This document shows, piece after piece, positions 1 to 64,000 of a DNA stretch of 64,000 nt (position 1 is the first letter of the stretch; each line of letters opens with the position of its first letter). This DNA is from Pseudomonadota bacterium. Its GTDB lineage: Bacteria > Pseudomonadota > Gammaproteobacteria > Xanthomonadales > SZUA-38. A program made the translations under genes and the position numbers. The notes below the pieces were generated by a model that saw only the letters and a program-made list of their open reading frames with translations, searched no databases and was not told the origin of the DNA. The stretch lies in contig JBCCCR010000024.1 in the NCBI GenBank assembly GCA_039033415.1, positions 1-64,000 on the forward strand. The letters run 5' to 3'.

Positions 1-20
1 CGCGCATGCGCGGGTTTTTT
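1..20 (+). terminator. Partial candidate terminator at the window edge
   Basis: A perfect 12-base palindrome (4-bp CGCG arms around CATG, possibly longer outside the window) is followed by GG and six T. Read on the plus strand this looks like the end of a rho-independent terminator for a gene left of the window. It also lies just past the 3' end of the minus-strand tRNA-Ser, so a bidirectional role is possible. The left side is not visible. Confidence 0.4.
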
Positions 21-22
21 AG

Positions 23-113
23 TGGCGGAGAGAGAGGGATTCGAACCCTCGATGGGCTTTTGACCCATACTCCCTTAGCAGGGGAGCGCCTTCAGCCGCT
101 CGGCCACCTCTCC
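23..113 (-). tRNA. tRNA-Ser (anticodon GCT)
   Basis: Read on the minus strand, the sequence folds as a class II tRNA with a long variable arm. The acceptor GGAGAGG pairs with TCTCTCC, the anticodon loop is CTGCTAA (GCT, reading AGC/AGU codons), the T-loop is TTCGAAT, and CCA is encoded. It lies downstream of csrA on the same strand, the csrA-tRNA-Ser order also found in E. coli. A TATGAT at 130-125, about 12 bases before the mature 5' end, could be its own -10 box. Confidence 0.97.
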
Positions 114-225
114 GCGGGGGGCGTATCATAACTGACCTTTTTGGTGTTTTTCACGGAAAAAATGAAAAAAGGGCGTCGCGTCGCCTGGCGGGCGATCGCG
201 GTCGCTCGGCGGTACGTTGGGTGAC

Positions 226-417
226 TTAGCTTTTCGCCGGGTTTTCGGCGTCGTCTTCCTGGCGAATTCGCTCGTAGATTTCTTCCCGGTGCACGGCCAC
301 GTCTTTCGGCGCGTTGATGCCGATGCGCACCTGGTTCCCCTTGACGCCCAGCACGGTGACCGTGATTTCGTCACCGATCATGAGCGTTTCGCCGACCCGG
401 CGGGTCAGAATCAGCAT
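226..417 (-). CDS. csrA: Carbon storage regulator CsrA
   Basis: CsrA is a small dimeric RNA-binding protein that binds GGA-containing hairpins in mRNA leaders and represses or stabilises target messages; it controls carbon flux, biofilm and motility. The 63-residue product opens with [18 protein letters not shown] and keeps the family core ([26 protein letters not shown]), including the conserved Val-His-Arg-Glu RNA-binding face. Length matches the family (about 60 to 65). The gene is followed by tRNA-Ser. A T-rich stretch after the stop (about 150 to 175, minus strand) may help termination. Unlike E. coli, alaS is not the upstream neighbour here. Confidence 0.97.
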
Positions 418-538
418 GTTGTTCTTTCTTGGGTCACAGGGACTCTCCTATCCCGCGTCGCGTCGGTAAGCGACACCGCCGTGTCCTTTAAAGTAGCCCG
501 ATTGTCGCCCAAAGTTGCTGCTGCGCACAAGCGAGCGA

Positions 539-1594
539 CTATTGCCCTGCCAGCATGGCCGACATGCCGCCTTCGATGAAGCTGGCGTTGATCCCGTGCT
601 GAGACAGGAGGAAGGCGGCCGCGGAGCTGCGTGCGCCGCAGTCGCAGTAGGCGATATGGCTTCCCGCTGCATCGAGTTCAGCAATCGCGTCGCGGAGCCG
701 GTAGAGCGGGATATTGCGACTCCCGCGAATCGACCGGCTGCCGTGCTCGTTCTCCATGCGCACATCAATGAGGACGGCGCCATCCTGCTTCACCTGACGG
801 GCAGCCTCGCGCGCGGAGAGCGACTGAACGACCGGGCGAATCAGCAGCGCCTTAAATCGCTCCTTGGCCAGGCGCATCAGAACGCCGGGCTGCGTCATAA
901 CGACAGTGGCGTTCCGGGGCAGGCCGGAGATCAGCGCCTCTTCTCCAAAACTCTGTCCCGCCTCGAGCGTCGCGATCGGAATTGGTACTTGACCTGCCAT
1001 GCGCCGCACCTCGGCCTGGCCCTCCACGATCATGTAGTAGTAGTCGCCGTCGTCACCCTGGCGAACAATTTCCTGGCCGGCCTCGCACTCCATGCGTTCG
1101 ACCGCCGCAAAGAACAGCTCGATATTCTCCGTCGGCAGCTCACGGAAGATCTCGCTCTGCACGATTTGAAACATCCATGAACCGTCGAGCCCCTCGGCAT
1201 CTGCAACGTCTGTCACGCTCAGGGAAGGCATCTCCCCGGTGACCAGCTGGCTGCGAGTCGCCAGGTCTTCCACCAGCCCTCGAGGTGCCTCGACCACCAC
1301 GGCGGAATCGCTCGTGACCTGCGCGGTGTGTGGCCGGGGCTGCAGGTTGCCCATGGCGTAGCGCGCCGCGTCGTCCCCGACCGCGAGCGAGCGGACCTGT
1401 CCGCTGGCCGACTTGCGCGCAATGGCGCCGTCCGCCAGGAAGATGATGAGCTCGTCTTCGTCACCCTCCAGGTAGACGCATTCACCCTGCGTGAGCTCTC
1501 GCGTGCTCGCGGCGTCGAGAAAAGCCGTGAACTGCTCGGCCCCAAAGGTGCTGAGCGGATTGATGGTTCGAAGAACGTCCAGGTACTGTTCCAT
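539..1594 (-). CDS. Double cyclic-nucleotide-binding domain protein with C-terminal rhodanese domain
   Basis: The 351-residue cytoplasmic protein has two cNMP-binding (CAP_ED-like) folds, roughly residues 10-115 and 140-250, and a rhodanese-like domain from about 255 to the end. The second cNMP domain has the recognisable phosphate cassette region GQSFGEEALISGLPRNATV; the first is more degenerate. The rhodanese domain has an active-site loop CDCGARS (catalytic Cys about residue 317), so sulfur or persulfide transfer is possible. There is no DNA-binding domain, so it is not a CRP-type transcription factor. Such proteins are usually annotated only by domain; the ligand and partner are unknown. 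It lies upstream of csrA on the same strand with a 121-base gap. A class III cyclase is encoded at 38.3 kb, which could supply a ligand, but this link is inference. Confidence 0.85.
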   Translation of the reverse strand: MEQYLDVLRTINPLSTFGAEQFTAFLDAASTRELTQGECVYLEGDEDELIIFLADGAIARKSASGQVRSLAVGDDAARYAMGNLQPRPHTAQVTSDSAVVVEAPRGLVEDLATRSQLVTGEMPSLSVTDVADAEGLDGSWMFQIVQSEIFRELPTENIELFFAAVERMECEAGQEIVRQGDDGDYYYMIVEGQAEVRRMAGQVPIPIATLEAGQSFGEEALISGLPRNATVVMTQPGVLMRLAKERFKALLIRPVVQSLSAREAARQVKQDGAVLIDVRMENEHGSRSIRGSRNIPLYRLRDAIAELDAAGSHIAYCDCGARSSAAAFLLSQHGINASFIEGGMSAMLAGQ

Positions 1595-1817
1595 GGTCCG
1601 GAAGCGATCGGCCGTGATCGCAAGATGTTCGCATTTACGTTGGCTCGGTGCCAGATCGGTGAACGGACAACAGTACCGTTTTGGAGAGGGGCAGGGAATG
1701 ATCGGGCCTGGACGGGTGCCGGGAAACCAACTATCCGGCTGTCGCCGGTGCGGCGACCCTCAGCGCCAGAGTCGTTGACTGGGGGCGGCCGGACCCGTAC
1801 CATTCGACGGCTTTTTT

Positions 1818-1894
1818 CGGGGTATAGCGCAGTCTGGTAGCGCGCCTGCTTTGGGAGCAGGATGTCGGGGGTTCGAATCCCTCTACCCCGACCA
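1818..1894 (+). tRNA. tRNA-Pro (anticodon TGG)
   Basis: The acceptor CGGGGTA pairs with TACCCCG, the anticodon loop TTTGGGA carries TGG, the T-loop is TTCGAAT, and CCA is encoded. First of four tightly spaced tRNA genes in front of tig, probably cotranscribed with the next three. Confidence 0.97.
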
Positions 1895-1902
1895 GTTTCT
1901 CG

Positions 1903-1979
1903 GCGCCTGTAGCTCAACCGGATAGAGCACCGGCCTTCTAAGCCGACGGTTGCAGGTTCGAGTCCTGCCGGGCGCGCCA
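1903..1979 (+). tRNA. tRNA-Arg (anticodon TCT)
   Basis: The acceptor GCGCCTG pairs with CGGGCGC (one G-T), the anticodon loop CTTCTAA carries TCT for AGA/AGG codons, the T-loop is TTCGAGT and CCA is encoded. It starts 8 bases after tRNA-Pro. Confidence 0.97.
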
Positions 1980-2121
1980 AGCTGGCGCCACGAGCGAAAG
2001 TCAGGGCGCCGGGTTGGACTGCGCGCTGCGGCGCGCGGGCAGTACCGACGGCGCTTGGCGAACGGTGCCAGGCGCGTCAAAATAGCCACGGCAGGTCGCC
2101 GACTGCCGACGGCAATACAAT

Positions 2122-2198
2122 GGTGGGCGTAGCTCAGTTGGTAGAGCACTGGATTGTGGCTCCAGAGGTCGCGGGTTCAACCCCCGTCGCTCACCCCA
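2122..2198 (+). tRNA. tRNA-His (anticodon GTG)
   Basis: The extra 5' G typical of tRNA-His is encoded at 2122 and faces discriminator C at 2195. The anticodon loop TTGTGGC carries GTG and CCA is encoded. The 142-base spacer before it holds no recognisable gene. Confidence 0.96.
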
Positions 2199-2211
2199 TT
2201 TTTTGTGCAGC

Positions 2212-2296
<85 letters not shown>

Positions 2297-2462
2297 GCCA
2301 CCACCGCGACGCAAAAGGCGTTTCACTCGCAGCAACGGCCTGGCCGACGGTTCGGCGGTCCGACCGGTGAATGTGGCAACAGGCGCGGGACGGCAACTAT
2401 GCCGGGCGGGAAACGGATCGAAGCAACGCCGCTGCACGGCGACACACATTTCGCGCCCGCCA

Positions 2463-2491
2463 TTGATTTTGACGGATGTAACCACTAACTA
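2463..2491 (+). promoter_or_regulatory. Weak candidate promoter for tig
   Basis: TTGATT (2463-2468) and TAACTA (2486-2491) are separated by 17 bases in the 291-base gap between tRNA-Leu and tig, leaving about a 90-base leader. The -10 box is a poor match, so this is only a candidate. No other feature is apparent in the gap. Confidence 0.25.
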
Positions 2492-2587
2492 AGCACGTTG
2501 GGCCGGGCTGCTCCCGAATTTGGGGCGCGCCGCCAGCCCTCAAACAAAAAAAACCACCGGCACGACAGCACTGGCTGCGGAGGAAAC

Positions 2588-3907
2588 ATGCAGGTTTCGG
2601 TAGAAAATACGGGGGCGCTCAGCCGCAAGCTGACGGTTGCGCTGCCGGCACAAGAAATTGAGGGGAAGGTCAGCGGCAAAATGCAGGACCTGAAGCGTCA
2701 GGTCAGGCTCAAGGGCTTTCGGCCCGGGAAGGTGCCGATGACGGTCATCGAAAAGCGCTTTGGTCCTCAGGTTCGCGCTGAGGTGGTTGATGAGCTGGTC
2801 AACCAGTCCTTCCAGCAGGCGCTCAGCCAGGAAAACCTCCGCGTGGCCTCAGCCCCGCAGATCGACGCGCAGCCGCCTGAGCGCGATGTCGACTTCACCT
2901 ACACCGCCGAATTCGACGTTTTCCCCGAGCTCGAGGAGCTCGCGCTTGGTGAGCTGGAAATCGAGAAGCCCACGGCCGAGGTGACCGACGAAGACGTCGA
3001 CAACATGATCGAAACCCTGCGTCGTCAGCGCCAGAGCTGGGACGAGGTGGAGCGCCCCGCCACCGAAGGCGATCTGGTGTTCTTCCACTTCCGCTTCGAG
3101 GGCGACGGCGTCACGTTTCCGGAGGACGGTGAAGAGCGTGCTGGCGCCATTCTCGGCAACGGCGCCTTTGACGCGTCGATCGAAGCCGAGCTTAGCGGCA
3201 TGGCCACCGAAGGCGAGAAGACCAGCGAGCTGACGCTCGACGAAAACTTCCAGGTCGAGACGCTGGCCGGCAAAACCGGGTCGCTCAGCCTGCGGGTGGA
3301 AAAGGTCCAGGCGCCGACATTGCCAGAGGTCGACGACGAATTTATTCAAGGTTTCGGCGTCAGCGAAGGCGGTATGGATCAGTTCCGCAGTGATGTGCGG
3401 GATAACCTCGAGCGCGAGCTCAAGCAAACCATCAGCCGGGTGATGCGCGCCGGCGTGATGAACCGGCTGGTTGAGAAGTATCCCGAGATGGCGGTTCCGG
3501 CATCGATGATCGAGCAGGAACAGCAGGCCATGGCCCAGACCGCTCAGCGCCAGCTGCAGCAGGCGGGCCAGGCAGATGCCGAGCTGCCCGATCCCGCGGG
3601 CTTTGAGGAAGCGGCCGAGCGGCGGGTGCGAGCCGCGATGCTCGTCAGCGAGGTCGCGCGCCACAACAGCCTCAACGTCGACGGGACTCGCGTGCAGGAA
3701 ACGATCCAGGAGATCGCCTCCACGTACGAAGACCCGGCGGCGGTCGTCAATCTCTATTACAGCGATGAGAATCTGCTGAACAACGTCCAAAACCTGGTGC
3801 TGGAAGAGCAGGCGGTCGACTGCGTGCTGGAACAGGCCAACGTAACCGAATCGCCGGTGAGCTTTGATGAGCTGATGAACCGGGCCAGCAAGGGAGAAGC
3901 AGCATGA
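2588..3907 (+). CDS. tig: Trigger factor, ribosome-associated chaperone and prolyl isomerase
   Basis: Trigger factor binds the ribosomal exit tunnel through its N-terminal domain and shields nascent chains. The 439-residue product begins [17 protein letters not shown] and has the ribosome-binding signature GFRPGKVP near residue 45, a central FKBP-type PPIase domain (about 150-235) and the helical C-terminal arms. I chose the ATG at 2588 because it follows a good ribosome-binding site (GGAGGAAAC) and matches the family start; the frame is open further upstream. The stop overlaps the clpP start (ATGA), so tig and clpP are translationally coupled. Confidence 0.97.
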
Positions 3908-4527
3908 TGGAAACCAGAGCTTTGAATCTCGTACCCATGGTGGTGGAGCAAACCTCCCGTGGCGAGCGGGCTTACGATATCTACTCAAGACTCCTCAAGG
4001 AGCGGCTGGTGTTTCTCGTCGGTCCGGTCGACGACAACGTGGCCAACCTCGTAGTGGCGCAGCTGCTGTACCTCGAGTCGGACAATCCTGAGAAAGACAT
4101 CAACTTCTACATCAACAGCCCGGGCGGCTCCGTGACGGCCGGCATGGCGATCTATGACACGATGCAGTTCATCAAGCCCGCGGTCAGCACCATCTGCGTT
4201 GGCCAGGCGGCGAGCATGGGTGCGCTGCTGTTAGCGGCCGGTGAGGCCGGTAAGCGGGCGTGTCTTCCTCACTCGCGCGTCATGATCCACCAGCCGTCAA
4301 GCGGCTTCCAGGGTCAGGCTTCCGACATCGATATTCACGCCCGTGAAGTGCTGACGCTCAAGGAACGGCTCAACAAAATCATGGCCAAGCACACCGGTCA
4401 AACGGTGGAGGCGATCGAGAAAGACACCGATCGCGACCGCTTTATGAGCGGCGAAGAGGCGGTGGATTACGGTCTCGTAGACATGGTTCTCGAGGAGCGG
4501 GATTCGGCGCCGGTTCACGGCGTTTAG
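3904..4527 (+). CDS. clpP: ATP-dependent Clp protease proteolytic subunit ClpP
   Basis: ClpP forms the tetradecameric serine-protease barrel that degrades substrates unfolded by ClpX or ClpA. The 207-residue product has the catalytic triad Ser104 (GQAASMGA), His129 (HSRVMIHQP) and Asp178, and a short N-terminal propeptide before residue 14 or so. The start at 3904 overlaps the tig stop; a second ATG at 3907 is also possible. It is followed 113 bases later by its partner clpX. Confidence 0.97.
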
Positions 4528-4640
4528 GTTTTTCTTCGACCTGCCGATATCCGTCGGAGGAACATTTCGACAGCAGGGGGCAAACGCCTCCTGGTGTGGT
4601 ATCCTCGAAAAGGGTCAATACAGGCTGTAAACTGCGGTAA

Positions 4641-5906
<1,266 letters not shown>

Positions 5907-6142
5907 GGGTCAGGGCCACTGTTGCCCGACCCCGCAGCCACAAACCGGGCTGCGGCGTTGAAACCCGGCGTCGCGAGCCCAATCTCTTTGCCAGAGCCCA
6001 GCGTCTGCCGGGAGAGCCCCTTTAGGCCTCCGACGCCGCCAGTTCGGCGGCCTGGACAGGGCAGGGGCGTCAGCAGACGCCGCCTCAAGGTCTGGCGAAA
6101 GCAAACGATCTACTACTATTAACGAGCAATCTGAGGTGCCCG

Positions 6143-8575
<2,433 letters not shown>

Positions 8576-8610
8576 TTGGGTTCCCGGGGCGAGGCCCCTG
8601 CTAGACCTCC

Positions 8611-8649
8611 AGGCCGACCGTCGACACGCGTCTTCGATCGGCCTTTTTT
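8611..8649 (+). terminator. Rho-independent terminator after lon
   Basis: AGGCCGA (8611-8617) pairs perfectly with TCGGCCT (8638-8644), with inner bases that can pair further, followed directly by a run of T. It ends the tig-clpP-clpX-lon block. Confidence 0.8.
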
Positions 8650-8905
8650 GTTGTCGGCCAGGCGATGGAGAGCAGGGTAAGGGCCGGGTCGGGGCAACGG
8701 CCGAGGCTTCGAGGAGTTCGGCTGCTTATTCAAGGCGTTGTGCGGCTGTGACGCCAAGTCACTTTAGCTCAAAAAAAGAACTTAAGCCCCAAGAAAATGT
8801 CAACCGTTTCGGTGCAAAAACCGACCTTTCTTCCGCAATTGTTTTCCCGCGCAGGCCGCGTGGCCATTGACTTTTCGGCGAATAAGACAGTTGCGTGACA
8901 ATTCC

Positions 8906-8934
8906 TTGCCCTCGTCCGGAGGGGCTGGTATAAA
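8906..8934 (+). promoter_or_regulatory. Candidate sigma-70 promoter for hupB
   Basis: TTGCCC (8906-8911) and TATAAA (8929-8934) are separated by exactly 17 bases. The predicted start site near 8941 leaves a leader of about 200 bases before the hupB ATG. Confidence 0.5.
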
Positions 8935-9140
8935 CGCTTCTTCGCTGAGGCGGCTGGCTATTCGTGGGGAGGCTTCGAGGCAATTCCTGGGGCCACATTC
9001 CAGCCGACTCGGAAGGGGTGAACGTCAGCAGCAATCGGCTACATTCACATACTCAAGCGTACCTCGGAAACCGGCCCATCGATGGCCGTTAACGGAAAGT
9101 CCCGAGCCGGGGTGGGCCGCATACATGAGGAAGAAAAACT

Positions 9141-9413
9141 ATGAACAAAACTGAGCTCGTCGAAGCAGTATCAAAGGCAGCAGACCTGAGCAAGAGTGAC
9201 GCAGGCGAAGCGGTAGAGGCAGTCCTCGCAGCAGTCACCAAGGCCCTCAAGAAGGGCGACACGGTGTCTCTGGTTGGCTTTGGTACCTTCAGCGTTAAGA
9301 AGCGCGCAGCGCGCACCGGTCGGAATCCGCGTACCGGCGAAACCATCAAAATCAAGGCGTCCAAAATCCCGTCATTCAAGGCTGGCAAAGGCCTTAAGGA
9401 TGCCGTAAACTAG
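9141..9413 (+). CDS. hupB: DNA-binding protein HU, beta-type
   Basis: HU is an abundant histone-like dimer that bends and compacts DNA. The 90-residue product starts [20 protein letters not shown] and contains the DNA-binding beta-arm signature [18 protein letters not shown]. The start follows a strong purine-rich site (AGGAAG). The position directly after lon is conserved in pseudomonads and Xanthomonadales. Two tRNA genes follow within about 100 bases and may be cotranscribed. Confidence 0.96.
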
Positions 9414-9427
9414 CGCGCCTTCTCGGG

Positions 9428-9503
9428 GGGTGCTTAGCTCAGCTGGGAGAGCATCGCCCTTACAAGGCGAGGGTCGCAGGTTCGAGCCCTGCAGCACCCA
9501 CCA
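9428..9503 (+). tRNA. tRNA-Val (anticodon TAC)
   Basis: The acceptor GGGTGCT pairs with AGCACCC, the anticodon loop CTTACAA carries TAC, the T-loop is TTCGAGC and CCA is encoded. It lies 14 bases after hupB. Confidence 0.97.
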
Positions 9504-9512
9504 CCAGGTTCA

Positions 9513-9589
9513 GGAGTGGTAGTTCAGCTGGTTAGAATACCGGCCTGTCACGCCGGGGGTCGCGGGTTCGAGTCCCGTCCACTCCGCCA
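9513..9589 (+). tRNA. tRNA-Asp (anticodon GTC)
   Basis: The acceptor GGAGTGG pairs with CCACTCC, the anticodon loop CTGTCAC carries GTC, the T-loop is TTCGAGT and CCA is encoded. It is separated from tRNA-Val by 9 bases. Confidence 0.97.
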
Positions 9590-9596
9590 TATAAGC

Positions 9597-9628
9597 AAAG
9601 GGCGCCCCAGGGCGCCTTTTGTTTTTTT
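9597..9628 (+). terminator. Rho-independent terminator after tRNA-Asp
   Basis: GGCGCC at 9601-9606 pairs with GGCGCC at 9611-9616 around a CCAG loop, flanked by A's on the left and TTTTGTTTTTTT on the right. It ends the hupB-tRNA-Val-tRNA-Asp unit before ppiD. Confidence 0.75.
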
Positions 9629-9667
9629 GACTTGCAGGCCTGAAGTCAGGCCTCGGAGCGAAAGCCA

Positions 9668-11728
9668 ATGATGCAGGCAATCAGGGACCGGGCTTCAGGA
9701 TTCATCGCCTGGACGATTATCGGATTGATTTGTGTAGTGCTCGTTGCCACCGGCGGTTTTGAGTACTTCAACACCACGCCGCAGGATGCGGTCGCCGCGG
9801 TCAACGGTGAAGAGATTCCGCTGGCCGAGTTTACGCAGAGCTTTAGCCGCTACCGTGCCCGGCTGCAGTCGCAGTTTGGTGGATCGTTGGGAAACGACTA
9901 CTTTGACCAGCCGCTGATTCGTCGCGAACATCTGGAGCTGCTGATCAATCGGGAGATTCGGGTTCAGGCGGCCCAGGAGGCTGGCCTCACCATCACGCCT
10001 CGGCGTCTGCAGGACTCGATCCAGAGCTTTGAAGCGTTCAACGTTGGGAACGTGTTCAGTCAGGACCAATATGTCGCGCTGCTTGCGCAGCAGGGTGAGA
10101 CACCCCGCAGCTTCGAAGCAGGCCTCGCAGACGAGCTGCTGTACAACGAAATTCCCGCGGTGCTGTCAGCATCAGCCTTCGCGCTTCCTTCCGAGATCTC
10201 CCGCGCCCAGCGACTTCAGGCGCAGCAGCGGTCGTTTCGGCACGTAGCGTATACCTCGGAGGAATTCCGCGACCAGGTTGTGGTCACCGACGAGGACATC
10301 CAGACCTACTACAACGAAAACCCGGCTCAGTTCACCAACCCTGAGACGGTGATCATCGAGTACGTACTGCTGTCCAGCGCCAACCTCACGACCGATCTAG
10401 AGATCAGCGAGAGTTCGCTCAAGGCTCGCTACGACACGCAGAAGGGTCGCTTTGTGATTCCCGAGCGGCGCCGCACCTCACATATCCTGATCGAGGTCGG
10501 CGAAAACGCGCCGGCGGAGGAGCTCCAGGCGGCGGAGGCTCGGGCCGCCGAAGCGACCTCCCGGGCTCGCGCGGGGGAGGACTTCGCCGAGCTAGCCAAG
10601 GAGCTGTCTGACGATATCGGGTCAGCGCAGGCTGGTGGTGACCTCGGATGGGTCGAACGCGACGTTATGGTCGAAGCGTTCGAGCAGGCGCTGTTTGCGA
10701 TGGAGGTTGACACCATTTCTGACCCCGTCAACACGGCGTTTGGCTTTCACGTGATCAACCTCCTGGAAGTGGAGGAAAGCCGCGGCAAAACCTTTGAGGA
10801 AGCGCGCGAGGAGCTGACCGCCGAGTACCGCGAAACCGAGCTCGAACGGCTGTACCTGGAACAGCAGGACCGGCTGTACGATCTCAGCTATGAAGATTCA
10901 GGCAGCCTCCAGACGGCCGCTGATTCGCTGGGGTTAGAGATTCAGACCAGCGAACCGTTTTCCCGCACCGGTGGCGCCGGGGTCACGGCCAACCAGCAGG
11001 TTATTCAGGCGGCTTACGCCGACCAGGTGCTGCTGGAGGGCTCGAACAGCGACCCGATCAGCCTGAGCGAAACCGAGACCATTGTGCTGCGCGTAAACCA
11101 GCGAATTGACGAATCGCTTTCGCCGCTCGAAGAGGTGAGGGAAGACGCGCGCGCGAGTGTCTTGAGTCGGGAGGCTCGCGAGCTGGCCCGGGAAGCCGCC
11201 CAGTCGCTGAGCGACGCGGCAGCTGACGCCGGAACCCTGGCGCTGGCCCTGGCGGCGCTGCCGGCGCCGATGACCCCTGCGGACGATCCCGCTGCTCTAC
11301 CGGAAGCAGACGCTGCCGCGCAGGAAGCGGATGAGGCGAACGAGGGTGGAGCCGCTGAGAGCGACGCGGAAGAATCGTCCGAGGAGGACGCCGCCAAAAG
11401 TGTGGTGGAAAGCCTGGACGTGCCCCGCTTTGGCCGCCCCGGAGAGGTTGATGGTCAGCTGGCTCAGGGCGTCTTTCGCCTGGCGAGGCCGGCCGACGCT
11501 GAGCCGACGTTTGGCCTGGTTGCCGGAGGCCCGGAAACCTTCTACGCCGTCTCGCTGTTTGCCGTGACGGAAGGCCAGGAAGACGACAACGCGATTGAGC
11601 GGGTCTCCACTCAGATTGAGCGCAAGCTCTCGGGCGAAGAGGTTGCCGGCGCTGACGCTCAGCTCCGGGCGGCCGCTGAGATCGACGTGATTGAGGAGCG
11701 GCTGACGCCGGTCGGCGCGACCTTCTAA
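9668..11728 (+). CDS. ppiD: Membrane-anchored periplasmic chaperone PpiD (SurA-N and parvulin domains)
   Basis: PpiD is tethered to the inner membrane near the Sec translocon and helps newly exported proteins fold. The 686-residue product has one N-terminal membrane segment (about residues 12-34), a SurA-like helical chaperone region (about 35-220) and a parvulin-type PPIase domain (about 265-370, [11 protein letters not shown] to [11 protein letters not shown]). An Ala/Glu/Asp-rich low-complexity insertion lies around residues 535-575 and is probably disordered. Genomic position after hupB and before fabI is conserved. Start codons ATGATG at 9668/9671 are both possible. Confidence 0.93.
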
Positions 11729-11755
11729 CGCTGCCTGGACGCCGGTGTCACGACG

Positions 11756-12556
11756 CTATCCGTCGGCGTCCTGGTTGAGGTCCGGCATGCCGAGGATGCT
11801 GTAGCCCGAGTCGACGTAGGTGATTTCGCCGGTAATGCCGGAAGCCAGATCGGAACACAGGAAGGCCGCAACGTTTCCGACTTCCTCGGTGGTGATGGTC
11901 CGCCGCAGCGGTGCCGTACGTTCCACGTGGTCCAGCATCTTGCGGAAATTTGAGATCCCGGCAGCGGCGAGGGTCTTAATGGGTCCGGCGCTGACGCCGT
12001 TGACCCGAATGCCATCGGGGCCAAGGCTCTGGGCCAGGTATCGCACGGCCGCTTCCAGACTGGCCTTCGCCAGCCCCATCACGTTGTAGTAGGGCATCGC
12101 CCGCATGGCCCCCAGGTAGGACAGCGTCAGCAGAGCGGCGTTTCGGTCTTTCATCAGCGGGTGCATGCTCTTGGCCAGCGCCGCAAAGCTATAGGCACTG
12201 ATGTCGTGAGCGATCTGAAACCCCTCACGGGTCACCGCCTCCGCGAAGTTGCCGACAAGCTGTTCCCGCGGCGCAAAACCCACGGAGTGGACGAGGATGT
12301 CCAGGCTACCCCAGCTCGTGGTCAGCGCGTCGGTGACCGCCGCAATCTGGTCGTCTTCGGCGACATCACAGGGCAGCACAATCGACGAGCCACACTGGTC
12401 AGCGATTTTGTCGACCCGAGATTTCAGCTTTTCGTTCTGATAGGTAAAGGCGATCTCCGCTCCCTGCCGGTGCATGGCTTCCGCGATGCCCCAGGCGATA
12501 GAACGGTTGCTGGCAACCCCGACAATCAGCGCTTTCTTCCCGGCTAGAAATCCCAT
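11756..12556 (-). CDS. fabI: Enoyl-[acyl-carrier-protein] reductase (NADH) FabI
   Basis: FabI performs the last reduction of the fatty-acid elongation cycle, reducing trans-2-enoyl-ACP with NADH. The 266-residue short-chain dehydrogenase has the nucleotide-binding start [20 protein letters not shown] and the Tyr-x6-Lys catalytic pair in YNVMGLAK, typical of FabI rather than FabL or FabV. It converges with ppiD, 27 bases away. A promoter candidate lies at 12709-12681. Confidence 0.97.
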
Positions 12557-12680
12557 GGTTTTTACTCTTCCCTCAATTGATTCAGTACGGCTGGCAGCAG
12601 CGCGATGTCGATCGCTTCATCCCTTGGGACTGCCGCTGCGCCAGGCTCAGCTCGGCGGGCGGCCGACCCAAACGCGGCTC

Positions 12681-12709
12681 ACCATACTTGATGCGGTAAA
12701 ACATGGAAA
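12681..12709 (-). promoter_or_regulatory. Candidate promoter for fabI
   Basis: Read on the minus strand, TTTCCA (12709-12704) and TATGGT (12686-12681) are 17 bases apart, about 125 bases before the fabI ATG. The spacer region also carries the 5' flank of the divergent methyltransferase gene. Confidence 0.4.
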
Positions 12710-12727
12710 GCGGACGGGTGGGGTACA

Positions 12728-13510
12728 ATGATGGCGTTTTCACGGCTGGTGGCAGGCAGTCTTTTGCTGGATCAATCTCAATCATCGAGTGCCACGTTGG
12801 GTGGCGCTGAAGGCGGCTCGCCAGGTTCCGTGCCGGTTGAGCTTCCGGCGAGGCTGCGGCAAGCGGAAGTCCGCGTCTGCCGATCGGTGGTCGCCAACGT
12901 TTTCGGCTATCACGCGCTGCAGGTGAGCTCGCTGACCACCGCCGATGATTTGCTTGCGACAGCTCAGACGATCAGCTGTCACCAGCTCCGGGTGAATCCC
13001 GCAGGTAAGCTGGAAGGCTGTGTAGCGGGTCAGCTGGCGGAACTGCCGTTCCAGGACGATTCGGTTGCCATGGTGGTGCTCGACCACGTGCACGAGCAGA
13101 TGCCCGGGCGCCGCGAGCTCTGGGGTGAGCTGCATCGGGTGCTTCGCCCGGGCGGGATCGCCATCGTGCTGGGGCTTAACCCGCGGGGCCACCGCCACCC
13201 GCTGCTCATTCATCCGCTGTCGCCACCGGCGATGGCCGAACAGCTTCGTGGTTTCGATTTTCAGACTCTGCTGGTTCGCCCGGTCAGCGATCGCGGCGGC
13301 CGGCTTCGCGATTGGCTGGCTCGCACCTCTCGTCGCTGGTCAGGGGCTCCCTGGCTCGGCTGGTTTGGCCAGTCTTTTGTGCTGGTGGCCCGCAAAAACA
13401 GCAGCGATCCGCAGATTGTACCGCTGCGTCCCGGGCGGCTCTCAGCCCTCAAATCCGCCGCACCGCAACTCGGTGGTGCGCAGGGGCGCGGGCGGTTCTT
13501 ACGGCGATGA
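12728..13510 (+). CDS. YafS-like class I methyltransferase-fold protein
   Basis: The 260-residue protein resembles the YafS family found beside rnhA and dnaQ in many gammaproteobacteria. The recognisable pieces are [12 protein letters not shown] (about residue 57), [19 protein letters not shown] (about 105) and [17 protein letters not shown] (about 140), the usual methyltransferase motifs II-IV. A clear glycine-rich SAM motif I is not seen, so activity is uncertain. Substrate is unknown. The stop overlaps the rnhA ATG (ATGA). The exact start is uncertain: ATG at 12728 and 12731 are adjacent and neither has a strong ribosome-binding site. Confidence 0.75.
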
Positions 13511-13932
13511 CGGTAACGATCTACACGGACGGGGCCTGCAGCGGCAACCCCGGGCCGGGCGGCTGGGGCGCGCTCCTGTCACACGGGACTCGCGAGCTGG
13601 AGCTCAGCGGCGGTGAAAAGCAGACCACCAACAACCGGATGGAGATGCAGGCCGTGATCGAGGCGCTGTCGGCCCTCAAGCGGGCCTGCGATGTGGAGCT
13701 GTATACCGACTCGACTTACGTGCGCGATGGCGTCACGCGGTGGATGACTAACTGGAAGCGCAACGGCTGGAAGACCGCGGCGAAAAAGCCGGTGAAGAAT
13801 CAGGATCTTTGGCAGGCGCTGGACGCTGCGGTCAGCCGGCATCGAATCAACTGGCATTGGGTCAAAGGGCACAGCGGTGACCCTGGCAACGAGCGCGCAG
13901 ACACGCTGGCGCGGGAGGCGGTTCCTTCGTGA
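13507..13932 (+). CDS. rnhA: Ribonuclease HI
   Basis: RNase HI cleaves the RNA strand of RNA-DNA hybrids. The 141-residue product begins [19 protein letters not shown] and has the catalytic acidic residues in [30 protein letters not shown] and the C-terminal [12 protein letters not shown] chose the ATG at 13507 because it matches the family start and overlaps the upstream stop. It overlaps dnaQ by 4 bases (GTGA). Confidence 0.97.
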
Positions 13933-14645
13933 GACAGATTGTGCTGGATACCGAAACCACGGGACTGGAGCCGTCTCAGGGGCACCGGGTGATCGAAATT
14001 GGTGCCGTGGAGCTGGTGGATCGCCGGCTGTCGGGCCGCCAGTTCCATCGCTACCTCAATCCGCAGCGAGAGGTGGAGGCTGGCGCCCTCGAGGTGCATG
14101 GGCTGAGCGATGAATTCCTAGCTGACAAACCCCTGTTCTCGCAGGTGGTCGATGAGTTCATGAGTTTTGTGTCAGGGGCTGAGCTGGTGATTCACAACGC
14201 GCCCTTCGACGTCGGGTTTCTCGACAGTGAGCTGGCGATTCTCGACCGTCAGCTGCCTTCCCTTGGCGGCGTCTGCAGCGTTCTGGACACGCTGGAGCTG
14301 GCCCGGAGTATGCATCCTGGCATGCGCAACTCGCTGGACGCGCTGTGCCGGCGCTATGACGTCGACAATAGCCGGCGGGAGCTGCACGGCGCGCTATTGG
14401 ATGCCAGCATCCTGGCGGAGGTGTATCTGCGGATGACCGGTGGCCAGACCAGTCTCACCCTGGAGCTGGCCGGACAGACGGCGCAGACGCAGGCGGCTGT
14501 CACTCAGCCGCAGGAGCGTCCACCGCTGCTGCGCAGGTCAGCGTCCGAGACGGAGCGGGCGGCGCACGAAGAGCGGATGGCGCAGATCGAAGCGGCGGCC
14601 GGCGGCCCGACAATCTGGGCCCGTCTTTCCGAACCTGGCGCCTGA
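13929..14645 (+). CDS. dnaQ: DNA polymerase III epsilon subunit, 3'-5' proofreading exonuclease
   Basis: DnaQ is the proofreading subunit of the replicative polymerase core. The 238-residue product starts at GTG (13929) as [15 protein letters not shown] and has all DEDDh motifs: [16 protein letters not shown], and [15 protein letters not shown]. The C-terminal tail (about 190-238) binds the alpha subunit. In E. coli rnhA and dnaQ are divergent, whereas here they are codirectional with overlapping ends, as in many related genomes. Confidence 0.96.
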
Positions 14646-14705
14646 CCTCAGGACCCACCACTTGCGGCATAGACCGTCGACCGGTCGACGCCAGCGCGAT
14701 ACCAC

Positions 14706-16139
14706 TCAGCCGGTGATGGAAACCTCGGTAAAATAAGCGGCGTTGACCCAGAGGTGGGCGTAAATGCTCGCGATGTAGCCAACGATGATCGCCGGCGACC
14801 ACTTCAGGTGACCAAAGAAGGTGTAGGCGCCCCTAGCCTGGCCCATCAGCGCTACCCCAGCCGCTGACCCGATGGACAGCATGCTGCCGCCCACGCCGGC
14901 GGTCAGCGTCACCAGCAGCCACTGGCCTTCATCCATCCCTGGCTGCATCTGCAGCACCGCCACCATCACCGGGATGTTGTCGACGATCGCTGACAGAACA
15001 CCGACCAGAGCGTTGGCGATCGTGGGGCCGAGCTGGCCGTACATGGCCTGCGAGGCCAGTTCCAGGTAGCCGATGAAACCCAGGCCACCGACGCACATGA
15101 TGACGCCGAAGAAGAACAGGAGCGTATCCCACTCAGCCCGCGCCACGTTGCGGAAGCTGTCGAAAGCTGACACATCCCCGGGGCGGCCTTCATTAAAGGC
15201 CAGCTCTTTGTGGTGGGTCCTTTTCAGGTAGTAGCCAAAAAACTTGAGATAGGCCAGGCCGGTCATCATGCCGAGGAACGGCGGCAGATGCAGGAAGTTG
15301 TGGAAGCTGACGGCCGTGACGATCGTGCAGACGAACAGGAACATGATGCGCCGGGCGCCTCGCTTCATCGCTACGGTGCCGCCGGATACTTCCGGAACGT
15401 CGTTGGGCACCGCGAAGTGCATCGCGGCGGCCGGGATCACGTAGTTCACCACCGAGGGCACAAAGAGGCTGAAGAAGGTGCCGAAGGGGATCAGGCCGGC
15501 CTGCCAGACCATCAGCGTTGTGATATCGCCGAAGGGGCTGAAGGCACCGCCCGCGTTGGCGGCCACCACGATGTTCACGCAGCTGATCGCGACAAACTTC
15601 GGGCTATTGCGGCCGACCGCCATGACCACAGCGCACATGACCAGCGCGGTGGTCAGGTTGTCAATGATCGGCGACAGGAAGAAGCTCAGGATGCCGGTGA
15701 TCCAGAAAAGCTTGCGATAGCTGAACCCGCGGCTCACCAGGAACGCGCGCAGCGCTTCAAAGACGTTCCGCTCGCTCATGGCGTTGACGTAGGTCATCGC
15801 GGCGAGCAGGAACAGGAACAGCTCGGAGAACTCCACCAGGAAGACGCGCACGGCGGTTTCCGCCGAATGCGTCAGCTCATTGTTGGCGTACTCCATGGCG
15901 ATGACCACCCAGATCAGGCCCGCGGCCAGCATCACCGGCTTGGACTTGCGCAGATGGGTGAACTCCTCAGCGATGACGAGGGAGTAAGCCGCGACAAAAA
16001 GGGCCAGCGCGGTGACCCCGACCCAGTGGGTGGTCAAATCGAGTTCCGCGGTAGCCGCGCCGAAGGCGAGACCCGGAGCAAACAGACCGAGGGCAACAAG
16101 TGAGAGTATTCCGAGCACGATTCGTTGATTGGTTTGCAC
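14706..16139 (-). CDS. nhaD: Sodium:proton antiporter NhaD
   Basis: NhaD exchanges cytoplasmic Na+ (or Li+) for external protons and is common in marine and haloalkaliphilic bacteria. The 477-residue protein is almost entirely membrane-spanning (about 12 segments) with an N-terminal signal-like segment. Recognisable family stretches include SFFLSPIIDNLTTALVM, ANAGGAFSPFGDITTLMVW and VGVLSAIVDNIPVMVAV. The acidic residues in the two IIDN/IVDN motifs are the expected ion-binding region. It stands alone, 60 bases from the dnaQ stop and divergent from the cytochrome gene. Confidence 0.93.
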   Translation of the reverse strand: MQTNQRIVLGILSLVALGLFAPGLAFGAATAELDLTTHWVGVTALALFVAAYSLVIAEEFTHLRKSKPVMLAAGLIWVVIAMEYANNELTHSAETAVRVFLVEFSELFLFLLAAMTYVNAMSERNVFEALRAFLVSRGFSYRKLFWITGILSFFLSPIIDNLTTALVMCAVVMAVGRNSPKFVAISCVNIVVAANAGGAFSPFGDITTLMVWQAGLIPFGTFFSLFVPSVVNYVIPAAAMHFAVPNDVPEVSGGTVAMKRGARRIMFLFVCTIVTAVSFHNFLHLPPFLGMMTGLAYLKFFGYYLKRTHHKELAFNEGRPGDVSAFDSFRNVARAEWDTLLFFFGVIMCVGGLGFIGYLELASQAMYGQLGPTIANALVGVLSAIVDNIPVMVAVLQMQPGMDEGQWLLVTLTAGVGGSMLSIGSAAGVALMGQARGAYTFFGHLKWSPAIIVGYIASIYAHLWVNAAYFTEVSITG

Positions 16140-16408
16140 GATGGGTCCTGTTTATCGACTGGTTCGAGCTTTACTTAAATGTCCGGGCGTTGAACTGCCC
16201 ACGAAATACGCCTCTGCGACAGCCAGAGTCAACGGGCGACCGATGCAGCGCAACCTCTGGGCCAGCGCCGCAACGGGGCGGAGTTTACCTGAAAAGCGGG
16301 CAATCGTGGCAAGACGGTGGCATACTTGAAGGCAAAGTTGCAGGAAGCGCCCGAGGGGACTTTCGGGGGCAGAGCGAGTCAGCCTCGCTGAAAGGAAGGG
16401 GAACCAAG

Positions 16409-17710
16409 ATGAAGCAAAGACTCTACTGGCTATTGGGATGCCTGATCAGCACTTCTGCCCTGGCTCTACCGCCTGGGGACGATAACCGGCACTTGGGGGT
16501 GGCCAGCTGCGCCAGCAGCACGTGTCACGGCTCGGTATCAGCATTCCGCGATTCCAACGTGCTGCAAAATGAGTTTGCGACCTGGCAAAGCGTCGACAAA
16601 CACTCGCAGGCTTACCAGGTTCTGCTCAACGACCGCTCCAAACGTATCGCCCGCAACATGGGTCTTGCCAACGCGCATGAGGCGGACATCTGCCTGGATT
16701 GCCATGCCGACAACACGCCGGTGGCAATGCGCGGGGAAAAATTTGATATCGCTGACGGCGTCGGCTGTGAGGCGTGCCACGGCGGCGCCGAGAAATACCT
16801 GTCTTCTCACGCGTCCGGCCAGGTCAGTCATGAGGACAACCTCGCGGCGGGTCTTTATCCAACCGAAAATCCGCAGCGGCGCGCTGAGATGTGTCTCACC
16901 TGCCACCTCGGGACGAAGGACCAGATGATCACGCACCGCATCATGGGCGCCGGCCATCCACGGCTGTCGTTTGAGCTGGATACCTTCACCTGGCTCAACC
17001 CACATTTTCAGGTTGATGACGACTACGTTCAGCGTAAGGGGGATCTCAACGGCGCGCGCGACTGGGCGGTCGGCCAGGGCGTCGCCGCCATCACGCAGCT
17101 TGAGACGCTGATGGACGACAAGGCTGGCACCGACGGAATTTTTCCGGAGCTGGTGCTGTTTGACTGCCACGCCTGCCATCGCTCGATGTTTGGTGACCGG
17201 TGGGTGCCGCGGTCGGGAACGGGCCTCGGCCCTGGTATCGTTCGCTACAACGACGCCAGCCTGCTGATGTTCAAACATGTGCTCACCGCGCTCGACGCCG
17301 GTGAGGGTGAGGCGCTCTCGCAGCAGGTTCGCGATCTCCATGTGGCCACGACCAAAGGCCGGGCCGAAACGGTGCAGGCCGGCCGTGCGGTGCTGTCTTC
17401 CCTGCGGGCTGGGGTGAACAAAGTCCAGGCGGCTCAGTACGACGGCGCGCTGCTGGAGGGCGTTCTGTCCAGCGTGGTGGCTGACGGCGAACGTGGCCAG
17501 TACCGCGACTACGCCAACGCTGAACAGGCGGCTATGGCGGTCGATACGATGATCCTTGCCTTTGAGAACGAGCAGGTGATCAACGCGCAGCGGGCCGAGG
17601 ATCTGCGCGCCAAAGCCGAGGCCTTGTTCGAGGCCACCAAAGACGAAGATAATTATCAGCAGGGACAGTTTGTTCGTGCTCTGCGGGCCCTGAAGGACGC
17701 CGCACCCTGA
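16409..17710 (+). CDS. Secreted multiheme (five-heme) c-type cytochrome, cytochrome c554-like
   Basis: The 433-residue product has a signal peptide (cleavage probably after ALA, about residue 19) and five heme-attachment motifs: an unusual CX4CH, CASSTCH at 34-40, then CLDCH (95-99), CEACH (120-124), CLTCH (162-166) and CHACH (253-257). CX4CH sites are known from cytochrome c3, so it may bind heme. The arrangement resembles the cytochrome c554 family, periplasmic electron carriers. The physiological partner is unknown and no reductase gene adjoins it. I chose the ATG at 16409 because it gives a signal peptide after an AAGGGGAACC site; the frame is open upstream. The last 170 residues lack heme motifs. 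Confidence 0.85.
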   Translation: MKQRLYWLLGCLISTSALALPPGDDNRHLGVASCASSTCHGSVSAFRDSNVLQNEFATWQSVDKHSQAYQVLLNDRSKRIARNMGLANAHEADICLDCHADNTPVAMRGEKFDIADGVGCEACHGGAEKYLSSHASGQVSHEDNLAAGLYPTENPQRRAEMCLTCHLGTKDQMITHRIMGAGHPRLSFELDTFTWLNPHFQVDDDYVQRKGDLNGARDWAVGQGVAAITQLETLMDDKAGTDGIFPELVLFDCHACHRSMFGDRWVPRSGTGLGPGIVRYNDASLLMFKHVLTALDAGEGEALSQQVRDLHVATTKGRAETVQAGRAVLSSLRAGVNKVQAAQYDGALLEGVLSSVVADGERGQYRDYANAEQAAMAVDTMILAFENEQVINAQRAEDLRAKAEALFEATKDEDNYQQGQFVRALRALKDAAP

Positions 17711-17757
17711 ACGAAGGCTGCTCGGGCGTTGGCCCGACCGCACATGCCGCTTCCCTG

Positions 17758-17791
17758 AAGGCCGCGACTGTTTGTCGCGGCCTTAAAATTT
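17758..17791 (+). terminator. Strong hairpin after the cytochrome gene
   Basis: An 11-bp perfect stem (17758-17768 with 17774-17784) around a 5-base loop is followed by AAAATTTT. It is probably a terminator for the cytochrome gene; it ends only 24 bases before the kinase start. Confidence 0.6.
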
Positions 17792-17807
17792 TGATGGAGT
17801 CCGGTTA

Positions 17808-19688
17808 GTGGAAGTTCCCGGTTATGACATACAGCGCGAGCTAGGTTCCGGCGGCATGGCGACGGTGTATCTCGCCATCCAGGAAAACCTGCACCGGGAT
17901 GTCGCGCTCAAGGTCATGACGCCGGGCCTGGCCGTGGATGAAACCTACTGCCAGCGCTTCTTGAAAGAAGGCCGGATCGCGGCCCAGCTCAACCATCTGA
18001 ATCTGCTCACCGTCTACGACATCGGTGTGCACGAAAACCACTACTACATGGCGAGCGAGTACCTGCCGGGTGGCACCGCCAGGGACAAGATGAACGAGGG
18101 GATGTCCGAGGCGGACATCCTGCACATCATCACGGACATTGCCCAGGGGCTGCAGTTTGCGCACTCCAAGGGGTTTGTTCACCGCGACGTTAAGCCGGGG
18201 AATCTCCTCTTCCGCGGCAACGGCGACTGTGTGCTGGGCGACTTTGGGATTGCCAAAGCGGTGGATTCCAACACCGGCGCCACCAAGCTCGGCACCTCAA
18301 TCGGCACGCCGCACTATATGAGCCCGGAGCAGGCGAAGGGCGAGAAGGTCGATCATCGCACCGATCTCTACAGCCTGGGTGTGGTGTTTTACGAGATGCT
18401 GACCGGCAAGCCGCCCTTCGACGCAGACGACCCGTTCTCGGTGGCGTTGATGCAGATCAACGAACCGTGCCCTGAGGTGCCCGCGGAGTTTTCCCACTTT
18501 CAGCCGCTGATCGAAAAGCTTATGGCGAAAGATCGGGAAGAGCGTTACGCACAGGCTGACGACTTTCTGGACGACCTGGAAGACGTGACCGGCGCGGTGG
18601 CGCCGGCGCGCAAGACCACCCGTCGCAAGATGAGCCCGTCCGAGCCCGGCCGGCGCGCCACGCCGCCCCCGGCCTCAAAAGCCGCTCAGGAGCCCGCCGA
18701 GAGCACGGAAGGCAAGCGTTCTATGATGCCCATCGTGGTCGGCGGGACGGCGGTGATCGCGGTCCTGACGCTGGCGATTGTGGGCTGGAACGCGATGAGT
18801 GGTGGTGGCGGTGAAGATCAGCCCGATCCAAATCCACCGACACCGGGTCCTGATATTGTTGAACCGATGCCCGATCCGCCCAACCGCGAGGACGAGCAGC
18901 GAGAGCGCTTCGCGAGACTCATCGGAGAAGCGGAAGCGTTTGTCGAAAGCGGCGCGCTGCTGTGCAACGGCGGCGAGAGTGCGTTGGCACGCTATCGCAC
19001 CATCCTGACGGAAGATCCTGACAACGATTCCGCGCGCCTCAAGCTGCGGGAGCTGGCCAATACAATCGAGTCTGCGGCCGAAATCGAGTGGGCCAAGGGT
19101 GAGCTGCAAAACGCCTACACGCTCCTGCGCCAGGCTTCGGTGCAGTTTCCGGGTGACCAGGGCATCGAATACCTGCTGAACGAGATCGAAAGCCAGGACT
19201 ACGAGCTGGAAGATCCGCTCCAAAACAGTCCGGACGGCTGCGGTGCAACGACGTCGCTGGCCGGTGGCGCTGACGATGAACCCGATAATCCTGCAGCTGA
19301 GCCGGAACCTGTGACCGCAGGTACTGCCGAGGACACACCCTCAGAGCCCGCACAGCCGGTGGCGCTTGACGCTGACGCGGAGGCCCGCGTTGAGGAGCTG
19401 CTGAAGCAGGCCGACAACTACTTCGACGCCAACATCTTCTCCCATCCGCCTGGCGAAAACGCCATGGACAAGTATCTCGAGGTGAAGGCCATCGATCCGG
19501 CCAACCGCCGCGCCAACGAGCGGCTGGCGAGAATCGCCGGGCTTTGGCTCCGTGCGGCTGAGGTGCGTATCAGTCGTGGCGAGTGGGACAAGGCTCGCGC
19601 GATGGTTGATCGCGGTCTGCAGGCGGAGCCGGACAACGAGGCCCTCGCTGAGCTCATGAGGCAGATCGAGCAAAATGGTGGCGGCTAG
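17808..19688 (+). CDS. Membrane Ser/Thr protein kinase (Hanks type) with periplasmic repeat domain
   Basis: The cytoplasmic kinase domain (about residues 5-265) has the P-loop GSGGMATVYLA, Lys35 (DVALKVM), HRDVKPGN with Asp127, DFG at 145-147 and GTPHYMSPEQ, so it should be active. A basic Pro-rich linker leads to one membrane segment (about 305-327). The outer part (about 350-626) is acidic and seems to hold two related TPR-like helical regions (FVESGALLCNGGESALARY and NYFDANIFSHPPGENAMDKY), which may sense cell-envelope ligands. There are no PASTA repeats. It starts at GTG 17808 after a GGAG site. The convergent neighbour is a PP2C phosphatase, a typical kinase/phosphatase pair. Substrates are unknown. 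Confidence 0.9.
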   Translation: MEVPGYDIQRELGSGGMATVYLAIQENLHRDVALKVMTPGLAVDETYCQRFLKEGRIAAQLNHLNLLTVYDIGVHENHYYMASEYLPGGTARDKMNEGMSEADILHIITDIAQGLQFAHSKGFVHRDVKPGNLLFRGNGDCVLGDFGIAKAVDSNTGATKLGTSIGTPHYMSPEQAKGEKVDHRTDLYSLGVVFYEMLTGKPPFDADDPFSVALMQINEPCPEVPAEFSHFQPLIEKLMAKDREERYAQADDFLDDLEDVTGAVAPARKTTRRKMSPSEPGRRATPPPASKAAQEPAESTEGKRSMMPIVVGGTAVIAVLTLAIVGWNAMSGGGGEDQPDPNPPTPGPDIVEPMPDPPNREDEQRERFARLIGEAEAFVESGALLCNGGESALARYRTILTEDPDNDSARLKLRELANTIESAAEIEWAKGELQNAYTLLRQASVQFPGDQGIEYLLNEIESQDYELEDPLQNSPDGCGATTSLAGGADDEPDNPAAEPEPVTAGTAEDTPSEPAQPVALDADAEARVEELLKQADNYFDANIFSHPPGENAMDKYLEVKAIDPANRRANERLARIAGLWLRAAEVRISRGEWDKARAMVDRGLQAEPDNEALAELMRQIEQNGGG

Positions 19689-19745
19689 CCGCTGTTGCTA
19701 GCCAGCCGCAACTTTTATGGCCGGCGACCGATCGATCAGCAGGTT

Positions 19746-20447
19746 CTAGGCCGCTTCTCCCACCAGCAGCACCGTCACGTTATCGGACCCGCCGTGGTCC
19801 AGCGCCGCGAGGATCAGGTGGTCGACACTTTCCTGAGGTGCCAGATTCTGGCCGAGCACGTGGGCGATGTAGTCGTCGTCCACCTCCTCGGTGAGCCCAT
19901 CGCTGCACAGCAGCAGCATCTCGCCCGACTTCAGCTCCCCGCTGACGGTATCCACGCTGAGTGAGGACGGGTCGGTCACGCCCAGCGCCTGGGTCACCAC
20001 GTTGCGGTGCGGGTGAGTTTTGGCCTGCTCGGCACTGATGGCGCCCTGGTCGACGAGCTCCTGGACGTAAGAATGATCGCTGGTCAGCTGCTTGAGCTCG
20101 CCGTTCCAAAGATAGACCCGGCTGTCGCCAACCCAGGCGACTTCAAACTGGTGGTCCTGAATCCGCGTGGCGACCAGCGTGGTGCCCATGGGCATGGCGC
20201 TCTGTCTGGCCCTCGACTGATCCACGATGTGCTGGGCGGCTGCCTGGACCGATTCGCTTAGCGTCCGCCCAGCGCTGAACTCCTGCACAACAGTGTCGCG
20301 GGCGATGGCGCTGGCGACCTCCCCGAGGTCGTGGCCACCCATCCCGTCAGCGACCAGCCACAGTCCGAGGTCGGGCTTGGCGCAGTAGGTGTCTTCATTG
20401 TGTTCACGACGGAGACCGACATGGGTTCCATGCCCAAATTCAATCAT
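19746..20447 (-). CDS. PP2C-family Ser/Thr protein phosphatase
   Basis: This Stp/PppA-type metal-dependent phosphatase probably reverses the neighbouring kinase. The product (233 residues from the ATG at 20447) has the PP2C motifs REHNEDTY, LWLVADGMGGHDLGE, SVLWVGDSR-like VAWVGDSRVYLW, LLLCSDGLTEEVDD and SDNVTVLLV with metal-binding aspartates. I prefer the ATG at 20447 over a GTG at 20459 because GGGGAG lies at suitable distance from it. It converges with the kinase gene, 57 bases apart. Confidence 0.92.
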   Translation of the reverse strand: MIEFGHGTHVGLRREHNEDTYCAKPDLGLWLVADGMGGHDLGEVASAIARDTVVQEFSAGRTLSESVQAAAQHIVDQSRARQSAMPMGTTLVATRIQDHQFEVAWVGDSRVYLWNGELKQLTSDHSYVQELVDQGAISAEQAKTHPHRNVVTQALGVTDPSSLSVDTVSGELKSGEMLLLCSDGLTEEVDDDYIAHVLGQNLAPQESVDHLILAALDHGGSDNVTVLLVGEAA

Positions 20448-20649
20448 GCGTGTTTGCACTCCCCATCACCATCCGAGCATCCTGCCGGAATTCCTGTTGC
20501 TGACCCGAGCGCCGCTGTGTGCCTCGCTCGTTCGTAAAAACACCCCGCTCGAATCATAGCACCTCACTAGACGTTCGAGCAAAAGAGGCAACATTATCAG
20601 GCTATTACGCGCCTTACTTCAAGCGAAATCCCCGGCAAAAAAAGCCGGC

Positions 20650-22110
20650 TCAGGGCGCAAGCTCCGGTGCGGGTTGGTCGTTTTTTGTCGCCAGCGCCCA
20701 GTTGAGTATGTCGTAGTAACTTTGGATATTGCGCACGTAGGCAGCTGCTTCGCGGCCACGTGAATAGCCGTGCCGGGTTGTGCGATACCACTGAGGCTGG
20801 TTGAGCTTGGGCAGATGCTGCACCACCTCATCCCAGCGGTCGGGGTCCTGGCCCGCGCGCTGCGTCAATATCCGGGCGTCCTCGAGGTGGGAAAACCCGA
20901 TGTTGTAGGCGGCGAGCGCGAGCCAGATCCGATCGGGCTCGGGAATGCGGCGCGGAATCTTTTTGAGCACCCGCTTGAGATAGCGAGCGCCGCCGCCGAT
21001 GCTCTGGGCGGGATCCTCGCGCTCCGTCACGCCGACCATGCGAGCGGTGGCGCTGGTCAGCATCATCACGCCGCGGACCCCGGTCGGAGACACGGCGTTT
21101 GGATCCCACAGTGATTCGGCGTAGCCGATTGCCGCGAGCAGCCGCCAATCCAGTTCGTTCTGTTCGCCGGCGGCCACAAAATACGACTTCAGGTCGGGCA
21201 GTCGGCTTCGAATATGCCGCAGAAAATAGTGGCTGTTACTGCGATCGTAATAGGCGATGTGCGCGTGGTAACGGTCTTTAATGTCAGCCAGCTCGCCGCT
21301 GCCGCGCAGCTCCCCGAGTATCCTGTTCGCCGCGCTCAGCAAAGAATCGTCACGATTGACGGGAAAGGCCCAGGCGATGGGCTGGGGCTCGGTCAGGGCA
21401 AATCCTCTGCGCAGCGTCGGAAAAAAGCGCTGCTGAATCTCCAGCACCGTTGAGTCGGCAATCGTCAGGTCTTCTTCCCCGTTGCTCACCGCGTCGAACA
21501 GGGATTCGATGTCGTCGCTGGACTGTCGCCAGGTCAGCTCCGCGAGACGGTCACCGAATCCCTCCAGCGTTTCGGCATAGCTGGAATCGGCGACCACCAC
21601 CATGTTGCGGCCAGCCAGGTCGGCGAGGGAGCGCGGTTTCCGGTTGCCGGCCTTGTAGACCACGTACTGGATCGTCTCGGTGTAGGGTTCCGAAAATCGG
21701 GCACGCGCCTGGCGTCCCGGCGTGACGGTGATGTTGGCTGCTGCCAGGTCCGCCCGACCGCTGTCCACCGCTTCAAGAAGCTGGGAAAAACTCTCGACCG
21801 TGATCATCCGAAGGCTGACGTTCAGATCTTCGGCCAGCCGCCCGGCCAGGTCGTATTCGAGGCCGGTATCGCGTTCCTGCAGGTTGTAATACGTTACGGG
21901 GCTGTTGACCGTGGCCACCCGCAGCTCGCCACGGTTTTGCACCTCGACCAGCTGGGGCATCGGTGGCGGTGGCGGCGGGCGCGTCAGCGTAAAGGTGAGC
22001 AGACCTAAGCCCAGCAGCGCAAAGCCGCCGGTCCACAGCCACTGAAGGCGAGACTGGCTGCCGAGTAACAGGGATCGAGAGGTCGAGTCGCTGTGGGATG
22101 GCGATGCCAT
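20650..22110 (-). CDS. mltF: Membrane-bound lytic murein transglycosylase F
   Basis: MltF cleaves the glycan strands of peptidoglycan with formation of 1,6-anhydromuropeptides. The 486-residue protein has an N-terminal membrane anchor (about 28-42, followed by a Pro run), a periplasmic solute-binding-like domain (about 55-285) that regulates the enzyme, and a C-terminal SLT domain with catalytic Glu in GYAESLWDPNAVSPTGVRG and the downstream LALAAYNIGFSHLEDA. Domain order and length match E. coli MltF. It is transcribed away from the hairpin cluster at 22.2 kb. Confidence 0.93.
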   Translation of the reverse strand: MASPSHSDSTSRSLLLGSQSRLQWLWTGGFALLGLGLLTFTLTRPPPPPPMPQLVEVQNRGELRVATVNSPVTYYNLQERDTGLEYDLAGRLAEDLNVSLRMITVESFSQLLEAVDSGRADLAAANITVTPGRQARARFSEPYTETIQYVVYKAGNRKPRSLADLAGRNMVVVADSSYAETLEGFGDRLAELTWRQSSDDIESLFDAVSNGEEDLTIADSTVLEIQQRFFPTLRRGFALTEPQPIAWAFPVNRDDSLLSAANRILGELRGSGELADIKDRYHAHIAYYDRSNSHYFLRHIRSRLPDLKSYFVAAGEQNELDWRLLAAIGYAESLWDPNAVSPTGVRGVMMLTSATARMVGVTEREDPAQSIGGGARYLKRVLKKIPRRIPEPDRIWLALAAYNIGFSHLEDARILTQRAGQDPDRWDEVVQHLPKLNQPQWYRTTRHGYSRGREAAAYVRNIQSYYDILNWALATKNDQPAPELAP

Positions 22111-22190
22111 CTACTCAATCTAGCGGAAACTCCGCTCACCGACCAATTGACAGGGCCCGGCAAAAATGGCAGCGCCAGCGCTTTCATGGA

Positions 22191-22312
22191 CTGCGTGTTG
22201 AAAAACGCAGTTTTTCGGCGCGCAGCATTCGGTACAAGGATATGCCGACATTTTCGATGGCCTCAAGCCATTGAAAATGTAAGCCAAGTGAAAATCGCAT
22301 TTTTCACTTGGC
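22191..22312 (+). repeat. Series of three long stem-loops
   Basis: Stem 1: 16 pairs, 22191-22206 with 22210-22225, loop GCA. Stem 2: 14 pairs, 22248-22261 with 22267-22280, loop CTCAA. Stem 3: 12 perfect pairs, 22283-22294 with 22301-22312, loop TCGCAT. All non-Watson-Crick pairs (three in stem 1, one in stem 2) are G-U in plus-strand RNA but A-C in minus-strand RNA. Stems 1 and 3 share an apex of the form GAAAA..CGCA..TTTTC. It may be an RNA element or a dispersed intergenic repeat; no family is recognised. Confidence 0.6.
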
Positions 22313-22336
22313 GTCGTCGCCTCCGTTATCATCATG

Positions 22337-22358
22337 GGCCATGGATGGCTTTTTCAAC
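22337..22358 (+). repeat. Short intergenic repeat motif, copy 1
   Basis: A 22-base motif with core GCCATGGATGGCTTTT; 19 of 22 bases match the minus strand at 28872-28851. Both copies lie in non-coding DNA. A CCGTT/AACGG pair (22323-22327 and 22356-22360) could close a larger stem around it. Confidence 0.4.
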
Positions 22359-22438
22359 GGTCTGCCAGTTCAATTGACCCGGGATTTTTTTGGCCGGTCC
22401 GACTAAAATGCCGGGCTGGCTCAACACGTGATGGCGGT

Positions 22439-22858
22439 ATGGCTTCGAAACAACTGGGCTTTGGGGGCTTTGCTCTACGCTGGGTAGCGGCGCTGGCGCT
22501 GACGGCGTCGATCTTTAATCCCACGGGCTATTCATACGTACACTGGGTCTCCCAGTCGGTGTCGGAACAGCTTCCGCTCAAGGTTCTTGCCGGGATCGTT
22601 TTGCTGATTGGTCTCATCATCTTCTTCCGCGCAACCTGGCGCAGCATCGGCGCGCTGGGCATTGTGCTGGTTGTCGGGTTGATGGCGACGCTCGTTTGGC
22701 TCCTGGTCGATCTTCAGCTCCTGACCATTGACGCCGGGCACGTGCTGACCTGGATCGGGCTGGTGGTCATGGCCACGGTGCTGGCCGTCGGCATGTCGTG
22801 GTCACATGTTCGACGCCGCATCACCGGCCAGGTTGACGGCGACGATCTGGGAGACTGA
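22439..22858 (+). CDS. DUF6524 family membrane protein
   Basis: The 139-residue protein has four predicted membrane segments (about residues 10-26, 47-63, 68-90 and 98-117) and short basic ends. It resembles the DUF6524 family (start MASKQLGFGGFALRWVAAL, NPTGYSYVHW), whose function is unknown. I chose the ATG at 22439; the frame is open upstream but that part overlaps the hairpin region. The DUF2058 gene follows after 3 bases, so the two are probably cotranscribed. Confidence 0.75.
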   Translation: MASKQLGFGGFALRWVAALALTASIFNPTGYSYVHWVSQSVSEQLPLKVLAGIVLLIGLIIFFRATWRSIGALGIVLVVGLMATLVWLLVDLQLLTIDAGHVLTWIGLVVMATVLAVGMSWSHVRRRITGQVDGDDLGD

Positions 22859-22861
22859 GCG

Positions 22862-23365
22862 GTGAGCGGATCGTCGATGGCAGACCAGCTCCGGCAGCTG
22901 GGGTTGGCCAAGAAAACGCCCAAAAAGCCGGCCAGAAAAAATCGCCGAAAAGGGGCTGTGAAGCCTCAGAATAAAGACGCTGGCGGCGAGATCACCCTTG
23001 CTGCCGCGTACTCGGAGCGAGCCAGAGACGAGCAGCGCCAGCGCGACGCAACCGCCCGCGAAAAGCGGCTCGAGCAGCAGCGTCGCAAGGCGCTGAATGA
23101 CGCGCTTGCCAAGCTGATCAAGCCGGCATCCCTCAACAGTCAGGATGCGGACATCGATCGCTTTTTTGAGTATGCCGGCAAGATCCGCAAGATTTTTGTC
23201 ACCGAAGAGCAGCAGCAGGCGCTCAATCGGGGTGAACTCGGTATTGTGACTTTCCGCGGCGGCTACCACCTGGTGTTACCCGCGATTGTTGAGCAGGTGG
23301 CCGAGGTAAAAGAGGAAGCGGTGGCTTTCCGTCCCCAGGTTGCGGACGGCGACGAGCTGGCCTGA
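22862..23365 (+). CDS. DUF2058 family protein (YaiL-like)
   Basis: The 167-residue cytoplasmic protein has the typical DUF2058 layout: a short N-terminal helix (MADQLRQLGLAKK), a long Lys/Arg-rich stretch (about 15-70), and a C-terminal globular part (about 85-160, with FFEYAGKIRKIFVTEEQQQAL and LGIVTFRGGYHLV). The basic region suggests nucleic-acid or ribosome association, but function is unproven. It starts at GTG 22862 in my call; the ATG at 22877 fits the family start equally well. Confidence 0.8.
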   Translation: MSGSSMADQLRQLGLAKKTPKKPARKNRRKGAVKPQNKDAGGEITLAAAYSERARDEQRQRDATAREKRLEQQRRKALNDALAKLIKPASLNSQDADIDRFFEYAGKIRKIFVTEEQQQALNRGELGIVTFRGGYHLVLPAIVEQVAEVKEEAVAFRPQVADGDELA

Positions 23366-23461
23366 TTTATCCCGCTGGTTGTGGAAACGGCGGGGCGGGG
23401 CGCTTGTTTCGTCCTCTCCGGCGTCCTATGCTTGGGCTAAGCGAATAAGCGCGGAGGATTC

Positions 23462-24022
23462 ATGGCATCTCCGGAAGAACAGCTGCAGACCATGATCAAC
23501 AACCTGTCGGAGAAGACCGGCAATGATCTGCATACCTGGCTCAAGCTGCTGAGGGGCGCTGGGCTGGGGAAACATGGGGAGCTCGTCAAACATCTTAAGT
23601 CGGAGCATGGCGTCAGCCACGGCTTCGCTAATCTGATTGCCTCGGAGTTCCTGAAAACCGGCGAATCGATGAAGTCGCCGGAAGAGCTGGTCGAAACGCA
23701 GTATGCGGGGCCCAAGTCTGCCCTGCGGCCGATCTACGACACGCTGATTGGAGTGGTCGAACGTTTCGGCGACGACATCGAGGTTTCGCCGAAAAAAGCG
23801 TACGTCAGCCTGCGTCGCAATAAACAGTTTGCTCTGATTCAGCCTTCTACCGCTTCGCGTCTCGACGTGGGTATAAAGCTCAAGGACACGGAGTCGAACG
23901 ATCGGCTGGAGCCCTCGGGGAGCTTCAACGCGATGGTCAGTCACCGTGTGCGGGTGGAGGACGCCATTGAGATCGATTCGGAGCTCAAAGACTGGCTCAA
24001 GCAGGCTTACGACGAAGCCTGA
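23462..24022 (+). CDS. DUF4287/DUF5655 domain protein
   Basis: The 186-residue product has an N-terminal DUF4287-like helical region (about residues 1-70, HTWLKLLRGAGLGKHGELVKHLKSEHG in part) and a C-terminal DUF5655-like region (about 75-185, with KKAYVSLRRNKQFALI and GIKLKDTE), resembling proteins annotated as DNA-transport or restriction-like accessory factors without experimental support. A GGAGG site precedes the ATG. It stands alone, with 96 bases before it and 103 bases before the convergent metH. Confidence 0.75.
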   Translation: MASPEEQLQTMINNLSEKTGNDLHTWLKLLRGAGLGKHGELVKHLKSEHGVSHGFANLIASEFLKTGESMKSPEELVETQYAGPKSALRPIYDTLIGVVERFGDDIEVSPKKAYVSLRRNKQFALIQPSTASRLDVGIKLKDTESNDRLEPSGSFNAMVSHRVRVEDAIEIDSELKDWLKQAYDEA

Positions 24023-24125
24023 TTTTGACGGCGGCACGGGGCGGTGCGGCCTTCGGCAGCGCTCTGGCTCCTTTTCTTGGCACCCAACGAGGCACTAAGA
24101 CGCAGCGTCCCTCTGACTTAGAGCA

Positions 24126-27805
<3,680 letters not shown>

Positions 27806-27809
<4 letters not shown>

Positions 27810-28819
27810 TGGCGCAAATCCTTTTGGCCGGGCTTGAGGGCCTCAAACGTAATCACTTCAAAGTGTGGCACCCGGGACTCCCGCGAGGTGACCTCACAGC
27901 TCACCACCTTCAGTCCGGCGGCCCGGAAAAACTGACCCAGCTGGCGCCGGCTGAAACCGAGGTTCACGTGATTGAACGGCTGCACCGCCGCTTCATGCCG
28001 ATGTTTCTTGAGGGTGGAGCCAACCAGCGTGCCGCCTGGGGCCAGTACCCGGGCCGCTTCGGTCACCGCCTCCTGCGGCTGCCGGGTGTAGGTGAGCGCG
28101 TGCATCAGCAGCACCACGTCGAATGCGCCATCGGCAAACGTCATGTTGTGCATGTCGCCCTGCACGCACGTGACGTTATCGAAGCGCGCGAGGCGTCGTG
28201 CGCCAGCGGCCACCACCGGTTCGCTGGAATCGATACAGGTCACCTCGCGGGAGCGCGGTGCGAGCATCTCCGCGAGAACCCCGTCACCGGACGCAACGTC
28301 GAGCACCCGGCCCAGATGCAGCAGCTGCAGCGCCGCCCGGGTGGTTGCTTCCCAGGTGCGGCCCGGGGAGTAGTGGCGCTCCATGTCGCCAGCGACGGCG
28401 TCTGCCCAGTTGCGGGTGCTGGCTCGTGCCGCCAGCACGCCAGGCAGTCGTTCGCGATCGGCGCTCAGCAGCGAGTCTTCTACCGCGGCCGTCAGAGTCT
28501 TCCAAATTTCTTCCAGCGGCGCCTCGTGCAGTCGCTGGTGGGGGCGATAGTAGCTTTGCACGCCCGACTTGCGGTCCACCACCAGGCCCGCTTCGCGCAG
28601 CTTGGCTAGGTGTGTCGACACGCGAGGCTGTGCCAGCATCGTGATCTGGGCAAGCTCGGCCACCGTCAGCTCTTCACCGGAAAGCAGCAGCAGGAGGCGA
28701 ACCCTGCTGGGGTCCGCCAATACCTTGAGGAGGCCGGAAGTGGTGCCAAGATCGATGATCGTATCCTTATATCGCGATATTAAGATGAAAGGGTACCAAG
28801 ACCCCCGCAAAAAGGCCAC
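27806..28819 (-). CDS. ArsR-family regulator fused to SAM-dependent methyltransferase
   Basis: The protein has an N-terminal winged-helix ArsR domain ([20 protein letters not shown], then [22 protein letters not shown]) and a C-terminal class I methyltransferase with motif [16 protein letters not shown] and motif post-I VTCIDSS. The ArsR part lacks a typical metal-binding CxC. Related ArsR-methyltransferase or SahR-type proteins regulate methionine-cycle genes in response to S-adenosyl compounds; that role is inferred here from the overlap with metH. The start is unclear: the first canonical in-frame starts before the ArsR domain are GTG 28819 and TTG 28810, both upstream of a perfect palindrome at 28769-28780, while downstream of it only ATC codons (28759, 28756) are available. 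The coordinates use GTG 28819. Confidence 0.75.
28769..28780. promoter_or_regulatory. Candidate operator palindrome of the ArsR-methyltransferase/metH operon
   Basis: ATATCGCGATAT is a perfect 12-bp palindrome in an AT-richer patch, lying where the 5' end of the regulator gene must be. On the minus strand it is followed by TATAAGGAT, which could supply a -10 box or a ribosome-binding site. ArsR-type repressors bind such short inverted repeats, so autoregulation is likely. Confidence 0.5.
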
Positions 28820-29180
28820 CGTGACCTTGCGGGCCGGCGCTCTGCGAGTGGTTCGAAAAGCCATCCATGGCTCTGGGTTGCAGCGGTCGAGCATGCGACA
28901 ATACGCCGGCGACGTGAGCCGGGTCGCAGCAGCGTGCGGTAAGGGGCCAATCTCCGGAAAAGCCCCCAGCCCGGTTCGATGAAGACGCCAAGATTTCCCA
29001 CGCTTTTGGAGGTGCCGGCGAGGTGCAGCGGAGGGTGATCCGAAGGTCCGAAGCCGGCCTGCGTTAGCCGGCCAGCCGGACCGTACTGGGAGGAGTAACG
29101 GCTCGCTGGCGCTCGGCCAGGAGCCCGTTCGCGGTGGGCCGGCTAAAACCGGCAGACCGGACACGAGGGAAGAGAGCGAA
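28820..29180. other. 361-base divergent intergenic region upstream of the glutamate dehydrogenase gene
   Basis: I see no gene. The right half is rich in GCCGGC dyads, for example GCCGGC (29053-29058) with GCCGGC (29067-29072), and GCCGG (29138-29142) with CCGGC (29149-29153). These suggest a structured leader for the plus-strand gene. The left half contains the second copy of the short repeat motif (28851-28872). No known riboswitch class was recognised. Confidence 0.5.
28851..28872 (-). repeat. Short intergenic repeat motif, copy 2
   Basis: Inverted copy of the 22-base motif at 22337-22358 (19 of 22 identical, uninterrupted core of 16). It lies just upstream of the ArsR-methyltransferase gene; an in-frame ATG within it (28864) is unlikely to be the start. 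Confidence 0.4.
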
Positions 29181-32100
29181 ATGACGAAGATCATGGCCGC
29201 CGACGTGCGCAACCAAACCTTGGAACTGCTGCCGCAGACCATCAAAGGCAACGAGAGCCGCTGGGCCGGCGCTTTTGCTGAACACTTCTTAGCTCACGTG
29301 CCCGAAGCGGAGCTCACCGCGGAGGCCGGCGCGTTCTGGGCGGCCGCGATCAGCGCGCAGCTGCAGCTGTTGAAGCAGCGGCTAAGAGGCCAGGTCAGCA
29401 TCGAAATCTCCAACCCGAGCGAATCGCTCCGGTCGGAGCGGCGGCTGACCCTCGTGGACGTCGTCAGCGCCGATCGGCCGTTTCTGGTGGACTCAGCGAC
29501 GCTCGCCATCGCCGAAAGCGGTCACTCGATCCGCCGCGTGATTCACCCGATCTACCGCGTTAGCCGCGATGCTGGCGGGTTTTTGATGGACCTCAAGCCC
29601 GGCAACCAGGATGGGGACGAGGGCGCGGCGGAATCGGTCATGCAGTTTCATCTGGACCGGATCAGCGATAGCCAGCAGATCGCGGACCTCAAGTCGCGCA
29701 TTGCCGACCAGCTCGAAGACGTGCGCCTGGCGGTGGACGACTGGCAGACGATGATCGCCCAGGCGCTCAGCGTGGCAGATGAAGTGGCGCAGGCCAAGAC
29801 CCCCTACGGCAGTGAGCGGCAGGAGGAAACCGCGGATTTCCTGCGCTGGATGGTGAACCAGCATTTTACGTTTCTGGGCTACCGGCAGTATCAGGTTGTG
29901 CCGGTGGAAGACGAGTTTGATCTCGAGCCGCAGGAAAGCACCGGGCTGGGAATCCTCCGCCCCGAGGGACGGCTGCGCAAGCCGCCGCGCCTGGTCAGAC
30001 TGAAGACGGCCAGCCCGAGCGAGCTGTCGGACGCGTCACCGATAGTGTTGACCAAGGCGGGGGTGCGCTCAACGGTCCACCGCGGCGGGCACCTCGACCA
30101 TGTCGGCGTCATGATCTTCGACGACAACGGCAAGCTCACCGGTGAGCACCGCTTTCTGGGTCTCTACGCCTCCGCCGCCTACAACCGGCGCCCCTGGGAC
30201 ATGCCCTTGGTCCGCCGCAACGTGACCGCGGTCATGGATCGCTCCGTCTACAAGCCGGACAGCCACGGCGGCAAAGCGCTGCTCCACATCATGGAAACCC
30301 TGCCGCGTGACGAGCTGTTTCAGTCCGACCCGGAGGAGCTCTTTCATACGGTGACCAGCGTGTTTGAGCTGCAGGAGCGGCGCCAGACGCGGCTGCTGAT
30401 TCGGCAGGATCGCTTTGGGCGCTTTTTTTCCTGTCTGGTCTATTTGCCTCGGGAACGATTCAACACGGAAACGCGCCAGACGCTGCAGGAAATCCTGACG
30501 CGTGCGCTTAACGGCGTGAGGATCGACTACACGGTACAGCTTGATGAGTCGGTGCTGGCTCGCCTGCATCTGATGATCTGGGTCGACCCGACCCGCCAAG
30601 GGCCGGCGACGGTGATCGACCAAGACGGCCTGCAGCAGGCCGTGGCGGATGCGGTGCGGTCCTGGAGTGACCGCCTGGGCGAAGTTCTGGTCGACAAACA
30701 TGGGGAAGAAATCGGCGAAGCGTGGACCCGGACGTTCGGTGAGGCGTTTCCCGCCGCCTACGTCGAGGACGTTGCCCCCTGGGTCGCGGCCTTCGACGTG
30801 GAGAAGCTCGCTCGCCTGGACTCGCAGGATTCGCTGGAGCTGAGCCTCTATCGGCCTCGCGTCCAGCCGACGGGCAAGTTCCGCTTCAAGGTGTTTCGGT
30901 GGAACAACACGATCGCGCTCAGCGACGTGCTGCCCATTTTGGAGAACCTCGGTCTGCGGGTCGTGAGGGAACGGCCCTACCGGCTGCAGATCGGCCCAGG
31001 GAGCGTCCGCTGGGTGCAAGATTTTGACATCGTTCTCGCCGCCGGCGGCGATCTGGATCTGGAAACCGTTGGCCAGCCTTTTCAGGAGGGTTTTGAGCAG
31101 ATCGTGCGAGGCCGGCTGGAGAGTGACGGCTTTAACCGCCTGATTCTTGGGGCGGGTCTCAACTGGCGACAGGTGGTGATCCTGAGAGCCTACTGCCGGT
31201 ACTGGCGGCAGACCGGCTGCCCCTATTCGCAGCAGTACATCGAGCAAACGCTGGCGAGCCACCCGCGCCAGGCGGCGCTGCTGGTTACGCTGTTTGCGGC
31301 GCGCTTCGATCCCGGGCTGGGCCCGTTGACGGGCCAGCCTGAGGACGAGGCGGCACGTCAGACCGTCGCCCAGCAGCGGGCGCGCATGCTGGCGCGGCTG
31401 CAGCGGACGGCCGCCGCGCTGAAGCTGATGCCTGGGGACGGCGCTGACCTGACGGCGGCGGATCGGTCGGAGCTCATCAGCCTGTGCCAGGTGCTGATGA
31501 CCGCGAGCCTGGCGCGGGTTCGTTCGTCGGACCACGACCGCATCCTGCGAAGCTTCGCGGACCTGATCGGCGCCACGCTCCGCAGCAATGCGTTTCAGGG
31601 CAGCCTCGACGATCCGGAGCGCGGCTACATCAGCCTGAAGTTCGACTCAGCCAAGGTACCGGACCTGCCCAAGCCGGCACCCTGGCGCGAAATTTTTGTT
31701 TACTCACCCACGGTTGAGGGTATCCATCTTCGGGGCGGCCCGGTCAGCCGCGGGGGGCTGCGCTGGTCCGACCGCTTCGAAGATTTCCGCACGGAGGTCC
31801 TGGGGCTCATGAAAGCCCAGCAGGTCAAAAACACAATGATTGTTCCCGTTGGCGCCAAGGGAGGTTTTGTCGCCCGCAATATCGAACCTGGCAGCAACCG
31901 GGATGCGAGAATGGCTGCAGGCGTGGCCAGCTATCGGCGCTTTATCAACGGCCTGCTCGATATCACCGACAACCTCACCGAACAAGGCCTCACGCACCCG
32001 GCACGGGTGGTGCGCCACGATCAGGACGATCCGTATCTGGTGGTGGCTGCGGACAAGGGTACGGCGACGTTTTCCGACATTGCGAACGCCGTAGCCGCCG

Positions 32101-34181
32101 ACCATCACTTCTGGCTTGGGGATGCCTTTGCCTCGGGCGGGTCGGTCGGCTACGACCACAAAAAAATGGGTATCACGGCGCGCGGCGCCTGGGAGTCCGT
32201 GAAGCGCCACTTTCGTGAGCTTGGCGTGGACTGTCAGGCTGAGCCATTCGCCGTGGTGGGCATCGGCGACATGGCCGGAGACGTGTTCGGCAATGGGATG
32301 CTGCTGTCGCCGGCGATTTGCCTTAAAGGTGCCTTCAACCACGAACACATTTTTCTTGACCCAGAGCCTGATCCGGAGAGCAGTTTCGCTGAGCGCCAGC
32401 GCCTGTTTGACCTACCGCGGTCTTCCTGGACGGACTACAACGCCGAGCTGATCAGCAACGGAGGCGGTGTCTATTCTCGCTTCGACAAAACGGTAGACGT
32501 GACCGAGCCCGTCGCTGAATGGTTGGGACTGAAGGCCGGTCCGATGGCACCCAACGATCTGATCCGAGCGCTGCTGAAGGCGCCCGTGGATCTGCTCTGG
32601 AACGGCGGGATCGGCACCTACGTCAAGGGTGCCAGCGAAACCGATCTGGAGGTGGGCGACCGCAACAACGATTCACTGCGGGTCAATGGTTCGGAGCTGC
32701 GTTGCCGGGTGGTCGGCGAAGGCGGCAACCTGGGGCTGACGCAGCACGGTCGCGTAGAATTTGCCTTGGCCGGTGGCCGCATCAACACCGATTTTGTTGA
32801 CAACGCCGGCGGCGTGGACTGTTCGGACCACGAGGTCAACATCAAGATTCTTCTGAACCAGGCCATGGCTGACGACCAGATCGACGACAGCCAGCGGGTT
32901 GAGATGCTGGCCTCCATGACCGACGAAGTGGCGGAGCTGGTGCTTCGCAACAACTACCTCCAGAGCCAGGCGCTCAGCCTGATGGAGGCGCACACGGTGC
33001 CTCGACTCGGCTCGAAAGCCCACATGATCAGCGTCCTGGAAGCCCGCGGGCTGCTCGATCGACAGCTCGAGGCGCTGCCGACCGATGAGGAGATCCACCA
33101 GCGCAAAGGGCAGGGGACCGGCCTCATGCGGCCAGAGCTTGCGGTGCTGCTGTCATACAGCAAGATCACGCTCTACCAGGACCTCCTGGCGAGCGACGTT
33201 CCCGAGGACAGCTATCTCTCGCGCGAGCTGCTCGGCTATTTCCCGAAACCGTTGCGGGAACGTTTCGCTGACTTGGCGGCTGAGCATCGGCTGCGCCGCG
33301 AAATTATTGCCACCGTCGTCACCAACTCGATGGTCAATCGAATGGGCGCCACGTTCTGTCTGCGCATGGGTGAGGAAACCGGCGCTGACGCCGCGGAGAT
33401 CGCTAAAGCCTACACGGCAGCGCGAGAGATCTTCGACGCCCGCCAGATCTGGGCGGCGATTGAGGCGACCGATAACCAGGTGGCCAGCGCGCACCAGATC
33501 GAAGCCCATCTGACCGTCTGGAATCTGCTGCGCCACGCCACGCGCTGGCTGCTCAACCACCACCGCGGGCAGCTGGATGTCGCCCTCATGGTCGAGCGAT
33601 ATGGCAAGCCCGCGCAGGAGCTGATGAGCAGAATTGTGGGCTGGATGACCGCGGCCCAGGCCAAACGGGTCAGTGGCTATCGGGCAAGGCTCCAGCGCGG
33701 TGGCTTTTCGGAGGCACTCACCGACACGCTGGTTAGCTGCTCTCAGCTGAAACCGGCGCTGGATATCCTGGACGTAGCGCGCCGGGGCGACACCGAGCTG
33801 GAGCTGGTCACTCGAAGCTATTTTCGCATCGGGCAGCACCTGCGGCTCGGCTGGCTCATGCAGCAGATTGAACAGCTGCCGGTCGACGGTCAGTGGCACG
33901 CCGCGGCGCGTGGCGCTCTGCGCGACGAGCTGTACGGCAAGCAGCAGCAGCTGACCCAGCAGGTTGTCGGCCGGCTGGCAGGCGCCAGCAGCGGCGACGC
34001 CGAGGCGGGCGGCCTGTTCCGGAACTGGCTGGCAGTCGCCGATAGCGAAGTGCGCGGCTTTGGGCATATGATGTCGGACATGCGGGCCAGCGGGACGGCC
34101 GACTACGCCAAGGCGTCGGTTGCGGTCAGGAATCTTGAAAGGGTGCTGGCCGTCACCGCCGAGTCACCAGGGGAGCAATAA
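29181..34181 (+). CDS. NAD-specific glutamate dehydrogenase, large (GDH-180) class
   Basis: This enzyme oxidatively deaminates glutamate to 2-oxoglutarate with NAD+, supporting amino-acid catabolism. The 1666-residue product matches the 180-kDa class: a long N-terminal region with ACT-like segments (about 1-700), the catalytic domain (about 730-1230) with the substrate-binding Lys in [12 protein letters not shown] (about residue 890) and the GGIGTYVKG and [10 protein letters not shown] stretches, and a helical C-terminal domain. The ATG follows AGGGAAGAG. NAD kinase begins 2 bases after the stop, so the two are cotranscribed. This GDH class is frequent in Xanthomonadales and pseudomonads. Confidence 0.95.
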
Positions 34182-34183
34182 CT

Positions 34184-34951
34184 TTGACCGCCATCGCGTT
34201 TGTCGCCAGCCGTACCGAGGGAGCCCAGCAGGCTCGCAAGCAGATGATCGACCGCTATGGCGATCACCCGCCGGAGGAGGCGGACATCATCGTAGCCATC
34301 GGCGGCGATGGGTTCATGCTTCAGACCATGCACCGCAGCATGAACCTGAGCAAACCGATCTACGGGCTAATGCAGGGTTCGGTCGGGTTTCTGATGAACC
34401 AATTTGAAGATGCTGGGCTCGATCTGCCCGAGCGACTGGCTCGCGCGGAGACCGCTGAGCTTCACCCGCTTCGCATGGTGGCGCAGGGTGAGTCGGGCGC
34501 GGAGCTGACCGCGCTGGCCATCAACGAGGTTTCGGTCTTTCGGCAGACCAAGCAGGCGGCTAAAATCCGCGTCAAAATCAACGATGCGGTCAAGCTTGAA
34601 GAATTGATTTGCGACGGGATTTTGCTGTCGACGCCGGCCGGCAGCACGGCCTATAACCTGTCCGCCCATGGCCCGATTGTGCCGCTCGGCGCCAATATCC
34701 TGGCGCTGACGCCGATCAGCCCGTTCCGGCCCCGACGCTGGCGCGGTGCGTTACTGCAGTGTGACGCGAAGGTCTGCTTCGAAGTGCTGGATCACTACAA
34801 ACGCCCGGTGAGCGCAGTGGCGGATGCGTTTGAGGTCCGCGACGTGGTGGAGGTATCGATCACCGAGGCGAAAGACGTGACCCTGCGGATGATGTTTGAC
34901 CCGGAGCACAACCTGGAAGACCGAATCCTGAACGAGCAGTTCACGATATGA
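34184..34951 (+). CDS. nadK: NAD kinase, short type
   Basis: NAD kinase phosphorylates NAD+ to NADP+, setting the NADPH pool. The 255-residue product has the GGDG motif ([14 protein letters not shown], near residue 43) and the second signature [22 protein letters not shown]. It is the short form seen in Xanthomonadales and alphaproteobacteria rather than the longer E. coli type. The start is TTG at 34184, preceded by GGGGAG; no better start precedes GGDG. It directly follows the NAD-dependent glutamate dehydrogenase. Confidence 0.93.
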
Positions 34952-35012
34952 ACGGACCCCAGCGACTAACCCGGACGATTCGGGGTCGAGGCGGAAGCGA
35001 GGCCCCCGGCCG

Positions 35013-35966
35013 TTGACCGCCCAGGCGCCGGCAAGCACAGCGGTGGAACCCTCGTTTGTCGTAGCGATTTCCAGCCGCGCGCTTTTTGACCTCGACGAGA
35101 GCCACCGGCTGTTCGAGCGTGAAGGGGTTGAGGCCTATTCTCAGTTTCAGATCGCGCACGAAGACGACTCCCTGCGTCCCGGCATCGCGTTTCCGCTGGT
35201 CAAAAAATTGCTGCACCTGAACCGGCTATCGCGGGAACTGAATCAGGCGCATCCAGACGACCCGCCGACCACGCCCCTGGTCGAAGTCATTTTGTTGTCG
35301 CGCAACAGCGGTGATACGGGGCTGCGAATTTTTAACTCGATCGAAAACCACGGTCTGGATATCGTCCGTGCAGCTTTTACCAACGGGGCGAGCCCCTTCG
35401 CGTACGTCGAGTCGTTCGGCGCAGATTTGTTCTTGTCGACCAACCCCGACGACGTCCGCGAAGCGCTGAACGCCGGGTTTGCCGCTGCCACAATTTTGCC
35501 GTCGACCGTTGCGGTGAGCAGCGACTCGGAGCTACGCATCGCGTTTGACGGTGACGCCGTGCTGTTCCACGACGCGGCGGAGCGTATCTATCAGGAGCAG
35601 GGTCTGGAGGCTTTTGCGGCGAGCGAAAAAGCTGCCGCCGACCAGCCGCTGTCCGGTGGCCCCTTTAAGCCGGTGCTGTCCGCCATTCACCGGATCCAGG
35701 CCGCTTTTCCAGCGGAGCACAACCCGATCCGCACGGCGCTGGTGACCGCGCGCTCGGCGCCGGCCCACAAGCGGGTGATCCTGACCCTGCGCGACTGGGG
35801 CATCCGGCTGGACGAGGCGCTGTTCCTGGGCGGCAAACCCAAAGGGCCATTCCTGAAAGCGTTCGGCGCCGACATCTTCTTTGACGACCAGACCGAACAC
35901 TGCAATTCAGCTAGCAACCACGTGGCGACCGGGCACGTGCCACACGGCGTGGCCAACCGCAGCTGA
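35013..35966 (+). CDS. 5'-nucleotidase (cytosolic 5'-nucleotidase 1-like)
   Basis: The 317-residue protein belongs to the PF06189-type 5'-nucleotidases, HAD-fold enzymes that hydrolyse nucleoside monophosphates. Recognisable stretches are FVVAISSRALFDLDESH near the N-terminus, VILLSRNSGDTGLRIFNSI, RIAFDGDAVLFHD (HAD-like DGD, about residue 177) and ALVTARSAPAHKRVI. It starts at TTG 35013, 61 bases after nadK, and its stop overlaps the next ATG (TGATG). With GDH and NAD kinase it may balance nucleotide or NAD turnover, which is inference. Confidence 0.88.
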   Translation: MTAQAPASTAVEPSFVVAISSRALFDLDESHRLFEREGVEAYSQFQIAHEDDSLRPGIAFPLVKKLLHLNRLSRELNQAHPDDPPTTPLVEVILLSRNSGDTGLRIFNSIENHGLDIVRAAFTNGASPFAYVESFGADLFLSTNPDDVREALNAGFAAATILPSTVAVSSDSELRIAFDGDAVLFHDAAERIYQEQGLEAFAASEKAAADQPLSGGPFKPVLSAIHRIQAAFPAEHNPIRTALVTARSAPAHKRVILTLRDWGIRLDEALFLGGKPKGPFLKAFGADIFFDDQTEHCNSASNHVATGHVPHGVANRS

Positions 35967-38203
35967 TGGCCGGGGGCGCCAAGAAACTCGATCGGGCGGC
36001 GCTGATCGACGCGAGCTTCGCCAAGCTGGCCTCCGAGTACGAGCCCACGGTCCCGGCCTCGAGCCTGGCTGACCTTGGCGTTACCGTCGAGGCTTTTCTT
36101 GAGGTCTTTGAATCGCAGCTGCTCAGCCGGCACCTGGACCTTCTCGCCCGCCGCCTGCGGGTGGAAAACCGGGTGTTCTACACCATCGGCAGCGCTGGCC
36201 ACGAGGGCAACGCGCTGCTCGGTCGCCTCACCCGGCACACCGATCCCGCGTTCCTGCACTACCGCAGCGGGGCCCTGATGATCGAGCGCAGTCGGCACGT
36301 AGGCGGGATCGATCCGGTCTACGATACGGCGCTGTCGTTTGCCGCCAGTGCCGAAGATCCGGCCTCGGGCGGCCGGCACAAGGTTTGGGGTAGCCGCCCG
36401 CTGTGGGTGCTGCCGCAAACCAGCACAATTGCCAGCCACCTTCCCAAAGCATTTGGCACGGCGCTGGCGATCGATCACGGTAGTCGGATTGATGCAGAGC
36501 TACCGATCCCCGCCGACTCAATTGCGCTGTGTACCTTCGGGGATGCGAGTCTCAACCACAGCACCGCGCAGGGCGCCCTGAATGCCGCTGCCTGGGCGGC
36601 CCATCAGGCCATTCCGGTACCGCTGCTCTTTGTCTGTGAAGACAACGGGCTCGGTATCTCGGTGCGCACACCCAAAGACTGGGTGCAGCGCAGCATGGCC
36701 GAGCGCTATGGGCTCGACTATCGTTGGGTCGATGGGCTGGATCTGGCCCAGGCCTGGAACGAGGTACGCGACGCCGTCGCCACCTGCCGCGAACGCCGCC
36801 GCCCCGTGTTTTTGCATCTGCGAACCGTGCGGCTGATGGGGCACGCGGGGACCGATTTTGAAATCGATTACCGCAGCGAAGCGGAGCTGGCCGGCGCTGA
36901 GGCCAGCGACCCGCTATTGACGAGCGCCCGCCGTATCCTGGACGAGGGTCTGCTCGCGGTTGACGCCTTGCTGGAACGGTATGAGGCGGCCCGTGAGCGT
37001 TGTCGGGAGGCCGCGGATCGCGCCCACCACCGGCCTCGCCTTAACTCGGTGGCGGAGGTCATGGCGCCGCTGGCGCCGACGCATCTTAGCGCGCTGCGAA
37101 ACGAGGCGACCCGCGTGGCCGGCGCGGCGGAGCGGCAGCGGGCCTTTGGTGATCTGGCGCCGGAAAGTGAAAAGCCGGCCAACCTGTCGGTCAACATCAA
37201 TCGCGGCCTCGCTGAGCTGCTGGCCAAGTATCCTCAGGCCCTGGTGTTCGGGGAGGACGTGGCCCAGAAGGGTGGCGTTTACACCGTCACGCGGGGCCTT
37301 CATCAGCGGTTCGGCGCGGCGCGCGTGTTCAACACGCTGCTCGATGAGCAAACCATCCTGGGCCTGGCCCAGGGTTACAGCAACGTCGGGCTCCTGCCCA
37401 TCCCCGAAATCCAGTATCTGGCCTATTTTCACAACGCCTGTGACCAGATACGCGGTGAGGCCAGCTCACTGCAGTTTTTTTCCGACGGTCGTTTCGCCAA
37501 CCCCATGGTGGTGCGCGTCGCCGGGCTGGGCTATCAAAAGGGTTTTGGGGGGCATTTTCACAACGACACGAGCATCACGGCGCTGCGCGATATTCCGGGC
37601 TTGATCGTGGCCTGTCCGTCGCGAGGAGATGATGCGGCCGGGATGCTGCGGACCCTGGCTGCGGCGGGCGTCACGAGCGGGCGCGTCTGCATGATGATCG
37701 AACCGATTGCGCTCTATATGACCCGCGACCTCTATGACGACGGCGACGGCGGATGGCTCTTTGATTATCCCTCGCCGGAAACCTATTTCGGCCTCGGTCA
37801 GCCGCGGATCTACTTCCCGTTTGCCACCGATCTGCTCATCGTGACGTACGGCAACGGCGTGCCGATGAGCCTTCGCGTGGCTCGTGAGCTGAAAGAGGAC
37901 CACGATCTGGCCGTGAGGGTGATGGACCTGCGTTGGCTGGTGCCGCTCAACGAATCCGCCATCGCGGAGCAGGCGTTGGCCTGCGAGCGGGTGCTCGTCG
38001 TCGACGAGGGTCGGCAGAGCGGCGCGCTGGCCGAAGGCGTGATGGCCGCCATTGTGGACGCGAGCAACGGCCAAACCCCGCCGATGGCGCGCGTCTGCGG
38101 CGCCGACACGTTTACGCCGCTGGGGCCCGCCTCGGCACTGGTGCTGCCCGACGAAGCGCAAATTGGAGCCGCTGCCAGGCGTCTCCTGGGGATGGAAGCG
38201 TGA
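35966..38203 (+). CDS. Fused alpha-beta E1 component of a branched-chain 2-oxoacid dehydrogenase-like complex
   Basis: The 745-residue protein combines E1-alpha (about 1-385) and E1-beta (about 405-745) in one chain. The thiamine diphosphate-binding motif is GDASLNHS to CEDNGLGIS (about 190-225), and the beta part has GEDVAQKGGVYTVTRGL, LLDEQTILGLAQGYS and the later VDEGRQSGALAEGV. Such enzymes decarboxylate branched-chain 2-oxoacids and pass the acyl group to a lipoyl E2. No E2 or E3 gene is adjacent, so its complex must be encoded elsewhere. It overlaps the upstream nucleotidase stop by one base and is probably cotranscribed with it. Confidence 0.88.
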   Translation: MAGGAKKLDRAALIDASFAKLASEYEPTVPASSLADLGVTVEAFLEVFESQLLSRHLDLLARRLRVENRVFYTIGSAGHEGNALLGRLTRHTDPAFLHYRSGALMIERSRHVGGIDPVYDTALSFAASAEDPASGGRHKVWGSRPLWVLPQTSTIASHLPKAFGTALAIDHGSRIDAELPIPADSIALCTFGDASLNHSTAQGALNAAAWAAHQAIPVPLLFVCEDNGLGISVRTPKDWVQRSMAERYGLDYRWVDGLDLAQAWNEVRDAVATCRERRRPVFLHLRTVRLMGHAGTDFEIDYRSEAELAGAEASDPLLTSARRILDEGLLAVDALLERYEAARERCREAADRAHHRPRLNSVAEVMAPLAPTHLSALRNEATRVAGAAERQRAFGDLAPESEKPANLSVNINRGLAELLAKYPQALVFGEDVAQKGGVYTVTRGLHQRFGAARVFNTLLDEQTILGLAQGYSNVGLLPIPEIQYLAYFHNACDQIRGEASSLQFFSDGRFANPMVVRVAGLGYQKGFGGHFHNDTSITALRDIPGLIVACPSRGDDAAGMLRTLAAAGVTSGRVCMMIEPIALYMTRDLYDDGDGGWLFDYPSPETYFGLGQPRIYFPFATDLLIVTYGNGVPMSLRVARELKEDHDLAVRVMDLRWLVPLNESAIAEQALACERVLVVDEGRQSGALAEGVMAAIVDASNGQTPPMARVCGADTFTPLGPASALVLPDEAQIGAAARRLLGMEA

Positions 38204-38327
38204 GGGTTGGGCGTTTTTTGCGCCGGGCCGGCGCCGCGCCAGCTCCGGGCTGCGCAATTGCCACAGCGCCTGCTGGACGTGATAATAGGCCGCTAACAAG
38301 CCATTGGACAGGCAGGGAAACCAGGGT

Positions 38328-39230
38328 ATGAGTCAGCAGGAATCGATGACGATCCTTTTTGCGGACGTCTGTCGCAGCACGCAGCTGTTCGAGCAGCACG
38401 GAGACGTCAAGGCCCGCGAGATTATTGCCACCACCCTGTCAGCCCTGACTCAGGTCACCCACAAACATGGTGGGCGGGTCATCAAGACCATCGGTGACGA
38501 GATCATGTCCACCCTGCCGAGCGGGGAAGCGGGCGTGCTGGCCGCGTGCGACATGCAGCGCCGGGTCGCCAACGACCTCAATATTGTTCGCCATAACGTG
38601 TCCGTGCGCATCGGCCTGCACTTTGGCGATGTGCTGGTCGAAAACGACGACGTCTTTGGTGATGCCGTCAACGTCTCGGCGCGGATGGCCGGGCTGGCCA
38701 AATCTCAGCAGATTGTCACCACCGCCACCACGGCGCAGGACGTATCTCCGGATCATGGCCTGGAGATACGCAGCCTCGGCAAGACCCGCGTTAAGGGCAA
38801 GCTGATGCCTATCGAGATCGTGGACGTGCTGTGGCAGGAAGACACCTCCAACGTGACCACCGTGTCCCAGGCCCTGAAACTGGATGACATCGAAGAGCGG
38901 GCCTCAGTCACCGTGCGTTTTGGTGACAAGACCATCGAGGTCAAGGACGTCTCGCCCCCGTTTACCATGGGGCGTGATCGCTCTAACGACCTGATTATCG
39001 ACGACGAGTGGATTTCGCGGAACCATGCGAGCATCGAGTACCGCAAAGGGTATTTTGTGCTGGTGGACCGCAGCACCAACGGCACGTACCTCAAGATCGA
39101 CGGTGAAGAGGAACTCCGCGTTCATCGCGATGAGGTGCACCTTCGCCGATTCGGTATCGTGAGCCTGGGACAGCTGTCAGAAAATCGAAGCGAAGAGCAG
39201 CTGGTTCGCTTCGAGTGCCACAACCACTAA
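38328..39230 (+). CDS. Class III adenylate/guanylate cyclase with C-terminal FHA domain
   Basis: The 300-residue soluble protein has a cyclase homology domain (about 5-175) followed by an FHA domain (about 205-285). The catalytic residues are present: metal-binding Asp12 (ILFADVCRST) and Asp57 (GDEIMS), Lys53 and Asp112 for base recognition, and Asn115/Arg119 (GDAVNVSARM) for the transition state, which favours ATP as substrate. The FHA part has FTMGRDRSND, ISRNHASIEY and NGTYLK, the phosphothreonine-binding signature. I chose ATG 38328; ATG 38304 is possible. It lies 124 bases after the E1 gene. A kinase/phosphatase pair at 17.8-20.4 kb could provide phosphorylated partners. Confidence 0.9.
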   Translation: MSQQESMTILFADVCRSTQLFEQHGDVKAREIIATTLSALTQVTHKHGGRVIKTIGDEIMSTLPSGEAGVLAACDMQRRVANDLNIVRHNVSVRIGLHFGDVLVENDDVFGDAVNVSARMAGLAKSQQIVTTATTAQDVSPDHGLEIRSLGKTRVKGKLMPIEIVDVLWQEDTSNVTTVSQALKLDDIEERASVTVRFGDKTIEVKDVSPPFTMGRDRSNDLIIDDEWISRNHASIEYRKGYFVLVDRSTNGTYLKIDGEEELRVHRDEVHLRRFGIVSLGQLSENRSEEQLVRFECHNH

Positions 39231-39239
39231 GCCCGCTTT

Positions 39240-40736
39240 CTAGCGGCCCCGCTTAAACGCCCCCAATATCCCGCGTAGCAGCGTTCTCCCGAGCTGCGTT
39301 CCCATGGAGCGCGCAGCGGATTTGACCGCCGCCTCCAGCGGTGACTGGCGTGTGCTGCGTCGTTTGGCGCGCGTTTTTCCCGTTTTCTTGGTCTGGCGCG
39401 CTTTCTCGGCGACGGCTTCCGCCTTTTCTGCCTCGAGAGCACGCAGTTCGGCCCGCTTGGCCAGCCGCTCGAAGGCGGAATCGCGATCGATGGTTGTGTT
39501 GTATTTTTCGCCGACCGCGCTCCCTTCAAAAACGACCTTGCGCTCCTTTTTGGTCAGCGGACCCATCCGTGAGTGGGGCGGGGCGATCAGGCAGCGATCC
39601 ACCATGCTGGGCACGCCCCCGTCGCGAAGCGTGGACACCAGGGCTTCACCCACACCGAGCTGGGTCAGCACCGCCTCGGTGTCCAGGTTTGGGTTGGGGA
39701 CAAACGTCTGGGCGGCGGCGCGCACAACCTTCTGATCGCGCGGCGTGAAGGCCCTTAGGGCGTGTTGGACGCGGTTCCCGAGCTGTCCGAGCACATCATC
39801 CGGAACGTCCTGAGGATTTTGGGTGACAAAATACACGCCCACCCCTTTGGAGCGGATCAGTCGGACCACCTGTTCAACCTGATCGAGCAGCGCTTTGGGC
39901 GGATCGTCGAACAACAGGTGGGCTTCGTCGAAGAAAAACACCAGCTCAGGCTTGTCCAGGTCTCCTTTCTCCGGCAGCTCCTCAAACAGTTCAGCGAGCA
40001 GCCAGAGCAGAAAGGTGCTGTAGAGCTTCGGATTCATGATGAGCTGACGGGCATCCAGGACGTTGATGATGCCCCGGCCGTTCTGATCGCGCGTCATCAC
40101 GTCTCTGAGCTCGAGGGCCGGTTCGGCAAAGAAGTTTTCGCCGCCGGCCCGTTCCAGCGTCAGCAGCCGGCGGGCAATGGCGCCTAGTGACGCGGTGGTG
40201 ACGTGGCCGTAGCGAAGGGAAATCTCCTTCCGGTTGTCGCCGACAAAGTTCAGCAGCGAGCGAAGATCTTTGAGATCCAGCAGTGCCAGCCCCTCGTCGT
40301 CAGCCACCGAAAAGGCGACGTTCAGTACCCCTTCCTGGGTATCGTTGAGTTCCAGCAGCCTTGCGAGCAGCACCGGACCGATCTCGCTGACGGTTGTGCG
40401 CAGCGGGTGGCCATCCTTCTGAAACAGATCCCAGAACACCACCGGAGAAGGTTCGAGCGTGTGGTTGGGCAGGCCGATCTTTTGAACCCGCTTTGTGACC
40501 CCGGAGCTTGCCTTGCCGGCGGCGCCAAGCCCGCTCAGATCCCCCTTGACGTCGGCCAGGAAGACCGGCACGCCGAGGCGCGAAAACCCTTCGGCCAGGA
40601 CCTGCAGGGTGACGGTTTTTCCGGTGCCGGTGGCCCCGGCGATCAACCCGTGGCGGTTGGCGTAGCGGCCTTCGATGATGGCGGCGTGCTCACCGCCGCC
40701 GAAATGCACCTGGGGTGTGCTGTCGCTTGCTGTCAT
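39240..40736 (-). CDS. HerA-like ATPase, DUF853 (YjgR) family
   Basis: The 498-residue cytoplasmic protein has Walker A GATGTGKTVTL near residue 35 and Walker B LVFFFDEAHLLF near 265, and the family stretch GVYFVTQNPQDVPDDVLGQLGN in part. The C-terminal 90 residues are Lys/Arg/Ala-rich. DUF853 proteins are related to HerA/FtsK helicase-like motors, but their role in bacteria is not established. It converges with the cyclase gene (9 bases) and has no NurA partner, so it is not the archaeal-type end-resection pair. Confidence 0.88.
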   Translation of the reverse strand: MTASDSTPQVHFGGGEHAAIIEGRYANRHGLIAGATGTGKTVTLQVLAEGFSRLGVPVFLADVKGDLSGLGAAGKASSGVTKRVQKIGLPNHTLEPSPVVFWDLFQKDGHPLRTTVSEIGPVLLARLLELNDTQEGVLNVAFSVADDEGLALLDLKDLRSLLNFVGDNRKEISLRYGHVTTASLGAIARRLLTLERAGGENFFAEPALELRDVMTRDQNGRGIINVLDARQLIMNPKLYSTFLLWLLAELFEELPEKGDLDKPELVFFFDEAHLLFDDPPKALLDQVEQVVRLIRSKGVGVYFVTQNPQDVPDDVLGQLGNRVQHALRAFTPRDQKVVRAAAQTFVPNPNLDTEAVLTQLGVGEALVSTLRDGGVPSMVDRCLIAPPHSRMGPLTKKERKVVFEGSAVGEKYNTTIDRDSAFERLAKRAELRALEAEKAEAVAEKARQTKKTGKTRAKRRSTRQSPLEAAVKSAARSMGTQLGRTLLRGILGAFKRGR

Positions 40737-40828
40737 GAAAAGGCGTCCGTTGGAGTGGTTTTGGGAAGGGACGAGCGTAAGCGCCGACCTGATGACCTAC
40801 AGGCCGGCGCTCAGGGATTGCTGCGGCT

Positions 40829-41440
40829 TTAGCGGCCGAATAAGCCGCCCAGCAGGCCGCCGCCGCGCTTGAGCAGATCAGAAGCGTCGACGTCGCCGTC
40901 ACCGTCAGCGTCGAGGAGCTGGTCGACGATGCTGAAGCCTTTGCTGCGGCTGTCGGCCTCGTTGCGGTCTTGTTTGAGGAGGTCAGTCAGACCGCCAAGG
41001 CCGCCGAGGCCGTCGTTGGTCGGCGCCTGCTGTCGCTTCTTGCTCAGCGCCCCCATCACCAGCGGACCCAGGTTTGCCATCAGCTTGCCCATGGCGCCTG
41101 AGTCGAGGCCGGAGGTTTTGCTGAGCTGCTTTTCAACCGCCTGACGGCGGCCACCGAAGATGTGATCGACCATCCGGTTATCCCGGTCGCTGGGGTTCTG
41201 AGACAGAAAGCCACCGAGGTTGTCGAGTATCGAACCATCATGGTCCTTATCCAGGGCCGCGGCCAGTCCGCCCACCTGGTCCGGCGACTGCGCGTTACGG
41301 TTGAGCTGCCCCAGGATGACCGGCAGCGCCATCTGCATGGCCTTCTCGGTCAGGTCCTTGTTGGCGCCCAGCTGCTTGCCTAAGTTCTGCACCGCGTCAT
41401 CGCCGATCGCGTTGGTGATCAGATCCAAAATTCCACTCAT
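40829..41440 (-). CDS. DUF937 family protein with EF-hand-like calcium loop
   Basis: The 203-residue product has an N-terminal DUF937 helical domain (about 1-135, LITNAIGDDAVQNLGKQLG, ALPVILGQLNRNA, GGFLSQNP) and a Gly-rich C-terminal tail. Residues 177-188 (DADGDGDVDASD) match a canonical EF-hand or dockerin-type calcium loop. Function is unknown; DUF937 proteins are widespread in proteobacteria. There is no signal peptide. The neighbour on the same strand is the HerA-like gene, 92 bases downstream. Confidence 0.82.
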   Translation of the reverse strand: MSGILDLITNAIGDDAVQNLGKQLGANKDLTEKAMQMALPVILGQLNRNAQSPDQVGGLAAALDKDHDGSILDNLGGFLSQNPSDRDNRMVDHIFGGRRQAVEKQLSKTSGLDSGAMGKLMANLGPLVMGALSKKRQQAPTNDGLGGLGGLTDLLKQDRNEADSRSKGFSIVDQLLDADGDGDVDASDLLKRGGGLLGGLFGR

Positions 41441-41513
41441 TGATTTACCCTTCAGGCTGAAAAGGCGCAGGCCCAGCGGCCGATGATAAGTCGGCCGTGT
41501 GCTGCGCAGTTGC

Positions 41514-41542
41514 TATGATAGGCCCGTTCACATCAGATGTGA
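41514..41542 (+). promoter_or_regulatory. Candidate -10 box and operator dyad before the M48 protease gene
   Basis: TATGAT (41514-41519) lies just before a perfect dyad TCACAT-CAG-ATGTGA (41528-41542), which would cover the first transcribed bases. No good -35 box is seen. The arms are the reverse of the CRP half-site order, so it is not a standard CRP site. Confidence 0.35.
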
Positions 41543-41614
41543 CTGGCGTGTGCGGCTCCGGACCCTCATGGTAATGGAATTGGCCGGCGCGACCAATCGA
41601 CGGGAGAATCCAAC

Positions 41615-43195
41615 ATGCACCGAAACCCTCGCGGAGATCTGTTCAGCTACGCTTCGCCCACGCTGCTGCTGACCGGTCTGCTGCTATTGGGTGGGCTCCT
41701 CGGCGGGTGTTCCACGAATCCGGTGACCGGGAAGCGCAATTTCAATATTGTCAGCGAACCCCAGGAGCTGCAGATCGGCTCCCAGCAGTACGGCCCCAGT
41801 CGCCAGATGCAGGGCGGCGACTACGTGACCGATCCAGCCCTGGTGAACTATGTCAAGGCGGTGGGCCAGAAGGTTGCCGCGCACAGCGACCGGGATCTGC
41901 CCTACCAGTTTGAGGTGCTGAACAACGGCGTGCCCAACGCTTGGGCGCTGCCCGGCGGCAAGATTGCGATCAATCGCGGGCTGCTGCTGGAAATGCAGAC
42001 CGAAGCGGAGCTGGCCGCGGTGCTGGGCCATGAGGTCGTCCATGCGGCCGCGAGTCACGGTGCGCTTGCCATGTCCCGGGGCATGCTGCTGCAGGGAGCG
42101 GTGCTGGCCACCGCGGTCGCTTCTCGCGACAGCGACTATAGTCGCTATGCGGTCGGTGGAGCGTCGATTGCCGCTCAGCTCGTCAACCAGAAATACGGTC
42201 GAGGCGCGGAGCTGGAGTCGGACGAATACGGCATCAAGTACATGGCTGAAGCCGGTTACGACCCGCAGGGGGCGGTCGAGCTGCAGAAGACGTTTGTACG
42301 GCTCTCGGAGGGTCGTCGTACGGATTTTCTCAGCGGCCTGTTTGCCAGCCATCCACCGTCCCAGGAACGCGTGGAGAAGAACATTGCCACAGCCAACGCT
42401 ATCGGTCGCGGCGGCAAGGTGGGGCGGGAGGAGTATCAACGTGCCGTCGCCGGCCTGAAGCAGCGGAAGCCGGCCTATGACGCGTTTGACGATGGCCGCA
42501 AGGCGTTAGCGGACGGCAATCCGGTTCAGGCCACGGCGCTGGCGGAAAAGGCGATCCGGCTCGAACCCCGCGAGGCGCACTTCTACGGCCTGAAAGGTGA
42601 TGTAGCCTTTGCGGATAAGAATTATCGGAGTGCGGTGCGGCAATATTCGGCAGCGCTGGAACGCAACCCGGAATACTTCAAGTTTTACCTCGGACGCGGT
42701 GAGTCCTACCGCCAGCTCAACCAGCTGGACGCCGCTGAGCGCGACCTGAAAGCCAGTGCCAATCTCCTCCCAACCGCTGACGCGGCCAACGCGCTCGGCC
42801 TCATCGCGGAGCGTCGTGGGCAGGTGGATACAGCGATTGGCTATTACGAGATGGCGGCGTCTTCCCAGACGCCGGCGGGCCGCCAGTCCAACGGCCGCCT
42901 GGTGATGCTCGACCTTCCGCGCCGTCCGGAGCGCTACATCGCGGTCCAGACCCGGGTAGACACCAACGGACGGGTTTTTGCGGAGATCGGCAACCGAACA
43001 CAGGTGCCGGTAACCAACGTCACGGTGGCGCTGGCCTATCGCGACAGCGCGGGCCGGGTCCGGCAGGAACAGCGCGTCTTTCGAGGGCGGCTGGAAAGCG
43101 CCCGGACGGCCATGGTGGCTATCGGCACTCAGCCCTACGCCAGCGCGCTCAATACGATGCAGCTGAAGGTGGTCAGCGCGCAGCCCATTCAGTAG
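41615..43195 (+). CDS. Lipoprotein M48-family zinc metalloprotease with TPR repeats
   Basis: The 526-residue protein has a signal peptide with a lipobox ending LLGGCS (Cys near residue 32), an M48 peptidase domain with HEVVH (zinc ligands and catalytic Glu, near residue 145) and the third ligand in ELESDEYGIKYM, and C-terminal TPR-like repeats (about 285-420). The layout is like BepA/YfgC-type periplasmic proteases, which help outer-membrane protein assembly and degrade misassembled LptD, but BepA is usually not a lipoprotein, so orthology is not certain. The start follows GGGAGAATCC. It converges with the MltD-like gene. Confidence 0.9.
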   Translation: MHRNPRGDLFSYASPTLLLTGLLLLGGLLGGCSTNPVTGKRNFNIVSEPQELQIGSQQYGPSRQMQGGDYVTDPALVNYVKAVGQKVAAHSDRDLPYQFEVLNNGVPNAWALPGGKIAINRGLLLEMQTEAELAAVLGHEVVHAAASHGALAMSRGMLLQGAVLATAVASRDSDYSRYAVGGASIAAQLVNQKYGRGAELESDEYGIKYMAEAGYDPQGAVELQKTFVRLSEGRRTDFLSGLFASHPPSQERVEKNIATANAIGRGGKVGREEYQRAVAGLKQRKPAYDAFDDGRKALADGNPVQATALAEKAIRLEPREAHFYGLKGDVAFADKNYRSAVRQYSAALERNPEYFKFYLGRGESYRQLNQLDAAERDLKASANLLPTADAANALGLIAERRGQVDTAIGYYEMAASSQTPAGRQSNGRLVMLDLPRRPERYIAVQTRVDTNGRVFAEIGNRTQVPVTNVTVALAYRDSAGRVRQEQRVFRGRLESARTAMVAIGTQPYASALNTMQLKVVSAQPIQ

Positions 43196-43219
43196 CGAAC
43201 GGCTGCGCCCCTTGGCGCT

Positions 43220-44689
43220 TCAGCAGTTCGGTACCTTGATCGTTTTGCCAGCGCGCAGCGGGTACCGCGGTGACGGTATATTGTTCATGGCGGCGATCTC
43301 CGGCATGGACATACAGCGATGGCGGCGGGCGATGGCGCCCATCGTGTCGCCTCGCTGCACCACGTACGGCAGGATATCTTCTCCGCGACCGTAGGTGGCG
43401 TCATAGAGTTCTTGCGCTCGAGTCAGCAGCTGATCTTCGTCGCTCTCACACCACTGCTGGTAGCGCTCAGCAACGTTGGCCGGGACCTGCAGCGTTTCGT
43501 TGACGGCCACGCGCGTCTCCGGCTTGATACGGGGATTGAGATTCCGCAGCGTGCGAAACCAGCCGTTGGAGGTGTCGTCGTTGCCCAGGCAAACGGCAAT
43601 TTCGCCCAGCGCCATTTCTCGGGTGACGGTCAGTTCAACCAGCTCTGTGTCGATCTCGGGAAACACCAGGTTAAAGCGCTCCGGGTGGAGGTAGAGCCAG
43701 GCCGCCGCGAGCACTTTCGGCACGTAGTCTCGCGTATCGCGCGGCAGCGCGTAGTAGAACTCTGACGACCAGAAGTCAGCTCCGCGCAGCTTGCGGTTGA
43801 GGCGCTTGAGCCGGTTCTCGCCTGAGTTATAGGCAGCCAGCACCTTCTCGAGGCTGTTGTCGAGCTGCCGCAGCTGGTCGTTGAGGTAGTCCACGCTGGC
43901 TTTTGCAGCACGCGCTGGATCGAGACGCTCGTCAAACTCGCCGCGGGTTTTCAGCCCGTACCGGCTGCCGGTAGCGCGCATAAACTGCAGCGGCCCCGCG
44001 GCGCCAACCCGGGAAAAGGAGTGGACCCGGCCGCCGGACTCCACCGCGAGGATCCCAAACAGCAGCGCTTCGGGAACCCCGGCCGCGTCGAAGGCGGGGG
44101 CCATCTCGCTGCGCAGATACTGGTAGTTTTCATAGCTGCTCATCAGGAGCGGGCGGTTCCAGGTCAGCCAGCCGTTGAGCGCGTTCCGCACGTAGTGATT
44201 CATGGCGATCAGTTCGGTAAGGTCGGTGCCGTTGAGCTGGACCGTGCCGCGGCTTGCGCTCACGGGGGCTGGCTCGGCGTCCACCGGGCCGCCTTCACCC
44301 GACACCTCAGCGCTTGTATGGAAAACCTGTGTCTGCAGCGCAGCGACCTCCTGATAGGCGGTCAGCGCAACGTTCAGATCACAGCCCGCAATCGCTCGGC
44401 ACCGCGCCGAAAGGTCGTCCAGCGCGGCCAGCGAGTCGTCCAGCAAACGCTCGGCAGCGTCGCTGCTGCCCGATTCCAGCAGCTGCAGCGCTTCGCCAAA
44501 CGCAACAACCGCCCCGTCGATCTCGGTGTAGAGCTCTTCCACCACGCTGGGTGGGAGGGTGTCGACCGTCGATTCGTTTACGGCGACCGAATCGTCCGGC
44601 GCCGCGGCGTCCTCACCGCCGCGCAGCGTTTCCAGCGCGCTGCAGGCGGACAGCAGCACGCTCGCTGCAAGCAAAATGGCTGATCTCAC
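43220..44689 (-). CDS. MltD-like lytic murein transglycosylase with LysM domain
   Basis: The 489-residue lipoprotein (signal ending LLSACS, Cys near residue 16) carries an SLT catalytic domain (about 180-330) with Glu in LAVESGGRVHSFSRVGAAGPLQF, then a LysM domain at the C-terminus (YVVQRGDTMGAIARRHRC, about 440-487) and a weaker LysM-like segment (about 395-415). It cuts peptidoglycan glycan strands at the outer membrane's inner face. MltD of E. coli carries C-terminal LysM domains with the same order. The N-terminal 140 residues are helical and not typical of MltD. Confidence 0.88.
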   Translation of the reverse strand: MRSAILLAASVLLSACSALETLRGGEDAAAPDDSVAVNESTVDTLPPSVVEELYTEIDGAVVAFGEALQLLESGSSDAAERLLDDSLAALDDLSARCRAIAGCDLNVALTAYQEVAALQTQVFHTSAEVSGEGGPVDAEPAPVSASRGTVQLNGTDLTELIAMNHYVRNALNGWLTWNRPLLMSSYENYQYLRSEMAPAFDAAGVPEALLFGILAVESGGRVHSFSRVGAAGPLQFMRATGSRYGLKTRGEFDERLDPARAAKASVDYLNDQLRQLDNSLEKVLAAYNSGENRLKRLNRKLRGADFWSSEFYYALPRDTRDYVPKVLAAAWLYLHPERFNLVFPEIDTELVELTVTREMALGEIAVCLGNDDTSNGWFRTLRNLNPRIKPETRVAVNETLQVPANVAERYQQWCESDEDQLLTRAQELYDATYGRGEDILPYVVQRGDTMGAIARRHRCMSMPEIAAMNNIPSPRYPLRAGKTIKVPNC

Positions 44690-44814
44690 AGATTGACCCC
44701 AGTATTTTTTGCCGCAAAACGGCTAGTTTTTCTTGTCAAATAGGACACTAGAAGTTAACACAAGCATAGACCATCGCCAGGGCAATTAGTTGACCTTTGA
44801 AGGGCAGAGGAGCA

Positions 44815-45531
44815 ATGATCGCGAATCGATCGGGCGAGGAGAACGCTTTGCCGGCCTACTTCACGAAGGACACGTTTCGGTTTCTGAATCAGCTCAGGCG
44901 CAACAACAACAAGGCCTGGTTTGACGACAATCGCGAGCGCTACCACGAGCAGGTGCGAGATCCGTTCCTCAAGCTGATCAAAGACTTCAATCCGCGCCTG
45001 GCGACGGTCAGCGACCATTATCACGGTGTCGAAAAAGCTCACGGCGGCGCGCTGTTTCGTATCTACCGGGATACGCGTTTTTCCAAGGACAAAACGCCCT
45101 ACAAATCGTGGGCTGGGGCGCGTTTCACCCATCGCGAGGCGGGCCGGAACGGGGCGCCGATCTACTACCTCCACGTGCAGCCAGGCAACGTGTTTTTTGC
45201 CGCTGGCCTATGGCGTCCACCGGGACCGATGATCAACCAGATCCGTACCTTTCTGCACAACAACCCCGGCGCCTGGACGAAACTGCGGGACAACAAGACG
45301 TTCAAGAGAACCTTTAGCTGGGGTGGTGAACAGCTGAAACGAACCCCGCGGGGATATGACGCGGATCATCCGCTGGCTGACGATCTTCGGCGCAAAGACT
45401 TTGTCGTCTCCGCGTCGCTGTCCGAAGCCCAGGCGATCAGCAGCTCATTCCTGACGGTCCTCCAACGTCGCTGTGAGCAGTCGGCAAGTCTGATGGACTA
45501 CCTCTGCGCGTCCCTTGATTTGGAGTTTTAG
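44815..45531 (+). CDS. DUF2461 family protein (TIGR02453)
   Basis: The 238-residue cytoplasmic protein has the DUF2461 signature: FTKDTFRFLNQLRRNNNKAWF near the start, RIYRDTRFSKDKTPYKSW in the middle and FFAAGLWRPPGPMINQIR later. Function is unknown. I chose the ATG at 44815, preceded by AGAGGAG; the frame extends upstream to a TTG at 44797. It stands between divergent and convergent neighbours with no operon partner. Confidence 0.88.
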   Translation: MIANRSGEENALPAYFTKDTFRFLNQLRRNNNKAWFDDNRERYHEQVRDPFLKLIKDFNPRLATVSDHYHGVEKAHGGALFRIYRDTRFSKDKTPYKSWAGARFTHREAGRNGAPIYYLHVQPGNVFFAAGLWRPPGPMINQIRTFLHNNPGAWTKLRDNKTFKRTFSWGGEQLKRTPRGYDADHPLADDLRRKDFVVSASLSEAQAISSSFLTVLQRRCEQSASLMDYLCASLDLEF

Positions 45532-45573
45532 TGGGGCGGGCTTAAGCGCCGTCCGAGCCGGCGACAAGCAAGA

Positions 45574-48500
45574 CTAGAGCTTGAGGATTTCCTGGAGGGG
45601 GCGGGGGCGTTCGATGCCGAAACCCTGGGCAAAGTCGAGGCCAATCTCCCGCAGGTGGTTGAGCACCTCTTCGTTTTCCACGAACTCCGCCACCGTCTCC
45701 TTACCCAGAAAATGGCCGATTTCGTTGATAGTCTTGACGAGGCCGTAGTCCGCGGCGCTGCTCGATATGTCCCGGATGAACGAACCGTCGATCTTGAGGT
45801 AATCCACCGGCAGGTGCTTGAGATAGCTGAAGGACGACAGGCCCGTGCCAAAGTCGTCCAGCGAAAACCGGCAGCCCAGATAGCGCAGCTCCCGCAGGAA
45901 GTCCGTACAGCGAGCCAGGTTACTGATCGCCGCCGTTTCGGTGATCTCGAAGCAGATCTTCGATGGTTCGATGCCGGTTTCTTCGAACAGGTTCTGAATA
46001 AACGTCAGGAACCGGGGCCGGCCAAAGGTTTTACCTGAAAGATTGATCGACAGGCGCGCGATCCGGTCTTTCACCGGGCTGGCGTTGAGGGCGTTGAAGG
46101 CCGCCCGAAAGACCCACTCGTCGAGGTAATGGATCCTGCCGTAGGCTTCCGCCGGAGGAATAAACTTCTCCGGGCCGACCAGGCTGCCGTCCTCCGCCCG
46201 CATCCGGCAAAGCACCTCGAAGTGATCTTTGTCGTTTTCGGGATTCTCCAGAGGCACAATCCGCTGGCCGTAAAGCTCCATGCGGTCCTGGTCCAGCGCG
46301 TTTTCCAGCTCCGTGACCCACTGCATGGCCTGGTCGCGTTGGCTCAGCTCCTGGTCGTCGATCTGATAGCTCTTGATCCGGTCGCGGCCGGCTTCCTTCG
46401 CGGCCCCGGCCGCAATCTCCATCTGGTTGAGCACCTGGGACACCGACTCGGTATTTCGTCCAACGGTCACCAGGCCTATGCTGGCGGTCGCCTTGAGCTT
46501 GCGGCGCTTCCAGCGGGTGCGGTGTTCGTTGATCGCGCGGCGCAGCTTTTCTGCGGCTTCATGGCCCGGTGCCAGCTCGAAGCGCGGCAGCAGCACGGCG
46601 AACGTGTCGCCGCCGAGCCGGGCGATTTCGGCATCCTCCGGGATCTGCTTGCGCATGACGCGGGCGAGGTCCTGGAGCAGCTGGTCGCCCGCATCGTGGC
46701 CGGCGGTGCTGTTGACGACCTTAAATTGATCTACCTCGATCTGGAGCAGAATGTGCTGGGTATGCATCAGCTTGCTTTCACCCAGCTTCAGGCGGATCCG
46801 GCGTTCAAACTCGCGGCGATTCAGGCACTCGGTCAGCTGATCGTGGGTCGCCTGATGGGCGATCTGGTCGTGCATGTTCTGCACCATGCCGTGCCACGAT
46901 CGGTCCATCAGCGGCTGGTCAGGCTGGTCGATCAGGTCGGCCTGTTTTTCGCGAAACTTCTCCGCCAGTTCGGTCGGCCCGATTTCGAGCGCTTTCTGGC
47001 CGTTGCGGTTGACGAACACGTAGCGCTGCCGGTCGTCGCTGATCCAGGCCAGCTTGATCGGCTGCGTTTCACCGTCAGGTCCGGGGTAGAGCACCCAGCT
47101 GCCTTTGTCCAGCAGCTTAGCCAGGCCCAGCCAGTGTTCCTTGTCGGGGTCTGCAGGCGCTTCCGCGTCCGCGGACTCGGCCGCTTCGACACCGTCACCC
47201 GCCGGCGGCTGCTGTTCAAGATCAGCCGAATCGGCTTGCTCGCCAGCCTCTTCGCCGGTACCGGTCTGTGCCGTTTGAATCGGGGCGGTCTCCGGCTCTG
47301 GGCGCGGCGTTTCCCCGAGGCCCGGCAACATCTCGCCGAGGGCACCAAGCAGCTTGTCGCGGTCACTTGCGTCGGCGCTGACGTGATCGAGCCGGTTGCG
47401 AATTTTCTGGAGCAGCGCCTCACTGCGCTGCATGTCTTCATCCGAGTCGTCGTGGTCGGGCGACAGGCGTGAGTCGAGGTCTTTCACGACCTGATAAAGC
47501 CGGTCCCACTCCTGGCCTCGGGTGCCGGAGCGAACCGCGGCGACGTCGAGCAGGTTTCGCCAGCCCATACCCAGCAGATCATTGACCTGGGTGGGGACCT
47601 CTCGATTGCCGAATTCCTGGCGCAGCGCTTCGGTGACCGCTTCCCGGGCTTTGCCCAGCTTCTGCTGACCGTCAGCCGCTTCCAGCACGCGTTTGAGCTG
47701 GGCCGAGCGCAACCGGTGCTGGCGCTTTAGCAGCTGCTCCAGCTCTGTGGCGGCAGCCGCAAACGCTTCGCGGTTGGGGTCTTCCAGACCGCTGAGGCGA
47801 TTGACGATCTCGTCGATCTTCCCGATCAGCTGCTGCTCCCGGCCGCTGAGTTCGCGGGTGCTGCCGATAATCGTCTGACCGAGATGGTCGAGCACCTTCC
47901 GGGCGGGATGGCTCTGGTCGCTGACCAGATCCTGCTGCTGGAGCAGCATTTTCAGAAGCTGAACCTCCAGCTGGGAAATCCATTCCTTGGCGCGCGGATC
48001 GACAACCGAGTCGTTGGAAATCGACGACAGGAGCTGCTGCGCCAGCTCCACGGCGCTGGTGTGCTGGGGCGCAACCTGAGGTGCGTCCTCGCCGTATTCG
48101 CTCTGGAGCGCCTTGGCGAGACGCTGCTCTAGCGAGAGGTTGGGCTGGCTGTCTCGGTTCTGCTGCAGGCGCATCAGGGCCTGCTGCAGCTCCGCCAGAT
48201 TGAGCTGGGGTTTGGCGCTGGCCTCGGGACTTTGCTCGGCGGCGGCGCGGTCGCGCAGCAAGCGCTGCAGGTCGATAATCTTGGCGCTGTTGGTGGCCGT
48301 AGCCGGCGGCGTCCCCAGGTATTCATCGCCGAACGGCCGCGCCTGAGCGTAGCCGCCGGGCGTCGGTGCGGGTTCCGCGAACGCCTCGTTGAGCGCTTCA
48401 GCCACCTGCGGTGCAACGTCCCCGGCCGCCGGGGCGCCGCCCCCACCGCCTGGTGGGGCTGCCCGGCGCGGACGCACCGGCGTAAACACCAGCCGAGGCA

Positions 48501-49506
48501 AAATGCCGGCGTCGATTAACTGCTGATTGGCTTCGTCATAGAACGGCCCAACGGTTTCATTGAGCTTCTTGCCGAAGCTTCGCCACAGCACCTGAGACGG
48601 CGTGTGGCCGATATCCAGCCGGTCGATTGCCGCCGCAAAGTGGTGGCAGAAAGCGGCCGGAGCCAGCGGATTATTGCGGGAATCCACCCGGCGCCCGATC
48701 AATTCCGTAAGCCGGGCTTCCAGGCTGTGAAGCGCCTCATGGTTCCGATTCTCAACGCTGGCGACCACCTCGGAGATGGACAGCCACGCTTCAAATTCTT
48801 CTTCATCGACCAGCGAAAGCTCGCCCGACTCGGGGCGCTGGCCCATGCCGGTGCCGGGCTTGGAAAGTTCCTCAAAGCTGCGGAGGTGGTCTTTGAGCAG
48901 CCGGCGAAATTCGGCGGTGATCTCATGGCCCTGCCGCCGCAGGAGACTCATTGCCTCAAAAAACGGGGCCTGGCTGACGTCGCTGGCCGCGCTGCCCGCA
49001 GCTCCGAGCAGCTCGTCTTTCGCCGCCTCAAGAAGCTCCGGAAGGGCCTCATCGACAAACTTCAGCGCGGCCTGTTCCAGTGCCTCAGCCGCCGGTCCGG
49101 ACGCGGCCTGTGGTGATGATCCTCGATCTTCCGGGACGTCGAACCCCTGCTTCTGGGCGACGACACCCAGGGCTCGGGCCAGCTCGGTTTCGTCCCTGCC
49201 AAAAGCGAGACCGAAACCCAGGGCGCCCACTCGCGCGACGGTAACCTCGGTCTGCACGCTGACTGACGTATCGTCTACGACGATGCTGAAACCCAGCTTG
49301 TCGCCCTGGCGAACGTTGCGGGCGTCCGGATGTTCGGCCACGGAACCCTGATCCATCAGCGATGCAAACAACCCCCCAGGGCAATAGTCCTCGATCACAA
49401 TATGAACCTGCCCGTGGTCGGGCACGTCCAGAGAGGCGGCGTGTCGAACGGGCAGCCTTGGGTGGCGCCGGCGTTCGTCAGCCTGGGGTGTCGCGTCTTT
49501 TTGCAT
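45574..49506 (-). CDS. Giant c-di-GMP protein: PilZ, DUF1631, GGDEF and EAL domains
   Basis: The 1310-residue cytoplasmic protein has an N-terminal PilZ domain (about 12-118, RRRHPRLPVR then EDYCPGG, a variant of the DxSxxG motif), a long DUF1631 helical region (about 130-780), a GGDEF domain with the altered signature RLGGDTF (about 964), and an EAL domain (about 1070-1305) with FEVLCR, SINLSG, FEITET, DDFGTG, YLKIDG and VAEFVEN, so the phosphodiesterase residues look complete. GGDTF suggests the cyclase domain is weak or inactive, perhaps a GTP-binding regulator. No membrane segment or signal peptide is seen. It probably senses and hydrolyses c-di-GMP. Confidence 0.9.
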   Translation of the reverse strand: MQKDATPQADERRRHPRLPVRHAASLDVPDHGQVHIVIEDYCPGGLFASLMDQGSVAEHPDARNVRQGDKLGFSIVVDDTSVSVQTEVTVARVGALGFGLAFGRDETELARALGVVAQKQGFDVPEDRGSSPQAASGPAAEALEQAALKFVDEALPELLEAAKDELLGAAGSAASDVSQAPFFEAMSLLRRQGHEITAEFRRLLKDHLRSFEELSKPGTGMGQRPESGELSLVDEEEFEAWLSISEVVASVENRNHEALHSLEARLTELIGRRVDSRNNPLAPAAFCHHFAAAIDRLDIGHTPSQVLWRSFGKKLNETVGPFYDEANQQLIDAGILPRLVFTPVRPRRAAPPGGGGGAPAAGDVAPQVAEALNEAFAEPAPTPGGYAQARPFGDEYLGTPPATATNSAKIIDLQRLLRDRAAAEQSPEASAKPQLNLAELQQALMRLQQNRDSQPNLSLEQRLAKALQSEYGEDAPQVAPQHTSAVELAQQLLSSISNDSVVDPRAKEWISQLEVQLLKMLLQQQDLVSDQSHPARKVLDHLGQTIIGSTRELSGREQQLIGKIDEIVNRLSGLEDPNREAFAAAATELEQLLKRQHRLRSAQLKRVLEAADGQQKLGKAREAVTEALRQEFGNREVPTQVNDLLGMGWRNLLDVAAVRSGTRGQEWDRLYQVVKDLDSRLSPDHDDSDEDMQRSEALLQKIRNRLDHVSADASDRDKLLGALGEMLPGLGETPRPEPETAPIQTAQTGTGEEAGEQADSADLEQQPPAGDGVEAAESADAEAPADPDKEHWLGLAKLLDKGSWVLYPGPDGETQPIKLAWISDDRQRYVFVNRNGQKALEIGPTELAEKFREKQADLIDQPDQPLMDRSWHGMVQNMHDQIAHQATHDQLTECLNRREFERRIRLKLGESKLMHTQHILLQIEVDQFKVVNSTAGHDAGDQLLQDLARVMRKQIPEDAEIARLGGDTFAVLLPRFELAPGHEAAEKLRRAINEHRTRWKRRKLKATASIGLVTVGRNTESVSQVLNQMEIAAGAAKEAGRDRIKSYQIDDQELSQRDQAMQWVTELENALDQDRMELYGQRIVPLENPENDKDHFEVLCRMRAEDGSLVGPEKFIPPAEAYGRIHYLDEWVFRAAFNALNASPVKDRIARLSINLSGKTFGRPRFLTFIQNLFEETGIEPSKICFEITETAAISNLARCTDFLRELRYLGCRFSLDDFGTGLSSFSYLKHLPVDYLKIDGSFIRDISSSAADYGLVKTINEIGHFLGKETVAEFVENEEVLNHLREIGLDFAQGFGIERPRPLQEILKL

Positions 49507-49795
49507 TCAGCGCTTCTTAGGGCTCAGGGGCTTTTTGACGTCGCCCGATTCTATCGACAGTTTTCCTGCTGGTAGTGCCGGTTACGGGAAAGTTTCCATT
49601 TCTTTACAAAAATTCCTCCGGCCGACGTCTGATTATCCCATAGTTTCGTCTTAAAAACATGTTGTTAGCGCAATTTCTTTGAGTTCTTTAGGAGCCGAAC
49701 GGGCTGGCCAGCACCCGGTTGTGGTCTTCGCCAGCTGGACGCGGGACTGCGAGTCTGTTCAGCTTGTTTAGACAAACCGTGGGCATAATAGACTC

Positions 49796-50167
49796 ATGAA
49801 TCGAGCGCTTTCTTATTGCACTAGCGCCGCGGCGGCGCTGTTTCTGGCTCAACCGGTGGTTGCGGCTGAGTTTCTCGGTGTCCAGCAAAACAGCATGCGC
49901 TGCGGCCGAGACATCGTGAGAGTGGGCCAGCAGGCCTTCCAGCTGATCGAAAAGTGCGGCCAGCCCGCATACCGCGACGTGGTCGCGTTGACCCGGCTCA
50001 CCGACGTGGCTGCCGTGACCCGGGGCGATCGACTGCTGGCCGCCCGCGACAGCAGCGATCTGGTCACTGAGCAGTGGGTTTATAAACCTGGCCGCGGCCG
50101 ACTGACCCGGGTGCTCACGGTGACCGGCGGTGTGCTGACCGACATTCGTCTCCACGAACGCCAGTAG
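49796..50167 (+). CDS. DUF2845 family secreted protein
   Basis: The 123-residue product has a signal peptide (cleavage near VVAA, residue 24) and the DUF2845 core: MRCGRDIVRVGQQAFQLIEKCGQP in part, with two cysteines that may pair, and EQWVYKPGRGRLTRVLTV. Function is unknown. A CATAAT (49784-49789) ends only six bases before the ATG and no ribosome-binding site is seen, so a leaderless message is conceivable. The 289-base gap before it is the shared upstream region with the PilZ/DUF1631 gene. Confidence 0.8.
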   Translation: MNRALSYCTSAAAALFLAQPVVAAEFLGVQQNSMRCGRDIVRVGQQAFQLIEKCGQPAYRDVVALTRLTDVAAVTRGDRLLAARDSSDLVTEQWVYKPGRGRLTRVLTVTGGVLTDIRLHERQ

Positions 50168-50198
50168 CGGTTTGCCGGTAGCGAGGTTCCCACAGCCC

Positions 50199-51695
50199 TC
50201 AGTCGATTGTAGTGTCCGCGGTCGCTCCTGACTCTCGTTCGAAGGCCGATAGCAGCTGCCTTCCATAGTCTTCCAGGGCGTCCAGGACCGGCTGCTGATC
50301 GACCGCTGAGGGTGACTGTCGTGCCTCCGTCAGCGCGGCCGTAAATTGTTCGGCCTCGGTGGGCTGGCCCCGCAGCAGTCGATCTCGACAATGAGCATGC
50401 CAGCGTTCGGCCTCCACCGGCGACAGCGTCTGTGGCCAGTTGCGGGCGCGATACATCAACAGCAGATCCGCGTACCTCGGGTCGTCAAACGCATCACCCA
50501 TCTCACCCAGGGCTTTGGGCTCGCTCTGCCGCACTGCCTGGGCCAGCTTCCGGTCGTGAGCCGAAGCAAAGCCGCCGCTGTAGAGCGACCAGTCGGCTTC
50601 GTCGATCGGAGCAAAATCCGCGCCGGCGCCGAAGACCTGCTGCAGCTTTCGGGCGACCTCGGGCAGGGCGGCGAGCACCTGCTCGCTGTGGTGCAGGCAA
50701 CGCGTAAGGTCGAGCTCGATCCGCGCCTGATCGACTCCGTTGAGGACTCCCAGCGGCGCCAGCACCGGCGCGCGATTCACGGCGATCGCCTTAACGCCGA
50801 TGCGTTCGACGCCGTCCGGCAGGTCCCGGCTGGGTGTGAACACCCGGTCAGCGATGGCATCGGGGTCCAGCGAAAGCAAATCGTTTGGCGACTGCGCCAG
50901 GTCCACCGCCAGCATCGCGTTGGGGTTGCTCGGGTGCGGACCGACCGGCAGAACCACCGCCAGGCATCCGCGCCGGGCGGGATAGCGTGCCGACACGTGC
51001 AGGATTGGCTGGTGCTGAGTCAGCCGGGCCAGCACTTCGCGCTTTCTTCGCTGCTGGAAAGCGTAGTCGAACAGCTTCGGCTGGCGCGAGCGCAGCAGCC
51101 GGGCGAGCGCGATTGTCGCATCAACGTCAGCAAGCGCGTCGTGTGCGTCACTGTGTTCGATGTGATTGGCGGCCGTCAGATCTTCGAGACGAAAGCTCGG
51201 GTCGCCGGAGTCTTTGCGTGGCCAGCTGATCCCGTCGGGCCGCAGCGCGTAGCAGAGTCGGACCACGTCGATCAGATCCCAGCGCGAGTTGCCGTCGCGG
51301 TACTCGCGCTGATAGGGATCGTAAAAGTTGCGAAAAAGCAGGTAGCGCGTGAACTCATCGTCGAAACGGATGCTGTTGTAGCCACACCCGCAGGTGCCCG
51401 GGGCCGCCAGCTCGTCATGGATCAGCCGGGCAAAGTCCGCCTCGATAAGCCCCCCTGCCGCCTGCTGCGGCGTCAGGCCGGTGACCAGGGCCGCCATGGG
51501 GTGGGGCAGGTAGTCTTCCGTCTGGCGGCACAGCACCATCAGCGGCTCACCGACGTCGTTCAGCTCAAGATTGGTGCGCCGCCCCGCGAACTGCACCGGC
51601 CGATCCTTTTGGGGGCTGATGCCGAAGGTTTCGTAGTCGTGCCAATAAATCGTTTCCGCCCCTGGGCGGTGGGTGTCGGCTGGGCTGCTGGCCAT
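50199..51695 (-). CDS. sbcB: Exodeoxyribonuclease I
   Basis: Exonuclease I degrades single-stranded DNA 3' to 5' and acts in mismatch repair and recombination. The 498-residue product has the DEDDh exonuclease domain (WHDYETFGISPQKDRPVQFA near residue 18, GYNSIRFDDEF, HDALADVDATIALARLL), then the SH3-like and C-terminal helical domains typical of ExoI, with length close to E. coli SbcB (475). It is divergent from gltX, 81 bases apart. Confidence 0.95.
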   Translation of the reverse strand: MASSPADTHRPGAETIYWHDYETFGISPQKDRPVQFAGRRTNLELNDVGEPLMVLCRQTEDYLPHPMAALVTGLTPQQAAGGLIEADFARLIHDELAAPGTCGCGYNSIRFDDEFTRYLLFRNFYDPYQREYRDGNSRWDLIDVVRLCYALRPDGISWPRKDSGDPSFRLEDLTAANHIEHSDAHDALADVDATIALARLLRSRQPKLFDYAFQQRRKREVLARLTQHQPILHVSARYPARRGCLAVVLPVGPHPSNPNAMLAVDLAQSPNDLLSLDPDAIADRVFTPSRDLPDGVERIGVKAIAVNRAPVLAPLGVLNGVDQARIELDLTRCLHHSEQVLAALPEVARKLQQVFGAGADFAPIDEADWSLYSGGFASAHDRKLAQAVRQSEPKALGEMGDAFDDPRYADLLLMYRARNWPQTLSPVEAERWHAHCRDRLLRGQPTEAEQFTAALTEARQSPSAVDQQPVLDALEDYGRQLLSAFERESGATADTTID

Positions 51696-51776
51696 GGTCC
51701 TGCAAGGGAATACAGACCCTACCTATTATGCCCGGTCTGGTATCATTCGGCGCCCCGATTGTGGTGAGAAAGAGCG

Positions 51777-53192
51777 TTGACTGTCCGTACCCGATTTGCC
51801 CCCAGCCCCACCGGCTTTCTTCATGTGGGTGGCGCCCGCACGGCGCTGTTCTGCTACCTGTACGCCCGCCGCCATGGCGGCGAGTTTGTGCTGCGCATCG
51901 AGGACACAGACCGTGAACGCTCCACGCAGGAATCGGTTGCCAGTATTCTCGATGGCATGGCCTGGCTGGGCCTTGAGTCGGATGAAGCGCCGATCTTTCA
52001 ATCCAGACGGAACGATCGCTATCGAGAGGTCATCGAGAGGCTGCTGACGGAGGGCCACGCCTATCGCTGCTACTGCAGTCCCGAGCAGCTCGAAGCAATG
52101 CGGGCCGCGCAGGAGTCGGCTGGGTTGAAGCCTCGCTATGACGGGACGTATCGGGATTTCACCGGCACCCCCCCGGCCGGCGTCAAGCCGGTGATTCGTT
52201 TCCGTAACCCCCTCACCGGCAGCGTTAGCTGGCACGACGCGGTGAAGGGCCGGATCGAGGTTTCCAATGAGGAGCTGGACGACCTGATCATCGCCCGCAG
52301 CGACGGTAGCCCGACCTACAACCTGACCGTGGTTGTCGACGATCTGGATATGCAGATCAGCCACGTGGTGCGCGGTGACGATCATGTCAACAACACCCCC
52401 CGCCAGATCAATATGTACCGGGCGATGGGCGCGGAGCCGCCTGTCTTTGCTCACCTGCCGATGATTCTGGGCTCGGACGGCTCGCGCCTGTCCAAGCGTC
52501 ACGGGGCGGTGAGCGTGCTGGCCTATCGCGATGAGGGTTATCTGCCGGAAGCCTTGCTCAATTACCTGGTCCGGCTGGGCTGGTCACACGGCGATCAGGA
52601 GCTGTTTTCGCTGGAGGAGATGATCACCCTGTTTGATCTGAAGGACGTAAACCGGGCACCGGCCAGCTTCAACACCGACAAGTTGCGCTGGCTCAACCAG
52701 CAGTACCAGATCGACTCTGAGCTCGAGTCTCTTGGCGCCCGCCTCGCGCCAATTCTGGAGGCGGCTGGCTACGAGCTGGCGAGCGGCCCGCCGCCCGCTG
52801 CCGTTGCCGGGCTCTTACGCGAGCGTGCGGCAACGCTTCAGGAAATGGCGCAGCAGGCAGACTTTCTGTTTGTTGAACCCGCCCGGTATGAAGAAAAGGC
52901 TGAAGCCAAACAGTTCAAGGCGGCGGCCCTCGAGCCGCTCAAGCGGGTCAGACAGCAGCTGGCACAGCACGAGGACTGGACTCCCGAGGCCCTCCAGACG
53001 CAGCTCCAGCTTGTGGTCGACGATCTCGGTGTTGGCTTTGGCAAGGTGGGGCAGCCGCTGCGCCTGGCGCTCACTGGCCGCGGTGCGGCGCCGGGCAATG
53101 ATCAAGTGCTGGCGCTGCTCGGCCAGGATCGCTCCCTGGGGCGTATCGATCGCGCGCTCGATCGGATCCAGGCCCGAGCTGAGACGGGCTGA
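51777..53192 (+). CDS. gltX: Glutamyl-tRNA synthetase
   Basis: GltX charges tRNA-Glu with glutamate. The 471-residue class I synthetase starts at TTG 51777 as MTVRTRFAPSPTGFLHVGGAR, where HVGG is the HIGH motif, and has the KMSKS-equivalent LSKRHG near residue 240, the catalytic RIEDTDRERS and the C-terminal anticodon-binding helices. TTG is preferred because the family start aligns there and no upstream ATG exists. The QueD-like gene begins 3 bases after its stop and may be cotranscribed. Confidence 0.96.
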   Translation: MTVRTRFAPSPTGFLHVGGARTALFCYLYARRHGGEFVLRIEDTDRERSTQESVASILDGMAWLGLESDEAPIFQSRRNDRYREVIERLLTEGHAYRCYCSPEQLEAMRAAQESAGLKPRYDGTYRDFTGTPPAGVKPVIRFRNPLTGSVSWHDAVKGRIEVSNEELDDLIIARSDGSPTYNLTVVVDDLDMQISHVVRGDDHVNNTPRQINMYRAMGAEPPVFAHLPMILGSDGSRLSKRHGAVSVLAYRDEGYLPEALLNYLVRLGWSHGDQELFSLEEMITLFDLKDVNRAPASFNTDKLRWLNQQYQIDSELESLGARLAPILEAAGYELASGPPPAAVAGLLRERAATLQEMAQQADFLFVEPARYEEKAEAKQFKAAALEPLKRVRQQLAQHEDWTPEALQTQLQLVVDDLGVGFGKVGQPLRLALTGRGAAPGNDQVLALLGQDRSLGRIDRALDRIQARAETG

Positions 53193-53195
53193 CGC

Positions 53196-53651
53196 GTGTA
53201 CCGTTCGTCCAAGAATTTTCGAGGCTATCCGTGCGCGCACCGCAAATGGCGCCATGAGGGCCACTGCTCGCTGCTCCACGGCTACAGCCGCAGCTTTGAG
53301 GTGTGGTTCGCTTGTGAGCAGCGCGATCGCCATGGTTTTGTCATGGATTACGGCGACCTGAAGGAGCCGCGCCAGTGGCTCGAAGACCATTTCGACCATA
53401 CCGTGCTGGTGGACGCTGACGACCCGCTCCTTGAGCAACTTCGGTCGCTCGAGGCTGCCGGCGGCTGTCGGCTGGTGGTGTTCGACGACGTGGGTACCGA
53501 GGGCAGTGCTCGGGAGTTTTACGACTACCTGGAGCCCTGGGTTCAGCAGCGAACCCAGGGCAGGGTATGGGTGCACTCCGTTGAGTGTCGGGAAAACGAG
53601 AAGAACTCGAGCATTTTTATTGCGCCAACTAGTGCGCTGTCCCGCAAGTAA
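53196..53651 (+). CDS. 6-carboxytetrahydropterin synthase (QueD)-like protein
   Basis: The 151-residue product has the zinc-binding histidines and catalytic Cys of the 6-pyruvoyl/6-carboxytetrahydropterin synthase family: CAHRKWRHEGHCSLLHGYS (about 13-31) with Cys-x3-His, then DYGDLK and DHTVLVD. QueD makes a queuosine precursor; no other queuosine gene is nearby, so another pterin role is possible. The start is GTG 53196. The TAA stop lies in the centre of a 43-bp palindrome, whose left arm encodes the last residues (TSALSR and the start of K). Confidence 0.82.
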   Translation: MYRSSKNFRGYPCAHRKWRHEGHCSLLHGYSRSFEVWFACEQRDRHGFVMDYGDLKEPRQWLEDHFDHTVLVDADDPLLEQLRSLEAAGGCRLVVFDDVGTEGSAREFYDYLEPWVQQRTQGRVWVHSVECRENEKNSSIFIAPTSALSRK

Positions 53652-53671
53652 CTTGCGGGACAGCGCACTAG
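53629..53671. terminator. 43-bp perfect palindrome centred on a stop codon
   Basis: Arms 53629-53649 and 53651-53671 are perfect 21-bp inverted repeats around a single A at 53650, and the TAA stop of the QueD-like gene is 53649-53651. No T-run follows on either strand. It lies between two convergent genes (marR stops at 53681), so a bidirectional terminator or processing hairpin is the simplest role. Confidence 0.6.
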
Positions 53672-53680
53672 GTTGAATCC

Positions 53681-54103
53681 CTAGGCCAGGCTGTTGAGCT
53701 GCTCACCGAGCTCGGCCATCCGTTCGCCGGGCAGGCCAACCGCCAGGTCCTGTGCCCGCTGACAAAAGCTCGCCAGCGCGTCCCCGTAGATTTCTTTGCC
53801 CGCCGCCGATAGACGTACGAGGCTGACCCGAGCGTCCCGAGGGTTTCGCTCCTTCTCGACCAGGTGGATCTTCTCCATGGGGTTGAGCAGGCGGGTCACG
53901 CCGGAAGCCGTTAGCCCAACGGTCTCCGCGAGATCCACCCGTCGCATGGTTTCACCGGGCGCTTGCGCCAGGTGGTGCAGCACCCGGAACTCGGTAAAGC
54001 TAATCCCATGAATGGCCAGCGTGTGGTCGAGCCTGCGGCTGACGCGATTGCCCGCCTCGGTCAGGCTCATGAGCAGGCTGGCGGCAGAAGTTAAATGTGA
54101 CAT
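53681..54103 (-). CDS. MarR-family transcriptional regulator
   Basis: The 140-residue winged-helix protein has the MarR layout: dimerisation helix, then FTEFRVLHHLAQAPGETMRRVDL in part, recognition helix GLTASGVTRLLNPME and the wing EKERNPRDARVSLVRLSAAG. MarR proteins repress stress or efflux genes in response to small ligands. The ligand and target are unknown. Its upstream DNA (54104-54165) is unusually AT-rich for this genome and contains an imperfect dyad, probably its operator. Confidence 0.9.
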   Translation of the reverse strand: MSHLTSAASLLMSLTEAGNRVSRRLDHTLAIHGISFTEFRVLHHLAQAPGETMRRVDLAETVGLTASGVTRLLNPMEKIHLVEKERNPRDARVSLVRLSAAGKEIYGDALASFCQRAQDLAVGLPGERMAELGEQLNSLA

Positions 54104-54165
54104 GTGATTGAGTTATGCTTGTGTAATATTTGAGTAAGCAAGTATTTCATAACACGTTCTCTCGC
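54104..54165 (-). promoter_or_regulatory. AT-rich putative promoter/operator of marR
   Basis: On the minus strand TTGCTT and CATAAC are separated by 18 bases, with the -10 box only about 8 bases from the marR ATG, suggesting a very short leader. An imperfect dyad with outer arms TTATG/CATAA and inner arms CTTG/CAAG spans the same stretch. The AT content contrasts with the surrounding GC-rich DNA. Confidence 0.35.
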
Positions 54166-54208
54166 GCAACCCTCGCCGCGACCGATGATTTTTGTGTTGA
54201 GGACGGGC

Positions 54209-55192
54209 CTAGCGAGCGACCGGCTTGCCTTTGCAGTGCCCTGGCTCTGAGCGCCAGACCACCGGCTCCCAGTACTCGTCATGTTCCGCCTGCTGCTTGC
54301 GCTCGTGAAGGAGCTTGGCGGCGACGTGGTAGACCATGCCGTCCGCCACCTCCAACGTCATCTGGCGCGCCTGGCGGCGCTTGGCAAACCGGGTGTGCTT
54401 GATCCGAAGCTCACGGCTGGGAATCAGGTCACTGACCAGCAGCTCGTATTCACCCGGCGGCAGGTATTGAAAGCCGCGCATGATGCCGCCGCTGTTATTA
54501 ACGTTGATCCCCATGAGGTAGGCCGGATAGAGATTGAACTCGTGCGGCGGGGGGTCATACAGCGACAGCGTGCCGCAGGGAGAGCGGTCATCATCCGATC
54601 CGGGCGGTGCGCCCAGGATCAGGTCTTCCGGTGGCCCATCGTCCTCAGGCATCGAAAGCGCGAGTTCAACCCGCGGCAGCTGCCATTTCTGCAGCGGCGC
54701 GGTCAGCGTTTCGCGACGGTTGCCGCGGGCGACGATCAGGGTCACGGGGTCGTTGGCCGGGATCTGCTGAAGCATGTTGGAAACCCGATCAACCGCTCGC
54801 GAGACCCCTTTGTCATCCTGGCCGAGGCCGAGCAACGGTTCGGTGTTCATGGACACAATCCGATCACCGGCCCGCAGCCCCATAGCGGCGGCCGTGCTGC
54901 CGGGCGTCACCGCCACCACGGGCAGGCCCAGCGAATCGATGTCGGAGCTGCGGGTATCGCCGTAGATCACGCCCAGATTGATCAGCGCTTCCGGCTGCTG
55001 GCTGAAGACCACATCCAGGTCTTCGCCGTCGAACAGCGGGTCCTGTGCCAGGGAGATCAGCATGGTGCGGATCGCCTGGTTGATTCGCTCGTTGCGGGGG
55101 TCACCGCCGCCGCTCTGGGCCGGAAGGATGCTCGGCCAGCTCAGTATCGCGGCAAGCGTGAGGGCAACGGCTGCTGGGCGCTGGGCACTCAT
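54209..55192 (-). CDS. Exported PDZ-domain protein
   Basis: The 327-residue product has a signal peptide (cleavage near residue 26, after LPAQ) and one PDZ domain (about 85-165, with PVVAVTPGSTAAAMGLRAGDRIVSM). The C-terminal half (about 180-327) is of unknown fold with a basic tail. There is no protease domain, so the PDZ domain may bind C-termini of envelope proteins. It is the last gene of the sigma factor/membrane protein/PDZ operon, its ATG overlapping the preceding stop (ATGA). A role in envelope signalling is inferred from position. Confidence 0.78.
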   Translation of the reverse strand: MSAQRPAAVALTLAAILSWPSILPAQSGGGDPRNERINQAIRTMLISLAQDPLFDGEDLDVVFSQQPEALINLGVIYGDTRSSDIDSLGLPVVAVTPGSTAAAMGLRAGDRIVSMNTEPLLGLGQDDKGVSRAVDRVSNMLQQIPANDPVTLIVARGNRRETLTAPLQKWQLPRVELALSMPEDDGPPEDLILGAPPGSDDDRSPCGTLSLYDPPPHEFNLYPAYLMGINVNNSGGIMRGFQYLPPGEYELLVSDLIPSRELRIKHTRFAKRRQARQMTLEVADGMVYHVAAKLLHERKQQAEHDEYWEPVVWRSEPGHCKGKPVAR

Positions 55193-55704
55193 ACGCTGCC
55201 GGCCCCGGGCGTTGTGTCGTAGATGCTCACAAGATTTGCCATCAGGTCAACTCGCCGCTGCCACAGCCGGGCCAGCGTCTCTTCCGGCTCGTTGCGGGCG
55301 TAGGCCTGGGCCAGAGCCTGATCGAGCACAATCAGCTGGGCTTGCTGCGTCCGGACCAGCTGCTGCTGCGTGCTGGCCAGGCGGGCAAACTCACTGCGCT
55401 GCTCCCTCAGGGCCCGCTCGAGTTGTTCGGTGCGCTCCATCAGCGCCAGCAGCTCCGGAGCACTGACCGACGCTACCTCAACCGGCGGCACGGCGCTTCG
55501 CTGACCCAGCACAATGCCCAGGCTCAGGGCCATGACCAGCGCCGCCGCGACGGCACCAGCGGCCAGCCAGCCGTTGCGCGCAGCGCGTCGCTGCTGTCGA
55601 TGCAGCGCGCTTTCGACGATGCGCGGCCATAGGTGCGCGGGCGGTTCGCGTTCGGGCAGGCTGTGCAGCCACTGCTGGATGCGGGGTTCTTCTGATGTAC
55701 TCAT
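55189..55704 (-). CDS. Single-pass membrane protein, putative anti-sigma factor
   Basis: The 171-residue protein has a cytoplasmic N-terminal part (about 1-44) with helical character, one membrane segment (about 46-66, AAGAVAAALVMALSLGIVLG in part), and an outer region that is a long coiled coil (about 80-150, Glu/Gln/Arg-rich). No zinc-binding HxxxCxxC motif is present. Its ATG overlaps the sigma factor stop (ATGA), the usual sigma/anti-sigma arrangement, so a negative regulator of that sigma factor is the best guess. Confidence 0.65.
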   Translation of the reverse strand: MSTSEEPRIQQWLHSLPEREPPAHLWPRIVESALHRQQRRAARNGWLAAGAVAAALVMALSLGIVLGQRSAVPPVEVASVSAPELLALMERTEQLERALREQRSEFARLASTQQQLVRTQQAQLIVLDQALAQAYARNEPEETLARLWQRRVDLMANLVSIYDTTPGAGSV

Positions 55705-56351
55705 GGTTCGAAGTCTTGCTGGTTGGTCGGTTCTATGGGGGATTGATCGGGCGCCGGGTCGACCGAAAGCAGCGCCTTGAGCTGCTTGCGGGCCCGAAAG
55801 AGCACCGATTTGGAGAAACTCTCGGTCTGATCGAAGGCGGCGGCGATCTCCCGGTGGGTCATGCCCTCGAGGTCATGCATCAGGACCACGGCTCGGGCCT
55901 GCGGCGAAAGCTGTGCCAGGAGCTTCTCGGCGTCATGTGTGGCCGCTGGCCTCACCTCCGCGCCGGCGTCCGCCCAGGTGTTTTCGATCTGCTCCGCCGT
56001 ATCCATCGGGACGTGCCATTTGCGCCGATTCAGGTGGTTGATGGTGGTATTGAAGGTGATCTGGCGAACCCAGGCCCACAGGGGCGCTGGGCCCCGATAA
56101 CGGTGGATTTTGCTGATCACCTTCACGAAAGTGTCGTGCACGATGTCTTCGGCCACGGCGGCGCTACCGGCCATCCGATAGGCCACGTTGTAACAGGGTT
56201 TGGCAAATAGCTGATAAATCGCTGCCATTGCGTCCGTATCACCTCGTTGAGCCCGCCGTACCGTCAGATCATCTACAGCGGTCGCAAAAGTTGGCTTTTT
56301 TTCGATGTCTTGTTGGACCAATGAGTGGCCAAATTCGTTGCGCCGACGCAT
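55701..56351 (-). CDS. RNA polymerase sigma-70 factor, ECF type
   Basis: The 216-residue protein has sigma region 2 (about 35-105, YNVAYRMAGSAAVAEDIVHDTF, here given in part: AEDIVHDTFVKV and APLWAWVRQI) and region 4 (about 150-205, LSPQARAVVLMHDLEGMTHREIA in part, SKSVLFRARKQL), with no region 1 or 3, as in ECF factors. I chose the ATG at 56351, preceded by AAAGGAAAAGG; the frame extends to a TTG at 56378. It leads an operon with a membrane protein and a PDZ protein. The target promoters are unknown. Confidence 0.88.
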   Translation of the reverse strand: MRRRNEFGHSLVQQDIEKKPTFATAVDDLTVRRAQRGDTDAMAAIYQLFAKPCYNVAYRMAGSAAVAEDIVHDTFVKVISKIHRYRGPAPLWAWVRQITFNTTINHLNRRKWHVPMDTAEQIENTWADAGAEVRPAATHDAEKLLAQLSPQARAVVLMHDLEGMTHREIAAAFDQTESFSKSVLFRARKQLKALLSVDPAPDQSPIEPTNQQDFEP

Positions 56352-56449
56352 TTTGACCTTTTCCTTTCGTCGGTCCAACCTCGGCGCCGGTCAACCCGCC
56401 CTGTGCAGATGCGGCTGCTACGCTATGATATAAGGTCAATCTGTCGTCG

Positions 56450-59041
56450 GTGGGACGCCCGGTGAAGCATGTTTTACTCGTCAACCCATCCGCAGAACAG
56501 AAGAAAGGGGTCATCAGCCGGTTACAGCAGGCCGGTTATCACGTTGCTACCTGCGAGACGTTCCAGGAAGCACTGATCGCGTTGGCGACCGCCGCGAGAG
56601 GCGGGCCGCCGATCGACGGTCTGGTTGTGGGATGGCCAAATGGCGCTGACGCCGCCTCTCAGTCTTTCTTCAACGCTCTGGCGGATTCCAGGCACCTCCA
56701 ACGGGTGGTGCTGGTGGTGGCTGATGAGATGGCTTCCATGGCGGTCGCATGGCTCAAGCAGCGGCGCCGCTCGGCGCTCCTGCTGTGGAGCGACTGCGCC
56801 GAAATCCCTGACGCGATGAAGAAGCTGCTGGAGCCCTACCGGCCGCAGCAGGTCAATTATCTGGATCTCCTGGCGGAACACCACCTGCGCGTGCTGTTCG
56901 TCGACGACTCGCCGACTGTGCGGGTTGCATTCCGGCGGATGCTGATGAAATACGGCTTTCTGGTGAGCACCGCCTCGAGCGCGCTGGAGGGGTACCGGAT
57001 GGCGCTGCGCGAGCCTTTTGATCTGGCGATCGTCGACTATTTCATGCCGGCTCAGAACGGGGTCGCGCTGGTCCGCAAGCTGCGCGCGGATCCCAATACG
57101 GCCCACATTGTGACGGCCGTGATCACCGGGACCTATTCGGACACGGTGATCAACGAGGCGCTGGCCGCGGGCGCCAGCGAGTGCATCTTCAAGTCCGAGG
57201 CGCGCGAGCTGTTCCTGGCCCGGATCGGTTCGCTGGCCCGCAACATCATCGACCGTAAATCCATCGACCGCGAAAAGCGGCAGCTGGAAGGCATCCTGCA
57301 CTCGGTGGGTGACGGCGTCTACGGCGTCGACGAGCGCGGTTTTATCCAGTTCATCAATCCGGCCGCACGCGACATCCTGCAGTTTGAGGCGGAGGACGAG
57401 CTCGTCGGACGCAGCGCCTACGAAGGGTTTCACAACCGCTTCGAGGACGGTGAAAAGATGGCCCGGGAGTCGTGTTTCCTGAGCCAGTGTTACCGCACCG
57501 GCAACCAGATCACCGGCTGGCAGACGACGTTCTGGTCGCGCCAGGGTCGCGCGATCCCGGTGGAGTGCACCGTATTTCCGCTGGAGATCGGTGGGCGACG
57601 AAAAGGATCCGTGGTGGCATTCCGCGACGTGTCAGCCCGCAAGCAGCTGGAAGAAGAGCTGCGCTGGCAGGCGACCCACGATGATTTGACCAAGCTGCAC
57701 AACCGGTCGCATTTCGAACATGAGCTTGAGCAGGAGCTGAACCGCCTGCGCCGGGTCGACGGCGTCAGCGCACTGTTGTTTGTCGATCTGGACCGCTTCA
57801 AGTACATCAACGACACCGCGGGCCATTCCGCCGGCGATCAGCTGCTGATTGAGGTCGCCGAGCGGCTCACCGAACGGCTGCGGGCCACCGACTCGCTGGC
57901 GCGTATGGGCGGTGATGAGTACGCGGTGATCCTGCGCAACGTCCGTGCTGACAGCATTTACTCCGCGGCGGACAACTTCCGGCGGTCGCTGGCGGAGATG
58001 CCTTTTCACTACGCCGGCAAACAGTATTCGATCAGCGCAACCGTCGGCGTAGCGCTGATGGACGCCTCGACGCCCTCGCTGTCGGAGGTGATGGCCAACG
58101 CGGATATCGCTTGCCACGTGGCCAAAAACGGCGGGCGCAACCAGGTGCATGTCTTCTCAGCTGACGCTGACCAGAAGGCGGCCATGGACCTTGAGCTCGG
58201 CTGGTCAGCGCGCCTGCGCAAGGCGCTGACCGAAGATGAATTCGAGCTGCGGTTCCAGCCGATGCTGGACGCCAGCGCGGTGGATTTCGACGCGCTGCCC
58301 AGCGAAGAAGGGCGGCTGTGGCAGGAGAACAATCCGGCGCTGACCGGGTCGGTCGCCAGCTATGAGGTGCTGCTGCGGCTGCGCGACTCCGAAGGCAACA
58401 TGATCTCGCCGGAGGCCTTTTTGCCCACCGCTGAACGCTTCAACATGATGGTCGACATCGATCGGTGGGTGATCGACAACGCGTTTGCCCAGCTCGCTCA
58501 GCTCTCGCAGCAAGGCAGGCTCGTTCGTCTATCAATCAATCTGTCCGAGCAGTTTTTGCTCGACGAAGACTGTGTCCCGTACATTGCTTCCCGCCTGTCC
58601 GAGCATGTGCTGGACGCCAACCTGCTCACGTTTGAATTGACCGAGTCGCGGGCGATTTCCAATCTGTCTCGCACGGTTGAGGTGGTGGCGCAGCTGAAGG
58701 CCATGGGCTGTCGGATCGGGCTGGACGACTTCGGCACCGGCTTTGCCTCCTTCACCCACCTCAAGCGTCTCGACGTCGACTACCTCAAGGTGGACGGCAG
58801 CTATATGAAGTCGATGAGCCAAGACCCGATCAACGCCGCGGTGCTGGCGGCGATCGCGAAAATCGCCCACGCGCTGGGTAAACGCACGGTAGCAGAATGC
58901 GTCGAGTCAGCCCGCGAGGCGGGCGCCCTCAAGGGCAGCGGCATCGACATGCTCCAGGGGTACTTTGTCGCTCGACCTCAGACCGCACTGCACGTGCCCA
59001 TCCGGCGCGACAACGTCACCTCCATCACCAAGGCGTTGTAA
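56450..59041 (+). CDS. Response regulator with PAS, GGDEF and EAL domains
   Basis: The 863-residue cytoplasmic protein has a receiver-like N-terminal domain (about 5-135) that lacks the phosphorylatable Asp (the position reads LVVGWPNG), a second complete receiver (about 147-265, VDDSPTVR and AIVDYFMP), a PAS domain (about 283-400), a GGDEF domain with GGDEY at about 487, and an EAL domain (about 600-855) with YEVLLR, SINLSE, FELTES, DDFGTG, YLKVDG and VAECVES. Both c-di-GMP synthesis and hydrolysis look possible. It starts at GTG 56450. The divergent neighbour is the ECF sigma operon, about 98 bases apart. Confidence 0.9.
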   Translation: MGRPVKHVLLVNPSAEQKKGVISRLQQAGYHVATCETFQEALIALATAARGGPPIDGLVVGWPNGADAASQSFFNALADSRHLQRVVLVVADEMASMAVAWLKQRRRSALLLWSDCAEIPDAMKKLLEPYRPQQVNYLDLLAEHHLRVLFVDDSPTVRVAFRRMLMKYGFLVSTASSALEGYRMALREPFDLAIVDYFMPAQNGVALVRKLRADPNTAHIVTAVITGTYSDTVINEALAAGASECIFKSEARELFLARIGSLARNIIDRKSIDREKRQLEGILHSVGDGVYGVDERGFIQFINPAARDILQFEAEDELVGRSAYEGFHNRFEDGEKMARESCFLSQCYRTGNQITGWQTTFWSRQGRAIPVECTVFPLEIGGRRKGSVVAFRDVSARKQLEEELRWQATHDDLTKLHNRSHFEHELEQELNRLRRVDGVSALLFVDLDRFKYINDTAGHSAGDQLLIEVAERLTERLRATDSLARMGGDEYAVILRNVRADSIYSAADNFRRSLAEMPFHYAGKQYSISATVGVALMDASTPSLSEVMANADIACHVAKNGGRNQVHVFSADADQKAAMDLELGWSARLRKALTEDEFELRFQPMLDASAVDFDALPSEEGRLWQENNPALTGSVASYEVLLRLRDSEGNMISPEAFLPTAERFNMMVDIDRWVIDNAFAQLAQLSQQGRLVRLSINLSEQFLLDEDCVPYIASRLSEHVLDANLLTFELTESRAISNLSRTVEVVAQLKAMGCRIGLDDFGTGFASFTHLKRLDVDYLKVDGSYMKSMSQDPINAAVLAAIAKIAHALGKRTVAECVESAREAGALKGSGIDMLQGYFVARPQTALHVPIRRDNVTSITKAL

Positions 59042-59060
59042 TCCCACCGGCGAGCGCCGG

Positions 59061-59993
59061 TCAGAGTCTGTCCGCCAGCCGTTCCTCCACCGATTCCGGA
59101 TAGTTGCCGGCTCGGCTCAGCATGCCGGGGACGGGCCGATTGAGCGCAGCGCCGAGCCAGCCTGCGGCATTGATGACCTGGTCCAGATCGACACCGCTGT
59201 CGCAGCCCATCCCGTCAGTCATGAACAGCAGATCCTCACTGGCGATATTGCCGGTGGCGCGAGGGGCAAACGGGCAACCGCCGACGCCACCGATGCTCGC
59301 GTCCAGGACCGGAACGCCTTCCTGCAGGGCCGCCGCGGCGTTGGCGTAGCCGGTATTGCGGGTGTTGTGAAAGTGTCCGCGGAGCTGGATCTGATCCGGT
59401 AAAACGCTGCGCACTTCCGCAAACAGCGCCCGTACCTGCACCGGGTTGGCAACGCCGATGGTGTCAGCCAGGGCGAGTTCCAGCGGTTCAGCGGCGGCGA
59501 GTTCGCGAGCGATGTCAACGACGCGCTGCGGGTCTACCGGACCGTCAAACGGGCAGCCGAAGGCAACGGAGATCGTGACCTGGGCGCGCAGGCCGGCAGC
59601 TCTGGCATCGCTGATTACTCGCTGACACACCTCGATGCTCTGCGTCACGGTCTGCTGCTGGTTGCGCACGCCAAAGCCATCACTGGCCACTGCCACTGCG
59701 CCGACTTCGTCGATGCGCCCGGTGGCCAGGGCTCGCTCGAGACCTTTGGCGTTCAGGACCAGACCGACGTAGCAGGCTTCGGAGTCCGGCAGACGGCTGC
59801 AGACCGCCTCCGCGTCAGCCATCTGGGGCACTACCTTCGGATGGACAAAACTCGCTACCTCAATCCGCCGGATGCCGGCCGCGAGTGCGCGCCGGATCAG
59901 CTCCAGCTTGTTGTCCGTTGAGAAGATGCCCGGTTCGTTCTGCAGTCCGTCACGCGGGCTGACCTCAACCAGCTCGAAGGTCGGCAGAATCAT
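59061..59993 (-). CDS. Hydroxymethylglutaryl-CoA lyase
   Basis: HMG-CoA lyase splits HMG-CoA to acetoacetate and acetyl-CoA, the last step of leucine breakdown. The 310-residue TIM-barrel protein has the start FELVEVSPRDGLQNEPG, the metal-binding HFHNTRNTGYAN and the active-site loop GGVGGCPFAPRATGN with the catalytic Cys near residue 240. No other leucine-catabolism gene adjoins it. Its ATG overlaps the stop of the upstream Cys-rich gene, linking it to the mtnA operon. Confidence 0.94.
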   Translation of the reverse strand: MILPTFELVEVSPRDGLQNEPGIFSTDNKLELIRRALAAGIRRIEVASFVHPKVVPQMADAEAVCSRLPDSEACYVGLVLNAKGLERALATGRIDEVGAVAVASDGFGVRNQQQTVTQSIEVCQRVISDARAAGLRAQVTISVAFGCPFDGPVDPQRVVDIARELAAAEPLELALADTIGVANPVQVRALFAEVRSVLPDQIQLRGHFHNTRNTGYANAAAALQEGVPVLDASIGGVGGCPFAPRATGNIASEDLLFMTDGMGCDSGVDLDQVINAAGWLGAALNRPVPGMLSRAGNYPESVEERLADRL

Positions 59994-60481
59994 CCTTCCG
60001 GCTCTCGGGAGGGGGGTGCCTGGGGCCGCTCCGGCAGCCCGGGTCTGTCGCTCTTGCGCAGGCCGGCCGCAACGTCCAGCACGCAGCGGCCGCGCCGGCA
60101 GACCGCGGCCGGCGGTTCTTCGGTGCAGGCCGACTGGCAGACGCCGCAGGTGGCGGTGAACTCATCCTGCAGCCGGTAGATGCTGACAAAGCTGGTGCTG
60201 GCGATGGCGCTGGCGCAGTCAAACGGGCAATCGAGTCGAATCACTTCGCAGTCGTCGTCCACGCTGCAGTCGGTGGCACTGAGAAGCTCCGATTCCAGGG
60301 CCGTTTTTAAGCCGTCACACTCGGCGCTGCGTACCACGTTGTCGAGCGCTCCGGCGGGCGTGGGTTCCATCGGCAGCACCGGCTGCTGATTGGGCGCGGT
60401 CGCGATCAGCTGGGATGAGAACCAGGCCAGGATCGAGGTCATGGCCAGGGCCCCCAGCAGGACCCAGCTCATTCGGCTCAT
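59990..60481 (-). CDS. Membrane-anchored cysteine-rich protein of unknown function
   Basis: The 163-residue product has an N-terminal membrane segment or signal anchor (about 5-27) followed by an exported part with many cysteines in the region 52-135 (CSVDDDCEV, CPFDCA, CGVCQSAC and CRRGRC) and a Pro/Arg-rich tail. The spacing recalls small disulfide-rich extracellular domains; I do not recognise a family. It overlaps mtnA and the HMG-CoA lyase gene by 4 bases at each end, so it is translated with them. Confidence 0.65.
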   Translation of the reverse strand: MSRMSWVLLGALAMTSILAWFSSQLIATAPNQQPVLPMEPTPAGALDNVVRSAECDGLKTALESELLSATDCSVDDDCEVIRLDCPFDCASAIASTSFVSIYRLQDEFTATCGVCQSACTEEPPAAVCRRGRCVLDVAAGLRKSDRPGLPERPQAPPSREPEG

Positions 60482-61599
60482 GGGGCGGCGCCGCCGGCCG
60501 CCGCGGCGTTCCTCGCCAGGTCGGGGAAGAGCGCTGCCAGCCCATCACTCGACGCGCTGCAGATCCCGCGTTCGGTGATCAGGCCGGTCACCAGCCGGGC
60601 TGGCGTCACGTCGAACGCGTCGTTGCGGACCGCGCTGCCGGCCGCCACGACGTCCACCTCGCCGGCCTGTCCTTGCCGGTCGACGCCCGCCACCCAGCGT
60701 ATTTCGCTGCCGTCTCGCTGCTCGATCGGAATTTCGCTGAGGCCGTCGCTCAGGTCCCAGTCAATGGACGGCGACGGCGCGCAGACATAGAAAGGAATTT
60801 GGTTGTCGTGCGCCGCCAGAGCCTTGAGGTAGGTGCCGATCTTATTGCACACGTCACCGCTGGCAACGGTGCGATCGGTGCCCACCAGGCAAAGATCGAC
60901 CAGACCGCGCTGCATCAGGTGCCCGCCGGCGTTGTCCACGATGACCGTGTGCGGCACGCCATGCGCGCCGAGTTCCCAGGCGGTCAGCGCCGCTCCCTGG
61001 TTTCTGGGGCGCGTTTCGTCGACCCACACGTGGATGTCAATCCCGGCGTCGAAGGCTTTGTAAATCGGTGCGGTGGCTGTGCCCCAGTCCAGCGTCGCCA
61101 GCGCGCCGGCGTTGCAATGAGTCAGAACGTTGACCGGGCCCGGCCGCCGTTCGGCAATCGCCTGGATCAGCGGAAGCCCATGGTCGCCGATGGCTGAACA
61201 GAGCGCTTCGTCTTCCCGGCAAATCTCCTGGCTGAGCGCCAGGGCCGCTTTCCCGCGCTGAGCCGGCGGCAGCGGTGTCAGGTGTTCCGTCATGCGAGCC
61301 ACAGCCCAGGCCAGGTTGACGGCGGTGGGTCGCGCGTCAACCAGCAGGTCAGCCGCCGCGGCAAGCGCCGCGTCGGAAGGGTCGCGCCGCATTTCCAGCG
61401 CCAGGCCAAAAGCCGCCGTCGCGCCGATCAGCGGCGCGCCTCGAACCTGCATATCGGCTATGGCGCGCACCGCCGCTTCGAGGTTGGTCAGGTCGCAAAG
61501 CACAAACTCCCCGGGCAGCCGCGTCTGATCGATAATCCAGACCTGATCCCGGTCGGCGTCGTAACCGATCGTTGGCTGACGCTGGCCCTGATAGTTCAT
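60478..61599 (-). CDS. mtnA: S-methyl-5-thioribose-1-phosphate isomerase
   Basis: MtnA isomerises methylthioribose-1-phosphate to methylthioribulose-1-phosphate in the methionine salvage pathway. The 373-residue product has the family stretches DMQVRGAPLIGATAAFG, PTAVNLAWAVARM, LTHCNAGALATLDWGTA with the catalytic Cys, VDETRPRNQGAALTAWEL and VGTDRTVASGDVCNKIGTY with the catalytic Asp. Other salvage genes (mtnB, mtnC, mtnD) are not in this window. It overlaps the small membrane protein upstream and the Cys-rich gene downstream. Confidence 0.95.
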   Translation of the reverse strand: MNYQGQRQPTIGYDADRDQVWIIDQTRLPGEFVLCDLTNLEAAVRAIADMQVRGAPLIGATAAFGLALEMRRDPSDAALAAAADLLVDARPTAVNLAWAVARMTEHLTPLPPAQRGKAALALSQEICREDEALCSAIGDHGLPLIQAIAERRPGPVNVLTHCNAGALATLDWGTATAPIYKAFDAGIDIHVWVDETRPRNQGAALTAWELGAHGVPHTVIVDNAGGHLMQRGLVDLCLVGTDRTVASGDVCNKIGTYLKALAAHDNQIPFYVCAPSPSIDWDLSDGLSEIPIEQRDGSEIRWVAGVDRQGQAGEVDVVAAGSAVRNDAFDVTPARLVTGLITERGICSASSDGLAALFPDLARNAAAAGGAAP

Positions 61600-61886
61600 G
61601 GGGGTGCCGACTCCTCAGGCGGACTGTCGAGCTCCCCCTCAGCCGCCTTGAGGGACGCCTGCCAGGCAAGCTCACGCTGCCGCTGGGCCTCCTGCTCGGC
61701 CAGCAGCGGTGTCCATAGCAGGATGATCAGGCCCCCGATATTCAGCAGCGGCAGGGCCCCGACGAGCATCCACGTCATCACCGGCCGCCCGCGGTTGCGG
61801 GCGAGGAGCCCGAGCAGCGGCGGCAGCGCAACGCAGGTGCCCGCGACGATCATCAGCAGCTTGTCCGGTGTGAGTACCAGCATCAA
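61596..61886 (-). CDS. Small membrane protein of unknown function
   Basis: The 96-residue protein has two predicted membrane segments (about 10-28 and 37-57) and an acidic, charged C-terminal tail (about 60-96). I recognise no family. Its stop overlaps the mtnA ATG, and it appears to be the first gene of the four-gene operon. Confidence 0.6.
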   Translation of the reverse strand: MMLVLTPDKLLMIVAGTCVALPPLLGLLARNRGRPVMTWMLVGALPLLNIGGLIILLWTPLLAEQEAQRQRELAWQASLKAAEGELDSPPEESAPP

Positions 61887-61961
61887 TTCATCATACGTGA
61901 TCGCCCGTCAGCCGGGCCTGCGAGATACCCTTAGCGGCGTTGTTGTTTCCAAGGACCAAGG

Positions 61962-62510
61962 CTACCAGTGCCCGGTACCCGGCGTGCCTTTGACCGGCCC
62001 GACAATCTCGTTGGTCAGCCAGCCGCCGTAGAACCCGCCGGGCTGCGGCTGCACCGCCTCGCCGTCAACGCGACAGCTGACTCGGCCTGGGTAGAACGAG
62101 GGCCAGCCCGCAATTGTAGTAAATGCCGGCGTCGGATCCGGGTAGCACCAGCCGACGGGATGACCGGCGAGCGGCTCGCCGGCGGCGGTGAAGCTTCCAG
62201 CCAGCGCGTAGTAGCGGGCAGCGCCCTTCCACTCGCAAAAAGAACTGCCGGCGACGTGCTCGAGGAGGTCCCAGTGGACGTCGTCAGGCGGCAGGTAAAA
62301 GGTCGGCGGGCTGGCGGTTTCCAAAATTCTGACGCTGCCGCTGCTGCGGGCGAGCAGATGTTCGCCGTGAAAGACCTCAACCAGCCGCTCGTCAGGCCGC
62401 AGGGCCGGCGGCCGGGGATAATCCCAGACCGACTCCTGGCCCGGCTCCGGCGCGTCGGCAAAGTCAGGTCGCTGTTGTCCTCGATAGTGCCACATGCAAT
62501 TGCTGCTCAT
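61962..62510 (-). CDS. DUF427 family protein
   Basis: The 182-residue product contains a DUF427 domain (about 40-135) with the characteristic VEVFHGEHLLARSSGSVRILE in part, PTFYLPPDDV, FCEWKGAARYY and GWCYPDP stretches, plus a C-terminal extension ending PGTGHW. The fold is nucleotidyltransferase-like but no catalysis is known. It stands 75 bases before the small membrane protein gene on the same strand. Confidence 0.85.
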   Translation of the reverse strand: MSSNCMWHYRGQQRPDFADAPEPGQESVWDYPRPPALRPDERLVEVFHGEHLLARSSGSVRILETASPPTFYLPPDDVHWDLLEHVAGSSFCEWKGAARYYALAGSFTAAGEPLAGHPVGWCYPDPTPAFTTIAGWPSFYPGRVSCRVDGEAVQPQPGGFYGGWLTNEIVGPVKGTPGTGHW

Positions 62511-62601
62511 TGGCTGGGCGGTCTGAACGACAGTCGGCCGCGCAGCGGTTTAACTTCAAGAAATAGCCTGCACCTGCGTCCTTGGCAAGTGAACAAACGT
62601 C

Positions 62602-64000
62602 TCAGGGGTTGCCGGCGTCGGCCATCGATTCGAGCTCACCCCAGCGGTCGGTCAGGTGTGCCAGTTCGACCTCCAGCGCTTTGATCTGTTCCCAGGCCTC
62701 GCTCTGTTGTTCCGCGGGCTGCTGGTAGAAAGCCGGCTCCGCGACCTGCTCCTGAAGCTCACTCAAAGACTGCTCCAGCGCTTCGATCTGATCGGGCAGG
62801 GCATCCAGCTCCCGCTGCAGTCGGTAGGTCAGCTTGCGCCTGGGTGGTGCCTTTTTGGGTTGTTCCGGCGCGTCCGGCTGCTGCTCCCGACCGCCGCCCG
62901 GGCTGTCCGCCTCGGCGAGCCGCTTGCGGTGCCGCAGCCAGTCGCTGTAGCCCCCGACGTACTCCCGGATCATGCCGTCAGCCTCGAAGACCAGCACCCG
63001 ATCCACCACGTTGTCGAGAAACTCCCGGTCGTGGCTGACCACAATCAGGGTCCCTTCAAACGCGCGCAGCCGGCTCTCCAGCGCGTCCAGCATCTCAACG
63101 TCCAGGTCGTTCGTCGGCTCGTCCAGCACCAGCAGGTTGGCGGCGCGGGTAAAAATCTGGGCCAGCAGGACCCGGTTGCGTTCACCGCCGGAGAGGACCT
63201 TGACGGGCGTCATCGCCCGCTTGGCGCTGAACAGGAAATCCACCATGTAGCCAACGACGTGGCGGTCTTTGCCGTTTAGCTTGATGTACTCCTGGCCGGC
63301 GCCGACGGTTTCGGCCACGGTTTTCTCAGGATCCAGCGCGCTGCGGTGCTGGTCGAAGTAACCGGGCTTGAGGTTCGTTCCCAGCTTAACGCTCCCGGTC
63401 TGCGGCGTGAGCTCGCCCAGCATCAGCTTCAGGAGCGTGCTTTTGCCGACCCCGTTATTTCCGATCAGACCGATGCGATCGCCGCGCTGAAGCTTGAGGT
63501 CAAAGTCTCGCACCAGATGGAGATCGCCGTAGCGGAAGTTGACGTTCTTGGCCGTGATGACCTTCCGGCCGGAAAGCTCTGCTTCGCTGATATGCACCTT
63601 GGCCTTGCCCTGGCGCTTGACCCGCCCAGCGCGCTCCTCGCGCATTGCCTCCAGGGCTCGAACCCGGCCCTCGTTGCGGGTGCGCCGCGCCTTGATGCCC
63701 TGGCGGATCCAGGCTTCTTCCTGGGCCAACTTCTTGTCGAACTCAGCGTTGTGTTTGTCCTCGTCCTGCCAGGCTTTCCGGCGGGACGCCAGAAAATCGC
63801 GATAGTTGCCAGGCCAGCTGTTGATGATGCCGCGATCGAGCTCGGCGATGCGGCTGGAAAGCCGACTGACAAACGCCCGGTCGTGCGAGATGAACAGTAC
63901 GGCCCCGGGATACGCTCGAATCTCGTTTTCCAGCCATTCGATGGTCGAGATATCCAGGTGGTTGGTGGGTTCGTCCAGCAGCAGGAGGTCCGGGCGCGAC
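62602..64000 (-). CDS. uup: ABC-F ATPase Uup, 5' end outside the window
   Basis: The visible 465 or so residues continue in one frame to the window edge, where the last codons read LLLLDEPTN, the Walker B of the first ABC domain. It then has the ABC-F linker (about EEAWIRQGIKARRTRNEGR), a second ABC domain with GNNGVGKST, LSGGERNRVLLA and LLVLDEPTND, and a C-terminal coiled coil (Glu/Gln-rich, after RKLTYRL) that is the Uup hallmark. Uup binds ribosomes and branched DNA and affects precise excision of transposons. The N-terminus is missing here, so its start cannot be given. Confidence 0.93.
   Translation of the reverse strand, partial: SRPDLLLLDEPTNHLDISTIEWLENEIRAYPGAVLFISHDRAFVSRLSSRIAELDRGIINSWPGNYRDFLASRRKAWQDEDKHNAEFDKKLAQEEAWIRQGIKARRTRNEGRVRALEAMREERAGRVKRQGKAKVHISEAELSGRKVITAKNVNFRYGDLHLVRDFDLKLQRGDRIGLIGNNGVGKSTLLKLMLGELTPQTGSVKLGTNLKPGYFDQHRSALDPEKTVAETVGAGQEYIKLNGKDRHVVGYMVDFLFSAKRAMTPVKVLSGGERNRVLLAQIFTRAANLLVLDEPTNDLDVEMLDALESRLRAFEGTLIVVSHDREFLDNVVDRVLVFEADGMIREYVGGYSDWLRHRKRLAEADSPGGGREQQPDAPEQPKKAPPRRKLTYRLQRELDALPDQIEALEQSLSELQEQVAEPAFYQQPAEQQSEAWEQIKALEVELAHLTDRWGELESMADAGNP

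Follow-up and report, generated by a model that had tools for sequence, protein, structure and literature searches.

IS630 is said to target the TA within CTAG, which is reportedly what the title of a 1991 paper by Tenzen and Ohtsubo states. The literature describes a preference of IS630 for TA within CTAG (PMC6811581), the duplication of TA by IS630 (PMC2170065), and the use of the same CTAG target by ISPsy32, an IS630-family element of plant Pseudomonas (PMC8027508). Short repeats with some of these features, or with a palindromic structure, are also described: RUP of Streptococcus pneumoniae (IS630-Spn1), with IS630-like terminal repeats, a TA target and no gene of its own (PMC2229807, PMC3049150); SPRITE, a short hairpin found at scattered sites and enriched between convergent genes (PMC3049150); Rickettsia palindromic elements (RPE), which lie in coding sequence and are read as protein (PMC2229807, PMC10969869); and REP, a high-copy repeat tagged at one end with GTAG or CGTC (PMC3733652).

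The locus described here was found in a window of 64 kb (the whole stretch of DNA analysed, 64,000 nucleotides) belonging to a genome of 6.4 Mb in 62 contigs, hereafter the host genome (G000), and it was compared with the sole other genome of the same genus in the comparison, hereafter the relative (G001). At the junction of two convergent genes lies a perfect palindrome, which we read, with a probability of roughly 0.88, as a non-autonomous IS630-type element of minimal size that was inserted directly or as a longer MITE and gave one of the genes a new tail and stop codon. The features are as follows.

53196 to 53651, plus strand: QueD/PTPS-like gene (PF01242), with its final six codons and TAA inside the element (ORF, Pfam and orthologue comparison).
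53629 to 53671, no strand: 43-bp perfect palindrome, C-TA-(37-bp element)-TA-G (sequence).
53629 to 53657, plus strand: one terminal repeat with subterminal bases, CTAGTGCGCTGTCCCGCAAGTAACTTGCG (side-by-side comparison of ends).
53630 to 53631, no strand: presumed TA duplication, left copy, within CTAG 53629-53632 (sequence).
53632 to 53668, no strand: putative inserted element proper, GTGCGCTGTCCCGCAAGTAACTTGCGGGACAGCGCAC, 37 bp, if the duplication is TA by the IS630 rule (sequence, IS630-family ends and literature on TA duplication).
53653 to 53657, no strand: TTGCG, a 5-base word standing at the two edges where a type-A MITE would have lost its interior, in a subterminal position in one end and inside the other (CTTGCG in 2 of 4 type-A ends).
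53658 to 53671, minus strand: outer 14 bases, probably of the opposite terminal repeat (comparison of ends).
53669 to 53670, no strand: presumed TA duplication, right copy, within CTAG 53668-53671 (sequence).
53672 to 53684, plus strand: presumed earlier end of the QueD-like frame, (-R)LNP-TAG once 39 bp are removed, with a TAG that would overlap the marR stop (deduced).
53681 to 54103, minus strand: MarR-family gene, convergent, stop codon 53681-53683 (ORF and Pfam).

The palindrome, CTAGTGCGCTGTCCCGCAAGT-A-ACTTGCGGGACAGCGCACTAG, consists of two 21-nt arms that are 100% complementary around the centre base 53650, and the TAA of the QueD-like gene (53649-53651) stands at its centre. The left-arm codons at 53631-53648, AGT GCG CTG TCC CGC AAG, are read as S-A-L-S-R-K. 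Thus, the original prediction of a 43-bp perfect palindrome with a central stop codon was correct, as were its statements that the left arm sets the last six residues and that the right arm faces the convergent marR gene. The runner-up among perfect inverted repeats in the window (spacer up to 10) had 12-nt arms, compared to 21 nt in the palindrome, and the longest arm in 20 first-order Markov sequences of window size ranged from 9 to 12 nt. This second longest repeat of the window lies at 22283-22312, with a spacer of 6. Folded as a 43-nt RNA, the palindrome reached -39.9 kcal/mol, and none of 200 shuffled sequences was as stable. The palindrome is real and far beyond chance. CTAG, which bounds it on both sides, was observed 28 times in the window, compared to about 218 expected from base composition.

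The QueD-like gene starts 3 nt past the gltX stop codon. Its product scored below the NCBIfam QueD cut-off (47.3 versus 89.25 bits), and HGY was found in this protein and its three relatives at the place of the QueD zinc motif, which is HGH. A separate inverted repeat with 11-nt arms (GCCCTGGGTTC..GAACCCAGGGC) lies inside the gene at 53534-53561, and one of its bases differs in the relative. Orthologues of the QueD-like gene were identified in the relative (94% identity over residues 1-145) and in the genomes G003 and G002. In the relative, both the queD-like gene and marR align on either side of the junction, and the palindrome is absent. The C-termini, which the original prediction had proposed to align, read SIFIAPTSALSRK in the host, SIFLAPPRPAGA in the relative, GLFIASDSS in G003 and GLYVPDDRV in G002; the tail of the relative thus differs from that of the host. 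Removing 39 bp, that is, the element with one CTAG, brings the frame to a TAG at 53682-53684, which overlaps the marR stop codon and lies in a second CTAG, so that the host protein would end in SIFIAPTRLNP*. Because this tail (...IAPTRLNP*) is near that of the relative (...LAPPRPAGA*), we take SALSRK and the stop codon to have been supplied by the insertion. In this comparison of a filled with an empty site, the flank of the relative has diverged at the junction and is without CTAG at the matching place, and for this reason the 39-bp insertion and the exact empty site are deduced rather than read directly. The direction was probably a gain in the host, a judgement that draws on the nature of the element, and a loss in the relative is the lesser possibility. 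The rule given with the original prediction, by which an arm not conserved in close relatives would indicate chance or an artefact, would mislead here, since the site appears to be a lineage-specific insertion and yet the arm recurs elsewhere.

The original prediction had also proposed a search for further copies of the arm in the genome. With up to 3 mismatches, the 21-base arm had four matches in the host genome, namely the two focal arms and the two ends of one element on contig C18 (3 and 1 mismatches), and the reversed-pattern control gave no match. This element (C18:102642-102911) is a 270-bp MITE in which the arm copies face each other, with ends CAGTGCGCTGTCCCGCAAATAACTTGCG... and ...TTATTTGCGGGACAGCGCACTAG, and its counterpart in the relative, on contig C53, is 268 bp long. 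From GTG onward, CTAGTGCGCTGTCCCGCAAGTAACTTGCG of the palindrome matches the C18 MITE's left end except at a single base (G for A). An exact search for the end TAGTGYSCTGTCCCGCAA in 398 genomes of the order gave 19 sites, spread over 6 of them, compared to 0 for the reversed pattern. In G030, 5 MITEs, each 163 bp long, carried the ends TAGTGTCCTGTCCCGCAA, which were exact on both sides in 4 of them and had one mismatch at one end in the fifth, and G006 contained 4 end pairs together with a single unpaired end. At up to 2 mismatches, 14 of 101 genomes matched the arm, with at least as many for the reversed pattern, so single sites at this level correspond to chance and only paired ends were counted; ends without a partner within 1.5 kb were seen at 11 of 30 loci. 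Six matches to GCTGTCCCGCAA outside elements in the host genome were dropped, having no partner within the 220 bases displayed. In addition, a palindrome of the focal type was found at a different locus in the relative, on contig C82 (CTAGTGTGCTGTCCCGCAAATAACTTTCGGGACAGCGCACTCG), which is imperfect and has an altered right end.

Beyond these genomes, the 270-bp MITE gave one partial match among plasmids (25% of the query, Azotobacter) and none in phages, and CTAGTGYSCTGTCCCGCAA gave none in viral contigs. A 41-base degenerate pattern of the palindrome matched 0 stretches in the collection of species genomes. When the core was relaxed and a spacer of 0-25 allowed, 15 stretches matched, which were set aside as unrelated, because none had TAGTG beside the core and several were terminator-like. 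Rfam gave 4 matches, all under the gathering scores and taken as chance.

MITEs with related interiors were also observed at two places on C18 of the host, 102642-102911 and about 105109-105380 (L157 7642-7911 and 10109-10380), and at three places in the relative (C9:65-336, C53:121470-121737 and C79:16240-16531). They bear two kinds of ends, TAGTGCGCTGTCCCGCAAATAAC or TAGTGTCCTGTTTGGAAAGTTCG; the interiors of the two kinds are 78% alike over 170 columns, and the two ends of the C79 copy are unlike each other. It looks as though the same MITE core had been given ends suited to different transposases.

In order to assign the ends to a transposase family, 10 genomes were searched with PF13358 (DDE_3), which matched in two, G002 and G030, and not in the host, the relative or G003. 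The transposase of G030 (L090), of 361 aa, lies between the ends TAGTGTGGTGTCCCAAAAATAAT and TAGTGTGGTGTCCCAAAAGTAGT and was assigned to IS630 by NCBIfam (NF033545, 268.9 bits, cut-off 100), with Pfam DDE_3 and helix-turn-helix domains. Used as a query, it matched 15 of 398 genomes of the order at 1e-20 and 1869 plasmid records at 1e-5; neither the host nor the relative matched at 1e-20. Since the PF13358 and L090 searches were both negative there, no mobilising enzyme of the IS630 kind was found in the host, and thus the palindrome shows no sign of present mobility. Around L090-related transposases, a TA-ended inverted repeat pair was found at 14 of 28 loci, 13 of the 14 pairs being of the TAGTG/TAATG type (9 distinct elements) and the one at L099 of another type. 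At the other 14 loci, several of which hold only a partial gene, such a pair was absent by the criterion used.

Out of 23 bases, the ends of the 9 IS630-family elements shared 10-17 with the focal arm and 12-19 with the C82 arm. The weakest were from Marinobacter, Acidovorax and Janthinobacterium (10-12 and 12-13, respectively), and an end from G068 (TAATGTCCCGTCCCGCAAATATC) was among the best (17 and 19). The best ends therefore differ from the focal arm at 6 of 23 bases; the arm is identical to none of the IS630 ends found, and no autonomous element with an identical repeat was found. As a control, 2522 TAG sites in 24 hand-chosen loci were scored against the arms, and 11 reached 16 or more: 4 IS630 ends, 5 MITE ends, the C82 palindrome and 1 unrelated site, where several of the 10 element-end matches match by construction. 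The base outside TA was C (left) or G (right) at 17 of 18 ends of the 9 elements, and likewise in all 5 copies of one element in G323. The palindrome is likewise flanked as C-TA...TA-G, giving CTAG on both sides as in IS630 targets.

The palindrome thus has IS630-like terminal inverted repeats and TA in CTAG on both sides, as IS630-type MITEs do, and it lacks an interior of known-MITE size, being 37 bp long with no interior and no gene inside. Because nothing lies between its repeats, we call it a reduced derivative and not an ordinary MITE. Together with the missing palindrome and the different QueD tail in the relative, the IS630-type arms support the suggestion in the original prediction that a mobile remnant supplied the end of the gene. 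The element would consist of two terminal inverted repeats of the IS630 (Tc1/mariner-like) kind standing nearly back to back, 37 bp together with the duplicated TA. An IS630-family transposase would have inserted it into a CTAG close to the queD-like gene's 3′ end, either as the 37-bp unit or as a longer type-A MITE later reduced in place, most simply after the split from the relative. From this insertion the QueD-like gene would have gained its SALSRK tail and new stop codon, the latter being central because the inner bases of the repeat (RTAAC) fell in frame.

How the two ends came to lie back to back can be explained in two ways, of which we slightly favour, as somewhat the likelier, that a longer MITE shrank in place. 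In all 4 readable full-length type-A ends (two on C18 of the host and two on C53 of the relative), CGCAAATAACTT, containing TAA, lies on the inner side, and in 2 of the 4 it continues with CTTGCG, which gives a built-in inverted repeat CGCAA...TTGCG. One MITE end would then already have held the short inverted repeat CGCAA-RTAAC-TTGCG as the source of the symmetry. A deletion between two TTGCG words, a 5-base repeat, would have removed the MITE interior and left a near-perfect palindrome, and one further A-to-G change would have made the last mismatched pair G-C and the palindrome perfect. The TTGCG words at both edges argue for this course, as does the small size of the element: a pair of transposase-bound ends in mariner-type transposition should need more than 37 bp, and two such ends are hard to place on that length. 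Fold-back copying of one end was rejected as another source of symmetry, since the flank should then stand inverted right beside the repeat, and no such copy was seen.

The second explanation, which we regard as a serious but weaker candidate, is that the 37-bp palindrome is itself what transposes, as one unit whose two ends overlap and which might, for instance, start from an extruded cruciform. The junction CAARTAACTTKCGGGACAGCGCAC is of the same kind at two loci in two genomes, the focal locus and C82 of the relative, which would follow from movement; the TTGCG words at both deletion edges could, however, independently recreate the same junction. With overlapping ends, two bound transposases would not fit as usual, and the copy numbers are tiny, with one core copy in the host, one in the relative and no second host copy at up to 3 mismatches. 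Two further observations, described below, are in favour of a moving unit, namely a pair of similar palindromes at two loci of the host and the finding that 7 of 398 genomes each contain one short CTAGTG...CACTAG palindrome.

A scan for TAGTG N(18-48) CACTA gave 14 sites in the host and 11 in the relative, and since the reversed pattern matched 228 and 237 times, the number of sites proves nothing. Arm length split the sites cleanly: at 20 of the 25 the arms stop after 5-6 bases, of which the pattern itself requires 5, and at the other 5 they extend to 11-20 bases. The five long-armed sites are the focal one (C24), C11:140569 and C14 in the host, and C9 and C108 in the relative. The palindromes on C11 and C14, each 36 bp long, differ from each other at 3 bases, and the one on C9 belongs to the second MITE type (ends TAGTGTCCTGTTTGGAAAGTTCG), full-length examples of which exist in both genomes. 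Across the order, CTAGTGNNNTGN(6-36)CANNNCACTAG was found in 7 of 398 genomes, once in each, as palindromes of 29-43 bp (CTAGTG...CACTAG) including the focal one; here also the number of hits proves nothing, as the reversed pattern (GATC for CTAG) matched about 10 genomes. What is telling is their symmetry, with 60 of 74 free half-positions pairing, compared to about a quarter expected; it ranged from 5 of 9 in G181 to 13 of 13 in the focal palindrome and G121. Among these seven, only the focal, C9 and G076 palindromes have ends that could be likened to MITE or IS630 ends beyond TAGTG, which was not the case for G020, G160, G181 and G121.

Taken together with the sites in the two same-genus genomes, 11 palindromes were compared for their settings. 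Five have convergent reading frames as neighbours: for the focal, C14 and G076 palindromes the genes to the left and right are Pfam-supported, and for C11 and G181 the plus-strand neighbour lacks a Pfam match. C82, C108 and probably C9 lie between same-direction frames and G121 between divergent frames, which accounts for all but G020 and G160. In 4 of the 11 (focal, C11, C14 and G076), the stop codon of a gene lies inside the element. A CTAG-targeting element may tend to settle harmlessly at stop codons, because CTAG is rare and contains TAG, with 11 palindromes being a small sample. The wider proposal, that palindromes of 29-43 bp made of overlapping IS630-type ends transpose into CTAG in cruciform or hairpin form and settle at gene ends, is speculative and in our view rather unlikely. 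An empty site for the C11 palindrome was sought by synteny on C79 of the relative, where the stretch does not align and none was found.

The C82 palindrome (L151 8440-8515) was seen inside what appears to be a further hairpin (GCCCCGTCT ... AGACGGGGC), as if inserted near a stem loop, with no T-run after it. Insertion into a pre-existing hairpin was considered for this reason and set aside: the C82 flanks GCCCCGTCT/AGACGGGGC pair, the focal flanks pair weakly and, judged by eye, the others do not. Among other short repeats, TAGTGT/ACACTA boxes recur with similar spacing at G000:C4:176768-176812 and G001:C35:52140-52184, perhaps as the operator of a regulator. Three short palindromes start with CTAGTGTAGTG... 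(L144 1501-1537, L146 1501-1542 and L143 1501-1535), and these starts look as if one mini-element sat in the centre of another (CTAGTG-TA-CACTAG).

The original prediction had considered that the palindrome stops transcription in both directions, and a bidirectional terminator, selected as such to halt RNA polymerase from both sides, would suit a very stable stem between convergent genes. Five of the 11 comparable palindromes share the convergent setting, 3 of them with Pfam-supported genes on both sides, and several of the 15 unrelated CTGTCCCGCAA...TTGCGGGACAG stems in other genomes are followed by T-runs in the manner of terminators. However, the 10 bases past the stem hold at most 4 T on either strand at all 11 palindromes and 3 per strand at the focal one, which agrees with the absence of a T-run noted in the original prediction, and without a U-tract after any of them the palindrome was not called an intrinsic terminator. 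A scan of 52500-55000 gave one terminator site, at 52580-52598, and none at the palindrome; a simple scan of the same region found no promoter-like site. The palindrome is also missing from the same gene pair in the relative, and its arm is accounted for by MITE ends. Pneumococcal repeats and IS are, according to one study, generally over-represented between convergent genes (PMC3049150), so this setting needs no terminator function. Hence we consider selection as a terminator improbable. The present effect of the element is most likely passive, a strong hairpin without a U-tract where two convergent messages have their 3′ ends, which may slow exonucleases and protect the mRNA, or make the polymerase pause.

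A palindrome of the REP/REPIN type, to which the short length and the position at a gene end might point, is very improbable given symmetric CTAG ends rather than a tag at one end and one core copy in the host genome rather than many. Equally improbable is chance or an assembly artefact by hairpin ligation, of which perfect symmetry can be typical, since 20 Markov sequences reached arms of 12 nt at most versus 21 and since the arm occurs at other loci, with CTAG on both sides and an imperfect sister palindrome in another genome.

If the element arose as we propose, transposon ends alone can become the terminus of a gene, providing its tail, its stop codon and a hairpin, and CTAGTG...palindrome...CACTAG is a simple signature for finding fused ends. 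Should the 37-bp units be mobile by themselves, they would, to our knowledge, be smaller than any other transposable unit of the DDE type and push down the size limit of DDE transposons, and the minimal length for mariner-type transposition would be directly testable with them; by moving into CTAG, they would give genes new stops and tails and place a hairpin between convergent genes. If they are not mobile, they document how MITEs decay, and they caution against taking every perfect palindrome at a stop codon for a terminator. No description of fused IS630 ends of similar size was found among the matches listed from the open-licence literature, which is weak evidence of novelty, and the letters of a related end were not found in that literature.

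Compared to the systems named at the outset, the palindrome resembles RUP in its terminal repeats, target and lack of a gene, although RUP measures 107 bp and the element here 37 bp, without an interior, with repeats overlapping in one perfect palindrome and with few copies. SPRITE resembles it as a hairpin between convergent genes; however, SPRITE hairpins carry a U-rich tract and are not significantly similar to the ends of pneumococcal IS, whereas here the ends are of the IS630 type and a U-tract is absent. RPE, also palindromic and translated, are about 105-150 bp long and form in-frame fusions within genes, while here the central TAA ends the gene. With IS630 of Shigella sonnei the element shares the TA-in-CTAG target and the TA duplication, and where IS630 is autonomous, the palindrome consists of the ends alone.
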